A stretch of 64,000 nucleotides of DNA, taken from contig CALSRS010000001.1 in assembly GCA_943788815.1 (NCBI GenBank), positions 496,001 through 560,000 of the forward strand. The letters run 5' to 3'. Source of the DNA: an uncultured Gammaproteobacteria bacterium. Its GTDB lineage: Bacteria; Pseudomonadota; Gammaproteobacteria; Eutrophobiales; Eutrophobiaceae. The position numbers and the translations under genes were made by a program. The stretch's first letter is position 1. Each line of letters starts with the position of its first letter. Below, in pieces: positions 1 through 64,000 of this stretch. The notes under the pieces were generated by a model. That model was given only the letters and a program-made list of their open reading frames with translations, made no database searches and was not told the DNA's origin.

Positions 1-91
1 AATCCAATGCAGTTCGTCCAAGATTATAAGTGACACCCTGCGCTTGCACGAGACTGGATATCAATATCAGACTAAACAGATAATATTTCAT
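1..91 (-). CDS. Cytochrome c of the sox-like operon, N-terminal fragment (runs off the window start)
   Basis: Partial gene too short to stand out as an ORF. An ATG at 91 on the minus strand lies 5 bases after the stop of the upstream dehydrogenase gene and opens a reading frame to the window edge. It encodes a short hydrophobic signal peptide (MKYYLFSLILISSLVQAQ) followed by GVTYNLGRTAL. That mature start closely matches the two complete cytochromes c upstream (GLQYEIGRSAT and GVGLGRNMT). I infer a third periplasmic monohaem cytochrome c, a likely electron acceptor for the adjacent SoxC-like enzyme. The haem motif itself lies outside the window, so this rests on the N-terminus and the gene order. 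Confidence 0.68.
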   Translation of the reverse strand, partial: MKYYLFSLILISSLVQAQGVTYNLGRTALD

Positions 92-96
92 GTCTC

Positions 97-1353
97 TTAG
101 ATTATTGCGTAGGAATTATAGACTGAACCGTTTTCGCGAATTCCCCAGGGTTGTATAGAATTGTGATGCCCGGAACCACGTTGTTCTCGGGTCGGCAACT
201 TATCCGGGTCTACTCCCCAATATCGGGCAAATTGATGACGCGATGGTTGCACTTGATTCTGTTCATCTATACACCTGGCCATAATATGGGTAGGTTCACC
301 GTTCCACTTCCATATTGAGTTGAACCTTGTATGTGCCATTTTGTGCTGAGGTCCTTCAATGTCTGCTTGACGCCAGATTTTCCCGGCATCCGTAGAGACC
401 TCTACTTTTTTCACTGCACCCCCACCAGACCAGGCAAGACCAGTAATACGATAATAACCAGGACCAGACATAAGTTGCTGCTCTCCTGATGGTGAAGTGA
501 TCACAGACTTGGGGCCATTTTCATAATTATAAAATGGTGTGCGTTCATCTGATTGACGACCGGGGCGCACAGTATACTGGCGTATTTCCTGGTAGCCCAT
601 GTATGGACGGTCCACAACCTTAATGCGGCGTAGCCACTTGATGCTATATAGCGCTTCAAATCCAGGCACCAGAACACGCAGTGGATACCCATTTTGCGGA
701 CGTATAGGCTCACCGTTTTGTCCATAGGCAATCATAACGTCATCTAGTGCTTTCTTCATAGGCAGACTTTTTACCATCTTTCCCGGTTCTGCCCCTTCGT
801 AAATGACCCACTTTGCATTAGCGTCATAACCTGCTTCTTGTAATAAGGTAGACATTAATACACCCGTCCATTCTGCGCATGAGGTCTTACCATGTGACCC
901 TTGTACAGTTGGCTCCATCACCTCTGGACGGTTTGCCTGGCATTCCAGGTAATGTATGCGCGACACCGAGGGTAATCTGAGTAAATCATCCATGGTAAAC
1001 ACCAAAGAGCGATCTACCATGCCATGTATGATTAATTTGTGATCATCTGGATTGATATCCGGGGGATAGTAACCTTGCATGGTGGCAAAGTGTAAAGAAT
1101 TGGGCGTAATAATCCCCATGGAATCCTGTAAGGGTGTCAACATTCCTTCGTGACGGCCAAAGGCACGATGTGTCTCGTCTATGTCTGCAATACGCTGACT
1201 GGTGACAAAACGGGAACGCCCACCGTATGCGAGCACATCATTACTGGATTCATTTGAAGTCTGTGCACCTGCCGCTTTAATACTACCCAGAGTGATCCCC
1301 ATCATGGCAGTTCCGTGGGTAAGAAAACGTCTTCGATCAAGCAGATTCTTCAT
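97..1353 (-). CDS. soxC: SoxC-family molybdopterin sulfane/sulfite dehydrogenase (copy 2)
   Basis: 418 residues, the usual SoxC length. The twin-arginine signal RRRFLTHG at residues 7-14 implies folded export to the periplasm. The molybdopterin-binding domain of the sulfite oxidase family covers about residues 70-270. It includes YLECQANRP, whose Cys138 is in the position of the Mo-ligating cysteine, and the typical NGYPLRVLVPGFE and IKWLRRIKV segments. A Mo-co dimerisation domain follows (GLAWSGGG, WKWNGEP). The family oxidises sulfite or protein-bound sulfane sulfur and passes electrons to a cytochrome c, which fits the cytochrome genes on both sides. The start is supported by a G6 ribosome site only three bases before the ATG (1357-1362 on the plus strand). 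The substrate (SoxY-bound sulfane, sulfite or other) cannot be decided here. No soxXYZAB genes are in view. Confidence 0.85.
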   Translation of the reverse strand: MKNLLDRRRFLTHGTAMMGITLGSIKAAGAQTSNESSNDVLAYGGRSRFVTSQRIADIDETHRAFGRHEGMLTPLQDSMGIITPNSLHFATMQGYYPPDINPDDHKLIIHGMVDRSLVFTMDDLLRLPSVSRIHYLECQANRPEVMEPTVQGSHGKTSCAEWTGVLMSTLLQEAGYDANAKWVIYEGAEPGKMVKSLPMKKALDDVMIAYGQNGEPIRPQNGYPLRVLVPGFEALYSIKWLRRIKVVDRPYMGYQEIRQYTVRPGRQSDERTPFYNYENGPKSVITSPSGEQQLMSGPGYYRITGLAWSGGGAVKKVEVSTDAGKIWRQADIEGPQHKMAHTRFNSIWKWNGEPTHIMARCIDEQNQVQPSRHQFARYWGVDPDKLPTREQRGSGHHNSIQPWGIRENGSVYNSYAII

Positions 1354-1402
1354 GTGCCCCCCTGGTGATTTACGTGATACTCGGGAATTCCATATTCATT
1401 GA

Positions 1403-1430
1403 TTTTTATTGATGCCATTGAGTATGTCAA
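1403..1430 (-). promoter_or_regulatory. Candidate internal promoter before the second soxC gene
   Basis: On the minus strand TTGACA (1425-1430) is followed after 16 bases by TAAAAA (1403-1408), about 50 bases before the soxC copy 2 start codon. The -35 is consensus and the -10 is weak. It would let soxC copy 2 and the third cytochrome be expressed apart from the first half of the operon. The 153-base gap here is by far the longest within the cluster. A small palindrome (GCCAAAT/ATTTGGC at 1469-1487) sits just downstream of the preceding cytochrome gene but has no T tract. Confidence 0.4.
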
Positions 1431-1506
1431 GAAACTAAGCCACCTGGGTTAATTAAGCTGATGATTGCGCCAAATATTGTATTTGGCATCTTGTTATTGC
1501 TGATAT

Positions 1507-2001
1507 TCAACGTATAAAGTCAGGATCGGGAATCCTCACGGCAGGAAGATTTTGTTTATGCAGAATATCATTCTCCGCTGCCATGCCATTGAGATAAAGA
1601 ATATAAGCAGTCAATGAATAGGTCTCATCTGGACTTAATTTGATATCGCGTTCTCCAGCCCCTGACGTCCCTAAGGGCATAGTCCGGTAGATCTTGTCCC
1701 AGGTATGGATAGGATATATTCGTAGGTAGCCGGTCAATTCAGGTGCACTGCCATTTATTCCATTTTCACCATGACAGGACTCGCAAGATTCTTGATACAT
1801 AATCTTTCCTTGCACAGCCGTTCCTTTTCCTTCGGGAATTTCTTTCCCGGCAGGGTCCAGAGTCTTGTCCCAGTCGCTGATTTCTTCTTGTGTTGCGCTC
1901 CTACCTATTTCATATTGTAGGCCTTGACCACTGGCAGATAAGTGCCATCCGAATAATACGAGTAGTGTGAATGCCGCTAGTCTGACTCGCAATGAAGTCA
2001 C
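1507..2001 (-). CDS. Periplasmic monohaem cytochrome c, SoxD-like
   Basis: 164 residues with a Sec signal peptide (about residues 1-25). One haem-attachment motif, CESCH, lies at 73-77. The C-terminal half (WDKIYRTMPLG, then LSPDETYSLTAYILYLNGM) matches the haem domain of SoxD-type cytochromes, with the methionine in RTMP as probable axial ligand. SoxD is normally a diheme protein of twice this size, so this is a single-domain relative. It is transcribed in the same direction as the cytochrome 36 bases upstream and the second soxC gene downstream. By family and context it should take electrons from a SoxC-like dehydrogenase and feed the respiratory chain. I leave the symbol empty because one-to-one equivalence with soxD is not shown. 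Confidence 0.82.
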   Translation of the reverse strand: MTSLRVRLAAFTLLVLFGWHLSASGQGLQYEIGRSATQEEISDWDKTLDPAGKEIPEGKGTAVQGKIMYQESCESCHGENGINGSAPELTGYLRIYPIHTWDKIYRTMPLGTSGAGERDIKLSPDETYSLTAYILYLNGMAAENDILHKQNLPAVRIPDPDFIR

Positions 2002-2037
2002 TCGCTAACAGATTAAAGGGAAAACAATAGTGCAGGA

Positions 2038-2529
2038 TTAATCAATCGGTTTTTTTTCCATTGGAATATCAACTTTCAGTAAGGATTCAGCGTTCATGAC
2101 CTCATCGTGACCGATTACCCCGTTGATATATAGGATATATGCAGTTAGAGCATAGGTTTCATCGTTACTTAACTGTCTTTCCTGCGCACCAACAATGGCA
2201 AGACTGCGGGGCATTGCTCTGTGGATATAGTCCCACAGGGATGTTGGCATCGGAAGCCTGGGGCTGCCTTTCAAGGTGTTTTGTGGGCCATTTAATCCTT
2301 CTGGACCATGGCAAAAAATACAACTCTGAGTGTAAATCTTTTCACCTTCTCTTGCTGTTCCTTGTCCAGAAGGTAACTCAACACCTTTTGGACCTATGGT
2401 ATACATCAATTTATTAATCTCTTCATCGGTCATGTTCCTGCCTAGACCAACTCCAGATGTCTGTGATAATCCCAGCTGGCTCATTAAGAGCAGCGATACC
2501 GACAATAGGCTACATAAATATTTTCTCAC
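2038..2529 (-). CDS. Periplasmic monohaem cytochrome c, SoxD-like
   Basis: 163 residues with a Sec signal peptide (about 1-22) and one CIFCH haem motif at 70-74. The mature N-terminus (GVGLGRNMTDEEINKL) and the C-terminal WDYIHRAMPRS and LSNDETYALTAYILYINGV segments are shared with the next cytochrome in the operon, so the two look like an old tandem duplication. It follows soxC copy 1 after 37 bases, so translational coupling in one transcript is likely. Expected role: electron acceptor for the molybdenum dehydrogenase in the periplasm. The sequence between haem motif and methionine differs from its neighbour enough to allow a different partner or redox potential; that is inference. Confidence 0.82.
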   Translation of the reverse strand: MRKYLCSLLSVSLLLMSQLGLSQTSGVGLGRNMTDEEINKLMYTIGPKGVELPSGQGTAREGEKIYTQSCIFCHGPEGLNGPQNTLKGSPRLPMPTSLWDYIHRAMPRSLAIVGAQERQLSNDETYALTAYILYINGVIGHDEVMNAESLLKVDIPMEKKPID

Positions 2530-2566
2530 GATCGCATCCTTACTTTATTCTGAAAAAATCATGTTA

Positions 2567-3940
2567 TTAATGATCATCTTCTTCAAAAAAAGCATGACCT
2601 CCGGAATAATAATGGCTGAGACCCTCCGGCCTACCATCAGGATATAATTCTTGCATGGGGTTGGTAACCTCGCCATTTGCGGCAATCTTCCAACTCATAA
2701 TAAATGAGTTGTGGGTATCACGTGGCACCTGATTGCAATATTCTCCCATGATGTTGAAACATTCCGGACTGGAATCCACTCCCCATGTACTGGCCACTTC
2801 GTCTGGCGTTGGTTGTACATAGCCTTTTTCATCTGTACAGCGCGACTGGATAATTCGTTCTTGACCATCCCATTCCCAGTCCATACGGAAACGAGTGTGA
2901 CAATAAGGTAATACAGGATTCTGAAGTTTGGCATCTCTCCAGGTTTCGCCTCCGTCGACTGATATCTCAACGCGTTTGACGATGCCTCCCGTCCAGGCCA
3001 GGCCACGAATCTCATAGTAACCAGGTCCTGGTAATTGATGACCCCCAGATGGAAAGGTAATAACCGACCTTGCCGTTGTTTCAAGACGGAAGTAGCGAGA
3101 CTGTTCGGATGCCAATAAATAGCCACGACCATCTGGCATACGGTCTGTCATATTAAAGCCATCTTGTCGTGTCACGTAGGTATCATCGGTAACATACAAT
3201 TGGGTCAACCATTTAACCAACCAACGTCCCGTATAGCCTGGTGCAACAACGCGAACTGGATATCCCTGATCAATTCTTAAGGATTCACCATTTTGTGCAT
3301 AAGCGGCCATGGTTACTCCATCCATGGCCTTTTCCATTGGAAAACTTGAGACATGGTCACTGGGATCAGCTGCCATGGCAATGACCCATTTCGCATCTTT
3401 ATGGACACCGGCTTCTTCAAGCAAGCTCTTGAATGAAACACCACTCCACTCACTTGTCGATGTCCTGCCATGGGTTTGTTGTACCGTCTGTGCTCCTTTT
3501 CTAAAGGCATCGCTGCCGTTGGAACCACAAGTTAATACATTAATAGAGGAAACTGAGGGCATGCGCTTTAAATCAGCCAGTGTAAATTCCAGCGGCTTGT
3601 CCACCATGCCAGTAATCTGCAAGCGATAATCTTCCGGGTTAATATCCAGCAAGACGCCATTTTCATGGTCTACCACAAAGTGCAATTCTGACGGTGTAAT
3701 AATTCCATTCAGATCCTGTAAAGGCGTCAGGGCTGTTGCATTGGGATTATTGCTTTGCCGAAAGCGTATGCGCTCAGATTTTTCAAATTTTGATAAGAGT
3801 CCTCGGGCGCGAGTTTCTGTAACGTTGATAACATCTGGATGCAGCGCCTGACCATAGGAAGGGCGCGCAAGACCTGCCGTCAACCCAAGGGCCGCGCCTG
3901 TTTTCAGAAAACGTCTGCGACTGCCAGATTTCACTTTCAT
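2567..3940 (-). CDS. soxC: SoxC-family molybdopterin sulfane/sulfite dehydrogenase (copy 1)
   Basis: First gene of the operon. I start it at 3940 (457 residues): this Met directly precedes the twin-arginine motif RRRFLKTG (residues 8-15) and follows a G6 ribosome site. The longer reading frame to 4000 would run back through the promoter. The Mo-binding domain carries VLTCGSNGS with Cys138 in the Mo-ligand position, the same residue number as in copy 2, and QTVQQTHGRTS, which is very like classical SoxC. The dimerisation domain (GLAWTGGIVKRVEIS) follows. Copy 1 has about 40 extra C-terminal residues ending in a His/Glu/Asp-rich stretch (GGHAFFEEDDH). The two copies are diverged paralogues, not a recent duplication. 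Exact substrate is unresolved. Confidence 0.86.
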   Translation of the reverse strand: MKVKSGSRRRFLKTGAALGLTAGLARPSYGQALHPDVINVTETRARGLLSKFEKSERIRFRQSNNPNATALTPLQDLNGIITPSELHFVVDHENGVLLDINPEDYRLQITGMVDKPLEFTLADLKRMPSVSSINVLTCGSNGSDAFRKGAQTVQQTHGRTSTSEWSGVSFKSLLEEAGVHKDAKWVIAMAADPSDHVSSFPMEKAMDGVTMAAYAQNGESLRIDQGYPVRVVAPGYTGRWLVKWLTQLYVTDDTYVTRQDGFNMTDRMPDGRGYLLASEQSRYFRLETTARSVITFPSGGHQLPGPGYYEIRGLAWTGGIVKRVEISVDGGETWRDAKLQNPVLPYCHTRFRMDWEWDGQERIIQSRCTDEKGYVQPTPDEVASTWGVDSSPECFNIMGEYCNQVPRDTHNSFIMSWKIAANGEVTNPMQELYPDGRPEGLSHYYSGGHAFFEEDDH

Positions 3941-3949
3941 AATTCCCCC

Positions 3950-3973
3950 CTGAGGAATGATAGTATTCCTCAG
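3950..3973 (-). promoter_or_regulatory. Palindromic operator or 5' hairpin at the sox-like promoter
   Basis: Perfect 9-base inverted repeat CTGAGGAAT (3950-3958) and ATTCCTCAG (3965-3973) around a 6-base spacer. It begins inside the -10 box and covers the predicted start site near 3965, ending at the G6 ribosome site of soxC copy 1. A third half site ATTCCT lies further upstream on the transcribed strand (plus strand 3983-3988), giving alternating ATTCCT, AGGAAT, ATTCCT. The position suits a repressor operator. The same bases would also form the first hairpin of the mRNA. Known Sox repressors of the ArsR family bind inverted repeats over sox promoters, but the spacing here is not their usual one, so the regulator is unassigned. 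Confidence 0.55.
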
Positions 3974-4000
3974 TCTAGGATCAGGAATATTAGGTGTCAA
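3972..4000 (-). promoter_or_regulatory. Sigma70-type promoter of the sox-like operon
   Basis: On the minus strand a consensus -35 TTGACA (3995-4000) is separated by exactly 17 bases from TAGACT (3972-3977), a 4/6 match to the -10 consensus. Predicted start is close to 3965, leaving a leader of about 25 bases before the soxC copy 1 ATG at 3940. It sits in the 83-base gap after folP, so the operon is likely independent of the folP transcript. Confidence 0.6.
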
Positions 4001-4023
4001 TTAGTATGTATTAAATCGCTGAT

Positions 4024-4866
4024 TTAAAGCGAATTGACCTTAGAATCATTTAAGGAATTGAAAACATTATCTGCTGTTTCGCGATTTTTCCTCACATCAT
4101 GGACCCTAAAAGTATCTACACCAGCCTTGACCCCAACTGCAGTCATCATTGCCGTTGCAATTGATAATTCTGCATTATCCGTTGAATTTATTATTGTTTG
4201 CAGAAACCGTTTTCGACTGGCACCCAGTACTACTGGGTATCCCAAATGAGTAAAAACATTCAGGTGGGAAATAATTTCCAAATTATGACTGAAGGTTTTA
4301 CCAAAACCTAAGCCCGGATCAATCATAATGTTTGAAGCCTTTATACCAAAAGATTGTGCACGTGTTGCTTGTTCTATTAAAAATTCCTGAATTTCATTTA
4401 TGACATTCTCATAATGGGGATTTAATTGCATACTCTTAGGTTCTCCAAGCATATGCATGAGAATAATGCTTACTTGCCTGTCTGCAGCCAGCCTGAACAT
4501 CTCCGGGTCATCACGACACGCAGATACGTCATTTATCATGACTGCACCTGCATTAATTGCAGCATCAGCTACTTCAGTTAATGTGGTATCAACACTAATA
4601 TGTATATTTTTTGATATCTTTGATTTGAGTTCTTCGATAACAGGTACAACTCGTTGGATTTGAACAGATGCACTAACCCTGTCTGAACCAGGACGGGTTG
4701 ACTCTCCGCCTATATCGATAATATTGGCACCTTCCTCAGCCAGTTTTAAACCTTGAACCACGGCAGCATCGATAGCAAGGAAATCACCACCATCAGAAAA
4801 GCTATCAGGTGTTACGTTTAAAACCCCCATAATTTGAGGTCTTTTTGACCTTTCAGGCACAATCAC
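4024..4866 (-). CDS. folP: Dihydropteroate synthase
   Basis: 280 residues, normal DHPS length and a TIM-barrel family. It condenses p-aminobenzoate with 6-hydroxymethyl-dihydropterin diphosphate in folate synthesis, in the cytoplasm. Recognisable signatures are IMGVLNVTPDSFSDGG near the N-terminus (pterin and diphosphate binding), GGESTRPG, the DPGLGFGKT loop and GASRKRF near the C-terminus. The start overlaps the stop of the upstream peptidase gene by four bases (ATGA), which indicates translational coupling. Unlike in Escherichia coli it is not next to ftsH or glmM. No unusual residues are visible in the signature loops. Confidence 0.96.
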   Translation of the reverse strand: MIVPERSKRPQIMGVLNVTPDSFSDGGDFLAIDAAVVQGLKLAEEGANIIDIGGESTRPGSDRVSASVQIQRVVPVIEELKSKISKNIHISVDTTLTEVADAAINAGAVMINDVSACRDDPEMFRLAADRQVSIILMHMLGEPKSMQLNPHYENVINEIQEFLIEQATRAQSFGIKASNIMIDPGLGFGKTFSHNLEIISHLNVFTHLGYPVVLGASRKRFLQTIINSTDNAELSIATAMMTAVGVKAGVDTFRVHDVRKNRETADNVFNSLNDSKVNSL

Positions 4867-5813
4867 TCCAGTAATTTTGAAAGATTATCAGTAGCGTTAA
4901 TTAACGCGTCTGTCATCACTGGTTCACCTGCAAGATGTCCTCCCTCATTAACAATATTAAGCTCTGAATGAGGTAGATTTTGGTGTAATTCCCATGAGGC
5001 ATCCAGTGTACATGTCAAATCTCGCCTTCCATGAATAATCTTAATTGGGACATCTGGAATAAGATTAAGCTGCTCAAGGATCTGGTTTTCACGAATAAAG
5101 TAGGAATGAATACCATAATGCGTTTCTATTCTTGTTTCATTTATGATTGAAGTCATATCTTGAGGAGGAGTGAACTCACCTATATCCAGGAGATAAGTCA
5201 CTACCCTGCCCGTCCAGTTTGCCCAATGCCACGCGGCATTACTTACCTCGTCGGGATTATCAGACATTAATCTTTTATTGTAGGCACGAAATAGATTGTG
5301 CTGCTCATCATCTGGAATATGAGAAATAAAGCGCTGCCACGCATCTGGAAATACCCTGTTTGCACCATTACCTAGAAACCAGTCAATATCAATTCGCCTT
5401 GCCAGAAAGGTCCCACGTAAAATCATAGCCATCACAGTTTCTGGATATGCCTGAGCATACAATAATCCAAGTGTGGCTCCCCAAGATCCACCAAATATTA
5501 CCCACTTTTCAATACCCAGGTTATTGCGAATTGATTTAATATCTTCGAGAAGATCCTGGGTTGTATTATTCGTTAATTCACCAGATGGAGATGACCTGTT
5601 ACACCCTCTTTGATCATAATTGATGATACGGTAACGGACTGGGTCGAAATAACGTCTGTGATTTTCATTGCTCCCCGCCCCAGGTCCACCATGAATAAAT
5701 ATAATGGGTATGCCTGATGGATTACCACTTTCTTCATAATATATTTTATGCGTTGAATTGGTTTGCAGGTAATAGTGCAGACGGGGTTCTATCTCTGGAT
5801 AGAGATTACGCAT
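4863..5813 (-). CDS. pip: Proline iminopeptidase
   Basis: Alpha/beta hydrolase of peptidase family S33, which removes N-terminal proline from peptides. I place the start at 5813 (316 residues, MRNLYPEIEP), the usual family N-terminus; the longer frame to 5867 would overlap the upstream gene by 44 bases. The oxyanion segment IIFIHGGPGAGS (about 38-48), NYDQRGCNRSSP and the nucleophile elbow GGSWGATLG with Ser110 are all intact. A C-terminal HGRRDLTCTL and NEGGHLAGEP supply the Asp and His of the triad. It is coupled to folP by a four-base overlap and follows the MoaD-like gene after 10 bases, so the three form one transcription unit. Confidence 0.93.
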   Translation of the reverse strand: MRNLYPEIEPRLHYYLQTNSTHKIYYEESGNPSGIPIIFIHGGPGAGSNENHRRYFDPVRYRIINYDQRGCNRSSPSGELTNNTTQDLLEDIKSIRNNLGIEKWVIFGGSWGATLGLLYAQAYPETVMAMILRGTFLARRIDIDWFLGNGANRVFPDAWQRFISHIPDDEQHNLFRAYNKRLMSDNPDEVSNAAWHWANWTGRVVTYLLDIGEFTPPQDMTSIINETRIETHYGIHSYFIRENQILEQLNLIPDVPIKIIHGRRDLTCTLDASWELHQNLPHSELNIVNEGGHLAGEPVMTDALINATDNLSKLLE

Positions 5814-5823
5814 TGCCTGGCAA

Positions 5824-6075
5824 TTATTTTTCTGGATTTGGTGGCCAAACTGCCAATGTATCTCCATCAGAAAAGTAGTGATCTGCAGCTAAATTCTTAT
5901 CCACATTCACACCGTTAACCAGAATTAGATTTATTTTATCTGATGGAATACTGAACTTATCCATGATGCTCATTAGAGAATCATTTTCTCTAATATCCAC
6001 ATTAGTAGAATTGTCTTCGGATGTCTTTGGAAAATACGTTGCCAATTCTCCATGATATTTGACTAATAACTTCAT
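5824..6075 (-). CDS. MoaD/ThiS-like beta-grasp protein lacking the C-terminal Gly-Gly
   Basis: 83 residues of the ubiquitin-like MoaD/ThiS fold: MKLLVKYHGELATYF at the start, INLILVNGVNVD in the middle, and the family hallmark DGDTLAVWPP near the end. In true MoaD that hallmark leads directly into the terminal Gly-Gly that is adenylated and carries sulfur. Here the protein ends PPNPEK. A sulfur-carrier role by the usual chemistry is therefore not possible unless the tail is processed. It begins the moaD-like/pip/folP unit. Two molybdenum enzymes are encoded just downstream, but a link to molybdopterin synthesis is only suggestive. It could instead be a structural relative with another role. 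Confidence 0.72.
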   Translation of the reverse strand: MKLLVKYHGELATYFPKTSEDNSTNVDIRENDSLMSIMDKFSIPSDKINLILVNGVNVDKNLAADHYFSDGDTLAVWPPNPEK

Positions 6076-6133
6076 AAACGAGATTTCCTCTTATAGGAAT
6101 ATTCTAAACATATTTACGAGACATAAGGAAATG

Positions 6134-6334
6134 TCAATCAGCATAATTTTTCAAATCTTCCATACTGTTTGCATTTAATTTCTGTTTTATAGAGCGATTG
6201 ATCTCAGCGGCTTCCTGGTAACTCATGGATAAATATTTTGAGATTTCGCTGGTATTCATTCCTTTACTCAATAGCTCAAATAATTCCTGTTCCTTATCAC
6301 TAAGTATTTTTAATAAATCTTTATTTCGAATCAT
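6134..6334 (-). CDS. Stand-alone LuxR-type HTH protein
   Basis: 66 residues made almost entirely of a LuxR/GerE DNA-binding domain: LSDKEQELFELLSKGMNTSEISKYLSMS is the scaffold and recognition helix region, followed by EINRSIKQKLNANSMEDL. There is no receiver or ligand domain. It lies 16 bases downstream of the broken receiver-kinase gene and is transcribed the same way. A plausible reading is that it was or is the output of that signalling gene. The family includes similar short regulators, but its target is unknown. Confidence 0.72.
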   Translation of the reverse strand: MIRNKDLLKILSDKEQELFELLSKGMNTSEISKYLSMSYQEAAEINRSIKQKLNANSMEDLKNYAD

Positions 6335-6350
6335 GCTAATATTTTAAAAT

Positions 6351-7622
6351 TTAGTGGCAATCATTTTCGGCACTTTCTAGTACCTCAATCAATTCCCTGG
6401 CCGATTGATATCTATCTCCTGGGTCCTTAGCCATAGTTTTATTTATAATATCCTGATATTTCACCAGATTTTCCGGTAATTCTGGTATTTCCGCATGTAC
6501 ATGTTGGTATATAAGTGCTGCTGGAGACATTGCTGTATAGGGTTTTTCATTTGTTAGTAGCTCATAAATCATAACTCCAGCGCTATAAATATCTGAGCGG
6601 CAATCAATCGGCATCCCTTCACCTTGTTCTGGGCTCATATAATGTGGTGTGCCTAGTATTTGTCCCACGGTAGTCACAGCTTCACTGCTTTGTATTTTTT
6701 TTTAAATCCCAAAATCTGCAATACCCAGACTATCATCTCCTCTAAACATAATATTCGCGGGTTTCAGGTCGCGATGTATAACACCAATTTCATGTATAGC
6801 TTCAAGTCCATAGCTGATATGGGTCATGTAATTAAAAGCAATTTCAGGAGATAACTTTAATTCCATTCTTTGTTTCATGTCGCCACGTGGGAAAAATTCC
6901 ATAGCAATAAACCCATATGAATTAGTCAAACCATATTCATAAATTTTTACAACAAATGGAGTGTTGAGTTCAGCGATTAATTCTGCTTCCTGTATAAATC
7001 TACGCAGAAGTTTTTCATCTTGAACAGCAGACAAATCAACAATTTTTAAAACAAGCGAGTGATTATCTTCTGTGCGTTCTGCCAGGTATACCTTGGACAT
7101 GCCACCTTCACCTATCATTCTGACAAATCGATAACCTGAGCTTAAATTATCTTCAGGAACTTTTTCCTTATCTTTCTTAATTTTGTTTATGATCTGTGTT
7201 GCATCATTCATTATTGCAACATGTTCACTTTCCTTAACTTCATCGAATTCAACCGCTTCATCAACCAGCTCTTTCAAGCGTTTTGGTGATACATCTTTTT
7301 TATTAATGTATTCGGCAGCACCCAGCTTAACTGCCTTAACTGCCACATACTCATCTCCTTCTGCTGTTAGAACTATTGTAGGTGGGAAACCGGAGGATCG
7401 ACGATATGTCTTCAACCATTCGAGACCGTCTTCATTATTCCCAAGATTTACATCAAGAAGTATTAGATCGAATTTAGACCAGTCATAATTATCAGGTGGA
7501 CGACCGAGTGCCAGGGGATCATAATCCTGCACGATGACATCGGGAATTTCTTTTTTCAAATACACACGCAATAGCGCCCTGTAATCGGCGGAGTCATCAA
7601 TAATTAATACCTTAAAGCTCAT
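6351..7622 (-). pseudogene. Receiver domain plus Ser/Thr protein kinase, interrupted by one in-frame TAA
   Basis: Without the stop this would be one 423-residue protein. The receiver domain is residues 1-125 (acidic pair Asp9-Asp10, phospho-acceptor Asp57, Thr86, Lys108/109). A Hanks-type kinase domain follows: glycine loop GEGGMSKV 171-178, VLKI with Lys193, HRDLKPAN 283-290, DFG 303-305. A TAA at 6702-6704 stands where residue 307 should be. The same frame then continues as KKIQSSEAVTT, GTPHYMSPEQ and DIYSAGVMIYELLTN to the end of the kinase fold. Because the frame is unchanged this is a nonsense change, not a frameshift; one C-to-A change in a TCA serine codon would explain it. A GTG at 6677 could restart translation of the C-lobe, but each half alone lacks part of the catalytic core. 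Sequencing error is possible. Confidence 0.8.
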
Positions 7623-7788
7623 TCGTTAATTCCCGGGATAAATATTTATGTGTATACAATATCTCATTAAGCACATACTAATACGCCTAACTACTCCACT
7701 TGAAATTTTCAGGTAAAGTTAATGAACTATTGTTATAATTTAATGCTTGTAATCAATCCGTTTATATTTTATTTTTCACGCTTTTGTT

Positions 7789-7863
7789 GCCGGAATAGCT
7801 CAGTGGTAGAGCAACCGCCTTGTAAGCGGTAGGTCGTGAGTTCAAATCCCACTTCCGGCACCA
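7789..7863 (+). tRNA. tRNA-Thr (anticodon TGT)
   Basis: Full cloverleaf can be folded by eye. Acceptor GCCGGAA pairs with TTCCGGC (7853-7859). The D-arm is present, and the anticodon stem ACCGC/GCGGT closes the loop CTTGTAA with anticodon TGT. The T-loop is TTCAAAT, and the encoded CCA is at 7861-7863. It sits alone in the 317-base gap between the kinase gene and the DUF1244 gene. The rest of that gap is AT-rich with a TATAAT at 7734-7739 but no convincing -35. Confidence 0.97.
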
Positions 7864-7938
7864 TTCTTTTCTATTGTTAAGCTACTATCCTTGTATTACC
7901 GTTTCATTGTCCTAACTCTTCACTCTAACACCAGCACA

Positions 7939-8205
7939 TTACTTCTGATATTTTTCCTTCCATTGTGCGTATGGCATACCATAAATGGCTTCTCGGGCGG
8001 TATCGTTATCCATTTTGATATTATTATCCGCTGCCGCAGCCAGGTACCATTTAGCCAGACAATTCCGGCAGAACCCGGCCAGGTTCATAAGGTCAATATT
8101 TTGAAGATCTGTATTTTGCCTTAGATGCTCGACCAGCTTTCTAAATGCAGCCGACTCCAACTCAATTTGAGTTTGCTCATCCATACCATCCTCCCGACTT
8201 GACAA
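7939..8205 (-). CDS. DUF1244 family protein
   Basis: 88 residues that match the DUF1244 family over nearly their full length: AAFRKLVEHLRQNTDLQNIDLMNLAGFCRNCLAKWYLAAA, then MDNDTAREAIYGMPYAQWKEKYQ. Two cysteines (CRNC) are conserved in the family. Function is unknown; it is a small cytoplasmic, probably helical protein. No signal peptide or membrane segment is seen. It is a single gene between tRNA-Thr and the divergent L,D-transpeptidase, so context gives no clue. Confidence 0.85.
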   Translation of the reverse strand: MSSREDGMDEQTQIELESAAFRKLVEHLRQNTDLQNIDLMNLAGFCRNCLAKWYLAAAADNNIKMDNDTAREAIYGMPYAQWKEKYQK

Positions 8206-8343
8206 CTTAATCGACGAATTATACCTAAATTCTTAATATTCTTGAAATTAACCTTAAAGAAATGGTTAATTTATAGCTAAAAAATCAGAAATATGAAATG
8301 AAATATCGATTATAATCAAGAGATTGGTTAACAAGGACCAAAT

Positions 8344-8931
8344 ATGCAAACAGCTATACAATCAAAATCTTGCCGATTTCTACTTTTACTGACGTTTATC
8401 GTTTGTAACCTGAGTATCTTCAATTCCAGTGCCATTTCTAGTCCTTACTCGCTGGAAGTCTATAAAGCCAGTCAGGAACTTATAGTTAAAGACGGGGAAA
8501 AAGTAATAAAAAAATACCGGGTTGCCTCTGGTAGAGGCGGTGCAGGTACTAAACGTCAATTAGGCGATAAAATGACCCCAATAGGAACATATAAAATTCT
8601 CGAATTTAGAGATAACAGTAGATTCCATTTTTTTATGCAAATTAATTATCCAAATCCAGTTGATGCCTGGTATGGATATAAAAACAATCTTATCAATGGC
8701 AAGGAATTTAAGGACATTATTAAAGCATCAACTGATGATGAACTACCACCGCAAGACACCAAACTTGGAGGATACCTTGGCTTACACGGTATTGGTGAAA
8801 TCACAAATAAAAAATTGACTATACATGAGCGCCATGACTGGACGGAAGGATGCATTGCACTAACAAATGATGAAATTTCTGAACTTCGTCAATTTGTATC
8901 CATTGGCACCTTAATACAAATATTTGATTAA
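8344..8931 (+). CDS. L,D-transpeptidase family protein (YkuD domain)
   Basis: 195 residues with an N-terminal signal peptide or anchor (about 10-32, LLLLTFIVCNLSIF). The YkuD domain spans roughly residues 35-193. GKDMTPIGTY-like residues (DKMTPIGTYKI) lead to the active-site pair His148 (LGLHGIGE) and Cys170 in HDWTEGCIALT. The family cross-links peptidoglycan, attaches lipoproteins to it, or cleaves such links in the periplasm. The usual SRGC(I/V)R motif reads TEGCIAL here, a variant seen in the amidase or YafK-like branches, so true transpeptidase activity is not certain. The VWA-FHA gene starts 50 bases downstream and is likely co-transcribed. Confidence 0.87.
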   Translation: MQTAIQSKSCRFLLLLTFIVCNLSIFNSSAISSPYSLEVYKASQELIVKDGEKVIKKYRVASGRGGAGTKRQLGDKMTPIGTYKILEFRDNSRFHFFMQINYPNPVDAWYGYKNNLINGKEFKDIIKASTDDELPPQDTKLGGYLGLHGIGEITNKKLTIHERHDWTEGCIALTNDEISELRQFVSIGTLIQIFD

Positions 8932-8981
8932 TATATTGACTCATTTTTATTTTCACTCATTGCTCAATATTAAAAACTCCA

Positions 8982-10472
8982 GTGACCAATAGTCATAAAA
9001 TCAACGCGCTGATACTGCTAATCAGTCTTCTGTTTACCCCCCCTGCAATATCGCTGGAAATTCTTACAACAGAGATTGATCTAAATTGTTCTGAATCTGA
9101 TACCCAAATCGTTGCATGTTCATATCGTCAACTGCTTAATCAGCAGATTAGCGATATAACAGCGCGTATCCATGGGCAGGAACAGGATATTAGTATTCAT
9201 AACCGTTACCCTACAAGCGACAGTGTAACCGCCATATTGTTTGTCATAGATACCAGCGACACTGGCAGACAAAATGTCATTGAGATAAATTCAGAACAAA
9301 TTGTACAGCTAACAGGTAATTTACAAGCTCATCATATTGCAGGCCTAGCCAGTTTTGATAAAGACCTTGTTGTCAGGGCACCTATTAGTTCAAGTAGAAA
9401 TAGCATTGTAACTGCTGCCAGATCACTGGAAGCTGCTGGTCTGACAACAGAGCTATATCGTAATACCATAAAGGCAATAGAAGTCCTCGCCAGGGTTAAT
9501 GCAGATAGGAAAGTTTTATTCCTCTTTTCAGATGGTCAGGCGGAAGACAAGGCTTATTACCATGCAGACGTTATTAACGCTGCCCGACGGCATGATGTGG
9601 TTATTAATTCATTTGGATACGCAAGATCAACCCCATTGTCTGTATCACTCCAAACATTGAGACGCCTGAGTGAAGAAACCGGCGGTATGTATTTTGAATC
9701 AAATACTAATTTTGAGTTACCAAATGAAGTAATGACCCGTCCTCTAGCCAATATTGATAGAGGAGGTCAATTTATTATCAACCTGGATTCAATAAATAAT
9801 AATTCATCCCAGGAATCTGAACTCGACTTACAGTTTTTAACCTCTACACAGCCAATATCTGTAAGCATCCCTGTGAACTTGCCAATAACAGCCTATGAAC
9901 CGCAACAAGCTCTACAGACCGTATCAACACCGTTAGTAAGCCCACCACAAGCTGTAGTCACAGTGCAATCCAAAGAGCGCGAATATATCGATTACCTTCT
10001 TTGGTATGGCGTGCCCAGCGCACTAGTCGTATTGATATTACTTACTATAGCGACACTATATATGTTATTTAAAAAGGAAAGGCAGCCTAAGCCTGTCAAT
10101 GTTACCTATGCAGAAGTTAAACCACTTGCGTATTTAATCAGCCAGGACGAAAAGGCCAGTAGTTATCCAGTTACCACCACTACCTGGCGCATAGGAAGAA
10201 GTCAGGATAATGAAATGACGATAAATGACAGCTCAATTTCACGGCGACATGCAGAAATAAATCGAGAATCAAACGGTCAATTTGTTCTTTATGATCGTGG
10301 TTCAACTAACGGCGTATATGTCAATAATAAAAAAATTACCAAGAAAATTTTATCTGAAGGTGACATTATTGAAATTGGTGATTTTTTTCTAAGGTTTACA
10401 GAACACCCCAAGGATTTCCAATTCGGTGAAGATACAGCCATGCTAAAAACCAGGGCACCTAAGGTCAATTAA
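8982..10472 (+). CDS. Membrane protein with periplasmic VWA domain and cytoplasmic FHA domain
   Basis: 496 residues with a GTG start followed by a clear signal peptide (about 8-24). A von Willebrand A-like domain spans about 83-255, with a partial MIDAS motif DTSDT at 90-94 (a canonical DxSxS would end in Ser) and LFLFSDGQAEDK at 179-190. A linker leads to one membrane helix at about 339-363. The C-terminal FHA domain (about 402-472) retains GRS 405-407, SRRH 420-423 and GSTNG 440-444, the residues that bind phosphothreonine. It therefore joins an extracytoplasmic sensor-like module to a cytoplasmic phosphopeptide reader. A broken Ser/Thr kinase gene lies 1.4 kb away. The 3' end overlaps convergent tilS by eight bases. 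No specific function is known to me. Confidence 0.83.
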   Translation: MTNSHKINALILLISLLFTPPAISLEILTTEIDLNCSESDTQIVACSYRQLLNQQISDITARIHGQEQDISIHNRYPTSDSVTAILFVIDTSDTGRQNVIEINSEQIVQLTGNLQAHHIAGLASFDKDLVVRAPISSSRNSIVTAARSLEAAGLTTELYRNTIKAIEVLARVNADRKVLFLFSDGQAEDKAYYHADVINAARRHDVVINSFGYARSTPLSVSLQTLRRLSEETGGMYFESNTNFELPNEVMTRPLANIDRGGQFIINLDSINNNSSQESELDLQFLTSTQPISVSIPVNLPITAYEPQQALQTVSTPLVSPPQAVVTVQSKEREYIDYLLWYGVPSALVVLILLTIATLYMLFKKERQPKPVNVTYAEVKPLAYLISQDEKASSYPVTTTTWRIGRSQDNEMTINDSSISRRHAEINRESNGQFVLYDRGSTNGVYVNNKKITKKILSEGDIIEIGDFFLRFTEHPKDFQFGEDTAMLKTRAPKVN

Positions 10473-11823
10473 TATATTTCATCGCGTAAACTTCTTCAGC
10501 ACGATTCCATACCACCTGTAGTGTTAGTTCATCTGGCTTTGCCTGGAAATCCTCATTTATACATAATCCTGCAATCTCAACTAATGTCGTACCCATATAT
10601 ATCAGAGGAATCAGGTCTCGAAAACATGGAGGGATCCCTTTTTCCTGAAATATATTTTTCAGGGTGTGATGATGTCCTCCAAGTTTAATTTCTTCATGGC
10701 CATCTCGATAACGAATGCTTAGTTCTTTCCCATCAATTTTATGAATAGAAATTCCCATGCCAACAGCTGACCTGGTAATTATTTTCCCATATTTCAATTT
10801 ACACTCATTATCAGGATCCCACCGGATTTCATTATCAAGCTGACTCATCGATGGTAAATTTTGAGTAAGAAAAATCATATCCCTGTATCTTCTAATTTCA
10901 ACATCGTCCCATTTAATACAAGGTGATGCATCAGGGCCTGAGTGTACTATGTCTATTAATATCTGCCGAAGTATGGCGGAGCTAGGTGAACGTTGCTCTA
11001 GTGTTTTCAACCAGTATCTAATCAGATTTAATGATCTGGAATCTGATAGGTTTTTAATACAACTTTGATTTAGTGTATTGTTTGTCAAATTCATGCAACA
11101 GTCTAAATCGATTTTTGCCAACTCTTCAATCAGTTCAGTTACTTCCGTCTGAATTCGCGCAGAACGAGAAAGTGTCTTTAAAATACCAGGCCATCGTGCG
11201 TTTATAACTGGCATGATTTTATGGCGAAGATAATTTCGATCAAACCGCTCATCAGAATTTGAATCATCAATTATCCAGCTGTGGTTGAACTTATTTGCTA
11301 TTTCAGATAATTCATTGCGAGTAATATTTAAAAAAGGTCTGATGTGCCAACCTTTACCAAATTTAATATATTCGGGAATAGCAGAAAGGCCTGCAGGACC
11401 TGCTCCTCTAAATAACTGTAATAGTAATGTTTCTGCCAAATCGTCTTTATGATGAGCTGTATAAAGAATATCACCTGTGTTTAACAGTTTCTTAAGTGCA
11501 TCGTATCTTAATTTTCGCGACCACTCTTCCTGACTTTCTCCTTTAGGTGCAGCGGCATCTACATCGATTTCAATATATTTAACTTCCAATTTTTCACATA
11601 AATCAGAACAGTGTTTAGCCCATAAGCTGGATTCTTTACTTAATCCATGATTTACATGAACAGCAATTATTTTTGAATTGATATATTCCTGATTATTAAC
11701 TAGAAGATTTAATAAAACATGTGAATCCATACCTCCACTATAAGCAACATAGAGATTTTCAGCGTCAGGATAATTCTTTAGAATTGCCAAAGCATGGGAT
11801 AACAAACTGGGGCTAGTTGACAT
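10465..11823 (-). CDS. tilS: tRNA(Ile)-lysidine synthetase
   Basis: 452 residues, normal for the long proteobacterial form. The N-terminal PP-loop ATPase has SGGMDS at 29-34. VNHGLSKES and the TAHHKDDLAETLLLQLFRGAG motif follow, and then a C-terminal TilS substrate-binding domain. It modifies the wobble cytidine of the CAU anticodon of tRNA-Ile to lysidine, which is essential for AUA decoding. This is the last gene of the long minus-strand housekeeping block, 28 bases after accA, the same order as in Escherichia coli. Its stop overlaps the convergent VWA-FHA gene. Confidence 0.96.
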   Translation of the reverse strand: MSTSPSLLSHALAILKNYPDAENLYVAYSGGMDSHVLLNLLVNNQEYINSKIIAVHVNHGLSKESSLWAKHCSDLCEKLEVKYIEIDVDAAAPKGESQEEWSRKLRYDALKKLLNTGDILYTAHHKDDLAETLLLQLFRGAGPAGLSAIPEYIKFGKGWHIRPFLNITRNELSEIANKFNHSWIIDDSNSDERFDRNYLRHKIMPVINARWPGILKTLSRSARIQTEVTELIEELAKIDLDCCMNLTNNTLNQSCIKNLSDSRSLNLIRYWLKTLEQRSPSSAILRQILIDIVHSGPDASPCIKWDDVEIRRYRDMIFLTQNLPSMSQLDNEIRWDPDNECKLKYGKIITRSAVGMGISIHKIDGKELSIRYRDGHEEIKLGGHHHTLKNIFQEKGIPPCFRDLIPLIYMGTTLVEIAGLCINEDFQAKPDELTLQVVWNRAEEVYAMKYIN

Positions 11824-11851
11824 GTGTCAAACCTTGAAGCGTAAAATATTA

Positions 11852-12808
11852 TTAATTTTCTATCTGAAAAATACCATAATTTCTAATACGATCCATTCTT
11901 CTTTGTACAAGATCATCAGTAGATAAATTTTTCAGTTTTGATAATTCATCTGTTAAATTTAATTTTATAGAGCTCGCTATTTCGTCATAATTTCTATGGG
12001 CACCACCAAGTGGCTCTTCAATAATATTATCTATCAACCCAGCTTCATGCAGCCGTTTTGACGTGATACCCATTGCTTCGGCGGCATCTTTTGTTTTCTC
12101 AGCACTTTTCCATAAGATAGATGCACAACCCTCAGGTGAAATTACAGAATATGTGCTGTACTGAAGCATGAAAACCGCATCTGCGACACCAATAGCCAAT
12201 GCTCCTCCTGAACCTCCTTCTCCAATAACTGTTGCAATTATTGGTGTCTCAAGATCTGACATTAATCTTAGGTTTCTAGCGATGGCCTCGCTTTGCCCTC
12301 TTTCTTCCGCACCAACACCGGGGTAAGCACCTGGGGTATCAATAAAAGTAATAATTGGGAGCTTAAACCTTTCTGCCATTTCCATAATACGCATGGCTTT
12401 TCTGTATCCCTCAGGTTTTGGCATCCCATAATTTCTATATATTCTGTCTTGCGTGTCCCTACCTTTTTGATGACCAATGACAATGACAGATTCACCATCA
12501 AGCCTGGCGATACCTGTTACTATTGCAGGATCATCAGCAAAACTTCTATCACCATGTAACTCATTAAATTCATCAAAAATCCTTTCGATATAATCAAGTG
12601 TGTAAGGTCGGTTAGCATGACGTGCAACCATTGAAATTTGCCATGAACTTAAGGAAGAAAATATTGAAGCTGTTAATTCGTTACTACGCTTTTGTAAACG
12701 CGTAATTTCTTCTCCTACATTTAGTTCAGAGTCATCATTAACATAACGAAGCGCCTCAATCTTTGCTTCGAGTTCTGCAATTGGTTGTTCAAAATCAAGA
12801 AAATTCAT
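11852..12808 (-). CDS. accA: Acetyl-CoA carboxylase carboxyltransferase subunit alpha
   Basis: 318 residues, the expected AccA length. It transfers the carboxyl group from carboxybiotin to acetyl-CoA together with AccD, the first committed step of fatty acid synthesis. Signatures are [14 protein letters not shown] at the start, [42 protein letters not shown] and [15 protein letters not shown]. The gene starts two bases after the dnaE stop, so the two are coupled. The order dnaE-accA-tilS is conserved in gammaproteobacteria. Confidence 0.98.
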
Positions 12809-12810
12809 TT

Positions 12811-15800
12811 TTAATTTAGACCACTAATATATTTAAATTTTGGCTTTGCTGTAAAATATTTATGCACATCCTTATAAAGCACTGACACCTTATCATTCCC
12901 CAGAATTACAGACAATTCTTCTAGAAGCTCATCGTTTATACTTACTCTCCAATCATCACCTAGAGTAATCAATCCGCTGGCCGAATCATTTTCGTATTTA
13001 ATTATAACATGGCATTTCTCGCTTTTATGATTTCGCAAGACTTCTTGAACTAATGGAAGTGTTTTCTTTACTGAATCACGATTTAGGGTTAGAGACAGTA
13101 ATCCACATAATGATCGAACTTCATCCAAATCAACCACCATGTCTGCTTTTATAGCGATTCCTGATGAATAGTAATCATCTTCAATTGCCTCTCCGACAAT
13201 TATGACTAGCTTGTCTTTTTGTAACATTGAACGATATTTCTCATAAGCTTCTGAATACAAATTCACAACCATCCTGGCGGTTTTATCATCAACTCGCAAT
13301 TCCGCCATTCTACCGCGTTGTCCTGATCGTGTTCGTATTCCTTCTAGATAACCAGCCACGCGAACAAGCCCAAGCTTTACGTCTCCTAGTGAAGATGTCG
13401 TGATTGATAGCAATTCTTTTTCATATTTTGTAATAGGGTGCCCATTCACATAAAAACCCAATGTTTCTTTCTCTGCTTTCAATCGTTCTAGTTCATTCAG
13501 ATCTTTTACATTAACAAATTCTATATTTGTACTATTATTTGATTTACTAGAGTTCGAAAGTCCTAATCCAAACAAGTCATCCTGACCTGCTGAATTATTT
13601 GATGAAAACTGATCTGCTAATTGCATTGCTTTTGTTATGTTTGCAAGCATCCCTCCTCTTCCTGGACCAAGGGAATCTGCTGCACCCGATTTAATAAGCG
13701 CATCAATTACTCTTCTGTTGGACTTGCGCGAATCTATCCTGTTACAAAATTCAAACAAGTTCTCATATACTCCATTTTGAACTCTTTGCTCAATGATATT
13801 TTCTATTGCCGCTTTTCCTACACCCTTGATTGCCCCGAGACCAAAGCGTATTGTTTTCTCATCAACCACAGTAAATTTATACTCACTTTCATTGACTGAT
13901 GGTGGAAGTAGTTCCAAATCCATACGATTAATTTCTTCTCGCATACTTACTATTTTGTCAGTATTGTCCATATCTGAGGACAAGACTGCCGCCATAAAAG
14001 CAGATGGGTAATGCGTTTTCAGCCATGCCGTCTGATAAGCAAGCAGTGCATATGCAGCAGAATGTGATTTATTAAACCCATAACCAGCAAATTTCTCCAT
14101 TAAATCAAAGATGTAGGTTGCTACTTTTTCTTCTACGCCGTTACCTACTGCGCCTTCAACAAATATATTACGTTGCTCAGCCATTTCTTCTGCTTTCTTT
14201 TTGCCCATTGCTCGGCGCAATATATCTGCGGCTCCCAGTGTATATCCCGCAAGCGTTTGAGCAATTTGCATAACCTGTTCCTGGTATAGAATAACGCCAT
14301 AGCTAGGTTTGAGAATTTCTTCGAGTGCAGGATGTGGATACTTGATAATTGCCTTGCCGTTCTTTCTATCTACAAAATCGTCAACCATACCCGACTGCAA
14401 AGGTCCCGGTCTGAATAAAGCTACAAGTGCTACCAAATCACTAAATTTATCAGGTTTCAATCGCTTAATTAATTTTTTCATTCCATCTGATTCAAGTTGA
14501 AACACTGCTGTAGTATCCATCCGTTGGATCAACTTATATGTTTCTATATCATCAAGTGGTATATCCTTAATAATAAGTTTTTTGTCATCAGATAAAATAC
14601 TATCGATATCGTTTATTGCCCAGTCGATAATGGTCAATGTTCTTAAACCTAAAAAATCAAATTTGACCAGTCCGATTGTTTCAACGTCATTCATGTCAAA
14701 CTGCGTTGAAGTGACATTAGTCCCCTGCTCGCAATATAGCGGCATGTAATTGGTTAAAGGTTCAGGCGCAATTACCAAACCACCCGCATGTTTACCCGCA
14801 TTGCGAGAAAGACCTTCCAGATTTTTGGCCATATCAATAAGTGCTTTTACGTCATCTTCTTTTTTATAACGTTGTTTTAATAATGGTTCTTCATCTAAGG
14901 CTCGTTCCAGTGTCATATTTAGATCAAATGGAACTAATTTTGCGATTTGGTCAACAAATCCATAGGGATGACTATATATTCTTCCTACATCTCGTATTAC
15001 AGCCTTAGCAGCCATTCTTCCATAGGTGATAATCTGTGACACATGGTCATGACCATATCGTTTTGCGACATATTCAATGACTTCATCGCGCCTTTCCATA
15101 CAAAAATCAACATCAAAATCAGGTAGCGAGATACGTTCTGGATTTAAAAATCGTTCGAATAACAAATCATATTCAAGAGGATCAAGCTCAGTAATTCCTA
15201 AAGCGTAGGCTACAAGTGAACCCGCACCTGATCCTCGACCAGGCCCTACTGGTATGCCCTGCTGCTTGGCCCAGGAAATAAAGTCTGCAACGATCAAAAA
15301 ATAGCCTGAATATCCCATGTTCTTTATCACTTCGATTTCAGTCGCCAGCCGTTCTTCATAGTGACTCAGTTGTTTATCACCTGCTTCAAAACTCATACTG
15401 TCTGTGATTTTCTTTAGTCCATCCTGGGCTTCTGATATTAACCAACTATCCTGGTCATGACCGTCTGGCACGGGAAAATCAGGTAAATAATAATTCCCAA
15501 ACTCAAATCCGAGATTACACCGCTGTGCAATAAGATATGTATTTTCAATTGCTTCTGGAATATCCTCAAACAGCGTGCTCATTTCGGCATGCGATTTCAT
15601 ATATTGCTCTTCAGAATAATCTTTTGGGCGACGAGGATCGTTAAGTGTATATCCATGCTGGATACAATATCTTGCTTCATGTGTTTGAAAATCAGCTTTA
15701 TTTAAAAACCTGACATCATTTGTTGCTACTACCGGTATGTCACATTCTAATGCAAGATTGATTGCTTCTTGAATGTAGATAGCTTCGCCAGGTCTATTGG

Positions 15801-16314
15801 TTCTTTGCAGCTCCAGATAGAACCTGTCCGGAAAAATCTTTTTCCACTCTTCAATATGCAGACGGGCAAGTTCCATGTCATTCCCGATTATAGCCTGACC
15901 GACATTCCCTTTTGTTGCACACGACAGTGCGATTAAACCTTCCGTATTACCTATAATCCAATCTTTCTGGACATGAGGTACACCCTGATGCTGACCATGG
16001 ATATAACTACGAGTAATTAATCGTGTCAGATTGTGATAACCCACAAGGTTTTGACATAATAAAACAAGATGGGAAAATTCCTGGGGATTATCTGTGTCAA
16101 GCAGCTTGATTTCGACACCGACAATAGATTTTATCCCGCGCTTTTCTGCCTGTTGATAAAATTTTACCAAAGAAAATAAATTACCAAACTCTGTTAATGC
16201 AATTGCTGGAAAATTACTTTCCTGGACAAAATTTAAAAGTGGTCCAATTCTAAGAATTCCGTCAACCAAGGAGTATTCTGAATGGACATGTAAATGTACA
16301 AATGTATCGCGCAT
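12811..16314 (-). CDS. dnaE: DNA polymerase III subunit alpha
   Basis: 1167 residues, typical of the DnaE1 replicative polymerase. The N-terminal PHP domain starts [15 protein letters not shown]. The polymerase core carries [19 protein letters not shown] and [20 protein letters not shown] with catalytic aspartates, then [14 protein letters not shown]. The helix-hairpin-helix region and an OB-fold ([25 protein letters not shown]) follow. It is the catalytic chain of the replicase. It lies 20 bases downstream of rnhB and two bases upstream of accA. The C-terminal tau-binding end is present, with no sign of truncation. Confidence 0.98.
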
Positions 16315-16334
16315 TTCGTATTTAATTTATATTT

Positions 16335-16928
16335 TCAATCGATAAGGCGTTGTACTGGTGAAAATGAACGCCGGTGTATTTCACATATGCCTAATTCTTC
16401 TAATGCAAATAGATGATCTTTCGTCGGGTATCCTTTATGTTTAGCAAATCCATATCCCGGATAAAGTTTATCCATTTCCTGCATTTCCTTATCCCTGGTT
16501 ACCTTTGCCAGGATTGATGCTGCACTAATTGATGGAATCTTTTTATCTCCGCCTATTATAGCATCAACTTTGCAAGACACTGTTGGACACTTATTCCCAT
16601 CGACAAGTACTAAATCAGGTATTTCCTGTAGGTTTTCTATCGCGACTTTCATCGCTAGTAGACTAGCCTGCAATATATTTATACGATCTATTTCTTCATG
16701 ATCAACTCGCCCAATAGACCAGCATATGGCATGTAACATAATTTCATCGGCCAATCTCTGGCGCACTGAAGCTGAAAGCTTTTTAGAATCTGCTAATCCA
16801 ATGATTGGAACGTCTGGATCCAAAATCACTGCAGCAGCAACTACTGGTCCCGCGAGAGGTCCTCGTCCTGCCTCATCAACACCTGCCAATTTCAATTTAT
16901 TATCCTGCAAGGAATACTGCATATTCAT
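16335..16928 (-). CDS. rnhB: Ribonuclease HII
   Basis: 197 residues, the usual RNase HII length. It removes ribonucleotides and RNA primers from RNA-DNA hybrids. LAGVDEAGRGPLAGPVVAAAV near the N-terminus carries the catalytic Asp-Glu pair; LVDGNKCP and SAASILAKVTRD complete the active site. The start overlaps the lpxB stop by four bases. The order lpxB-rnhB-dnaE is the standard gammaproteobacterial one. Confidence 0.97.
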   Translation of the reverse strand: MNMQYSLQDNKLKLAGVDEAGRGPLAGPVVAAAVILDPDVPIIGLADSKKLSASVRQRLADEIMLHAICWSIGRVDHEEIDRINILQASLLAMKVAIENLQEIPDLVLVDGNKCPTVSCKVDAIIGGDKKIPSISAASILAKVTRDKEMQEMDKLYPGYGFAKHKGYPTKDHLFALEELGICEIHRRSFSPVQRLID

Positions 16929-18061
16929 AACAAATGTTGTATCGCCACTGCTGCTTTATTATCAATACCTTGTCTAAGTTGACTGGTAATTTTGTTGAAC
17001 TCATTTATCTGCTGATGGCTTGCATCTACATTTAGTAAATTCATAATTTTGTTTGCCATTATTTCAGGAACACAATCATTTTGAATAAACTCAGGGACAA
17101 CCTCTTTGCCAGAGAGCAGGTTAGGTAAGGCTACATATTTAACTTTAATCAATAATTTAATGATTTTATAACTAAACCAATTCATTTTATACATAACTAT
17201 CATTGGTAATTGGCATAACATTGCCTCTAGAGTTATCGTGCCTGATGTCAATATTCCTGCATCAGCAGCTAACAGCACATCTTGTGTTTGGCCATTAAAT
17301 ATCTGAAAATCCGGTTTCCCATGTGAATCAATCTTCGCTGAAAACTGCTCCAAAATCATATCAATTGTTTCTTGTTTTAATACACTTGATATGAAAATCA
17401 GATCTGTATTCTGATTGTAAATACATTTCATGATCTCCAATTGCAACGGAAGTATTTTCCTGATTTCCGTATCCCTGCTACCTGGCATAATCGCGATCAC
17501 TTTCTTTGAAGGATCAATGCCAAGTTTTTTCTTTGAAACGGCTTTATCAGTTACAGACTGAAATCGATCCACAATAGGATGTCCTACATACTTTGCATTT
17601 ATCCCGTAATTCCTATAGACAGCTAATTCAAAAGGAAATAATACCAACATCAGATCAACTGCTTTTTTAATTTTTGCCAGTCTTCCCGAGCGCCATGCCC
17701 ATACCGTTGGTCCCACATAATGTACTGTTTTAATTCCAGAGCTGCGTAGATGTTCTTCCAGGGTCAGATTAAAATCCGGCGCATCTATTCCGATAAAAAG
17801 ATCAGGGGGATTGGAGATATAGTGGCGTATAAGCTTTTTTCTTATAGATAGCAGCTCAAGATAGCGACCTGCTACCTCCAACAAACCCATAACCGCCAGT
17901 TTTTCTGATGGATAAAGAATCTTACAACCTGCTGATTCCATCAATGGACCACCAATACCTTCAAAACAAATTTCAGGGTAAATTATTTTTAGTGATTCGA
18001 TAAGCTCTGAACCCAGCAAATCTCCGGAGGCTTCACCTGAGACTATACCAACCCGTAACAT
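16925..18061 (-). CDS. lpxB: Lipid-A-disaccharide synthase
   Basis: 378 residues. A GT-B-type glycosyltransferase (family GT19) of the inner membrane periphery that joins UDP-2,3-diacylglucosamine and lipid X to make the lipid A disaccharide. VGIVSGEASGDLLGSELI at the N-terminus, FIGIDAPDFN, VHYVGPTVWAWR and MPGSRDTEIRKILP are family hallmarks; GTITLEAMLCQLPMIVMYK closes the donor site. It follows lpxA after four bases and overlaps rnhB by four, inside the lipid A block. Confidence 0.97.
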   Translation of the reverse strand: MLRVGIVSGEASGDLLGSELIESLKIIYPEICFEGIGGPLMESAGCKILYPSEKLAVMGLLEVAGRYLELLSIRKKLIRHYISNPPDLFIGIDAPDFNLTLEEHLRSSGIKTVHYVGPTVWAWRSGRLAKIKKAVDLMLVLFPFELAVYRNYGINAKYVGHPIVDRFQSVTDKAVSKKKLGIDPSKKVIAIMPGSRDTEIRKILPLQLEIMKCIYNQNTDLIFISSVLKQETIDMILEQFSAKIDSHGKPDFQIFNGQTQDVLLAADAGILTSGTITLEAMLCQLPMIVMYKMNWFSYKIIKLLIKVKYVALPNLLSGKEVVPEFIQNDCVPEIMANKIMNLLNVDASHQQINEFNKITSQLRQGIDNKAAVAIQHLL

Positions 18062-18065
18062 TTAC

Positions 18066-18839
18066 TTATCTAGCTATTCCGCGTTCAGATCCCTGAATGA
18101 AATCCAGAAAATATTTTACATATTCTGAATTAGCACTAAGAGGTTTCAGTTTGTTTATTGCATCTTTCAATAACAGCCGTTCTCTGTAAACAATCCTGTA
18201 TGCTTGTCGCAGGATGTCTATCTCATCGCTATTAAAGCCATTTCTTTTCAGACCTTCTTTATTCAATCCACTAGGTTTTGCTGTGTTTCCTGAAACAGTT
18301 ATATATGGGGGAACATCTTTTACTATGACGGATGAAATTGCACTAAAGCTATTATTTCCGATTTTACAAAACTGGTGGATGCCGGTGAAGCCACCCAATG
18401 TCACCTGGTTACCAATTACAACATGACCAGCCAAGGTAGTATGGTTAGCAAATACATTTTGATTCCCAATGGCACAGTCATGTGCAATATGAACATAGGC
18501 CATTATCCAATTTTCATCTCCTATCTGTGTATTACCACCCCCACCAATAGTGCCACGATTTATTGTGCAAAACTCTCTGATTGTATTCTTGTTGCCTATA
18601 ATGAGTTTTGATTTCTCATTTATTGAGAATTTTTTGTCCTGCGGATCGTCACCTATTGAGGAAAACTGAAAAATTTTATTTTCATTACCTATTTTCGTTA
18701 GCCCATTGATAACCACATGTGATGCTATTCGAGTTCCTTTTCCTATCGATACCTCAGCTCCAATGACACTGTAAGCACCAATATCTACATCATTATCTAT
18801 TTTTGCATCAGGATGAACTATCGCAGTTTTATGGATCAA
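18066..18839 (-). CDS. lpxA: UDP-N-acetylglucosamine acyltransferase
   Basis: 257 residues forming a left-handed beta-helix of hexapeptide repeats (for example [19 protein letters not shown]). It is the first enzyme of lipid A synthesis and places the 3-hydroxyacyl chain on UDP-GlcNAc. [16 protein letters not shown] contains the catalytic histidine of the HxAHD type. A C-terminal helical domain ([12 protein letters not shown]) follows. The start overlaps the fabZ stop by four bases, showing the usual fabZ-lpxA coupling that ties fatty acid and lipid A supply. Confidence 0.98.
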
Positions 18840-19291
18840 GAATCTATTTCCGCAACTGTCGTTAATAATTCAGTGTTAGCAACTATTTTGCCATCAACGC
18901 TTGCAGTAGCAGAAAATTTCCAGATATTACGTTTAACAGTTATAAATTTAACTTCAAGAATTAATTGATCACCCGGCACAACTGTCTTTCTGAATCTTGC
19001 TTTATCAACCCCTACCAGGTAATACAATATATTATCTAAATCATCCCTGGATTCTGCTCCTGATATAACACCCAATATGGCCGCTGCCTGGGCCATGGCT
19101 TCAACAATTAAAACACCAGGCATTAAAGGTTGCTCTGGAAAATGACCATGAAAAAAAGGTTCATTAATAGTAACGTTTTTCAACGCCCTGATTGATTCAC
19201 CCGGGATAACGTCGAGCACCTTATCTAATAATAAAAAAGGATAACGGTGAGGAAGAAAATTCTTAATTTTATTGATATCAATTTCAGCCAT
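18836..19291 (-). CDS. fabZ: 3-hydroxyacyl-ACP dehydratase FabZ
   Basis: I start it at 19291 (151 residues, [19 protein letters not shown]), two bases after the lpxD stop; the longer frame to 19339 would overlap lpxD by 47 bases. Hot-dog fold dehydratase that removes water from 3-hydroxyacyl-ACP in fatty acid elongation. [11 protein letters not shown] and [24 protein letters not shown] carry the catalytic His and Glu. The window also has FabA, so both dehydratases exist, as in Escherichia coli. Confidence 0.97.
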
Positions 19292-19292
19292 A

Positions 19293-20327
19293 TTATTTCC
19301 CTGTTTCTTTAGATTTCGACATTTTATCTTCCAATGCATTTATCCTTCGCACCAGTTCATCAAGATGACGTAACCTGACCATATTCTTTCGCCAGGTAGT
19401 ATTCTCCATTGTGGTCATTGAACCGGAGTATTTTCCGGGTTTATTAATTGAATTAGTTACCCCGGACATTCCTGTTATTACAACATCGTTAGCTATGCTG
19501 ATATGTCCTGCTATTGCAGTTGCACCACCTATCATACAGCGTTTACCTATCACAACGCTTCCCGCAATGACCGCACTTCCTGCTATTGCCGTATGCGCAC
19601 CTATAATAACATTATGGCCAATCTGCACCAGATTATCGATTTTTACACCATCTTCAATCCGGGTATTACTCATCGCGCCCCTGTCGATCGATGTATTTGC
19701 ACCAATTTCCACATCATTTCCAATTTCAACTGTACCCAATTGAGGTATTTTTAACCATTGCCCATTATCAGCTACCAGTCCAAACCCATCAGACCCTATT
19801 ACTACACCTGGATGCAATATGACGCGCTCACCAATTTTAACCTCATGACATAAAGTGACATTTGACTGTAACCTGGTGTGACTACCAATCTTACTATTGT
19901 CTTCAACGACACAACCATGACCAATATATACATATTCATCAAGCTCAACATGAGAACCAATATAAGTATTTGCCCCAACAAAAGCAGATTCTGATATTCG
20001 TGCGGATTTTTCAATAACTGCGGATGGATGAACACCAGGTTGATGTTCAGGTGTCGGATGAATAAGGTTCGCGACTTTTAAATAACTAGCATAAGGATCT
20101 TTGCAAACAAGTGCATGTGAAGGAGATAGTTCCAGGTCTTCGTATGAGACTATGACGGCTCCAGCATCTGTTTGTTTCAGGTCATCATGGTATTTTGAAT
20201 TGGCATAAAAACTTATCTGTGTAGATTTCGCCGTCGATAGAGACCCTACTCCATTTATGACATAGTCAGCATCACCAATTAATTTTGCATTAATTAGCCC
20301 TGCGATTTCCCCAAGACTGTATTCCAT
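19293..20327 (-). CDS. lpxD: UDP-3-O-(3-hydroxyacyl)glucosamine N-acyltransferase
   Basis: 344 residues. The N-terminal uridine-binding domain (about 1-100) is followed by a long hexapeptide-repeat left-handed beta-helix (about 105-310). The segment [17 protein letters not shown] holds the catalytic histidine. A C-terminal helix ([18 protein letters not shown]) ends the protein. It is the third enzyme of lipid A synthesis, adding the N-linked acyl chain. It lies 27 bases after skp and directly before fabZ, the conserved order. Confidence 0.97.
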
Positions 20328-20354
20328 TTCTGGATGATACGTGATGCATTCTTC

Positions 20355-20882
20355 TTATTCAGCCGCGGCCTGATCTGATAGATATTTAATAACCATATCT
20401 GTCATATCTACTTTTGCGCTGGCAAAGATTACACCTTCACTCATTACCAGATCAAAGTTATTGTCTCTTGCGACTATCTGGATTCCATTAATAATTTCGG
20501 TTTGTATTTTTGCCAATTCTTCATTACGCCTGAATGTCAGATCTTCCCTGAACTCATCTTCGTCCCTTTTTAATTCACGACGTTTATTTATAATATCGCG
20601 TTCAAGATTTCGGCGTTCATTCTCACTCATAATCGCTGCATCTTTGGCTAGCCTTTCTTCCAATGCTTGTAAGGTTTTTTGCTCTTCTACAAGCTGCTTG
20701 TTTCTTGGAGAAAATTCATTTTCAATCAGTGCAGTAGTCTTTCTCGCTTGTGGCGATTGCTCAAGTATTCTTACAGCATTTACAACACCAATTTTATATT
20801 CTTGTGCCTGCAAAGCTGTCGTAAAAGTGCCAAACGCACCGATGATCATTGAAATGATAATTAAACGATTAAATCTTCTCAC
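20355..20882 (-). CDS. skp: OmpH/Skp family periplasmic chaperone
   Basis: 175 residues with a Sec signal peptide (about 5-26, ending ALQAQ) and then the OmpH fold: YKIGVVNAVRILEQSPQARK, a long charged coiled coil from about residue 50 to 130, and IQIVARDNNFDLVMSEGVIFASAKVDMTD returning to the core. Skp trimers hold unfolded outer membrane proteins in the periplasm for the Bam complex. The gene follows bamA by 26 bases, as in most gammaproteobacteria, which supports the assignment despite low sequence conservation. Confidence 0.92.
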   Translation of the reverse strand: MRRFNRLIIISMIIGAFGTFTTALQAQEYKIGVVNAVRILEQSPQARKTTALIENEFSPRNKQLVEEQKTLQALEERLAKDAAIMSENERRNLERDIINKRRELKRDEDEFREDLTFRRNEELAKIQTEIINGIQIVARDNNFDLVMSEGVIFASAKVDMTDMVIKYLSDQAAAE

Positions 20883-20908
20883 GTAATCTACTCCAAATTA
20901 TTTATAAA

Positions 20909-23302
20909 CTAGAAACTTGTACCTATATTAAACTGAAATTTTTCTGTTCGATCTGTTGCTGTACTATTAATTGGTGTTGATAAACTGAAACTCATCACAC
21001 CAAGTGGTGATATCCATACTGCACCAAGACCTGCCGAACCTCGCAATTTGGCCAGATCAAATTTTTCGTTTGGACCGCAAAAAGGACTGTTATTAACAGT
21101 AATAATAGGTGTATTTAGTCCTATTGGCCCAATTATCTGATCAGCATCAATATCCGTCTGACCAGAGCCGGTACAGTATACATTACCTCCATCAACAAAG
21201 GCAGAAAACTGAAATTGATCAAATTGCTCGAGAAATGGTATCGGAATTATTATTTCTGCGCCAGTCACAATCTTAATATTACCGCCTAATGGATTACCAA
21301 AGTTATCAACCGGACCAAGTGTATTTTGTTGATATCCCCTGATAGAACGGGGGCCACCAGCGTAATAATTCTCAAAGAACGGCAGTCTGTCAGTCCCCAG
21401 AAACCCGTCTCCATAGCCTAAATCTGCTTTTAAAGCGAAGACAAATCCCCGACCCAATGGCCTGAAATACTGGCCCCGGTAAGACAATTTATAAAATTCT
21501 AGCGATTTACCCGGGTTAGGTATCGCAGCTTCTCCAACAACCGTATAAAACATCCCTCGGGTAGGAAAAATAGTATTATTTCTTGTATCGTAGGAATAGC
21601 CAACGCTCACCCTAAGAATATCAAACTCATTTCCTTCGCGTTGTATGAAATCCAGTACCTGATTTGCAAAAAAACCATCTCCAGACAACTTATTATTTTC
21701 ATACCCTATCGAAGTACTGATGGCATTAAATTCTGAAATTGGAAAACCAAAATTGACGCTAGCACCAATAATCCTGCTATCGAATGCGGTCAGGTTGGCC
21801 TCTCTACCATTGGTTTCCGAATAATTTACATTATAGCCTCGACTGATCCCATCATCTGTAAAGTAGGGATTAAAATATCCCAGACTGAACGTTCTACTGT
21901 AACTACTATTATTGAATGCAAAAGAGACCCTATTACCTGTTCCAAATACATTGTTCTGTGAAATGCTTGTGGAGATAATAAGTCCATCAAATTGGGAATA
22001 ACCCAATCCAGCGGTAAATGTCCCAAAGGGTTTTTCCTCAACTGTATATTCAACGTCAACCTGATCAGCTGTTCCAGGCACTGCAGGCGTTTCTGAATTA
22101 ACATCTGCCCCAAAGAAACCCAAGCGTTGCAACCTGACTTTACCGCGTTCTACCAGCGGTGTTGAAAGCCATCCTCCTTCCTGCTGACGCATCTCCCGGC
22201 GTAAAACTTCATCGCGTGTACGAACATTGCCTATAAAATTGATACGTCTAACGTAAACACGTTTACCTGGGTCTATAAAGAATGTGATTTCAACCGTATT
22301 ATTTTCTTCATCTATATCTGGCACTGCATTTACATTCGCAAAGGCATATCCAACCGAGCCCAGAATACTTGTTAATCGCTCGCTGCTATTAGTCATTTGA
22401 GCCCTGGAAAAAAGGCTGCCTTCAATAATGGAGACCAGACCAAACATTTGCCTTTGGTTAATAACAAATTCACCTGCAAGTTTTACACCCGAGACTGTAT
22501 ATTGCTCACCTTCATTGATGTTAAGAGTGATATAAATATCTTTTTTATCGGGGGTAATGGTGACCTGTGTGGACTCGACATCAAAATTTATATATCCCCG
22601 GTCCTGATAGAAAGATTGTAAGGTTTCAATATCTGCACCAAGTTTTTGCCTGGAATAACGATCACCCTTGGTTAACATATTCATTATCCCGGATGAACCG
22701 AGCTCAAATTCATCAAGCAATTCTTTCTCTGAAAATACGGTATTTCCAACAATATTTATACTTCTGATTTTTGCGGCATCACCTTCAGATATCGTAACCG
22801 ATATGCCCACTCGATTATTCGGAAGCTCTTCTACATCTGCAGAAATTCTTACGCCGTATTTTCCATTGGCATGATATTGACGTTCAAGTTCTATCTGTAA
22901 CTTTTCGACTTGTGATCTATCATATACCCGACCTTCGACAAAGCCCGCTTCTTCAAGACCTTCCATTAAGTTATCTGTAGTAATGTCTTTATTCCCATCA
23001 ATTTCCAGGCTACCAATGGTTGGCCTTTCATCAACAGTAATCAGAAGTATGTTTGCTTCGCGCTCAATTTTCACATCATCAAAAAAACCTGTCCGAAATA
23101 ATTCACGTAGTGATTCAGCAGATTTTTGATCATTAAAAGCATCGCCTATTTCGACGGGGAGATAATTAAAAATTGTTCCAGGTGTCAAACGCTGTAGTCC
23201 TGCAATTCGGATGTCCTGAATTACAAACTCTTCAATTGCAAAGACTTGTACTGCATTCAACAAAAGATACAAAAATATAATTTTGCAGGATTTTTTTATC
23301 AT
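20909..23302 (-). CDS. bamA: Outer membrane protein assembly factor BamA
   Basis: 797 residues with signal peptide (about 1-22), five POTRA repeats (about 24-420) and a C-terminal 16-strand Omp85 barrel. GGPRSIRGYQQNTLGP is the loop-6 (V/I)RG(F/Y) motif conserved in the family. The protein ends in phenylalanine (FQFNIGTSF), the usual outer membrane signature. It inserts beta-barrel proteins into the outer membrane. It lies between rseP and skp as expected. The loop containing VYCTGSGQTDIDADQ with two cysteines (also SPFCGPNEK) may be disulfide-linked; that is inference. Confidence 0.98.
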   Translation of the reverse strand: MIKKSCKIIFLYLLLNAVQVFAIEEFVIQDIRIAGLQRLTPGTIFNYLPVEIGDAFNDQKSAESLRELFRTGFFDDVKIEREANILLITVDERPTIGSLEIDGNKDITTDNLMEGLEEAGFVEGRVYDRSQVEKLQIELERQYHANGKYGVRISADVEELPNNRVGISVTISEGDAAKIRSINIVGNTVFSEKELLDEFELGSSGIMNMLTKGDRYSRQKLGADIETLQSFYQDRGYINFDVESTQVTITPDKKDIYITLNINEGEQYTVSGVKLAGEFVINQRQMFGLVSIIEGSLFSRAQMTNSSERLTSILGSVGYAFANVNAVPDIDEENNTVEITFFIDPGKRVYVRRINFIGNVRTRDEVLRREMRQQEGGWLSTPLVERGKVRLQRLGFFGADVNSETPAVPGTADQVDVEYTVEEKPFGTFTAGLGYSQFDGLIISTSISQNNVFGTGNRVSFAFNNSSYSRTFSLGYFNPYFTDDGISRGYNVNYSETNGREANLTAFDSRIIGASVNFGFPISEFNAISTSIGYENNKLSGDGFFANQVLDFIQREGNEFDILRVSVGYSYDTRNNTIFPTRGMFYTVVGEAAIPNPGKSLEFYKLSYRGQYFRPLGRGFVFALKADLGYGDGFLGTDRLPFFENYYAGGPRSIRGYQQNTLGPVDNFGNPLGGNIKIVTGAEIIIPIPFLEQFDQFQFSAFVDGGNVYCTGSGQTDIDADQIIGPIGLNTPIITVNNSPFCGPNEKFDLAKLRGSAGLGAVWISPLGVMSFSLSTPINSTATDRTEKFQFNIGTSF

Positions 23303-23354
23303 GAATAATATAATTAACGAGTTTATTTCTTATCTGTTTACTTTAAATACACAT

Positions 23355-24806
23355 CTATCCTATGACTCGGATGATATCGTTATACAGGGCCAGCCCCATC
23401 AAGCTGAGCAATAATACCAGACCTAATTGCTGTCCCATAACTTGCAGTGACTCTGACGGAGGACTCCCTTTTATTGCTTCTATGAGATAAAACAGGACAT
23501 GCCCTCCGTCCAGTAATGGAATTGGTAATAAATTTAATACTCCAAGGCTGACACTAACAATCGCAAGAAAACCTAAAAAAGCAACAATCCCGAGTTCGGC
23601 TGTATCTCCGGCATACTTTGCAATCGTAATTGGACCACTCAGATTTTTTACAGAAGCTTCTCCAACGAGCATTTTACCTAATATTCGTAATGTCATCACA
23701 GATACTTCAAATGTGCGATCAAATGCTTTAATCAATGCCGAAACAACAGAATATGAATCCAGGGCATAAAAAGTGTTATCAGGACGATAACTGGTATCAA
23801 AAGCAGCGCCGATTCTTCCTATGATTTCTCCGCTGTCTGTCTCCACTGACTGGGGAGTAATAAGTAGCGTTGTGGCCTCACCATCTCGTTGGATTTCGAC
23901 GTTAATGGCAGTATCTGGGCTGGAACGTATATATTCCACCCAATCTACCCAGCTTGTTATTGGATTATCATCAGCATTTATTACCAAATCACCTGATCTC
24001 AGGCCTGATTGTTCAGCAGCACCACCCGGGGATATTTCACCCATAATTGCAGGATATTCGGGGATACGCGGTTCTACACCGATTTTTTCGAGCAAGCTCC
24101 CCGATGCCATTTCATCAATGGTGATATGAGATAAATTCAAATTTACGAATCGTGTGGCATTGTTATTCCCTAATACTTGAACTTCAACGGTCCTGGCATC
24201 AACAATTCCAGGCACCAGAAGGTCTATAGTAGATGCCCATGTTCTAACCTCATTACCATCAATCTGTACAATTTGATCACCATCGCGTAACCCGGATTCC
24301 ATTGCCAATGAAGAAGGAGTTATTTCATCTATGATTGGTTTTAAACCAGAAACACCAATCATGTAAATTATCCAGTATGCAAATATTGCAAAAATAAAAT
24401 TAAATACAGGCCCCGCCAGGACAATAGACAAGCGCTGTCCGAGTGATTTACGATTAAAGCTCAGTTCCAGTTGATCAGGAGGAACAATACCTTCTCTTTC
24501 ATCCAACATTTTCACATACCCACCCAGGGGCAAACCTGCTACTACAAATTCTGTTTCATCAGGTGAGAATTGCCGTTGTTTGAATATTTTTGTTAAGCCC
24601 TTTTTCCAGGGGGGATTTGTAAATCCCAGGTGCCACCATGGTGCGCTAAAATCAAAACGCCATATCGGCTTACCAAACCCAACTGAAAATCTCAAAATTT
24701 TGACATTACATTTTCTGGCCACCCAATAATGACCATACTCATGAAAAGTAATCAGGATACCCAATGCCAAAATAAAGGAAGCTAATGACTGAATAAATTC
24801 AATCAT
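23355..24806 (-). CDS. rseP: RseP-family intramembrane zinc metalloprotease
   Basis: 483 residues. Site-2 protease family: HEYGH at 22-26 in the first membrane helix binds zinc, and the C-terminal [15 protein letters not shown] provides the third ligand. Two periplasmic PDZ domains lie between (about 130-310, [13 protein letters not shown] and [13 protein letters not shown]). The family releases sigma-E by cutting the anti-sigma factor RseA and clears signal peptides. The start overlaps dxr by four bases; bamA, a sigma-E target in many species, is next downstream. Confidence 0.96.
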
Positions 24807-25984
24807 GCGGCTAATTCACCAATAATCTGTTCGGAGTATTGGCGCGCAGCTTTATCAGCATCAAGCACACAATCAATATTATCCGCAGCAATCGACGGAA
24901 CATTAGTCAAGGTAGATTCTACAATTTTTGCAATATCAGTAAATCGTATTTCCCCCTGTAAAAATCTGGAAACCGCAACTTCGTTAGCAGCATTTAAGAT
25001 TGTTGTAGAGGTGCCACCAGCAATCATTGCGTCTGCAGCAAGTTTCAAACAGGGGAATCTAATTGGATCAGCGATTTCGAAATCTAATCTTGCGATATCA
25101 AACAGGTTTAAAGAATTAACCCCTGATGAGATTCTTTCAGGCCATGCAAGAGCATGCGCTATAGGTGTACGCATATCCGGGTTACCAAGCTGTGCCAATA
25201 TAGAGCCATCTTCATACTCAACCATTGAATGAATTACACTCTGAGGATGAATTAATACCTCTATCTGTTCAGGCTTTGCATTAAATAACCAACATGCCTC
25301 TATCACCTCTAGCCCTTTATTCATCATCGTAGCAGAATCAACAGAGATTTTTTTACCCATAACCCAGTTTGGATGTGCACAAGCTTGATCCGGCGTAACT
25401 ATCGACAATTCACTTAATGGTGTTTCTCTGAATGGACCGCCAGATGCAGTAATTAATATCCGGGTAACACCTACACTACTCAATCCCTTCTCATAACCAC
25501 CAGGCATACATTGAAATAACGCATTGTGTTCGCTGTCTATTGGCAATAACTCTGCCCCATTTTCATGTATTGCATCCATAAATAATTGACCTGACATCAC
25601 AAGAGATTCCTTATTAGCCAGAAGTACACGTTTACCTGCTCGTGCTGCGGCAAGTGTTGGTATTAATCCAGCCGCACCAACGATTGCAGCCATGACACAA
25701 TCCACTTCAGGCAAAGCTGCCACCATGACTAATCCATCCTGACCTGACAGGACTTCAGTCTCTGAATCTTCCTTAGACAGTAAATCTCTTAATTTATCCG
25801 CAGATTTTTCATTTGCCATAACAGCATACCTTGGTCGCCAAATCAGGCACTGCTCTTTGAGCTTCTCTACGCTATTATTAGCTGCCAGCGCGATAACCTG
25901 GTATTTGTCCTGGTGCTGGCTTAATACGTTCAGAGTGCTCAGACCGATACTACCGGTTGACCCCAGGATAGTGACGCCTTTCAC
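24803..25984 (-). CDS. dxr: 1-deoxy-D-xylulose 5-phosphate reductoisomerase
   Basis: 393 residues. The N-terminal NADPH-binding [14 protein letters not shown] motif, the [10 protein letters not shown] segment, [14 protein letters not shown] and the flexible-loop region [14 protein letters not shown] are all present. It converts DXP to MEP in the non-mevalonate isoprenoid pathway. That pathway supplies the UppS made by a gene 1.5 kb downstream and the squalene synthase at 37544. It overlaps cdsA and rseP by four bases each. IspG of the same pathway is at 47380. Confidence 0.98.
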
Positions 25985-26808
25985 CTGGCTAACCCCGCTA
26001 ATGTAATAAATGATAAAAAAACCGGACTAGCCGCAGTAAAGCTGTCTATGCGGTCCAAAACACCACCATGCCCTGGAAGGATAGAACCACTGTCTTTCGC
26101 GATTGCACTCCTTTTAAGCAAACTTTCCATTAGATCTCCGATAATTGATGCTAAAACCGTCATTATGCATATTAACAAAAATATAATACTTTCAGATAGT
26201 TGAAATTCTTTATTAATGCTAAAACCTATACTGAGTAAGCAGCAAGCTACTATTGCACCCGTCACTCCTTCCCATGTTTTACCTGGGCTAATCATTCGCG
26301 CCAACTTATGTTTACCCCATTTTCGACCACAAAAATATCCTGATATATCAGCCGTCCATATCAATAGAAACAAAAATATTAAAAAGACAGGTCCTTCCTG
26401 AACATCCAAACTGTGAAGAATAAGCAGACTTAACCAGGCTGGTACCAGTGTAAATATACCTGCGAAAAACTTTGCAACATTGGAGCTTTGCGGAATCTTA
26501 CCGGAAATTTCTGCACTTACAATCAACCACGTCACAAACAACCACCAAATAAAACCTGCATAAACAAAGAACATCCCAAGATTTTGTTTATAGCACCAAT
26601 ATGCTCCAACAAGACATCCAATAATGACAAGCATATAGATCGTAGACTGATGTAGCTTATGCAAGTTCGAGAGGCGTGCCCATTCATGAACACCCAACAA
26701 AATAATTATGCTGCTAATCAATGCCACCCAATGGGTTTCACCATATACTAATCCAAGAATTACCGGTGGTATTAAAAATAAGGCCGTAAGAACTCGTTTC
26801 CAAAGCAT
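25981..26808 (-). CDS. cdsA: Phosphatidate cytidylyltransferase
   Basis: 275 residues with about eight hydrophobic membrane segments. The C-terminal CDP-alcohol signature [36 protein letters not shown] (split here: [10 protein letters not shown] and [11 protein letters not shown]) is intact. It makes CDP-diacylglycerol from phosphatidate and CTP at the inner membrane, the branch point for all phospholipids. It starts two bases before the uppS stop region and overlaps dxr, the standard order uppS-cdsA-dxr. Confidence 0.97.
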
Positions 26809-26809
26809 A

Positions 26810-27538
26810 TTACTTGTCTTCTATTTGTTCCATGGTTAATCCAAACCTGCGTTGTCTACCTTCAAACCATTCAATTGCCTTTAATAATTGTTCTTCATTA
26901 AAATCCGGCCATAATTCATCACAAAAATATAATTCTGAATAAGCACATTGCCAAAGGAGAAAATTACTAATTCGTTGTTCTCCTCCGGTTCTAATAAACA
27001 AATCTGGCTCAGGGTATCCAGATAAGGAAAGATAACTAATCATCTCAGAGTCTGAGATATTTTCTGGTTCTAATTTCCCCTGCTTAACATCATCTGCTAT
27101 TTTCTGACAGGCATTAATGATGTCCCACCGTCCACCATAATTTGCAGCCACAAACAAATTTAACCCGGTATTTAACTTAGTCTTCTTTTCACTGCTTTCT
27201 ACCATGTTCACAAGTTTTTCAGGAAACTGGTGTCGATCTCCTATAAATTTAAGTACGACGTTGTTTTTGTTTAATTCTTCGACTTCATTTTTCAATGCCG
27301 AAATAAACAATTCCATTAATAAATCGACTTCCTGTCTAGGCCGCTTCCAGTTTTCACTGCTGAAAGCAAATACAGTTAAATTTTCTATGTGTTTTTTTGC
27401 ACAAAATTTTACGATATCGCGTAGGGAATTTACGCCTTTTTTATGACCAGCACTTCTGGGTAATCCACGTTGAGTTGCCCAGCGACCATTACCGTCCATG
27501 ATAATCGCGATATGTTTGGGTGAGCTTGTATTTTGCAT
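26810..27538 (-). CDS. uppS: Undecaprenyl diphosphate synthase (cis-prenyltransferase)
   Basis: 242 residues. HIAIIMDGNGRWATQRG at the N-terminus carries the Mg-binding aspartate. AFSSENWKRP, NYGGRWDI and the C-terminal PDLFIRTGGEQRISNFLLWQCAYSE (RxGGExRxSNF) complete the active site. It builds the C55 carrier lipid for peptidoglycan and surface polysaccharides. It lies 69 bases downstream of frr. No unusual features. Confidence 0.98.
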   Translation of the reverse strand: MQNTSSPKHIAIIMDGNGRWATQRGLPRSAGHKKGVNSLRDIVKFCAKKHIENLTVFAFSSENWKRPRQEVDLLMELFISALKNEVEELNKNNVVLKFIGDRHQFPEKLVNMVESSEKKTKLNTGLNLFVAANYGGRWDIINACQKIADDVKQGKLEPENISDSEMISYLSLSGYPEPDLFIRTGGEQRISNFLLWQCAYSELYFCDELWPDFNEEQLLKAIEWFEGRQRRFGLTMEQIEDK

Positions 27539-27607
27539 AATGGAAATTTCTGAAATAATGAATTACTGCCGTAGCATGATTTTTGCAGGTTCAAAAACTT
27601 TCAGGCT

Positions 27608-28165
27608 TTAGATCTCCATTAATTCCTCTTCCTTGGCATTCAGTAATTTTTCGATTTCATCAATGTTTGAATCTGTCGCCTTTTGTACCCTGTCTTCGCC
27701 TTTGCGAAGATCATCTTCTGAAATTTCCTTATCTTTTACCAGATCTTTTAAATGATTATTTGCATCACGGCGGATGTTTCTAACAGAAACACGTCCTTTC
27801 TCTACTTCTGTTTTGACAACTTTTATCAGTTCTTTTCTTCTGTCTTCTGTCAATGCTGGCAATGGTACTTTCATGGAGTCACCGGTTGAAACAGGATTCA
27901 ACCCAAGATCTGAGGTAAGTATCGCCTTTTCTACATCTGCAAATGCAGCTTTATCCCAAACTGATACATTCAAGGTTCTGGCATCAATTACATTTACTGA
28001 TGCTACCTGGTTAATGGGAACATCACTACCATAGTAAGACACCATGACATGGTCTAACAGGCTGGGATGTGCCCGACCGGAACGAATCTTGGACAACTCA
28101 TGTTTCAGGGTATCGAGACTTTTTTTCATCCGCTCATCGGCATCGCGAATAATATCTTCGATCAT
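27608..28165 (-). CDS. frr: Ribosome recycling factor
   Basis: 185 residues, the standard RRF length. Domain I helices carry the conserved KIRSGRAHPSLLDHVMVSYYGSDVPINQVAS and the LTEDRRKELIKVVKTEVEKGRVSVRNIRRDAN segment (quoted in parts: LTEDRRKELIK, VRNIRRDAN). With EF-G it splits ribosomes after termination. It sits 87 bases after pyrH in the universal rpsB-tsf-pyrH-frr order. Confidence 0.98.
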   Translation of the reverse strand: MIEDIIRDADERMKKSLDTLKHELSKIRSGRAHPSLLDHVMVSYYGSDVPINQVASVNVIDARTLNVSVWDKAAFADVEKAILTSDLGLNPVSTGDSMKVPLPALTEDRRKELIKVVKTEVEKGRVSVRNIRRDANNHLKDLVKDKEISEDDLRKGEDRVQKATDSNIDEIEKLLNAKEEELMEI

Positions 28166-28252
28166 GCTAGTTCTCCAGAATGGCTGATAGTATTATTTTG
28201 TTAACTGCTTATAAATCAAGTAAGTACTGTATCACTTTTGTCATTAGCTTGC

Positions 28253-28978
28253 CTATGAGACAAGGGTGCCCTCATCCATGCCTCTGGCTGCTCGCATTAA
28301 TGCACCAGATTTCATCATATCCAGCACACGTAGTGGCATGTTATTGTCACGACAAAGGACAACAGCAGTAGTGTCCATTACGGCAAGTTTTCTCTCTATG
28401 ACTTCATCATATTCCAGTGTGTTATAACGGGTTGCAGATTTATCTTTGACTGGATCAGCAGAATATACGCCGTCTACCTTTGTTGCTTTTATCAAAAGAT
28501 CCGCATTAATCTCTACCGCCCTCAAGCTGGCCGCTGAATCTGTAGTAAAAAATGGGTTTCCTGTCCCTGCAGCAAAAATAACTATTCGTCCTTTTTCCAG
28601 GTGACGCACAGCTCGACGCCGAATAAAATCTTCGCATACCTGGTTAACTTTTATTGCTGACATTACCCTTGCATACAAACCAACACGTTCTATAGCATCT
28701 TGCATGGCTAGTGAATTGATAATAGTTGCGATCATGCCCATTTGGTCGGCAGTAACTCGATCGATTCCAGAAGCTGCCAGACCAGTGCCACGAAAATAAT
28801 TTCCTGCGCCAACAACAATTGCAACTTCTACACCAGCTGATTTGAGATCTTTCACTTCACCAGCGATTCGGTTTAATACGTTTGGATCTATTCCATACTC
28901 AGTCTTTCCCATAAGGGCCTCACCACTGAGCTTGAGTAATATGCGTTTGTACTTTATTTCTGGCGAGCTTTCAGTCAA
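28253..28978 (-). CDS. pyrH: Uridylate kinase
   Basis: 241 residues of the amino acid kinase fold. [15 protein letters not shown] at the start, [35 protein letters not shown] (quoted part [14 protein letters not shown]) and [16 protein letters not shown] are diagnostic. It phosphorylates UMP to UDP and is a hexamer regulated by GTP and UTP. It lies 14 bases after tsf. Confidence 0.98.
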
Positions 28979-28992
28979 CGTATTTCCAGTAT

Positions 28993-29880
28993 TTAATCTG
29001 ATCCTTTGGCCTGTGCCATAACTTCTTCAACAAAGTTATCCTCTTTCTTTTCCAGTCCTTCACCAACTTCAAACCGGACAAAAGAAATAACGCTGGCATC
29101 ATTTGATTTTAATAATTTGTCTATTGTTACGTCAGGGTCTTTTACAAACGACTGACCAAGCAATGTGATCTCCTTGAGAAATTTATTGATCCGGCCGGAT
29201 ACCATTTTCTCGATGATCTCAGCAGGTTTTCCACTTTCTTCAGCCTGGGCCCGAAATACAGTTTTTTCATTCTCTAATATTTCTTCAGGTACTTCCTCTG
29301 GATTAATACAAACTGGCTTGCTAGCAGCTATATGCATTGCCAAATCTTTGGCGAGCTGGTCATTTCCACCGTTTAATTCAACGATGACACCTATCCGAAC
29401 ACCATGGAGATAAGTACCAACAACCCCGTTATGCTCCAGCTTATTAAATCTCCTGATAGAAATATTCTCACCTATTTTTGCCACTAACTCTGCACGGGAT
29501 TCATCAATGGTTTTGCCTTGCCCGTCATCAATTGATAACTTCAACACGTCTTCAATCGTTTCAGGTTTATTTTCCAGTAATACGCCAGCGACTGAATTAG
29601 CAAATGCGGTAAAATTATCATCTTTTGCCACAAAGTCTGTTTCGCAGTTTGTTTCCAGAATAACTGATCGCTTTGCATCATCTGATTGCTGAATTATGAT
29701 GATTCCTTCAGCAGCAACTCTCCCCGCTTTTTTTGCGGCCTTGGCCATACCAGACTTGCGCATACTTTCAATCGCGGCCTCAATGTCGCCATCAGATTCC
29801 TGAAGGGATTTTTTACAATCCATCATCCCTGCACCGGTACGTTCTCGTAGTTCTTTTACTAATGAAGCTGTTATTTCCAT
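28993..29880 (-). CDS. tsf: Elongation factor Ts
   Basis: 295 residues. The N-terminal UBA-like domain ([19 protein letters not shown]) is followed by the [10 protein letters not shown] motif that displaces Mg2+ from EF-Tu, the core dimerisation domains, and [18 protein letters not shown] near the end. It is the nucleotide exchange factor of EF-Tu. It lies 23 bases after rpsB in the universal rpsB-tsf operon. Confidence 0.98.
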
Positions 29881-29903
29881 TTTAAATCCTGTCTCTATGC
29901 TCT

Positions 29904-31034
29904 TTAATCACTTGCTTTAGTGGTTTTCTTTTTAGCTGTTTTCTTGCTTGCTGTTTTCTTAGTAGTGGCTTTCTTAGTAGTGGTTTTCTTTGAAGCAGTC
30001 TTCTTGGCTGTCTTCTTGGCTGTCTTCTTGGTTGTCTTCGTGACATCATCTGTATCAACCACAGATTCCTCGGCAGGTGCTTCCTCTCGCTTGTTGGCTG
30101 CATCTAATTTCACATCAGCAGCTTCTTCAGGCTGAGCATCATCTTGAGGCTTTAGGTCTGAACTTATATCAGTAACAGATACATCTTCAGTTTTGACTTC
30201 TTGCTGTTCTGCAGGTGCGGCATCAACTTTTTTGATCACTTTTTTCTTTGCTGGAGATTTTGGTTTTTTGATGTTCTCGCTGACTACAGGTGCACCTTCT
30301 TCATCAAGTTCAACAAAGTCATTTGCATTACCAGAATCACTGAGATGTCCCACAGACTCCCTACCTTCGAGAACCGCATCGGCAATTGACTTGCAATATA
30401 AACTTATAGAACGAATTGCATCATCATTACCCGGAATAACATAATCGATACCTTTAGGGTCATTATTACTGTCAACAACACCAATCACGGGGATACCTAA
30501 TTTTACGGCTTCGCTCACTGCAATATCTTCATAACCTACGTCAATTACAAATAATACATCCGGTATACCTGGCATATCTTTAATCCCAGCCAGATTACTA
30601 TGAAGTTTGTCCTTTTCACGTTTCAGTAATAGACCTTCCTTTTTACTGATTTTTTCCATACGGCCATCTGATTCCATCGCCTCAAGTTCCTTGAGACGGT
30701 TAATCGACTGTTTTACCGTTTTAAAATTGGTCAACAATCCACCTAGCCAGCGTCGATTTATATATGGCATTCCGCAACGAGACGCCTCTTCGGTAATGAT
30801 TTTTTGTGCTGCACGCTTTGTGCCTACAAAAAGAATTTTACCTTTTTTTGAAGCGATCTTTCCGGCAAAATTGACTGCATCGTTTATTAGTGGCAGAGTT
30901 TTTTCTAGATTGATGATGTGGATGCGATTACGTTGACCGTATAAATATGGGCCCATTTTGGGGTTCCAGAAGCGAGTTTGATGCCCAAAATGAACACCAG
31001 CTTCCAGCATTTCACGCATGCTGACTGTTGACAT
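29904..31034 (-). CDS. rpsB: Ribosomal protein S2 with a long acidic-then-basic C-terminal extension
   Basis: 376 residues against about 240 for ordinary S2. Residues 1-225 are a complete S2 ([59 protein letters not shown]). Residues 226-376 are extra. They comprise a short basic patch ([14 protein letters not shown], 256-269), an acidic Ala/Glu/Asp segment (271-331), and a final 45-residue segment made almost only of Lys, Thr and Ala/Ser (332-376, 19 lysines), like histone H1 or AlgP tails. The underlying DNA (29904-30040) has short imperfect tandem repeats, so its length may vary between strains. No stop or shift separates the tail from the core, so it is a true fusion in this sequence. Confidence 0.96.
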
Positions 31035-31157
31035 GATATTTCTCCTTTAGGGTTAAGCCTCCGCACATTTCATATATTAACTCCTACGATAAGCATCGAG
31101 TGAGCACCCTATATATGCATTTGTCTGTGCGTGTGTTGTTTTAAGATTGCCTATTTA
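31035..31157 (-). promoter_or_regulatory. Long 5' leader of rpsB-tsf
   Basis: About 120 bases lie between the predicted transcription start near 31158 and the rpsB ATG at 31034. The ribosome site (AAAGGAG, about 31038-31044) is good. In Escherichia coli and relatives the rpsB leader is structured and is the target of autoregulation by S2. The length here agrees with such a leader, but I have not matched its consensus structure, so this is inference from position. Confidence 0.4.
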
Positions 31158-31165
31158 GCGGGCGC

Positions 31166-31194
31166 TTTATACCATACACGGGCTTAGGCAACAA
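31166..31194 (-). promoter_or_regulatory. rpsB promoter with G+C-rich discriminator
   Basis: On the minus strand TTGTTG (31189-31194), a 17-base spacer and TATAAA (31166-31171) are followed by GCGCCCGC. Such a G+C-rich discriminator is typical of stringently controlled ribosomal promoters that ppGpp and DksA repress. It is the best promoter in the divergent rpsB/map gap. Confidence 0.62.
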
Positions 31195-31220
31195 CTTTCT
31201 TGCGAACAAATGGATAAAAA

Positions 31221-31988
31221 ATGGCCGTAATAATTAAAAATATAGATGAAATTGAAAAAATGCGTGTTGCCGGGAAATTGGCGGCACAAGTCCTGGAAAT
31301 GATTGAAGATCATGTAAATCCGGGTATTACCACAGACGAGTTGGACAAAATATGTCATGAATATATCGTCAATGTACAAAACGCCATACCTGCACCCCTA
31401 AACTACAAAGGCTTCCCAAAATCGATCTGCACTTCTGTTAATCATGTAGTGTGTCATGGAATACCTGGTGAAAAGAGATTGAAAGATGGTGATATTATCA
31501 ATATTGATATTACCGTCATAAAGGACGAGTTTCATGGCGATACCAGTAAGATGTTTTTTGTTGGTAGTCCATCAATTAAATCCAAACGCCTGGTAGACAC
31601 CACATATGATTGTTTAAAACTTGGCATTTCTATGGTGCAACCCGGTATGCGTCTAGGAGATATAGGACATGCTATTCAAAAACTTGCTGAAAACTCAAAC
31701 TACAGTGTGGTCAGAGAATACTGTGGTCATGGTATTGGCAGGGGTTTCCATGAGGACCCTCAGATATTGCATTATGGTGAACCCGGCACCGGTATTGAAC
31801 TTGTCGAGGGAATGACTTTTACGATTGAACCAATGATTAATGCTGGTAACCGTCAAGTAAAATTATTACCCGATAACTGGACGGTCGTTACCAGGGACAG
31901 ATCACTATCGGCCCAGTGGGAGCATACCTTAGTGGTCACCAATAATGGTGTTGAAGTACTTACCAGACGTAGTGATGAAGATTATTAA
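31221..31988 (+). CDS. map: Methionine aminopeptidase, type I
   Basis: 255 residues of the pita-bread fold. Metal ligands lie in DGDIINIDITVIKDEFHGDTSKMF (two aspartates), VVREYCGHGIGRGFHEDP (His), MTFTIEPMIN (Glu) and SAQWEHTLVV (Glu). It removes the initiator methionine from nascent proteins. It is divergent from rpsB with 186 bases between, as is typical, and is followed after 17 bases by glnD. Confidence 0.98.
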   Translation: MAVIIKNIDEIEKMRVAGKLAAQVLEMIEDHVNPGITTDELDKICHEYIVNVQNAIPAPLNYKGFPKSICTSVNHVVCHGIPGEKRLKDGDIINIDITVIKDEFHGDTSKMFFVGSPSIKSKRLVDTTYDCLKLGISMVQPGMRLGDIGHAIQKLAENSNYSVVREYCGHGIGRGFHEDPQILHYGEPGTGIELVEGMTFTIEPMINAGNRQVKLLPDNWTVVTRDRSLSAQWEHTLVVTNNGVEVLTRRSDEDY

Positions 31989-32005
31989 GGTCAAATCTAA
32001 TTATA

Positions 32006-34642
32006 ATGAGCATACAGCAACTCTTTAACCCCCAGGTCTTTGAACAGGAATTTAAAAAGCCTGCAAGCAGCATATCTCTTTTTAAAAATACATTAAAAGA
32101 AGGGAATGAGTTCCTTAACAAACAGTTTGACGAAGGCGTCGCTATCAGCAAACTGTTATCTGATCGCGCATGGCTGATTGATCAAATATTAAATAAAGCC
32201 TGGGATGTGAATATACACAACGATAAATTATCCCTGGTGGCAGTGGGTGGTTATGGACGCGGAGAATTGTATCCAGGTTCCGACATTGACCTCATGATAA
32301 TTCAGCCTGCCCGTATAAAAGCTGAAATAAAGTCAGATATTGAATCATTCATCAGATTTCTCTGGGACATTGGGCTTGAAGTTGGACATAGTGTCCGGTC
32401 AGTAAAAGATTGTATCAGAGAAGCCAAATCAGATATCACCGTCGCAACCAATATAATGGAGTCTCGCTTATTAGCAGGAAGAGATGACCTGTATACAGAC
32501 ATGAAAAAATTTACAGGCCCGAACAAAATTTGGAAGCCGCGTAAATTTTTCGAATCAAAACACACTGAACAAATTGATCGTCACCAGCGATATAACGACA
32601 CCGATCATAATCTCGAACCCAATATTAAGGAAGGACCCGGTGGGTTAAGAGATATACAAATGATTTATTGGGTAGCAAAACGGCATTTTGACGTTGATAA
32701 AATACAGGACCTGGTTGACCACGGTTTCTTAACTCGTGATGAATATAAAATCCTTAATTCCGGACATGATTTTCTCTCCAAAGTCAGGTACGCACTTCAT
32801 TACATTACCGGCCGACGTGAAGATAGATTACTGTTTGACCTCCAACGAAAAGTTGCCGAAAAATTTTCTTATACATCCGAAGATAATTCTGCTATTGAAA
32901 ATTTTATGCGTCGATACTATTCGACCATATCTGAGTTAAGCCGCTTAAATGAAATGTTATTACAGCATTTTGAAGAAGCTATTATCTATTCAAAAAGAAA
33001 AGAAAAAATAATTACTATCAATAAGCGCTTTCAAATAAGAAATAACTTCCTTGATATCACTCATGAGAACACATTTAAAAACTATCCGTTTGCTCTCCTT
33101 GAACTGTTCCTGATAAAACAGCAACAACCTAAAATTGCCGGTGTGCGAGCAAGTACCATAAGAAAGATTAGAGAATCACTCAATCTTATCGATGATGGTT
33201 TCAGGAATGACATCAGAAACAAGAGTCTGTTCATGGAAATTATCCGGCAACCTCGGAGAGTGGGCCATGAACTCCGCCGCATGCATAGATATGGGATTCT
33301 AGGTGCTTATTTGCCTGAATTCTCTGCAGTTGAAGGGCTGATGCAATTTGATTTATTTCATGTCTATACCGTAGATGAACACATCTTATCCGTGGTACAG
33401 ATGATGCGAAACTTTACTATGGAAAAGTACCGAGATGATTTTCCACTCGCTAGCCAGCTCATGCAAGAACTACCCAAGCAGGAAATTCTCTACCTGGCAG
33501 GCCTTTTTCATGATATCGCCAAAGGTCGAGGAGGAGATCATTCGGAACTCGGAACACAGGATGCCCTGTATTTTTGTCGTAATCATCAACTAAGTGAGTT
33601 TGATTCAAGGTTAGTAGCATGGCTAGTAGAAAACCACCTGTTAATGTCTAAAACATCTCAACGAGAGGACATAAGTGACCCTGATGTCATTAATCGCTTT
33701 GCCACTAAGGTGGGAGACGAAATGCATTTAAATTACCTCTATGTCATGACAGTAGCAGATATAAATGGCACAAATCCCAAATTATGGAACAGCTGGAAAG
33801 CAGCTTTGATTATTGACCTTTACAAAAACACACAACGTGCTCTGAGACGTGGACTGGAAAACCCAATAGATAAAGATGAAAGAATAGAAGAACAAAAAGC
33901 AGCAACAATCAAGTTGCTTGAGAATAAAATTAAATCAACTGATAAAATCTTTCAATTCTGGCTTGAACTCGGCGATGACTACTTTATTCAACACTCACCT
34001 GATGAAATTGCATGGCATACAAAATCTATAGCTGTTGCGACTGAAAATAAATTACCACTGGTCTTAATCAGAGAATTAACTGCACGTGGCGGCAGTGAAA
34101 TCTTCATTTATACACAAGACCAGGACAATATATTCTCACGTTCTGTTAAAACCTTAAGTTTTTTGAATCTTAAAATTCTAGATGCAAGAATTATCACCTC
34201 CAGTAATGGCTACACCCTGGATACATTCATTGTGATGGAGGAAAATGGCGAAACAATTACTGGCAAGCAGCGTAAAGATGAGATCTCATCAACATTAAAA
34301 ACCTATCTAACCGATTATGATAAGAAGATAAACACTATTAAACGATTTCATTCCAGAAAATTAAAACACTTCCCCATCAAAACACAAATAATTTTTTCAC
34401 AGGACAAGGATAACAACCGCACTGTAATGGAAGTAATCGCCAATGACAGGCCAGGGTTTCTCAGCGCTATTGGGACAGCACTTGATAAATGTAATGTCAG
34501 AATACTTGGAGCAAAAATTGCCACCTATGGCGAACGTGTAGAAGATATTTTCTTTATCAACGACATGGATAACAACATGATTAATGATGAAGCAACCTTC
34601 GAGCAATTAAATAACGAAATTCATAACGCATTAAAGCAATAG
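32006..34642 (+). CDS. glnD: Bifunctional uridylyltransferase/uridylyl-removing enzyme GlnD
   Basis: 878 residues. The N-terminal nucleotidyltransferase domain has GGYGRGELYPGSDIDL at 81-96. A helical domain follows, then the HD hydrolase domain with LFHDIAKGRGGDHSELG at about residue 500. Two C-terminal ACT domains end the protein (about 690-770 and 795-870, the last with VIANDRPGFLSAIGTALD). It senses glutamine and adds or removes UMP on PII proteins to set nitrogen metabolism. Gene order map-glnD matches Escherichia coli. No truncation. Confidence 0.98.
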   Translation: MSIQQLFNPQVFEQEFKKPASSISLFKNTLKEGNEFLNKQFDEGVAISKLLSDRAWLIDQILNKAWDVNIHNDKLSLVAVGGYGRGELYPGSDIDLMIIQPARIKAEIKSDIESFIRFLWDIGLEVGHSVRSVKDCIREAKSDITVATNIMESRLLAGRDDLYTDMKKFTGPNKIWKPRKFFESKHTEQIDRHQRYNDTDHNLEPNIKEGPGGLRDIQMIYWVAKRHFDVDKIQDLVDHGFLTRDEYKILNSGHDFLSKVRYALHYITGRREDRLLFDLQRKVAEKFSYTSEDNSAIENFMRRYYSTISELSRLNEMLLQHFEEAIIYSKRKEKIITINKRFQIRNNFLDITHENTFKNYPFALLELFLIKQQQPKIAGVRASTIRKIRESLNLIDDGFRNDIRNKSLFMEIIRQPRRVGHELRRMHRYGILGAYLPEFSAVEGLMQFDLFHVYTVDEHILSVVQMMRNFTMEKYRDDFPLASQLMQELPKQEILYLAGLFHDIAKGRGGDHSELGTQDALYFCRNHQLSEFDSRLVAWLVENHLLMSKTSQREDISDPDVINRFATKVGDEMHLNYLYVMTVADINGTNPKLWNSWKAALIIDLYKNTQRALRRGLENPIDKDERIEEQKAATIKLLENKIKSTDKIFQFWLELGDDYFIQHSPDEIAWHTKSIAVATENKLPLVLIRELTARGGSEIFIYTQDQDNIFSRSVKTLSFLNLKILDARIITSSNGYTLDTFIVMEENGETITGKQRKDEISSTLKTYLTDYDKKINTIKRFHSRKLKHFPIKTQIIFSQDKDNNRTVMEVIANDRPGFLSAIGTALDKCNVRILGAKIATYGERVEDIFFINDMDNNMINDEATFEQLNNEIHNALKQ

Positions 34643-34653
34643 TCTTTCTTTAA

Positions 34654-35331
34654 TTGAATAAAAAGTTAATTATTCCTTCACCAAAATCCGAGCAGGAGTT
34701 ATTAACTCGAGCGGATCAATTGGCTGGAAAAACCATTAATAACATAGCACTATCGCTAGACCTAATCGTTCCTGAAAATCAAAATCATCATAAAGGGTGG
34801 ACAGGTAATCTCGCCGAATTATTCCTTGGAGCAACCGCTTCAAACCGATCTGAACCCGACTTTCAAAAAATTGGGGTCGAATTAAAAACCATTCCAATGA
34901 CAAAGCATGGCATCCCCAAAGAATCCACCTATGTTTGCACACTGAATCTTACTGAGACTGCGGGCGCAAGCTGGCATACATCATCTGTCTATAAGAAATT
35001 GAAGCGTGTCCTCTGGTTACCCATAGAGTCCAATCCTGCCATCCCCTTAAAAGACAGACGATTTGGTAGCGCCATACTTTGGAGTCCCGACAAAAATCAG
35101 GAAAAAATACTAAAAAATGACTGGGAAGAAATTATGGAACTGGTAAGTACCGGAGACCTGGATATGATTTCATCTTCATTGGGAACATATCTGCAGATTC
35201 GACCCAAAGCTGCAAACGCCAGGTCACTTGGAAAAAGTTTTTCGCGAGAAGGTAGGGCCACCACAACCTTGCCTCGGGGTTTTTACTTGCGGACTAGTTT
35301 TACAAAGACATTGTTTGAGAGTGAGGGATGA
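34654..35331 (+). CDS. mutH: DNA mismatch repair endonuclease MutH
   Basis: 225 residues from a TTG start at 34654; a stop codon just upstream and alignment with the Escherichia coli N-terminus support that start. It nicks the unmethylated strand at hemimethylated GATC after MutS-MutL activation. Catalytic Asp69, Glu76 and Lys78 lie in DFQKIGVELKTIP. LKRVLWLP, LLWSP-like AILWSPD, YLQIRPKAANA and LPRGFYLRTSF are family hallmarks. Presence of MutH implies Dam-directed mismatch repair, a trait of a subset of gammaproteobacteria. Confidence 0.96.
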   Translation: MNKKLIIPSPKSEQELLTRADQLAGKTINNIALSLDLIVPENQNHHKGWTGNLAELFLGATASNRSEPDFQKIGVELKTIPMTKHGIPKESTYVCTLNLTETAGASWHTSSVYKKLKRVLWLPIESNPAIPLKDRRFGSAILWSPDKNQEKILKNDWEEIMELVSTGDLDMISSSLGTYLQIRPKAANARSLGKSFSREGRATTTLPRGFYLRTSFTKTLFESEG

Positions 35332-35496
35332 GGTTCATCACAGTAAGAATGTGATTGATGAGAAATAAAAATACTAAAATACACAAAATTTGATTAATTG
35401 TTATCTGACGGTGCCGACACCTAACAACTCACTCCTGCCTCCTCACGCTACCCCCACCCTTTCTTCCTTATTCACCTGGTAGTATCATCTCGCCTC

Positions 35497-36477
35497 ATGA
35501 CTTCACCACCAAACATGCACCGCCTATGTGTCGCCCCGATGATGACGCATACAGATCGTCATTTCCGTTACTTCCTGAGATTAATCTCTCGTCATGTTTT
35601 GTTATATACGGAAATGATAACAACAGGCGCCATAATTTATGGAAAACAATATCATCGACTAGAATTTGATAACACAGAACATCCATTGGCCTTGCAACTG
35701 GGTGGAAGTAATTCTCATGATTTGATCGAATGCGCAAAAATTGCAGAACAAATGGGTTACGATGAAATCAATCTAAATATCGGTTGTCCCAGTGACCGGG
35801 TCCAAAATGGACAGTTTGGTGCCTGCCTGATGTCACAACCCACTCTTGTCGCAGAATGCATCAATAGTATGCAAAATTCTGTTTCTATACCCGTAACCGT
35901 AAAGACACGCACGGGGATCGACAACATGGATGATTATGAATTTCTCCAAAACTTTGTAGAAACTGTTTCCTCTGCAGGTTGTGCCACCTTTATTATCCAT
36001 GCGCGCAAGGCCTGGCTAAATGGTCTGAGCCCAAGGCAAAACCGTGAGATTCCACCATTAACTTATGACAAAGTGTATAAAATAAAAAATGATTATCCGG
36101 CATTAAAGATCATAATTAACGGCGGCATTACATCTTTAACCGAGGCCAACACTCACTTATCGCATGTTGATGGCGTTATGATAGGTCGCGCAATTTGCAA
36201 CAATCCATACCTGCTTGCTACTGCTGACAGCCTATTGTTTGATGATAAATCAAATCCACTCAAAAGAGATGATGTAATTAATCAATACATGGGATATATT
36301 CAATCTCAATTGTCCCAGGGTCAATCACTCCAAAAAATGTCTAAACATATTCTCGGTTTATACCAGGGTCAACCTGGCGCAAGAAAATGGCGAAGATATC
36401 TAAGTGAAAACATCTATAAAGAAAATTGCGGCATTGAAGTCATAACAGATGCATTAAATTGTATGCATGCTGCGTAA
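35497..36477 (+). CDS. dusA: tRNA-dihydrouridine(20/20a) synthase DusA
   Basis: 326 residues of the FMN-dependent Dus TIM-barrel. HRLCVAPMMTHTDRHFRYFLRLIS at the N-terminus is specific to DusA rather than DusB or DusC (quoted in part: CVAPMMTHTDRHFRY). INLNIGCPSDRVQNGQFGACLM contains the catalytic cysteine, and IHARKAWLNGLSP and IINGGITS bind FMN. It reduces uridines 20 and 20a in the D-loop of tRNA. The 165-base gap before it shows only imperfect hairpins and no clear terminator. Confidence 0.95.
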   Translation: MTSPPNMHRLCVAPMMTHTDRHFRYFLRLISRHVLLYTEMITTGAIIYGKQYHRLEFDNTEHPLALQLGGSNSHDLIECAKIAEQMGYDEINLNIGCPSDRVQNGQFGACLMSQPTLVAECINSMQNSVSIPVTVKTRTGIDNMDDYEFLQNFVETVSSAGCATFIIHARKAWLNGLSPRQNREIPPLTYDKVYKIKNDYPALKIIINGGITSLTEANTHLSHVDGVMIGRAICNNPYLLATADSLLFDDKSNPLKRDDVINQYMGYIQSQLSQGQSLQKMSKHILGLYQGQPGARKWRRYLSENIYKENCGIEVITDALNCMHAA

Positions 36478-36505
36478 ATCACGCAAAATTAACTAAATAA
36501 TTCGC

Positions 36506-37492
36506 ATGAATTCCTTAACCAAAATTGGATCATTGATAGGTCTTGTATTATTACTTGGCCTGTTCCTGTGGAAAGGGACTATAGATTCTATTTATTTATT
36601 AATTGATTCTGGTTGGTCACTATTATTATTGCCCGTCATTTGGTTCCCTAGTCTGCTGCCAGCAACTGAAGGATGGCGACGTCTTTTTGGCAACCACCCT
36701 CCACCAGGATTTTACAATGCATTTATTGCAACCTGGATAGGTAGAGCAGTAAACAATCTGCTGCCAGTTGCATCCATAGGTGGTGAAATGATCAAAGCAA
36801 GATTGCTCCATCAATGGGGAATATCAGGCCTTGATGCCATAGCATCAGTCATGGTTGATAAAATTTCACAGGCATTGGCATTAATACTCTGGGGGATGGT
36901 TGGCGTAGGAACCCTTTTAATGATTTCAACCGATACCAGGCTTGCATATTATGCTACAGGTGGATTTGCAGTTTTGACTGTTTGTGTTTTGACATTTGCC
37001 ATTTTGCAAACAAAAGGTTTTTTCGGTTTCATGGCAAATCTTGGTGGAAAATTTACTAGTAACCAAGCCTGGAAAGAATTTAGTAATAATGCCGGAGATA
37101 TAGATGCAAGAATTCGAGAAATCTATCGTAGCAAGGGAAAGTTATTCTCAGCAATATTACTACGCACATTTAGTCTCGCGATTCAAACCGGTGAAGTCTG
37201 GCTGGCTTGCTATTTATTAAATTTTCCAATTGGTCTCGTTGAGGCCATAATGCTAAAAAGCCTGACTAGCACATTAACCGAAATCGCATTTATTATTCCG
37301 AATGGTTATGGGATACAAGAAGGTGCATTCATACTGGTAGGTGCGATACTTGGCATCCCCGCTGATATTGCATTGGTTTTATCACTTGCAATTCGTATAA
37401 AGGATTTTATTTTTGACCCTGCTGGATTAATTGTATTACATCAGATTGAAGTCAAAAACTTACAGAAAAAAAACCAGTTAGATTCTGACTAG
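36506..37492 (+). CDS. hpnL: Polytopic membrane protein of the HpnL / LPG synthase-like (UPF0104) family
   Basis: 328 residues with about eight membrane helices. NAFIATWIGRAVNNLLPVASIGGEMIKARLL is the family motif of flippase-like LPG synthase membrane domains, and PNGYGIQEGAFILVG is the C-terminal motif. Hopanoid clusters usually contain such a gene, called hpnL, just before squalene synthase genes. Here the next genes are squalene synthase, an HpnG-like phosphorylase and an HpnN-like exporter, so I use that name. The biochemical role in hopanoid clusters is not established. The catalytic LPG synthase domain is absent. Confidence 0.75.
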   Translation: MNSLTKIGSLIGLVLLLGLFLWKGTIDSIYLLIDSGWSLLLLPVIWFPSLLPATEGWRRLFGNHPPPGFYNAFIATWIGRAVNNLLPVASIGGEMIKARLLHQWGISGLDAIASVMVDKISQALALILWGMVGVGTLLMISTDTRLAYYATGGFAVLTVCVLTFAILQTKGFFGFMANLGGKFTSNQAWKEFSNNAGDIDARIREIYRSKGKLFSAILLRTFSLAIQTGEVWLACYLLNFPIGLVEAIMLKSLTSTLTEIAFIIPNGYGIQEGAFILVGAILGIPADIALVLSLAIRIKDFIFDPAGLIVLHQIEVKNLQKKNQLDSD

Positions 37493-37543
37493 CATCCTAA
37501 ATTCCTGTTAGAATTCTGAATTTCTTAAATAGATTTATCACTA

Positions 37544-38584
37544 ATGCTGGGAAATACCGAAATTCCAACTAAGCAGGATGAAAAGTTTCAGATAAAGATA
37601 CTGGATGATGTATCACGAACTTTCGCACTGACTATTCCACAACTTCCGAATGAACTTTCCAGAGTTGTCGGCAATGCCTATCTGCTTTGCAGGATTGCAG
37701 ATACCATTGAAGATGACAGGGACATGTTGTTTACGAACAAACGAGAATACTCGGAATTGTTCATTGATATCGTAGCTGGCAATTTATCTCCTGATGATTT
37801 TGCAAAAAATCTTGCACCTGAATTATCAGATTCAGCATCGATACAGGAAAAAATTCTAATCAAGAATACCGCATCAGTTATCAGGATCACCCATAGCTTT
37901 AATGAAAGACAAAGAACTGCTCTTACTCGTTGTATCAGAATCATGGCCGATGGCATGTCAAAATTCCAGGAATCAAACGTGAACGAAGGTCTTAAGACCC
38001 AAAAAGAGATGGATACATACTGTTACTATGTTGCGGGTGTGGTTGGTGAATTGTTGACAGAGCTGTTCTGCGATTATTCAGATAAGATACAAATTCATTA
38101 TGACAAACTCATGGAATTATCTGTTTCATTTGGCCAGGGACTGCAAATGACAAATATCCTGAAAGACATTTGGGATGATAAAGAAAGAAATATGTGCTGG
38201 CTCCCTAATGAAGTGTTTAATCAATATGGAACTAACTTAAGTGAATTATCACCCGGCAACACCAGTAAAGAAGTCGAACAGGCATTGGGGCATCTTGTAG
38301 GTGTGGCTCATCATCACCTGGGCAATGCCCTGGAATATACCCTGCTTATCCCAGGCAATGAAAAAGGTATACGACGATTTTGTTTGTGGGCAATAGGGAT
38401 GGCGGTTCTGACATTAAGAAATATTAATCAACATAGAAATTTTACCTCCAGACAACAGGTCAAAATTTCAAGAACAAATGTAAAAGCGGTTATTGCATTA
38501 TCCAACCTGTTTACATCGAATGACACTGCCCTGAGAAAATTGTTTAAATATTACGATAAACAATTTCCACAGATCATAACTTAA
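37544..38584 (+). CDS. Squalene synthase (squalene/phytoene synthase family)
   Basis: 346 residues of the trans-isoprenyl head-to-head synthase fold. DDVSRTFALTIPQLP and LLCRIADTIEDD form the first Asp-rich site, MDTYCYYVAGVVGELLTELF is typical of squalene synthases, and NILKDIWDDKERNMCWLP is the second Asp-rich site. The features favour a farnesyl-diphosphate farnesyltransferase type that makes squalene in one enzyme over the HpnC/HpnD pair, but phytoene or presqualene diphosphate as product cannot be excluded. It lies between the HpnL-like and HpnG-like genes in one direction, with gaps of 51 and 10 bases. Confidence 0.82.
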   Translation: MLGNTEIPTKQDEKFQIKILDDVSRTFALTIPQLPNELSRVVGNAYLLCRIADTIEDDRDMLFTNKREYSELFIDIVAGNLSPDDFAKNLAPELSDSASIQEKILIKNTASVIRITHSFNERQRTALTRCIRIMADGMSKFQESNVNEGLKTQKEMDTYCYYVAGVVGELLTELFCDYSDKIQIHYDKLMELSVSFGQGLQMTNILKDIWDDKERNMCWLPNEVFNQYGTNLSELSPGNTSKEVEQALGHLVGVAHHHLGNALEYTLLIPGNEKGIRRFCLWAIGMAVLTLRNINQHRNFTSRQQVKISRTNVKAVIALSNLFTSNDTALRKLFKYYDKQFPQIIT

Positions 38585-38594
38585 TACCAACGTT

Positions 38595-39308
38595 GTGAAG
38601 CATATTGGGATTGTTGCACCCCTTATTCCTGAAGCGAAATGTTTCACTAAAGCCCCCGTACGCAAGCAAGCTGTCAGTATTTCTAATCGTCTAAGCTTGA
38701 TAGTTTCTGGTGAAGGCCAGATTCGCGCCAGTGAGGCCACAAACACCCTGATTGAATCGGGAGTTGATGGTTTAATCGTAGTTGGAATGGCGGGTGCGCT
38801 AGACCCTGCTCTGTCTCCAGGTGATCTTTTAATTCCTGAAGTGATAATCTCCGAATCGAACCAGAAATATTATTGCGATAAGGTTTGGTCAAGTCATATA
38901 CATGAACAAATTCGTAATGACAGCCACAACATCAGTATTCATCCTTTGTATACTTCTGCCAATGTCATCTGTAATTCTGAAGATAAACTCAAACTCCATC
39001 AACAAACACAAGCTTGCGCTGTCGACATGGAATCTGCCGCGGTCATAGCACTGGCCTATCAACACCAGATTCCATGCATGGTGATACGAACAATTATTGA
39101 CCCAGTAAACTATGCCTTTCCTGACTATATTTTTAAGCTGACAGACGAATTTGGTGAAATACCTCTTACACGATTGATACCTACTGTTCTTTTGCACCCA
39201 TTGGAACTCAAGAAGCTATATCAATTAGTAATTTATTACCATCAAGCTACCCACACCCTGAAAAAAATAGCTAAATTGATGGAAAAACTCACCACCACAG
39301 GTCATTAA
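38595..39308 (+). CDS. hpnG: Hopanoid-associated nucleoside phosphorylase-like protein
   Basis: 237 residues from a GTG start ten bases after the squalene synthase stop. The purine phosphorylase fold shows GIVAPLIPEAKC, SGEGQIRASEAT, GLIVVGMAGALDPALSPGDLLIP and the ligand site VDMESAAVIALAYQHQIPCMVIRTIIDPVN (quoted parts VDMESAAV and RTIIDPVN). HpnG is proposed to remove adenine from adenosylhopane to give ribosylhopane. The assignment rests on this fold plus the hopanoid-type neighbours; a housekeeping nucleosidase is the alternative. Confidence 0.78.
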   Translation: MKHIGIVAPLIPEAKCFTKAPVRKQAVSISNRLSLIVSGEGQIRASEATNTLIESGVDGLIVVGMAGALDPALSPGDLLIPEVIISESNQKYYCDKVWSSHIHEQIRNDSHNISIHPLYTSANVICNSEDKLKLHQQTQACAVDMESAAVIALAYQHQIPCMVIRTIIDPVNYAFPDYIFKLTDEFGEIPLTRLIPTVLLHPLELKKLYQLVIYYHQATHTLKKIAKLMEKLTTTGH

Positions 39309-39358
39309 TATGGTTTTTTTTGATATGATTCGCTACCACAAATATTTATAGATAAGTC

Positions 39359-40108
39359 ATGTCGATATTAACTAAATCACAAATCAATTTCTTTAACGAC
39401 AATGGATACCTGATTATACCTGGATTTTATACAAATGATGGGATGAAAAATCTCTGGAAATGGACTGACGATGTATCGGCTTTCCCGGAAGTACCGGGTA
39501 AATACATGATGTATTTTGAAAACAGCCTACAAGATCCCAATATTCGTATTCTATGTCGGCTAGAAAATATTGAACCTTACCATGAAGGATTCAGCCAGCT
39601 ATTTCAAGATGGGAAACTACGTGATGCCGTCAGCGACCTGTTTGTAGAGCAAGCTGTACTCTACAAGGACAAAATAAATTTTAAAATGCCAGGAGGAGAT
39701 GGTTTTAAAGCACACCAGGATATCCAGGCAGGCTGGGACAAGTATGCCAGTATACATATTACCGCCCTGGTCAGCATCGATGATGCCACCATAGACAATG
39801 GCTGCCTGGAAATGGCGCCGGCCAGGCATCGCTCAGGCGTCATAGGAGACATGTGGAAACCCTTGAATGAGGAAGAACTGGAATATATCCCCATTGAAAC
39901 CAAGGCTGGTGATACAATATTTTTTGATTCCTATGCACCCCATAGGTCAAAGCCAAACATGACAAATGAACCTCGCCGTGTCCTCTATGTCACATATAAC
40001 AAATCTTCAGAAGGGGACAAACGAGAGCAATATTATGATGATAAACGTAAAAGTTACCCCCCCGACTGTGAACGAGAACCGGACAAGGAGTATGTATTCC
40101 GAGTTTAA
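39359..40108 (+). CDS. Phytanoyl-CoA dioxygenase (PhyH) family Fe(II)/2-oxoglutarate oxygenase
   Basis: 249 residues of the double-stranded beta-helix fold. The iron-binding triad is His119-x-Asp121 (FKAHQD) and His195 (YAPHRSKPN), and Arg206 (EPRRVLY) is placed to bind 2-oxoglutarate. KDKINFKMPGGDGFKAHQDIQAGW and NGCLEMAPARHRSG are also seen in PhyH-type enzymes such as the aminoethylphosphonate hydroxylase PhnY group, but no phosphonate genes are near. It sits between the HpnG-like and HpnN-like genes in the same direction, which raises the possibility of a hydroxylase acting on a hopanoid or other lipid. That is inference from position only. Confidence 0.83.
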   Translation: MSILTKSQINFFNDNGYLIIPGFYTNDGMKNLWKWTDDVSAFPEVPGKYMMYFENSLQDPNIRILCRLENIEPYHEGFSQLFQDGKLRDAVSDLFVEQAVLYKDKINFKMPGGDGFKAHQDIQAGWDKYASIHITALVSIDDATIDNGCLEMAPARHRSGVIGDMWKPLNEEELEYIPIETKAGDTIFFDSYAPHRSKPNMTNEPRRVLYVTYNKSSEGDKREQYYDDKRKSYPPDCEREPDKEYVFRV

Positions 40109-40144
40109 TCTTACCTGTCATTAATAAAGATATCGGACCACCAG

Positions 40145-42763
40145 TTGTTTAAACAAACCGGCCTTCAAGTACTCACTAACTACATCATGCTGGTCGAACG
40201 CATGCGTTCGGTTATCCTGCTATTCTTTATCCTGATATCTGTCGTTGCAGGTGTATACACCGTCAACAACCTGGGAATGAATACCGATACTCGGGAAATG
40301 CTTTCTGCTGACCTGCCCTGGCGTCAGATGGACCTAAATTACGAAAAACATTTCCCACAGTTTCTGGACACAATATTAATTGTAATCGAAGGGAACACAC
40401 CAGACCAGGCTGCCGACACAGCAACACTTTTAAATCGCAAATTAAATGATGAACCTTCATTAATTAACACAATCTATTATCCACGTTCATTATCAACATT
40501 CAGAGAAAATGCACTTTTGTTTTTATCAGAACAGGAGTTATATGAACTGTCTGATAATCTGGCTAAAATTCAACCCTTCCTGACAAGATTGACAGATGAT
40601 ATGAGTATCCGCGGGCTATTTAACATGCTCTCAGATGCGATCAATGCCATAGAAGATGGTGAAGATTTTGATATCGAGCCACTAATATATGAGCTTGATA
40701 AGGGAATAGAGTCGATACTGAATGAATCTTCTTACAGGGTCTCCTGGCAAAACTTAATTGATCCAGAATCAGCATCTTCCAATACCGTTTATCGCGATTT
40801 TATAATTATTCAACCGGTCCTCAACAAAGACGAGATGTTACCTGCTGAGCAGGCAATAGAAAGAATTAGAGAATTGGCAAGTTCTCCCGATATTGTAAAG
40901 ACCGGTGCCACAATAAGATTGACGGGTAGTGAAGTTTTGGCCCAGGAAGAATTACTTAGTGTCAGCCGTGGGACAGAATTGGCAATAATACTCTCATTTT
41001 GTCTGGTGACGATCATCATGATTACAGGCGTCAGATCACTAAGACTGGTCTCGTTTACTTTAATCTCACTGGTGACAGGTTTAGTGTTAACTGCCGCGTT
41101 TGCTACTTTTGCTATCGGAGAATTAAACCTGATTTCAGTGGCCTTTGCCGTACTTTATATTGGATTGGGAATAGATTTTGCTATCCACTATTGTTTGAGA
41201 TACCAGGAGTTAATTTATCAAGAAAACTCAAATCAGTTTGCCATAGAAGAATCTTCTCGAAATCTTGGACAATCTCTGACCATTTGCACTATCACGACAG
41301 CAATCGGTTTTTTCGCATTTATTCCGACTGATTATCAGGGGGTCGCTGAGTTAGGATTAATCTCCGGTGTTGGAATGTTTATTAGTCTATTTGTGACATT
41401 AACTTTACTCCCAGCATTACTAGGCGCATTTCCATTAAATTTAGTCAAACAAAGTGTAAGAAAAACGCCTAACACCCGGTACTTATCAATTGCCAACCTG
41501 CCAATTACTCATAATAAACATGTTAAAATCCTGGCAGCTATCATTCTCATAGCATCCTGTTTTACTATCCCAGGTCTACGCTTTGATCCCAACATCTTAA
41601 ATCTTCAGAATCCTGAGAATGAATCAGTACAAACCTATCAGGACTTACTTGAATCCAGTGACACTACACCATGGAACGGGGTAATAGTCACAGATGATCG
41701 CAATGATGCCCTATTGACAAAACAGCGGATGGAATCTAATCCTGTAGTGGATAATGTAATCTGGTTAGAAGATTTTATTCCACAAGATCAGGACCAGAAA
41801 CTATTTATAATTGATGAAATTAACCTGCTACTGGCAGGTGGTTTTTCCAATACAGAACTGAATCATGACCTTACACCTGCTGAAAAGCTGGAGGTGTTAT
41901 CTAATTTTATAAATGAGAATGATGCATCATCTCTAGTACAAGAATCACAAACCATCAATTCTTTTCTCAATAATATCCAGATTTTCAAAGACCAATTAAC
42001 GTCATCTTCTCCACAGCAACTTGAAATAGCTATGGATAGTTTCTCAACGACCATGTTGGCATCCTTGCCAGGCAGACTTGATTTGTTAAACGCGTCTTTA
42101 AATGCGGATTATGTGTCACTTGATTCACTGCCCGAAGAGTTAAAATCCCGCTGGATCAGTCCCCAAGGGAATTACCTTTTGAATATCACCCCCTCACAAA
42201 ATCTCAATGACAGTATAGAAATGCGACGTTTTGTAGAGGAACTTTACAAAGTTGATAAACGCTTAACTGGTCCACCCGTGATCAATATTGAAGCTGGAGA
42301 TGCGGTAATCGATGCATTCAAACAGGCATTAACTTACGCCATCATTGCAATCGCGTTTTTCCTGCTAATTTTACTTCCTAACAAGAAAGACAGTCTGCTC
42401 GTGTTATCGACCCTGTTGTTCGCTGCCATAGTCACCGGGGGAATAAGTGTTGTCGTGAATATTCCACTAAATTTCGCGAATATTATTGCATTGCCCCTGT
42501 TACTGGGTATTGGGGTGGATAGCGCGATTCACATTTTGCACCGTTTCAGGACCGCATTACCTGAACATAATAATATACTTGCTACCAGTTCCGCCCGTGC
42601 GGTCATAGTCAGTACCTTTACGACTATGGGCAGCATCGGAAACCTGGCCTTCTCTCCTCATGCAGGAACAGCAAGCATGGGGAAACTGTTGACTATTGGT
42701 ATTGGCATGACCCTATTTGCAACCCTGGTTGTATTACCGGGTTTGCTAGTGAGAAAAAACTAG
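40145..42763 (+). CDS. hpnN: HpnN-like RND-family lipid exporter (MMPL type)
   Basis: 872 residues from a TTG start; an in-frame ATG at 40187 is the alternative, but the longer form matches the amphipathic helix expected before the first membrane segment. There are two homologous halves, each with one helix, a large periplasmic loop and five to six clustered helices (about residues 275-440 and 725-870). VAFAVLYIGLGIDFAIHYCLRYQ and ALPLLLGIGVDSAIHILHRFR carry the paired Gly-Asp motifs of the proton path. HpnN moves hopanoids to the outer membrane. The LFLSEQELYEL region after the first helix and the upstream hpn-like genes support this over a generic MMPL protein. Confidence 0.82.
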   Translation: MFKQTGLQVLTNYIMLVERMRSVILLFFILISVVAGVYTVNNLGMNTDTREMLSADLPWRQMDLNYEKHFPQFLDTILIVIEGNTPDQAADTATLLNRKLNDEPSLINTIYYPRSLSTFRENALLFLSEQELYELSDNLAKIQPFLTRLTDDMSIRGLFNMLSDAINAIEDGEDFDIEPLIYELDKGIESILNESSYRVSWQNLIDPESASSNTVYRDFIIIQPVLNKDEMLPAEQAIERIRELASSPDIVKTGATIRLTGSEVLAQEELLSVSRGTELAIILSFCLVTIIMITGVRSLRLVSFTLISLVTGLVLTAAFATFAIGELNLISVAFAVLYIGLGIDFAIHYCLRYQELIYQENSNQFAIEESSRNLGQSLTICTITTAIGFFAFIPTDYQGVAELGLISGVGMFISLFVTLTLLPALLGAFPLNLVKQSVRKTPNTRYLSIANLPITHNKHVKILAAIILIASCFTIPGLRFDPNILNLQNPENESVQTYQDLLESSDTTPWNGVIVTDDRNDALLTKQRMESNPVVDNVIWLEDFIPQDQDQKLFIIDEINLLLAGGFSNTELNHDLTPAEKLEVLSNFINENDASSLVQESQTINSFLNNIQIFKDQLTSSSPQQLEIAMDSFSTTMLASLPGRLDLLNASLNADYVSLDSLPEELKSRWISPQGNYLLNITPSQNLNDSIEMRRFVEELYKVDKRLTGPPVINIEAGDAVIDAFKQALTYAIIAIAFFLLILLPNKKDSLLVLSTLLFAAIVTGGISVVVNIPLNFANIIALPLLLGIGVDSAIHILHRFRTALPEHNNILATSSARAVIVSTFTTMGSIGNLAFSPHAGTASMGKLLTIGIGMTLFATLVVLPGLLVRKN

Positions 42764-42830
42764 CCCAAGCCATCTTAATACTCATAAAATGTTGCGCCTA
42801 TCCCTGGCACCGAGAACGTCCATGTAAATA

Positions 42831-42883
42831 TTGAGAGAGTCCATCGCTTCTCCATCCTGGAGCATTGTCCATTTATCTCTCAA
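42831..42883. other. Nested hairpin between convergent hpnN and phaC
   Basis: An outer 8-base inverted repeat TTGAGAGA (42831-42838) and TCTCTCAA (42876-42883) encloses an inner hairpin CTCCA/TGGAG (42850-42862). It lies in the 194-base gap between two convergent genes, where a bidirectional terminator would be expected. There is no clear T tract on the plus side, so the role is uncertain. The rest of the gap holds nothing recognisable. Confidence 0.4.
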
Positions 42884-42957
42884 AATAACTATAGACTTCA
42901 TGACTCAGGATGTAATCACCCCATTGAGGTATAGCAATTAGATGACCACAGGAGCTG

Positions 42958-44025
42958 TTATTTGGTTCGTTTATTGACCCATTCAGCAATGGCAGGAGGT
43001 AAGGTCTTTTGGGCCCTGGAACTGACATATATGCCAATATGTCCACCAGGGAACTCCATCTCTGAATAATCATCAGAACTAATACAACCCTTGAGTGCCC
43101 GTGATGCATCTGGTGGCACAAGATGGTCATGCTTGGCATAGATATTCAGGATCGGAATAGTTATTTTTTCAAGGTCAACAATGTCTTCACCTATTTTAAC
43201 GCTGGCTTTGATCAGCTTATTTTCCTGGTAGAACTGCTTGATAAATTCCCGATAGGCTTCGCCGGCCTGGTCAGGGCTATCAAATATCCAGTTTTCCATG
43301 GTCATGAAATTCTTTAGCTTGGTTTCATCGTCGATGATGTCCACCAGATCCATGTATTTCTGTCCCATTAGTCTAAATGGTTTTAACATCATGAATGACC
43401 AATTCAGCAAATCGCCCGAGATATTTCCCAGGGCATCGACACAGGCATCAGTATCAACATGTCTTGCAAGATGACTTAGCATGTCATTTTTTGTATGAAA
43501 ATCCACAGGTGTTACGGTGGTTATCAGATTCGCGACCTTATCCTGGTGGAGGCTCGTATAACAAAGACTGAATGTCCCACCCTGGCAAATACCAAGTAGG
43601 TTAATCTTTTTCTGTTTGCTACGCTTGCAGATGACATCTACACAATTGTCAATATAGCCATTAATATAATCATCCAATGAAAGATACCTGTCTGCATCAT
43701 CAGGATATCCCCAATCTATTAAATACACATCCATACCCGCATCTAACAGGCCTCTAATGAGAGATCTGTCTTCCTGAAGATCAGCCATGTAAGGACGGTT
43801 AACGAGCGCATACACAATTAAAACTGGGACTTTATTTTGTTTTTTTGATCTGGACTTGTAATGATATAAAACTAACTTGTCCTCACTGTAGACAGACTCT
43901 TTATCAGAAACACCTGTTGGAGTTTCACCCAGATTGGTGAACGTATTTACCCCGGATGCCAGCTTGTTATTAAAGTCCAGGATTTCTTTGCTTATAGCTT
44001 GTGGATTTAGATCAAAAGGGTTCAT
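42958..44025 (-). CDS. phaC: Class III polyhydroxyalkanoate synthase, catalytic subunit
   Basis: 355 residues, the short class III form. The alpha/beta hydrolase core has the lipase-like box GICQGG with nucleophile Cys147, and IYAKHDHLVP and FPGGHIGIYV supply Asp and His. VYALVNRPYMADLQEDRSLIRGLLDAGMDVYLIDWGYPD is typical of PhaC (quoted part YLIDWGYPD). It polymerises 3-hydroxyacyl-CoA, mostly 3-hydroxybutyryl-CoA, into storage granules and needs PhaE. It follows phaE after 18 bases. No phaA or phaB is adjacent; the SDR at 53711 could be a reductase but is 9 kb away. Confidence 0.96.
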   Translation of the reverse strand: MNPFDLNPQAISKEILDFNNKLASGVNTFTNLGETPTGVSDKESVYSEDKLVLYHYKSRSKKQNKVPVLIVYALVNRPYMADLQEDRSLIRGLLDAGMDVYLIDWGYPDDADRYLSLDDYINGYIDNCVDVICKRSKQKKINLLGICQGGTFSLCYTSLHQDKVANLITTVTPVDFHTKNDMLSHLARHVDTDACVDALGNISGDLLNWSFMMLKPFRLMGQKYMDLVDIIDDETKLKNFMTMENWIFDSPDQAGEAYREFIKQFYQENKLIKASVKIGEDIVDLEKITIPILNIYAKHDHLVPPDASRALKGCISSDDYSEMEFPGGHIGIYVSSRAQKTLPPAIAEWVNKRTK

Positions 44026-44043
44026 AGCACTTCCAATAATAAA

Positions 44044-45162
44044 TTATTTAGATTTTTTCCCGGTTTTACGTTTAGGGGTGGTTTTCTTTACTGCGGTTTT
44101 TGGCGGGGATTTCTTCGCCGCAGATTTTGCTTGAGATTTTTTTTGAACCTTTTTATTTCCGCTGGTAGTTTTCTTTTTTACAGATGATTTATTACCTTTG
44201 AGTTGTTCAATATCCACTCGAATCTTTTCCAAACCTTCTAAAAGCTTTGACTGCTCTTCCCGGTTATCACGTAATTCTTTCTTAATTGCATTTTGTTGCC
44301 TTGCAATGGATTCCATTCCTTTTGCTGTAGGCATATTAAGACTTTTCAGTAGGTCATCATTTAATTCGTTATAGTGGCTTTTGAATTTAACAAGAGAATT
44401 CACCTGGGCTGCATACAATTTTGAAAATTCTTCGGTTTTTGCATATTCAGCAAAGACATCTTCATTCGCATCAATCCACATGTTGTATATTTCTTTTAAT
44501 GAACTGATTTTTTCCCCTGACTTTGCCCTTGCAAGTATATCTTCCCCCAAATTGTCCAGTGCCTGTTTACCAAGCATTGCAAATGCAGCATTGTATTTCT
44601 GATTGTTCAGCTGGTAATCATTCCATAAGCGCATTGTCTTTTGTGTCTTTTCCTGCAAGTCCTTTGTTAACCCTACACCTGGAACCTGGAATAATTTGTC
44701 AATGGTTTCATCCGGGACGATTGATGACAAAGCTTGATTCCACATGTTCATTGGTGACATCCCCATCATACCTGGGGCCATGGATGTCATTCCTGATTGG
44801 CTCTGAAACTGATCAAACATTGATTTCATATTTTCAAGGTGAGAAAACAATATCTTTTGCCAGTCATCAGGACCTTTAGCGTCTTTAGCGATATCACTAA
44901 ATAAATTAGTGAATTGCTCCGAAACAGAATAATAAACCCTGGATTGGTCCATTAAGGTCTCGAGCATAATTTTGTTATCCTCAGGGAGTTGTCCTGCTAC
45001 AGACTGCCACCAGTAATCCATTGCCTGGCCCCATCCGTTATTATGTAGCGGGTTATTTATCTTCTGATTTGAATTGGAATAAAAGGCAGAAACGGCATCA
45101 GTATATTGCTGCTGCAGTTTTGCCCAATCAATGTTTGAATACATATTATCTGTTGCCATCAT
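44044..45162 (-). CDS. phaE: Class III PHA synthase subunit PhaE with a Lys-rich C-terminal tail
   Basis: 372 residues. The PhaE core has the N-terminal IDWAKLQQQYTDAVSAFY, MDYWWQSV and the central LFQVPGVGLTKDLQEKTQKTMRLWNDYQ region, and a helical segment near 290-320. Residues 322-372 form an extra basic tail with 20 lysines and one arginine in 51 residues and many Ser, Thr, Ala and Pro. It is like the histone-H1-like end of the pseudomonad granule protein PhaF. PhaE is the regulatory partner of PhaC. The first two codons are both Met, so the start could be 45162 or 45159. Confidence 0.92.
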   Translation of the reverse strand: MMATDNMYSNIDWAKLQQQYTDAVSAFYSNSNQKINNPLHNNGWGQAMDYWWQSVAGQLPEDNKIMLETLMDQSRVYYSVSEQFTNLFSDIAKDAKGPDDWQKILFSHLENMKSMFDQFQSQSGMTSMAPGMMGMSPMNMWNQALSSIVPDETIDKLFQVPGVGLTKDLQEKTQKTMRLWNDYQLNNQKYNAAFAMLGKQALDNLGEDILARAKSGEKISSLKEIYNMWIDANEDVFAEYAKTEEFSKLYAAQVNSLVKFKSHYNELNDDLLKSLNMPTAKGMESIARQQNAIKKELRDNREEQSKLLEGLEKIRVDIEQLKGNKSSVKKKTTSGNKKVQKKSQAKSAAKKSPPKTAVKKTTPKRKTGKKSK

Positions 45163-45319
45163 TCAATCCTGGTTGCTGTCAGTTTCAGGGCCTATATATC
45201 TGGCCTGATTTTCACAAGTGGAGGCGAACTATAAAGCACCTTCATCTCTGTTGCAATGCAACATAATGTAGGTGGAAGATTTAGTCAATTAGTATTAGAT
45301 GAATAATATGTTAACCGGA

Positions 45320-45357
45320 AACACCCTGATTATTTTTATCATAATAATCAGGGTGTT
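45320..45357 (-). terminator. 15-bp perfect hairpin downstream of acs
   Basis: AACACCCTGATTATT (45320-45334) and AATAATCAGGGTGTT (45343-45357) form a perfect 15-base stem with an 8-base loop, 22 bases after the acs stop and in the 217-base gap before phaE. No T tract follows on either strand. It could be a terminator of an uncommon kind or an mRNA-stabilising 3' structure for acs. The remainder of the gap shows no other element. Confidence 0.5.
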
Positions 45358-45379
45358 ATAAGTTCTACTTATTTCTATA

Positions 45380-47317
45380 TTACTGGTTTTCTCGGTTTTC
45401 GATTAAATGTTCTACCACGCTGGGATCTGCCAATGTGCTAGTGTCACCCAGGTTGTTTATTTCATTTGCAGCAATTTTTCGTAATATTCTTCTCATGATT
45501 TTGCCCGATCGAGTCTTCGGCAAACCAGGTGCCCACTGGATGATATCTGGACTTGCGATGGGACCAATTTCTTTTCGAACATGTTTTACCAGTTCTTTTT
45601 TCAATTGATCGTCGTATTCGATACCGGCCATTAAAGTGACATAGGCATATATCCCTTGACCTTTTATATCATGGGGATATCCAACAACAGCTGCCTCAGC
45701 CACTGCATCATGTAGCACCAGGGCGCTTTCAATCTCAGCTGTACCCATCCTGTGTCCTGAGACATTTAACACATCATCAATACGACCGGTTATCCAGTAG
45801 TATCCATCAGCATCACGACGAGCACCATCACCACTGAAATACTTGCCAGGAAATGTTTTAAAATAGGTATCGATAAAGCGTTGATGATCCCCGTACACAG
45901 TGCGCATTTGTCCTGGCCAGGATCGGTTAATACAAAGTGAACCTTCCGCCTCACCTTCTTGTATTTCACCTTTTTCATTCACTATCACTGGTTCGATACC
46001 AAAGAATGGTCGTGTTGCTGAACCAGGTTTTAATGCCGTCGCTCCAGGTAAGGGTGTGATTAATATCCCCCCGGTTTCAGTCTGCCACCAGGTATCCACC
46101 ACGGGACATTGATTATTACCCACGACATGGTAATACCATTCCCAGGCCTCTGGATTGATGGGTTCGCCCACTGTGCCCAGTGTTCGAAGACTACTCCTGG
46201 AATGTTTCGTGACAAATTCATTCCCCTGCCCCATCAAGGCTCGAAGTGCTGTTGGTGCGGTATAGATGATATTCACCTGGTGCTTATCAACAACCTGCCA
46301 GAACCTTCCTGCATCAGGATAGGTTGGTATCCCTTCAAATAAAAGTGTCGAAGCCCCGTTACATAATGGGCCATAAATCATATATGAATGCCCTGTTACC
46401 CAACCAACATCTGCCGTACACCAATAGATATCACCGTCGTGATAATCAAAAACATATTTATGTGTCATCGCGACATAGAGAATATAGCCTCCGGTAGTAT
46501 GTAATACCCCTTTGGGTTTACCCGTTGAACCGGATGTATAAAGAATAAAGAGTGGATCCTCTGCATCCATTTCTTCTGCAGGGCAATCACTACTGACAGA
46601 ACTTACTGCTTCGTCATACCAGATGTCCCGCCCGTCAGCCCAATCAACCTTAGCCCCGGTACGTTTGTAAACAATGACGGTATGTACATTCGGGCAGTCA
46701 TTGAGTGCTTCATCCACATTCGCCTTTAGTGGAACCGATTTTGATCCCCTAATGCCTTCATCCGCAGTAATTACAACTTCACAATCTGAATCCAGGATAC
46801 GGTCTTTTAATGCTGTTGGTGAAAACCCTCCGAATACCACAGAGTGGACTGCACCAATCCTGGTACAAGCCAACATGGCAACTGCTGCCTCTGGCACCAT
46901 GGGCATGTAGATTGAGACCCGATGACCTTTTTTAACTCCCCGTTGTTTTAGTACGTTGGCTAATCTACATACCATTTCGTGTAATTCACGGTAGGTAATC
47001 GCCTTATCAACGTCAGGGTCGTCCCCTTCCCAGATAATCGCTACCTGATCACCTCGAGATTCCAGGTGTCTATCCAGGCAATTGTAGGAGACATTTAACT
47101 TTCCATTGATGAACCATTTAATAGATGCCTTGTTAAAATCACACTCCTGTACTTTGTCCCATTTCTTTGACCAGCTAATAAATTCTTCGGCCTGAGTTGA
47201 CCAGAATGATTCAGGATCTTCAATGGATTCACGGTACAGAGATAGATAACGGTCATTATCAATAAATGACCGATCTTTAGCGGAATCTGATACTGGATAG
47301 GTTTTTATATCAGACAT
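45380..47317 (-). CDS. acs: Acetyl-coenzyme A synthetase
   Basis: 645 residues, the standard Acs length. It activates acetate to acetyl-CoA by way of acetyl-AMP. The ANL-superfamily core has [23 protein letters not shown] (P-loop), WWQTETGG and the hinge [24 protein letters not shown] (quoted part [13 protein letters not shown]). [17 protein letters not shown] holds the lysine whose acetylation switches the enzyme off. It lies in the same direction as phaE-phaC, so acetate uptake could feed polymer synthesis; a shared transcript is made unlikely by the hairpin between them. Confidence 0.98.
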
Positions 47318-47379
47318 ACACTCTGTCTCCCTAATAATAAATAAATGTTATTTAGAATATAAAATCGAAATCAGAAAAA

Positions 47380-48612
47380 TTAATGTTGCCCATACCTCTG
47401 CTCGATATATTCATCTATGATTTTCAGAAAATCACCTGCAATATTATCGCCCTTTAAGGTAGTGAATTTCTTGCCATCAATGAATACCGGCGCCGAAGGT
47501 GCCTCTCCAGTTCCAGGGAGACTGATTCCAATGTCTGAATGCTTGCTTTCTCCTGGTCCATTTACAACACAACCCATAACAGCAAGACTCAGATCTTCCA
47601 CACCATGATACTTTTCACGCCATACAGGCATCTGATTTCTGACATAACTCTGGATTTTCTCTGCTAGTGACTGAAAAACGGTACTGGTGGTTCGTCCACA
47701 GCCTGGGCAGGCCGTCACCTGTGGTGTAAAAGATCTCAAGCCCATAGTCTGTAAGATTTCCTGGGCAACAATGACTTCTCTAGAACGATCGCCACCAGGT
47801 TCAGGTGTTAATGATATTCGTATGGTGTCACCGATTCCTTCCTGAAGGAGAACACCTATTGCAGCAGTAGACGCGACTATACCTTTTGACCCCATACCAG
47901 CTTCAGTTAAACCTAAATGTAAAGCGTAATCACTTCGTTTTGCCAGGTCACGATAGACACTAATAAGTTTCTGAACTCCGCTAACTTTACATGACAATAC
48001 AATATGATCTTTTGCCAAACCCAGTTCTTCTGCACGCTGTGCACTGCTTAATGCCGAAATTATTAATGCTTCTCGCATCACTTCATCAGTATCTTTTGGA
48101 TTGTCCGCTTTGGCATTTTCATCCATTAATCCAGTAAGTAATTCCTGGTCAAGACTCCCCCAGTTCACACCTATCCTCACAGGCTTATCGTATTCAATGG
48201 CTTTATCGATCATGGTGCTGAACTGAACATCCTTTTTCTTACCAAAACCGACATTTCCAGGATTTATACGATATTTCCCTAATGCCTGAGCACATTCAGG
48301 GTATTTGCTCAGTAACAAATGACCGTTATAGTGAAAATCACCTATTAAAGGGACATCACAGCCTTTTGAATCAAGAATTTCTCTTATTTTCATAACCTGA
48401 CTGGCAGCTTCTTCCGTATTAACGGTGATTCTTACAAGTTCAGATCCAGCATCTGCAAGTTGCTTTACTTGTGTAGCTGTAGATTTAGCATCAGCAGTAT
48501 CGGTATTGGTCATAGACTGAACAACGATAGGATTATCTCCTCCGATAATGCTATTTCCGACTTTTACTCCGACTGTCTTCAGCCTGACATGGGTTCCATT
48601 TAATGTATTCAT
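47380..48612 (-). CDS. ispG: 4-hydroxy-3-methylbut-2-enyl diphosphate synthase (flavodoxin/ferredoxin type)
   Basis: 410 residues. The TIM barrel ([26 protein letters not shown], quoted part [11 protein letters not shown]) is joined to the [4Fe-4S] domain. Cluster ligands are CPGCGRT and [16 protein letters not shown] (the NGPGE motif is intact). It makes HMBPP in the MEP isoprenoid pathway, together with dxr in this window. The gene stands alone 62 bases after acs and is divergent from fabA. Confidence 0.97.
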
Positions 48613-48835
48613 TGAATATCCATTAGTATATTTAATTCATATTTATGCTTGTGAAGCGAGAAAATACATATTTTTGCAAAATGAATTTATGTGAAGGTAC
48701 AATATCCCACCATTTGACGCCAGATATCCATATAAAATTTTTCTATAAATTTAATTATTAGTATATATCCAGCAGTTGATATCATCTTACATGATATTCC
48801 CCGCGGAAAAAATTAGGCAATCCCCTACTAGGCTT

Positions 48836-49351
48836 ATGAATAAAAAAAACAGTTATAATAAAGAAGAATTACTTGCCTGTGGTAATGGTCAATTATTTGG
48901 CCCAGGAAACGCGCAACTACCTCTTCCAAACATGCTTATGTTTGACAGAATTACCAAGATCAATGATACCGGCGGTGAGGCAGGAAAAGGGATTATTATC
49001 GCTGAGCTTGATCTCACACCTGATACCTGGTTCTTTGACTGTCATTTTAAGGGTGACCCGGTTATGCCAGGCTGCCTGGGATTAGACGCCATGTGGCAAC
49101 TAATAGGTTTTTTCCTTGGATGGACGGGGTCACCGGGACGCGGGCGAGCTTTGGGTGCAGGTAAGGTAAAGTTTACAGGACAGGCGACACCAAAAAATAA
49201 AATGATCACATATAAAATTACCATGAACCGGGTTATCCTACGCAGACTTATAATGGGCGTGGGCAACGGAGTGATGGAAGTTGACGGACGTGTCATTTAC
49301 GAAGCAGAAGATTTACGGGTAGGATTATTTACTCGTACTGATGACTTTTAA
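48836..49351 (+). CDS. fabA: 3-hydroxydecanoyl-ACP dehydratase/isomerase FabA
   Basis: I start it at 48836 (171 residues, [16 protein letters not shown]), matching the Escherichia coli protein; the frame opens further upstream at 48776 but that part has no family similarity. [25 protein letters not shown] carries the catalytic His and Asp of the FabA hot-dog fold. It forms and isomerises the double bond that commits to unsaturated fatty acids, with FabB extending the product. The 223-base gap to ispG is very AT-rich with no clear promoter by eye. Confidence 0.97.
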
Positions 49352-49364
49352 TACTGGGGGAATT

Positions 49365-50585
49365 TTGAAAAGAGTAGTTATAACCGGATTAGGAATAAAA
49401 TCCAGTATCGGCACAAGCAAAGATGAAGTAATTAGTTCGCTTCGCGAAAGCCGGACGGGAATACAATTTTGTGAGGAATACGCAGAATTAGGTTTTAGAT
49501 CACACGTTTATGGACCGATAGATCTGAATCTTGACGAACTTATAGATAAAAAGGTTCGACGCTTTATGGGTGGCGCAGCAGCCTACTGTTATCTTGCAAT
49601 GAAAGATGCGATTGAAGATGCTGGCCTTGATGAGACACAAGTATCTAACCCTAGAACTGGGTTAATTGCTGGGAGTGGCGGCTCATCAACAGAAAACATG
49701 GTACTTAGTGCTGACATAATGCGTGAAAAAGGTGCACGAAAAGTACCGCCAACGATGGTTCCACGGGTAATGTCCAGTACCTGCAGTGCATGCCTTGCTG
49801 TCCCATATAAAATAATGGGCATGAATTATTCTATCAGCTCAGCCTGTGCGACCAGCGCTCACTGTATAGGAAATGCCTATGAGTCGATTCAAATCGGCAA
49901 ACAAGACATTATATTTGCAGGCGGTGGTGATGAACTCCACTGGTCGGGCACATTACTATTTGACAGTATGGGTGCACTCTCATCTAAATATAATGATTCG
50001 CCAGAAATTGCATCACGTCCATTTGATGTAGACAGGGACGGATTTGTCATCTCAGGTGGAGGCGGCATACTGGTCCTGGAAGAACTGGAGCACGCTTTAA
50101 GCCGTAATGCCAAAATTTACGCAGAAATTATAGGTTATGGAGCGACTTCTGATGGTTTAGATATGGTAAAACCATCTGGTGAAGGTGCAATGCGATGTAT
50201 GACTATTGCACAATCGACTTCAGATGTTGAAGTTGATTACATTAATGCCCATGCTACCAGTACCCCAGCTGGAGACGCTGGAGAACTTGCCGCAATAAAA
50301 CAGTTATTCAATAATTCACGTATGCCACATGTCAATTCAACCAAGGCTTTAACGGGACACGGTCTTGGCGCGGCCGGAGTGAATGAGGCTATCTTTACAT
50401 TACTAATGATGGAACAGGATTTTTTATGTGCATCAGCAAACATTGTCAATCTAGATTCCCAAGCGGAAGGTGTCCCTGTCATCACAGAACGTATTGATCA
50501 AGCTGGTATCAATGTCGCCATGTCCAATAGTTTTGGCTTTGGTGGAACAAATGCAACTCTACTATTCCAAAGATTTAATAATTAG
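49365..50585 (+). CDS. fabB: 3-oxoacyl-ACP synthase I FabB
   Basis: I start it at the TTG at 49365 (406 residues, [15 protein letters not shown]), preceded by GGGGG four bases upstream and matching the family N-terminus; the frame opens at 49341 inside fabA. The thiolase fold has [12 protein letters not shown] with the active Cys, [13 protein letters not shown] and [15 protein letters not shown] with the two histidines, and [12 protein letters not shown]. It elongates fatty acids, including cis-3-decenoyl-ACP from FabA. The fabA-fabB pair is coupled here (14-base gap). Confidence 0.97.
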
Positions 50586-50621
50586 TCTTTCAAAAACAAA
50601 CCTGTTCCAGAGATAAAAAGT

Positions 50622-52457
50622 ATGGAATCACATATTCTGATAACTCTGGCAGGTATCGGAATACTGGGGGTCATCTGCCAGCTGGTTGCAAATTGGGTAA
50701 AACTCCCCGCCATATTATTTCTGCTACTAGCAGGCATCATTGCCGGCCCCTTCACCCAGCAATTAGATCCGGATATCTTATTTGGCGAGCTATTATTCCC
50801 ACTCGTTGCGCTTGCGATTGCAGTCATATTATTTGAAGGTGCCTTAACACTAAAACTGCAAGAAATTAAAAACCTGCGCTCCATGGTCAGAAACCTGATT
50901 ACTACCGGAGCACTCATAACACTTATTATTACTGCAGCTGCAACCTATTATATTGCTCGAGTTGACTGGCATATTGCACTTTTATTTGGTGCTGTTGTAA
51001 CGGTTACCGGTCCAACTGTAATCATTCCCATGCTAAGAACGGTAAAACCCAATGCCAACATTAGTAATGTTCTACGTTGGGAAGGAATAGTGATCGACCC
51101 CCTGGGTGCCTTATTTGCAGTGATTGTATTTAATTTCATTATTGCATCTGAAACCACAGATGCTTATACAACGGCATTCACTACGTTTGGCTCAATATTA
51201 CTATTCGGCACGCTGTTAGGCTTTGCATTTGCCCTAATATTGGGCAAGACCCTAAGAAAACACATGGTGCCTGAATACCTTCGTAATGTATTAACACTGA
51301 CACTGGTAATGGGCGTCTATGCAATATCAGATTATTTCCAGCACGAATCTGGCCTGCTAGCCGTGACAGTCATGGGTATTGTTTTAGCAAATATGAACAA
51401 TACAGACATAGAAGACATTCTGGAATTCAAGGAATCTCTGAGTGTACTGTTACGTTCCGGATTATTTATTATCCTGGCCGCGAGGGTGGACTTTAACGAT
51501 TTTTTGACTCTGGGATGGCAAGCCTTACTGGTATTGGCAATAATGATGTTTATAGCCAGACCATTGGGGGTATTTGTTTCAGGCATAGGCTCAGACCTTT
51601 CAATCCGGGAAAAACTGATGATCGCCTGGATAGGGCCACGTGGCATAGTTGCGGCCGCAGTTGCGTCAATTTTTGCAATTCGATTACACGAAGCGGGGGT
51701 GCCTGGCGCAGAGTTACTGGTTCCTCTTACCTTTATGGTCATCATCGGGACCGTGGTATTTCAAAGTGCGACATCACGCACTGTCGCATCATTACTCGGC
51801 GTTCGCGAACCTGATACTAATGGTGCGCTGATAATTGGATGCGGTAATGTAGCAAGAAATATTGGCAAAGCATTACATGACCAGAAAATTAAAGTTACCC
51901 TGGTAGATACACGGTGGGACCACATAAGGCTGGCCAGAATGGAAGGCCTCTCGACATTCTATGGCAATCCAGTTTCAGAACATGCTGAACTTCATCTGGA
52001 TCTGACTGGCATTGGGCTCATGCTTGGGATGTCTGGCAGAATCAATGCCGACACCCTGGCCAGTATTAAATATACCCCGGAATTTGGTGCAAATAATGTC
52101 TATGAATTACTGAGTACCAGTGAATCCACCCTACCGGACATACATAAAACATCGATCCGAAATCGTGGCAGACAGTTGTTTGGCGCCAAGATTACCTACG
52201 GGGCCATCGCCAACTGGTTGCGCAATGGCGCGGAAATCAAGTCAACCAAGCTAAAAGAAGAATTTAGTTTCTCAGATTACCTCGAAAAACACGCTAAAAG
52301 GGTCATACCATTGTTTACTATCGATCCAAAATCAAAATTACATTGTTTTACCGATACCGATACCCCTGCACCTGAATCAGACTGGATAATCATATCTTTG
52401 CTGCTACCTGAAGGTATGGAATACCAGGAAATACCCGAAGAAAACGCCCCACCCTAA
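50622..52457 (+). CDS. CPA1-type Na+(K+)/H+ antiporter with C-terminal TrkA-N/RCK domain
   Basis: 611 residues. The first 395 or so form about 12 membrane helices: ILGVICQLVANWVKLPAILFLLLAGIIAGP at the start, FEGALTLKL, VTVTGPTVIIPMLRTVKP and LRWEGIVIDPLGALFAVIVF with the charged residues of ion binding, and IAWIGPRGIVAAAVAS. A nucleotide-binding RCK domain follows (ALIIGCGNVARNIGKAL and VTLVDTRWDHI, about 400-520), then a regulatory tail. It exchanges protons for cations at the inner membrane. A single gene 36 bases after fabB. NhaP, KefC or CvrA relatives share this layout; ion preference is not determined. Confidence 0.9.
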   Translation: MESHILITLAGIGILGVICQLVANWVKLPAILFLLLAGIIAGPFTQQLDPDILFGELLFPLVALAIAVILFEGALTLKLQEIKNLRSMVRNLITTGALITLIITAAATYYIARVDWHIALLFGAVVTVTGPTVIIPMLRTVKPNANISNVLRWEGIVIDPLGALFAVIVFNFIIASETTDAYTTAFTTFGSILLFGTLLGFAFALILGKTLRKHMVPEYLRNVLTLTLVMGVYAISDYFQHESGLLAVTVMGIVLANMNNTDIEDILEFKESLSVLLRSGLFIILAARVDFNDFLTLGWQALLVLAIMMFIARPLGVFVSGIGSDLSIREKLMIAWIGPRGIVAAAVASIFAIRLHEAGVPGAELLVPLTFMVIIGTVVFQSATSRTVASLLGVREPDTNGALIIGCGNVARNIGKALHDQKIKVTLVDTRWDHIRLARMEGLSTFYGNPVSEHAELHLDLTGIGLMLGMSGRINADTLASIKYTPEFGANNVYELLSTSESTLPDIHKTSIRNRGRQLFGAKITYGAIANWLRNGAEIKSTKLKEEFSFSDYLEKHAKRVIPLFTIDPKSKLHCFTDTDTPAPESDWIIISLLLPEGMEYQEIPEENAPP

Positions 52458-52461
52458 AACT

Positions 52462-52477
52462 TGTGACGCAATTCACA
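52462..52477. promoter_or_regulatory. Perfect CRP-type operator, distal
   Basis: TGTGACGCAATTCACA, an exact TGTGA-N6-TCACA palindrome, starts four bases after the antiporter stop. Its centre (52469.5) is 48 bases upstream of the centre of the second site. It is not the FNR pattern (TTGAT-N4-ATCAA). Likely bound by a CRP/Vfr-family activator. Confidence 0.7.
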
Positions 52478-52509
52478 AAAGAAGAAAACTGGCATTTATA
52501 ACTAATTTT

Positions 52510-52525
52510 TGTGATAAAAATCACA
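52510..52525. promoter_or_regulatory. Perfect CRP-type operator, proximal
   Basis: TGTGATAAAAATCACA, again an exact TGTGA-N6-TCACA. Centre at 52517.5. With a start at 52559 predicted from the -10 box this is position -41.5, the classical class II activator position, and no good -35 is present, as expected for an activated promoter. Confidence 0.75.
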
Positions 52526-52546
52526 GCTATTTGGATAATCACTCAC

Positions 52547-52552
52547 TAGAAT
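52547..52552 (+). promoter_or_regulatory. -10 box of the CRP-type promoter
   Basis: TAGAAT (5 of 6 to TATAAT), with predicted start seven bases downstream at 52559. That start falls two bases before the first hairpin of the candidate small RNA. Confidence 0.5.
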
Positions 52553-52558
52553 TCAAGC

Positions 52559-52638
52559 ATAGACTATCAACTCCCTATGGTAGTTCTAATGGCCCGGACA
52601 GCTCCCATCCTCCTCCCGTCCGGGCCATTTTTATTTTG
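52559..52638 (+). ncRNA. Candidate small RNA 1: two hairpins with C-rich loops
   Basis: About 80 bases. Hairpin 1: ACTATC (52563-52568) pairs with GGTAGT (52579-52584), loop AACTCCCTAT. Hairpin 2: a perfect 11-base stem ATGGCCCGGAC (52589-52599) and GTCCGGGCCAT (52618-52628) with the 18-base loop AGCTCCCATCCTCCTCCC, followed by TTTTATTTT, a good rho-independent terminator. Both loops carry CTCCC or CCTCC, complementary to Shine-Dalgarno sequences. The layout resembles the alphaproteobacterial cuckoo-type RNAs that have two anti-SD hairpins; relation by descent is not claimed. No open reading frame of note. The minimal alternative is a plain terminator of the antiporter gene, but the CRP-type promoter geometry argues for an own transcript. 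Confidence 0.62.
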
Positions 52639-52781
52639 GATAAATTCATGTAATAAAAATGGAACAAACGTTTCTACGGCCTGTCATATGAGTGTGTAAT
52701 TATTCTGTGAAATGTACCGAATAAATAGGTAAGTAAATCGAGTAAATATTTGCTTACATTTACACAAAGTTACCAATTCGA

Positions 52782-52858
52782 CATTATCCCCCCCGATAAT
52801 GAACGAAGATAAGCCCGGACTCGCCTCCCCCCCCTATATAGAGTCCGGGCTTGGTATT
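52782..52858 (+). ncRNA. Candidate small RNA 2: two hairpins with C6 and C8 loops
   Basis: Hairpin 1: CATTATC (52782-52788) and GATAATG (52795-52801) close a loop of six C. Hairpin 2: a perfect 12-base stem AAGCCCGGACTC (52811-52822) and GAGTCCGGGCTT (52841-52852) with loop GCCTCCCCCCCCTATATA, then GGTATTTT. The second stem shares GCCCGGAC/GTCCGGGC with small RNA 1, so the two look like paralogues. The U tract is interrupted and the promoter is not clear. Upstream there are GTAAAT direct and inverted repeats (52733-52763) that might be an operator. It could also act as a terminator between the convergent neighbours. Confidence 0.5.
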
Positions 52859-52883
52859 TTGGGCAACTCCAAATTAATTCTTG

Positions 52884-53606
52884 TTAATCTCCTATGGTCC
52901 CCACTGCGGGCAGTTTTAACTGCATTTTTACTGGATTAATTCCAAAATTAAGACCGAGTATATTAATTTCCATACCCTCTTCTGCTGCCAGGCTGATGCC
53001 CAGTAATCCAAATAATGATAACTGATACCCACTTCCTCCAGTCGTAGCATCAATTATGCTGTCTCCTAGATAATCTTTTCCAATCGCAGTTGAAGGCATA
53101 TCAAGTTTTAATTCTGGAACCTGTCTTCCTACATAGGCTGTAAAGGTATTACTATTGGGTCCTGGCCACATGACATATTTTTCTGAATACGGATAGGATT
53201 TGATTGCTTCAAATACTTTGGGTATTAATATTTCAGCTTCCTCTCCACGAAAATCCACCAGTATTTCTGGTTCATTTCCATACCAGTAGCGATCCGGTGT
53301 ATCGATTGCTGAGACAACAACTGGCAGTCCACGGCGACTACGAAAACCCAGCACATGATGTACCGTATAATTTTTCGCCTGTTTTTCCTTGATACTAATC
53401 CAGGTATGTACAGCAAGGTTCCCCCGCCAACCAAAGGTTCTGGCTGAATAAACTTGCAATACTGCATCCTGATGATCCTCAGCTAATGGAGCCAGTCCTG
53501 CGCTAGAACGATCAGCATCACGCCAATGCGTACCATTGGCGGAGAGTACCCAGACACTGAGTACCAGAAAAAAAAATAAAAAGAGACTTTGTTTCACGAG
53601 ATTCAT
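52884..53606 (-). CDS. DUF3750 family protein
   Basis: I start it at 53606 (240 residues, MNLVKQSLFLFFFL); the frame opens at 53651 but the extra residues are not family-like. An N-terminal membrane anchor or signal (about 5-22) precedes a periplasmic DUF3750 domain: AVLQVYSARTFGWRGNLAVHTWISIK, WYGNEPEILVDFRGEEAE, YSEKYVMWPGPNSNTFTAYVGR and LGDSIIDATTGGSGYQLSLFGLLG (quoted in part). Function unknown; the conserved His, Asn and Cys-free domain is sometimes likened to a peptidase or transglutaminase fold, but I cannot support that here. It is convergent with the candidate small RNAs. Confidence 0.84.
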   Translation of the reverse strand: MNLVKQSLFLFFFLVLSVWVLSANGTHWRDADRSSAGLAPLAEDHQDAVLQVYSARTFGWRGNLAVHTWISIKEKQAKNYTVHHVLGFRSRRGLPVVVSAIDTPDRYWYGNEPEILVDFRGEEAEILIPKVFEAIKSYPYSEKYVMWPGPNSNTFTAYVGRQVPELKLDMPSTAIGKDYLGDSIIDATTGGSGYQLSLFGLLGISLAAEEGMEINILGLNFGINPVKMQLKLPAVGTIGD

Positions 53607-53710
53607 ATACAAATAAAAATAAGCAAAGTAATTATCAAATTGATTATACAATATGCCTTTTTTGGTAATTTATTAGCCAAATATATCATAGACTAAAAGG
53701 AAAAGGACAA

Positions 53711-54529
53711 ATGGAAATTAAGGATAAAATTGCTGTAGTTACCGGGGCAAGTAGTGGAATCGGCCTTGCGGTCAGTCAACATCTCGCCCGATTAGGCGTC
53801 AGCAAACTGGGTATGGTCGATATCAGCGATGATGTTAACAACAAGGCAAAATCAATTAATGATGAAATCGGTAAAGATATTGCATGTCCATTTACCGGCG
53901 ATACAACGGACGGAAAATTCAGGACTAGTGTATATGATGCCTTGTGCAATGAATCGGGCATAGTCAATATTTGCATCCCATGTGCCGGGATCACCCGGGA
54001 TGCACTTGCAGTCCGTTACAATAAGGAATCAAAAAAAGCTGAAATTTATCCAGAGAATGATTTCAGAAAGGTTGTTGATGTCAATCTTATTGCCCCAAGC
54101 TACTGGGCAATGGAAATGCTTGCCCGCCATGCAGAATTAAGAGCGCACCAGGGATTGAAAAAGTGGCTCCCTGAAGAGCACGTACAGGGGACGATAATCT
54201 TTATTGGTTCTGTCTCATCACAAGGAAACAAGGGACAAATTTCTTATGCCAGTACCAAGGCAGGACTGGAAGGCGCAGCAGCTACCCTAAGCAAGGAAGC
54301 GATATTCCATGGGGTAAGGTGTGGGGTAATACATCCAGGATTCACTGATACCCCCATGGTTAGAGCATTAGGGGATGAATATATAAAAGAACATATACTT
54401 CAGTATACCCAGTTAGGCAGGCTAATCAGACCGGAAGAAATTGCTGAGGCAATTTGCTTTATGATCGCGAACTCTGCAGTCAGTGGTAACTTGTGGGCAG
54501 ACGCAGGCTGGCATCCCGCTGCATCATGA
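53711..54529 (+). CDS. Short-chain dehydrogenase/reductase
   Basis: 272 residues of the classical SDR fold. NAD(P)-binding TGASSGIG at about 13-20, NICIPCAGIT in place of NNAG, catalytic Ser in FIGSVSSQGNKGQ and the YxxxK pair in SYASTKAGLEGAA. GVIHPGFTDTPM follows. The segment MVDISDD after the second strand, with Asp, suggests NAD+ over NADPH. The family includes 3-oxoacyl and acetoacetyl-CoA reductases, so a link to PHA or fatty acid metabolism is possible, but the neighbours do not show it. It has a good AGGAAAAGG ribosome site. The 3' end overlaps the convergent GNAT gene by six bases. Confidence 0.88.
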   Translation: MEIKDKIAVVTGASSGIGLAVSQHLARLGVSKLGMVDISDDVNNKAKSINDEIGKDIACPFTGDTTDGKFRTSVYDALCNESGIVNICIPCAGITRDALAVRYNKESKKAEIYPENDFRKVVDVNLIAPSYWAMEMLARHAELRAHQGLKKWLPEEHVQGTIIFIGSVSSQGNKGQISYASTKAGLEGAAATLSKEAIFHGVRCGVIHPGFTDTPMVRALGDEYIKEHILQYTQLGRLIRPEEIAEAICFMIANSAVSGNLWADAGWHPAAS

Positions 54530-55114
54530 TACTAGCAGGTCCTTAACCATGAGTAAGGCATCCCCCTGACAATGTATTAAAGGATGTGGAACGATACTTT
54601 CACGCATTACTTCTTTATACCCTTTTTTCTTATATAAACTCAGGGCAAGCTTGTTATCTTCAATGACTATCAGGCTGAGCTTAGAGTATCCCTGTTGTAT
54701 TGCCTTTTCTTCAGCGATGTTGAGAAATTCTTTCCCGATACCCATGCCTCGAAAGTCAGGATACATCGCCATAGCAGAGATATAGTAGCTGTTATCTTCC
54801 TCCAGTCTGGCATACGGCAACAACACGGGGTCACATGCATCAAAATCCAGATCACTACCAATATGCATGGGATAGGACAGCATCATCCCGATGACCTGAT
54901 TATCAGCTTCAGCAATAATACAGTTTAGATAACTATAGAGAATATCTTCTCTTTGGTAACGACGCAGCCCGACTTCTTCAGGATTTTCACCGGGCGCTGC
55001 CATCGTAGACCACACGTAATTTGCAATTCCATCTGATGCAATACTATAGAGACTGACGATATGAGAACAATCTGAAATATTGGCTTTCCTGATACGGATG
55101 GAACTATTTATCAT
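54524..55114 (-). CDS. GNAT family N-acetyltransferase
   Basis: I start it at 55114 (196 residues, MINSSIRIRKANISDC), eight bases after the DUF938 stop. RIRKANISDCSHIVSLY is the N-terminal GNAT motif. ISAMAMYPDFRGMGIGKEFLNIAEEKA is motif A with the acetyl-CoA pyrophosphate loop R-G-M-G-I-G, and LIVIEDNKLALSLYKKKGYKEV is motif B. The acceptor is unknown. It is the last gene of the arfB-DUF938-GNAT unit. Confidence 0.88.
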   Translation of the reverse strand: MINSSIRIRKANISDCSHIVSLYSIASDGIANYVWSTMAAPGENPEEVGLRRYQREDILYSYLNCIIAEADNQVIGMMLSYPMHIGSDLDFDACDPVLLPYARLEEDNSYYISAMAMYPDFRGMGIGKEFLNIAEEKAIQQGYSKLSLIVIEDNKLALSLYKKKGYKEVMRESIVPHPLIHCQGDALLMVKDLLVS

Positions 55115-55121
55115 TTGTATA

Positions 55122-55715
55122 TCACTGCTTTTCCCAGCAAAGAATTTCATTATTAGCTGGCATGGTAAAATTTCCAGAAAACTTCAAGCCAACTGAATTT
55201 GCCAATTGCTCAAGGTCTTCATAATTTCGTATTCCGCTAAGTGGGTCACGATCCTTTAACCAGATATCAAATGTTTCATTACTCTCACTGGTGTACTCAC
55301 CTTTATATTTAAATGGGCCATATAAGATTAATAAGCCATTAGTAGAAAGCGTACGCCCTGCCCCTTTTATAAATTCTTCAACATACTTCCAACTCATGAT
55401 ATGGATGGCATTGGCTGAAAATACAAAATCAAATTCCAATACCTCCCATTCGACAGATGATACATCCAGTTCAAATGGCAATGCGAGGTTGGGTAATCCA
55501 GCTTCTCGCACCCATTGTTCCATACCAGGCAAGTTTTCCTTTAGATCTGTACATTTCCACTTCAAATGAGGTAAATGTTCAGCAAAATAGACCGCGTGCT
55601 GAGCGGTTCCACTTCCAATTTCCAATACTGTTCCTGGTTCCTTTAATAAATTCTTCAGAACGGACAGTATAGGATCCTTGTTCCTGTCACATGTTTGGGC
55701 ATAAGGTTTAATCAT
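55122..55715 (-). CDS. DUF938 family SAM-dependent methyltransferase-like protein
   Basis: 197 residues. GTVLEIGSGTAQHAVYFAEHLPHLKW is the SAM-binding motif I region (quoted part LEIGSGTAQHAVYFA), and FSANAIHIMSW and LLILYGPFKYKGEYTSESN are hallmarks of DUF938. The substrate is not known. It overlaps the arfB stop by eight bases and is followed by the GNAT gene, so the three are likely co-translated. Confidence 0.88.
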   Translation of the reverse strand: MIKPYAQTCDRNKDPILSVLKNLLKEPGTVLEIGSGTAQHAVYFAEHLPHLKWKCTDLKENLPGMEQWVREAGLPNLALPFELDVSSVEWEVLEFDFVFSANAIHIMSWKYVEEFIKGAGRTLSTNGLLILYGPFKYKGEYTSESNETFDIWLKDRDPLSGIRNYEDLEQLANSVGLKFSGNFTMPANNEILCWEKQ

Positions 55716-56127
55716 TCATATCAACTTTAGTTCGTAGACGCTTTGTTTTACTTTTTCTTTTTTTATCTTCACGACGCTTTAGTTTCATATTTTTTGTGGG
55801 TAATGTTTTGATACGTTTTCGTTTTACCTGCTTTGCAGACAGTATCAAGGTTCGCAATCTGTTAAAGGCATCTTCAAGGTTTCTTTCTTTTGTCCGGTAT
55901 CGCTGAGCTTTAATGATGATAATTCCTGCTCGTGAAACACGATAATCATTTAACTCCAGCAAACGCTGCTTAATAGGATCGGGCAATGAGGAATTATGAA
56001 TGCAAAACCGTAGGTGTATCGCACTTGCCACCTTATTGACATTCTGACCGCCTGGCCCCTGCGACCTGATTGCCAAAATCTCAACTTCGGAATCTTTAAT
56101 CTTAATCTGATTATCAATCTGCAACAT
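55708..56127 (-). CDS. arfB: Alternative ribosome-rescue factor ArfB (peptidyl-tRNA hydrolase)
   Basis: 139 residues. The GGQ catalytic loop is in RSQGPGGQNVNKVASAIHLR, and the basic C-terminal tail (about 105-139: KQVKRKRIKTLPTKNMKLKRRE in part) is what enters the empty mRNA channel of stalled ribosomes. The short length and the tail exclude RF1/RF2. It heads a three-gene unit with the DUF938 and GNAT genes. Confidence 0.95.
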   Translation of the reverse strand: MLQIDNQIKIKDSEVEILAIRSQGPGGQNVNKVASAIHLRFCIHNSSLPDPIKQRLLELNDYRVSRAGIIIIKAQRYRTKERNLEDAFNRLRTLILSAKQVKRKRIKTLPTKNMKLKRREDKKRKSKTKRLRTKVDMND

Positions 56128-56452
56128 AGCTCAGACAACTTTAACGTTAATTGGGGTTTAAAATATTATTCAGACTCAGTGTAAAATGTTTGCCTGCCCT
56201 GATACAAGAACAACCATCTGCTGATTATTAAATCAAAGTTATTTTTATACATAAGCACAGCATATTAGCTCTTTATTACATGTAACTAATATGCAAGAAA
56301 TACCATATATAAATCCTGTAACAAATTAATAGGTGTATTTCATTAAAAAGGATGATTAACAAATAGATCGATACTATGGCTCCAAATACTTATAATGAAT
56401 AGTCGGGCCGATACTAATGCCAATAATTTTATTATCAAGCTGGAGATACGAA
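56128..56452. other. 325-base divergent intergenic region with no recognised element
   Basis: Very AT-rich spacer between arfB (minus) and the lectin-like gene (plus). A TATAAT at 56391-56396 lies about 57 bases before the lectin-like start, without a consensus -35. I see no tRNA, clear hairpin terminator or repeat. Confidence 0.5.
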
Positions 56453-57139
56453 ATGAAATATTTTTATGCCTATAAAGTCCTTTTATTGTGGCTAAGCTTA
56501 GCCAGTAACATTGTCATAGCACAACAGACTTCAGAACCACAAATGACGTTCTTTGTTACAAGTACAACACAAAGCGGGGATATAGGAGGACTTGAAGGTG
56601 CTGATGCCATTTGTCAAAAATTGGCAACGGCAGTTGGCGCAGGAGCTAATATCTGGCGGGCCTACCTGAGTACTCACGGAACACAAACCCAGCCAGCAAT
56701 CAATGCTCGCGACAGGATAGGTAACGGACCATGGCATAACGCTAAAGGTACTATGATAGCCGCCAGCCTGGCAGATTTACACGGTGATATACAAAGAGAC
56801 AGTAATTTACTTTATCGTGATACGGCCATAACCGAAAAAGGTGACCTGGTAAATGGCCGTGTCAGACCAGAAGGCACTGGAAATGAACATGACATCATTA
56901 CAGGTTCTGATTCACATGGTCGGGCGTTCCCTCCCGGTACCGCATCGGCAGGACACAATCTTACATGTAATAACTGGACTTATGGTGGCCCTGACGGTAA
57001 TGCCATGATAGGTCATCATGACCGCCAGAGCGGTTGGAATACATCATGGAATTCTTCCCACTCAACGCGCGGCTGTTCACTGGAAAATTTCAGGGAAACC
57101 GGGGGCGCTGGTCGTTTTTATTGTTTTGCTGCAGATTAA
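56453..57139 (+). CDS. Secreted lectin-like domain protein
   Basis: I start it at 56453 (228 residues, MKYFYAYKVLLLWL) because a GGAG ribosome site sits seven bases before it and the signal peptide (about 1-22, ending VIAQQ) begins there. The rest is one domain found in many secreted proteobacterial proteins often labelled lectin or collagen-related: GGLEGADAICQKLATAVGAG, WRAYLSTHG, INARDRIGNGPWHNAKG, HDIITGSDSHGRAFPPG, LTCNNWTYGG, GHHDRQSGWNTSWNSSHSTRGCS and GRFYCFAAD. Conserved cysteines point to disulfides. The fold resembles C-type lectin or endostatin modules; ligand unknown. Confidence 0.7.
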   Translation: MKYFYAYKVLLLWLSLASNIVIAQQTSEPQMTFFVTSTTQSGDIGGLEGADAICQKLATAVGAGANIWRAYLSTHGTQTQPAINARDRIGNGPWHNAKGTMIAASLADLHGDIQRDSNLLYRDTAITEKGDLVNGRVRPEGTGNEHDIITGSDSHGRAFPPGTASAGHNLTCNNWTYGGPDGNAMIGHHDRQSGWNTSWNSSHSTRGCSLENFRETGGAGRFYCFAAD

Positions 57140-57235
57140 ATTAGGTACAAAATTGCAATAACTATAAAATATCCTGATTAAGTAGGATTTCATATGCCAG
57201 TTTGTCTAAAAATACTATTTTTATAGTAGAGGTCT

Positions 57236-57838
57236 TTGAGTTTGAATCTAAACGAATTAATGCATAGCATTATTGAATTTTATAATACATTTTCACTAAA
57301 CGTATTTTTAACGCTCTTAGTTATCTTGTGTATCTATCTGATCAGCAGATTTACAAGGCCTAAAATAAAAGAATCTATTGAAACAAGCAGGTTTAAAGAG
57401 GAACTGATAAAATCTGCCAGCCATTATGCGAATATCATCCTGATTATATTTTCAATACCAGTCTTACTTTTGATATGGGGTTTTGATTTCCGAAATCTGC
57501 TATTACTATCGACAGGTATATTAACCCTAACCGGTGTTGCCTTATTTGCTAATTGGTCAATACTAAGCAATGTCACAGCATTTTTTATTATCCTGATACA
57601 TCCAACATTCAGGCGCGGCAACTTTATCCGTATTATAGATATTGATAATTATATTGAAGGGTATATTGCTGAGATTAACATGTTCAACACACGACTAATT
57701 ACGGATGAACGGGAATATATAATTTACCCTAATAATTTATTAATATCCCGCCCTTCAATAATTAACCCAAGAAAACAATATTCAACCGTTGGGAAAATAA
57801 CAGATTTTGCATCTTCAAAAGATGTAGATAAAAAATAA
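57236..57838 (+). CDS. Small MscS-like mechanosensitive channel protein
   Basis: 200 residues. A TTG at 57242 is better spaced from AGAGG than the TTG at 57236, so the true protein may be two residues shorter. Three membrane helices (about 18-36, 62-84, 88-120) are followed by the MscS beta domain: GVALFANWSILSNVTAFFIILIHPTFRRGNFIRI and YIEGYIAEINMFNTRLITDEREYIIYPNNLL (quoted in part). The large C-terminal alpha/beta vestibule of typical MscS is missing; the protein ends about 25 residues after the PNN motif. The stop overlaps the HAD gene start by one base (TAATG). Confidence 0.8.
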   Translation: MSLNLNELMHSIIEFYNTFSLNVFLTLLVILCIYLISRFTRPKIKESIETSRFKEELIKSASHYANIILIIFSIPVLLLIWGFDFRNLLLLSTGILTLTGVALFANWSILSNVTAFFIILIHPTFRRGNFIRIIDIDNYIEGYIAEINMFNTRLITDEREYIIYPNNLLISRPSIINPRKQYSTVGKITDFASSKDVDKK

Positions 57839-58518
57839 TGGTAAATACTCTGGCTTTTGATGTTTATGGCACTTTGATCGATACCAATGGAGTTGTCGAG
57901 AAATTAACCAGACATGTGGGCAATCTGTCAGTTGATTTTTCCAACACCTGGCGTAATAAACAATTGGAGTATTCCTTCCGACGTGGATTAATGAAAAATT
58001 ACGTAAAATTTTCAGTCTGTACCCAACAAGCACTGGATTATACCTGCGAATATTTTGATGTTGACCTCTCCCCAAAACAAAAAGAGGATTTACTAAAACA
58101 ATATAATGACCTTCCAGCATTTTCTGATGTCATTGAAGCTTTAACTAGCCTTCGAGCGTCTGGTCATAATATGTACGCGTTTTCGAATGGGGACCCCGTT
58201 TCGGTTGATGCCGTATTAACATCAGCCGGTCTACGTGACTATTTTGACGGTATTATCAGTGTTGATGACTTGAAGTCATTTAAACCCAATCCAGATGTAT
58301 ATCATTACTTTCTTGAAAAATCCGGGGCTGATATCAGTCATAGCTGGCTAATATCAGGCAATCCATTTGATATTATCGGCGCATTAAATACAGGGATAAA
58401 GGCTGCTTGGTTAAGACGGTCAAAAAATATGATCTTTGACCCCTGGGATTACAAGCCTACTGTGACGATTCAAACCTTACCCGAATTTTCAGGTTATCTG
58501 GACGAATCACTCAGGTAA
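57838..58518 (+). CDS. Haloacid dehalogenase, type II (HAD superfamily)
   Basis: 226 residues. LAFDVYGTLIDT with nucleophile Asp8, the WRNKQLEYSFRRGLM segment typical of L-2-haloacid dehalogenases, AFSNGDP, DDLKSFKPNPDVYHYF (Lys) and LISGNPFDIIGALNTGIKAAWLRR. The family hydrolyses (S)-2-haloacids, but many members have other substrates. Translationally coupled to the MscS-like gene. The 3' end overlaps the convergent SnoaL-like gene by 12 bases. Confidence 0.88.
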   Translation: MVNTLAFDVYGTLIDTNGVVEKLTRHVGNLSVDFSNTWRNKQLEYSFRRGLMKNYVKFSVCTQQALDYTCEYFDVDLSPKQKEDLLKQYNDLPAFSDVIEALTSLRASGHNMYAFSNGDPVSVDAVLTSAGLRDYFDGIISVDDLKSFKPNPDVYHYFLEKSGADISHSWLISGNPFDIIGALNTGIKAAWLRRSKNMIFDPWDYKPTVTIQTLPEFSGYLDESLR

Positions 58519-58950
58519 CTGTGATCGGTGGAACTGGACTATTTTCCATTCACCATCGCGCATTGCTACCACGATAGTAACTCGGCCATTAGAGATGGTT
58601 CGATTTCCACTTCGTACACCAGTAATAGTATCGAGACCTGAAAAAACGACGACTGTATCCGATAATTCCAGGACTGAGTAATTATTTATGGTCGCCGTTC
58701 TCGGCTGATCATTTAACAATGCTCTTTCAAAATATTCTCGAATTTCTTTAGTTTGCGTCACCACCAATTTACTTCCTGTGCCAAGAAACAGGGCATCACT
58801 TGAATACAAATGAATGATCCCATCTACATCAGCTTCAGCAAATGCCCTAGTCCATTGATTCAATACTTCAAGCGCATCCTCTTTTGGATCTGGATAAGCT
58901 ATTAACGGATTCATAATTAATACTGCACTAATAAACAATACTCTGAGCAT
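58507..58950 (-). CDS. Secreted SnoaL-like / SgcJ-EcaC family protein
   Basis: 147 residues with a signal peptide (about 1-18, ending LIAYP). The NTF2-like cone fold matches SgcJ/EcaC or DUF4440: LEVLNQWTRAFAEADVDGIIHLYSSDALFLGTGSK at the start (quoted part LNQWTRAFAEADVDGI) and GRVTIVVAMRDGEWKIVQFHRSQLP at the end. Ligand or reaction unknown. Divergent from the symporter gene with 109 bases between. Confidence 0.82.
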   Translation of the reverse strand: MLRVLFISAVLIMNPLIAYPDPKEDALEVLNQWTRAFAEADVDGIIHLYSSDALFLGTGSKLVVTQTKEIREYFERALLNDQPRTATINNYSVLELSDTVVVFSGLDTITGVRSGNRTISNGRVTIVVAMRDGEWKIVQFHRSQLPE

Positions 58951-59059
58951 AAGGACCTCTTTAATATAAATTTCTGGCTTCTTAAGGTATTATCCTACAA
59001 CTAATTTCAATAATAACTGACTCCAAACAGATTAATTCAGTATTTTTGTTGAGGTAAAA

Positions 59060-60658
59060 ATGACCATCATCTCTTTTATTATTTTCACGACACTCGTCGC
59101 TGTTATAACTATTGCCTTTACAAGAAAAGACGATCATAAAACAATTACGGGGTACTTCCTGGCTGGCAGGACCCTATCATGGCCTCTCATAGCGGGTTCT
59201 TTACTACTAACCAACCTCTCAACTGAACAGATGGTTGGTCTAAACGGCGCAGCCTATATTGATGGTCTGTCGGTAATGGCCTGGGAAGTAATTGCTGTCA
59301 TTGCATTGGTCGCTATGGCCCTGTTTTTCCTTCCGCGGTTTCTTAAATATGGCGTGACTACCGTTCCTGAATACCTGGAAATCAGGTATGACCATCAGAC
59401 ACAAGTCATCACAAATATAATTTTCCTATCCGCGTATGCATTAATTTTACTACCTATAATTTTATATACCGGTGCCACCGGCCTGATGGGAATACTGGAT
59501 TTACCAGAAATTCTAGGGATAGAATCCAGAGCCACACTACTATGGTTGGTGGTATGGATGGTAGGTATTATTGGATCACTCTATGCGCTGTTTGGAGGTT
59601 TAAGAACCGTAGCTGTCTCTGACACGATTAATGGCATAGGACTATTAATTGGTGGTTTATTAATTGCCTGGTTTAGTCTTACCACCCTTGGTGAAGGCAA
59701 TTTACTTGCTGGAATTCAAGCACTTTCAGAAAACACGCCGGAACGACTGAACTCCATAGGCAGCAATGACAATTCAGTTCCATTTAGTACATTGTTCAGT
59801 GGCGTACTGCTACTACATTTTTTCTATTGGACATCCAACCAGCAAATCATACAAAGGACATTTGGCGCAAAATCATTAGCAGAGGGACAAAAAGGTGTCA
59901 TCACCACTGCAATCCTCAAATTATTTGGTCCGCTGTATCTAGTACTACCTGGGATAGTCGCTTTTTCCCTGTTTCCCGAGTTAGGTAATGAACATGCTGA
60001 CCAGGCCTATGGCATGCTGGTCAATAAAGTTTTACCCGCAAGCCTTGCAGGTTTTTTTGCAGCCGTCATGATGGGGGCGATTTTATCCAGTTTTAACTCG
60101 GCGCTGAACAGTACTTGCACCCTCTTCAGCCTGGGCTTATATAAAAAAATGATCAATAAGGATGCAACGAATGAACAAGTAGTAAGAAGCGGAAAAATTT
60201 TTGGTTGGCTGCTTGCAATTTTTTCCATGACAACTGCTCCTCTATTGATGCAGCACGAAAGCATTTTTGCCTACCTGCAAAAAATGAATGGCCTATACTT
60301 TATCCCCATCTTTTCTGTTGTGATATGCGGCATGTTATTTAAAAAGGTCCCACCAATTGCAGCAAAAATTGCGCTAATAACAGGCATTACTATCATTGGC
60401 TGTGGATACTTCATTAGTCCATTTACCGAAATAGTTGAGGCAATTCATGAATTTCATTTCCTGGGGCTGGTCTTTGTGTTACTGGTATCGATATTACTGG
60501 TATTTGGTCAACTTAAACCTATGACTGATGAACCAGGAAAAGATATCGAGAATGCGGTTGATATGACGCCTTGGCCAAGGGTAAAACAGGCGGGAATTGT
60601 ACTGATTATTTTCGTACTTTTAATATATCTATTTTTCGCTGACTTTTCAGTCCTGTAA
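59060..60658 (+). CDS. Sodium:solute symporter (SSS/SLC5 family)
   Basis: 532 residues with about 13-14 membrane helices and a GAGGT ribosome site. ITGYFLAGRTLSWPLIAGSLLLTNLSTEQMVGLNGAAYIDG (quoted part GYFLAGRTLSWP) and GVTTVPEYLEIRYD are SLC5 hallmarks; YALFGGLRTVAVSDTING and MGAILSSFNSALNSTCTLFSLGLY (Na+ site) follow. The substrate may be a sugar, myo-inositol or an organic acid. The best resemblance by eye is to the SGLT-like branch. A single gene; downstream 60659-60843 has weak hairpins and no T tract. Confidence 0.9.
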   Translation: MTIISFIIFTTLVAVITIAFTRKDDHKTITGYFLAGRTLSWPLIAGSLLLTNLSTEQMVGLNGAAYIDGLSVMAWEVIAVIALVAMALFFLPRFLKYGVTTVPEYLEIRYDHQTQVITNIIFLSAYALILLPIILYTGATGLMGILDLPEILGIESRATLLWLVVWMVGIIGSLYALFGGLRTVAVSDTINGIGLLIGGLLIAWFSLTTLGEGNLLAGIQALSENTPERLNSIGSNDNSVPFSTLFSGVLLLHFFYWTSNQQIIQRTFGAKSLAEGQKGVITTAILKLFGPLYLVLPGIVAFSLFPELGNEHADQAYGMLVNKVLPASLAGFFAAVMMGAILSSFNSALNSTCTLFSLGLYKKMINKDATNEQVVRSGKIFGWLLAIFSMTTAPLLMQHESIFAYLQKMNGLYFIPIFSVVICGMLFKKVPPIAAKIALITGITIIGCGYFISPFTEIVEAIHEFHFLGLVFVLLVSILLVFGQLKPMTDEPGKDIENAVDMTPWPRVKQAGIVLIIFVLLIYLFFADFSVL

Positions 60659-60843
60659 TATCATGTCGTGGCAACGAATGCGGTTTGAATACCTCGCACA
60701 GACATTACGATATACAACAGTAAGCCAAAAATAATATCTCAGTGAAGCAGGGTTTAAGAAGACACCACCAATGTGTATTCGGCCGATTCATAGGCTATCG
60801 GACGAAATCTATGAGTAGACGCTAAACTGCTTAGATACCTGGT

Positions 60844-62592
60844 TTAATTTTTTTCCTGATAAATATAATTACGTCTAAATACAAGGGCTGAAATTACTAT
60901 CAGTGCAAAAAATATTGCCATTAACGGGTAAACAACCGCATACACAACTGGCGTTAATAACATTCGTGTCATGGTCCGTAGTACAACATTCTCTGCAATT
61001 ACATCGGCAATAGGTGGAGAATATCTATAATACAAGGCCACAAACCTTTGACCCATATCGCTATGTAGCAGGACATTATCACGAAATCCCCTCAATTCCT
61101 TAACATAAGGATGCATATACGATCCATAGGCCGCCGTGGCGATAAAGCATCCACCTCCACCACCGGTGTTGGTTGGGGTGGGAGTTGGGGTAACTACTGG
61201 ATCAACTGCTGGCGGATTATCGGGGACGTCATCCTCACCTTCAACCGAAATAAGACTATCTGTAGATGCTGTGGAATCCGTTGTCGCTAAAATGGAATAA
61301 GTTGCCACCGCGTCTGCACGCGCACATGCCAAATTCCAGCTTCTCAGGAAAGTCTCTGTATCTCCAGCCGCTATATCACCAAAATCAATCACAATATCAT
61401 CCTGCGCAGTATCGCCTAGACTACCCGTGATTGTTGCCATGACATTTTCCGCAAGATCCGGTCCGTTATTGGTGACACTTACAAGAAAATCAAACGCATC
61501 TAAAAAGTTAGTTCTACATTGCGCTTCAAAAAACACGTCCGTTGAAACTGCAAGTGTTAAATCAGAACAGGTAGTCAACCCACCTACAAAAACCGTCGAT
61601 GAACTACTATTGTTTTCGCTATCAGTATCCAATCCAGCAAAATCAGATAATTTCGCCTGATTAAAGAAACATTCAGGATTGGTAAATTGCGATGGTATTG
61701 CGGGTAGATTTAAAGTCGCACTAGATCCAGTTGTTAATGTATCAATTGTCCAGATGCCCGTATCGACATCATAACTACCTAAGCTGACAACCGGCACCAT
61801 CCCGGTAGGCACTTCCATCCCTTCGGGTAGCGCTTCTAGTATTTCAATATCATTTGCATCATCACTACCGTCATTAGAAACAGTCACCGTAAATGTGACA
61901 GAATTTGCTGGTGCTGGATTTGTGATATCAACTGAATTGGTAATAGACAGGTCGGTAATTTCATTTATATCATCAGGCAAAGTTATTTGGGTAAAGACCA
62001 GATGATCTTCTGTAATCACGCCAACCCCAGGATAATCTATTAAGGGAAGCTCGGAAAAATCACCACTCGATGTTTCTGTTGCATCAAATACAGTTAATGC
62101 ATGTATGGCATCGACTATGTCCATACCGTCTCCCAACACTACGCCAAAAACAGTAAACCCACCGTTCTGGTTATCCAGGTTTGCAGAATTGTCAGCGACA
62201 TTAACAAACCAGGAACTGGTTGCACTATTGGGGTCGCCACCTCGTTTTGCCATGGCGACTGTACCGCGAATATTTGAACGACCAAATTCGTTTACGACGG
62301 GAAGATTTTCTGCTATTTCAACCAATGTTTCATCAACCAGGGTATATGAGCCTCCCTGAATGACGAATCCAGTAGAGCTACGATGAAAAAATGAATTCAC
62401 GAAACTATCATCATTAATATAACTGACGAAATTATCGACTGTGTTTGGAGCTTCGTCTTCCAGCAAGTCTATCTGGAAGCTACCTAAAGGTGTCTCAACC
62501 AGGACAATAACTGCTTGTAACTGTAGAGGAATAAACACCAACCCCGCTAAAGTCAGAATTTTTAAAAATTGTCCAAATATTGTTTTCAGCAC
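60844..62592 (-). CDS. Secreted cyclophilin-type peptidyl-prolyl isomerase with DUF11 region and CFI-box C-terminus
   Basis: 582 residues. Signal peptide about 1-27. Cyclophilin domain about 29-200: [63 protein letters not shown] and [16 protein letters not shown] (quoted in parts). A DUF11-like Ig domain follows ([25 protein letters not shown]) and a second related domain, then a Pro/Thr linker (TPTPTPTNT). The C-terminal [21 protein letters not shown] with FRDNVL and YRYSPP is the CFI-box module, whose conserved Cys lies right after a Gly run. Two hydrophobic segments and an arginine end it. The cysteine context suggests processing or anchoring. Substrate unknown. Confidence 0.86.
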
Positions 62593-62839
62593 CCTATTTC
62601 TCCCAGATGGATCAGGCAGAGTTAAAATTTAATGTAAATTGTTGAAGGAAATCTAAAATAAATAAATGTAATTCGAATGATTCAATTATTATCTAACGTA
62701 GGTAGGAAATAAAAGTATACATCCCGTAAGCAATTTACACACATACCAGGAGAATATTATATTAAATTACGATTAAAGTTACACCTGTAACTCACGTAAA
62801 AGCTTAATTATAATTCTGTAGTACTTTAGAACCAGAATA

Positions 62840-63613
62840 TTAGTGTGTCATTGAATATATTACTGCATTAACCCCTAAACGGAATGCGTCAGTAGATGGT
62901 TTCAATGGCATCCAGCCCTGATAATACCATTCCCAGAAATTTGCCAAATCATTATTATATCCGGCAGCAATACCAACATTACCTTCGTCGTTGATTATAC
63001 CATGATAACTGATGTCACCCCCAGGAACATAAGGTGCCATCCCATTTAAGTCTTCCAGGCTAAAATGAACCTTAAATAATGGATGCGAGGTATCCAGTGA
63101 AATAAAATTTCGATCAGGGAATGCCCTTCTCACCTGGGATTTCATATTACTAATTTGAGCTGGTCCATCAAAATCATCCATAAGCACAAATCCACCTCGT
63201 GCAATGTATTCCCGCAAGTTTCTGACTTCCAGCAAGCTCAGTTCCATTTCACCGGGTTCTGAAACGTAAGCAAACGGATAATCAAAAATACTATCGCTAC
63301 TCAGATCAACAATCTGATATGAAAGCACATCAACATTAACACCTGTAGATCGACGAATAAATTCGTTCAGATTTTCATCTGACTCAGGATAATTATGTGA
63401 CCAGCCACGATGTCCCATCCAGCCATTGGTTCCAAAACGCCAACGGGCAACAACGAGTTCAGTCTTTGGTGGGGCATTTTGTGGGATAACATATCGGCCA
63501 TATGAACTTCCTCGATAACCCTGAGAATAGACTGATAATGCTATGACAGACAATGCGACTAGTACGACAAAGTTTCGCAGATGAGTTTTAAGATATATTG
63601 GAGTGTTGCTCAT
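62840..63613 (-). CDS. DUF4159 domain protein, exported
   Basis: 257 residues with an N-terminal signal or anchor (about 12-30). DUF4159 (glutamine amidotransferase-like fold) covers most of the rest: LVVARWRFGTNGWMGHRGWSHNYP, FAYVSEPGEMELSLLEVRNLREYIARGGFVLMDDF (quoted part LREYIARGGFVLMDDF), FPDRNFISLDTSHPLFKVHF, and GYNNDLANFWEWYY. The family is often encoded with MoxR-ATPase and VWA genes, none of which is here; the gene downstream of the window could show more. Function unknown. The 247-base gap before the cyclophilin gene shows no feature. Confidence 0.82.
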   Translation of the reverse strand: MSNTPIYLKTHLRNFVVLVALSVIALSVYSQGYRGSSYGRYVIPQNAPPKTELVVARWRFGTNGWMGHRGWSHNYPESDENLNEFIRRSTGVNVDVLSYQIVDLSSDSIFDYPFAYVSEPGEMELSLLEVRNLREYIARGGFVLMDDFDGPAQISNMKSQVRRAFPDRNFISLDTSHPLFKVHFSLEDLNGMAPYVPGGDISYHGIINDEGNVGIAAGYNNDLANFWEWYYQGWMPLKPSTDAFRLGVNAVIYSMTH

Positions 63614-63669
63614 AATACTTTTAAATCATACTCCAATTTTCTGTGCTTCAGTAATCCTGCGAGAAAATA

Positions 63670-64000
63670 TTAACGTGAACGGACCCGGCTTCCATCATCC
63701 AGATTGTCGCCGGGGTGATTGATAATACTATCTCCCTCATTTATTCCTGAAATTACCTGCGTCATTAAGCCACTTCTTTGTCCAGGTTCTATCATTTTTA
63801 ATTCAGCTACATTATCAATCATGGTGTACAGTGCCCATTCACCATCGATACGAAACAATGCGCTGGAGGGGACTTGTAAGACATTGTCTTCTTCCCATAA
63901 AACAAATGCAGTTTCAATACGATACCCGTCACCCAAACGCATCCATCTATCTTTTGGTGTCGTAATATCAACGATCACAAATACACGTTGTTCTTCTACC
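63670..64000 (-). CDS. Periplasmic adaptor of an RND- or ABC-type efflux pump, C-terminal part (runs off the window end)
   Basis: The frame is open to the window edge, so the start is outside. About 110 residues remain: VEEQRVFVIVDITTPKD, GDGYRIETAFVLWEEDNVLQVPSSALFRIDGEWALYTM and GINEGDSIINHPGDNLDDGSRVRSR (quoted in part). This is the beta-barrel and membrane-proximal end of HlyD/AcrA-type adaptors (VLQVPSSALF is the usual V(P)xxAV motif). It would bridge an inner membrane pump to an outer membrane channel. The ATG-like GTG inside is not the start. Confidence 0.8.
   Translation of the reverse strand, partial: VEEQRVFVIVDITTPKDRWMRLGDGYRIETAFVLWEEDNVLQVPSSALFRIDGEWALYTMIDNVAELKMIEPGQRSGLMTQVISGINEGDSIINHPGDNLDDGSRVRSR

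Follow-up and report, generated by a model that had tools for sequence, protein, structure and literature searches.

The window, a 64-kb stretch of DNA (64,000 nucleotides) from an uncultured gammaproteobacterium, carries in order ispG, fabA, fabB, an antiporter gene, a predicted small RNA (sRNA) gene and a DUF3750 gene. The antiporter gene (50622-52457, + strand) and the DUF3750 gene (53651-52884, - strand) converge on the space between them, as an earlier note on this DNA had described. The DUF3750 gene, which is thus convergent with the sRNA as well, apparently lies downstream of the sRNA in locus L006 too. The sRNA gene (copy 1; 52559-52638, + strand) is defined by its fold and by its score with a covariance model, R2, built without this copy, and its predicted transcript is about 75-80 nt long. 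Hairpin 1 (52560-52588, + strand) exposes the loop ACTCCCTA, and homologous loops contain CCTCC in 24 of 31 sequences. Hairpin 2, the putative terminator stem (52589-52628, + strand), joins the arms 52589-52599 and 52618-52628 in an 11-bp perfect stem around the 18-nt loop AGCTCCCATCCTCCTCCC; it is supported by the fold, by covariation of its pairs and by CCTCC in 30 of the 31 homologous loops. The T-rich tail of the predicted intrinsic terminator, TTTTATTTT, follows at 52629-52638 on the same strand.

The fold of positions 52559-52638 has a minimum free energy of -29.1 kcal/mol (z = -4.7), a value that none of 200 shuffles equalled, in agreement with the two C-rich-loop hairpins, the second a perfect 11-bp stem followed by a T tract, that had been noticed beforehand by inspection. 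Hairpins that combine a CCTCC loop with 10 or more pairs and have a T-rich tail occurred twice in the 64-kb window as against 0.2 expected from Markov sequences, and the second of the two belongs to a further copy of the sRNA at about 52778-52860. Both window copies are divergent members of the family described below. In copy 1, for example, the loop of hairpin 1 is UCCC and not CCUCC, and that of hairpin 2 contains CCUCCUCCC.

Upstream of copy 1 lie two perfect-consensus CRP palindromes on the + strand. The proximal one, TGTGATAAAAATCACA (52510-52525), is centred 41.5 bp upstream of position 52559, at the class II position; the distal one, TGTGACGCAATTCACA (52462-52477), lies 48 bp upstream of it and is centred at about -89.5. 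These are the only perfect TGTGA-N6-TCACA palindromes in the 64 kb, where 0.06 would be expected. A -10 hexamer, TAGAAT (52547-52552, + strand), is located 21 nt past the proximal CRP site. A CRP centre at -41.5 combined with a -10 box is the textbook layout of a class II CRP promoter, and the CRP-type promoter that the earlier note had postulated is borne out as a prediction. Among the proteins of the same genome is a CRP equivalog (NF008732; 317 bits, cut-off 266), the best solved relatives of which are Vfr and CRP; class III nucleotide cyclases and Hfq are encoded as well.

The second, diverged copy (about 52778-52860, + strand), which is absent from the earlier note, has a fold with z = -6.4 and scores 35.4 bits with R2 (E 5.5e-6, from the shortened calibration used for all covariance searches here). 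Its first hairpin (52782-52801) has the loop CCCCCC, and in its second (52812-52851) a stem of 11 bp closes a C-rich loop of 18 nt, GCCTCCCCCCCCTATATA. This copy lacks a clear CRP promoter, the best upstream CRP-like matches being 5/10 near and 7/10 far, and its T tract is weak. We therefore take it to be a diverged duplicate of uncertain expression. Tandem sRNA copies are also found downstream of the antiporter gene in another genus (L009:3430-3517 and 3657-3744), where both have correctly spaced CRP boxes.

Apart from one genome in which other sequence gave a short match, a DNA similarity search in relatives found nothing, and we therefore relied on synteny and covariance models. The antiporter orthologue (54-63% identical) was used to collect 20-odd loci. 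In 18 other genomes the region downstream of it contains a CRP box, a -10 box, a hairpin with a CCTCC loop, a long hairpin with the loop CCCTCCTCCCCC or similar, and a T tract. A first model, R1, built from ten antiporter-linked loci with the window excluded, gave weak matches to the two window copies (E 0.041 and 0.015, 204 kb searched) and found members in 25 of 53 genomes, eight of which have no adjoining antiporter orthologue. R2, built from ten family members, again with the window excluded, found copy 1 in the whole 3.2-Mb genome at 39.3 bits (E 4.5e-7). A third model, R3, comprising 31 sequences and including the window, matched 32 of 53 genomes of the same order, in 16 of 18 genera, a count in which some genomes, such as G060, may hold only a look-alike RNA (group B, below). 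The sRNA itself is kept in about 30 of these 53 genomes. No R3 match was found in six reduced genomes of genus g17 (1.0-1.5 Mb), and no convincing copy in the genus-level relatives G002 and G004. Among 369 genomes sampled across the class, five clear CRP-linked members were recovered from four other families (L094, L095, L097, L099 and L105).

The alignments show covariation in the stems and conservation of the loops. In a 31-sequence alignment (A10), the bases pair in 88.5% of cells and double changes are seen at 23 of 24 pairs; the 127 double-change cells compare with 33.5 in shuffles and collapse in slid controls, all figures that are inflated because A10 was fitted to the structure. An alignment made from sequence only (A7) still contains 16 double-change cells as against 6.5, a count reached in 0 of 500 shuffles; they are confined to hairpin 2, hairpin 1 being too conserved for any. 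RNAalifold applied to a MAFFT alignment (A2) recovered just 6 pairs because the stems are misaligned there, and hand-set structures on better-aligned subsets took the place of that result. Throughout, CCTCC persists in the loops, at the frequencies given above, while the stems change. The earlier note had proposed looking for the loops in relatives, and in many of them they are indeed kept, along with stems that carry compensatory changes and a class II CRP promoter, at the same genomic position.

The promoter provides a further line of evidence. The covariance models begin at the transcript and hold no promoter sequence, and a CRP box in 37 of 38 copies is therefore independent of them. Specifically, a CRP-like near site that agrees with the consensus at 8 or more of its 10 bases lies upstream of 37 of the 38 copies examined; a TANNNT hexamer starts exactly 21 nt past it in 31, and one base off in 4 more. 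In L064 and L069 the CRP site is displaced upstream by 18 bp, which brings it close to a class I position. A second upstream CRP site matching at least 9 of 10 bases is present in 24 of the 38 copies, mostly about 40 or 50 bp further upstream.

Family members often adjoin fabA-fabB, with or without the antiporter gene. Where the antiporter is missing, in most cases fabB directly precedes the sRNA (L059, L060, L061, L063, L064, L069, L077 and L079), and in L079, from the same genus, a DUF3750-like gene comes after the sRNA as it does in the window. In other families the order is antiporter-sRNA-lexA at L097, and ispG lies on one side of the sRNA at L105. This shared location across genomes is positional orthology. 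Moreover, the upstream neighbour varies when the RNA and its promoter are constant, a pattern that favours a gene in its own right over the terminator of an operon. In L023-L026 (genus g17, 1.0-1.5 Mb) the antiporter gene is kept, the sRNA is absent, and a LexA-like gene, of the same kind as that after the sRNA in L097, follows directly. Identical-looking copies of the sRNA region occur on different contigs of genome G073 (L062 and L073), with a transposase-like reading frame upstream in L062, and were possibly carried or duplicated by a mobile element.

When applied at the scale of the phylum, R3 additionally picks up ErsA, a 6S RNA and a mixture of C-rich terminators in other classes, so that the model alone is unspecific and the model together with the promoter is specific. 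The class II CRP layout was absent from the inspected R3 matches outside the class, and no homologue with this layout was found outside Gammaproteobacteria in the sample. Matches of R2 or R3 that lack a CRP box (group B, 6S, ErsA and terminators of other classes) were set aside as look-alikes. Two loci in other classes, L156 and L179, are different C-rich terminator RNAs; each is preceded by a nearly perfect CRP palindrome, about 52-54 nt before the point where the model begins.

Taken together, these data make it probable that positions 52559-52638 constitute a free-standing gene for a small RNA from an uncatalogued family, activated by CRP and acting in trans by an anti-Shine-Dalgarno mechanism in the manner of CyaR. 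The predicted gene, its structure, its promoter and its conservation are each supported by comparison among genomes. With conserved, single-stranded C-rich loops, covarying stems and a promoter and terminator of its own, all as predicted, the RNA has the attributes of the functional class of C-rich-loop trans-acting sRNAs. Its transcription, activation by CRP and repression of targets we infer as follows. cAMP-CRP bound at -41.5 (class II), aided by the second upstream site, would activate sigma-70 transcription from about 52559, and the RNA of roughly 75-80 nt would terminate at the intrinsic terminator of hairpin 2. The two stable hairpins would keep the CU-rich loops (UCCC and CCUCCUCCC) single-stranded, leaving them free to pair in trans with G-rich sequences at or near the Shine-Dalgarno site of selected mRNAs and to block translation, and Hfq would probably bind the U tail. 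A set of mRNAs would then be repressed in the cell whenever cAMP is high, which is what CyaR achieves in enteric bacteria. The proposed action of the loops at start regions draws on the structure and on the precedents of sX13, SmelA075/099 and CyaR. Thus, sX13 requires its C-rich loops and G-rich motifs in its targets (PMC3771888), SmelA075/099 carry anti-Shine-Dalgarno motifs (PMC3927594), and the latter source names CyaR as a carrier of such a motif and cites functional analyses of CyaR and others. In a duplex test on the 55 predicted start regions of the window, the pairing of loop 2 was not stronger than its pairing with random 100-nt windows, nor stronger than that of shuffled loops, and any effect of the sRNA must therefore be selective.

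In view of its place after the antiporter gene or fabB and of the strong intrinsic terminator at its end, the sRNA might be nothing other than the terminator of that operon with a decorative hairpin, or a 3'UTR fragment, and have no separate function. We regard this as quite unlikely, given that a dedicated class II CRP promoter stands between gene and hairpins in nearly all copies (site in 37 of 38), that the loops are conserved besides the stems, and that the RNA stays constant when the upstream gene changes from the antiporter to fabB or to others, as in L094 and L095. Read as their reverse complements, the loops show GGA motifs, as would suit a CsrA/Rsm-type sponge with GGAGG or GGA loops transcribed from the opposite strand; however, the T tract, the -10 box and the CRP spacing are conserved for the + strand reading only, and the opposite strand lacks a T tract after the stem, so that such a sponge is scarcely credible. 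It is hardly more plausible that the RNA is the leader or messenger of a short peptide begun at an ATG within hairpin 1 ('GATGCTTGTGA'). The 3' arm of hairpin 1 does contain an ATG in many copies, but some copies have none, the frames range from 2 to 62 codons, many of them cross the terminator, and no peptide or reading frame is conserved across the sRNA copies.

Our preferred reading of a free-standing, CRP-controlled sRNA can also be set against known RNA families. The earlier note had thought such an RNA undescribed in this kind of bacterium, and scans with Rfam 15 agree: no family reached its threshold in the window stretch or in its relatives. A literature search on C-rich-loop sRNAs in Gammaproteobacteria returned only unrelated Streptomyces work. 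The likeness to alphaproteobacterial cuckoo RNAs that had also been suggested holds for the loops and fails for family membership. The cuckoo/CcsR, ar14 and SmelA075/SmelA099 RNAs of Alphaproteobacteria have two or more hairpins with anti-Shine-Dalgarno CCUCCUCCC loops and variable stems (PMC3927594), and the loops of the sRNA are alike. The cuckoo-type RNAs are described as stress-induced, with several copies per genome, and not as CRP-driven (PMC3927594). In the window, ar14 (RF02344) gave 19.5 bits and CcsR1 (RF02791) 15.1; locus L061 gave 11.4 and 17.6, respectively. The shared loop idea and these sub-threshold scores would fit membership of the cuckoo/CcsR/ar14 families, which is nevertheless very improbable, as the scores fall far below the cut-offs of 58.8 and 65.3, and as the R3 matches outside the class, a 6S RNA included, are look-alikes without a CRP box in class II layout and yield no CRP-driven copy.

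Similar distinctions apply to other C-rich-loop sRNAs. The gammaproteobacterial sX13 of Xanthomonas represses mRNAs with G-rich motifs near the start (PMC3771888). It has three hairpins with 4C or 5C loops, in contrast to the two hairpins of the new RNA, and Rfam scans of the sRNA loci returned no sX13 family match. ErsA / Pseudomon-1 (RF01719) has a terminator hairpin with a C-rich loop, as the sRNA does; its model scored 17.5 bits on the window (cut-off 50), and R3 matches ErsA in two genomes, in neither of which is a CRP box in place. A third C-rich-loop sRNA, anti-hemB (RF02837), is of interest for the look-alike group B that occurs in the same genomes just under its cut-off. In the window's own genome a member lies at a separate locus (L089, G000:C1:1645874-1645951) without a class II CRP box, and others, at L083, L102, L103, L104, L106, L107, L108, L113, L117 and L119, show the group to be widespread in Gammaproteobacteria. 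Their hairpins resemble CCCGGCTTCCCCAAGCCGGG and GCCCCGGT..CCTCCTCCC..ACCGGGGC, usually with another C-rich hairpin upstream. One member reached 44.9 bits on the anti-hemB model, close to the cut-off of 49.5, and the group may therefore be a gammaproteobacterial extension of anti-hemB.

The closest functional match to the new sRNA appears to be CyaR (RyeE, RF00112) of E. coli, Salmonella and Yersinia, an RNA of about 87 nt that is activated by CRP (PMC11795201); the new RNA is similar in size and predicted to be CRP-driven. Accumulation of CyaR depends on CRP and Hfq, and CyaR represses ompX-type targets; genes for both proteins occur in the window's genome. The E. coli cyaR promoter has a TCACA half-site centred at about -42.5, and the sRNA site is centred at -41.5, both in the class II position. 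Similarly, cyaR has a CCUCC seed (CCACCUCCUU) and a conserved C-rich terminator loop, UCUCCC, and relatives of the sRNA have CCUCC in both loops. The new RNA differs from CyaR in its larger hairpin 1, its longer terminator loop (about 15-25 nt) and its often two CRP sites. Promoter class, size, seed and C-rich terminator loop might suggest a true CyaR orthologue, yet RF00112 (gathering cut-off 47 bits) found nothing above its cut-off in any of 53 genomes and gave no sub-threshold match on the sRNA, R2 scored an unconvincing 7.6 bits on E. coli cyaR at its best place in the 887-bp locus, and the neighbours of cyaR are yegQ and yegR instead of fabAB. With the same functional layout and no membership of RF00112, the sRNA would work like CyaR without being a CyaR member. 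It extends the CyaR principle, in which a global carbon/cAMP signal acts through an anti-Shine-Dalgarno sRNA, beyond enteric bacteria, as a predicted CRP-controlled riboregulator for a whole order of mostly uncultured Gammaproteobacteria and for members of four further families. It appears in none of the catalogues searched, and its promoter and structure are defined well enough for direct testing. It also prompts the question whether C-rich-loop sRNAs share an ancestor or were invented repeatedly. Descent of the sRNA and CyaR from one CRP-activated anti-Shine-Dalgarno sRNA that predates enteric bacteria and is here anchored at fabA-fabB seems unlikely; if true, much of Gammaproteobacteria would have the same two-loop RNA as the link between cAMP-CRP and the repression of translation.
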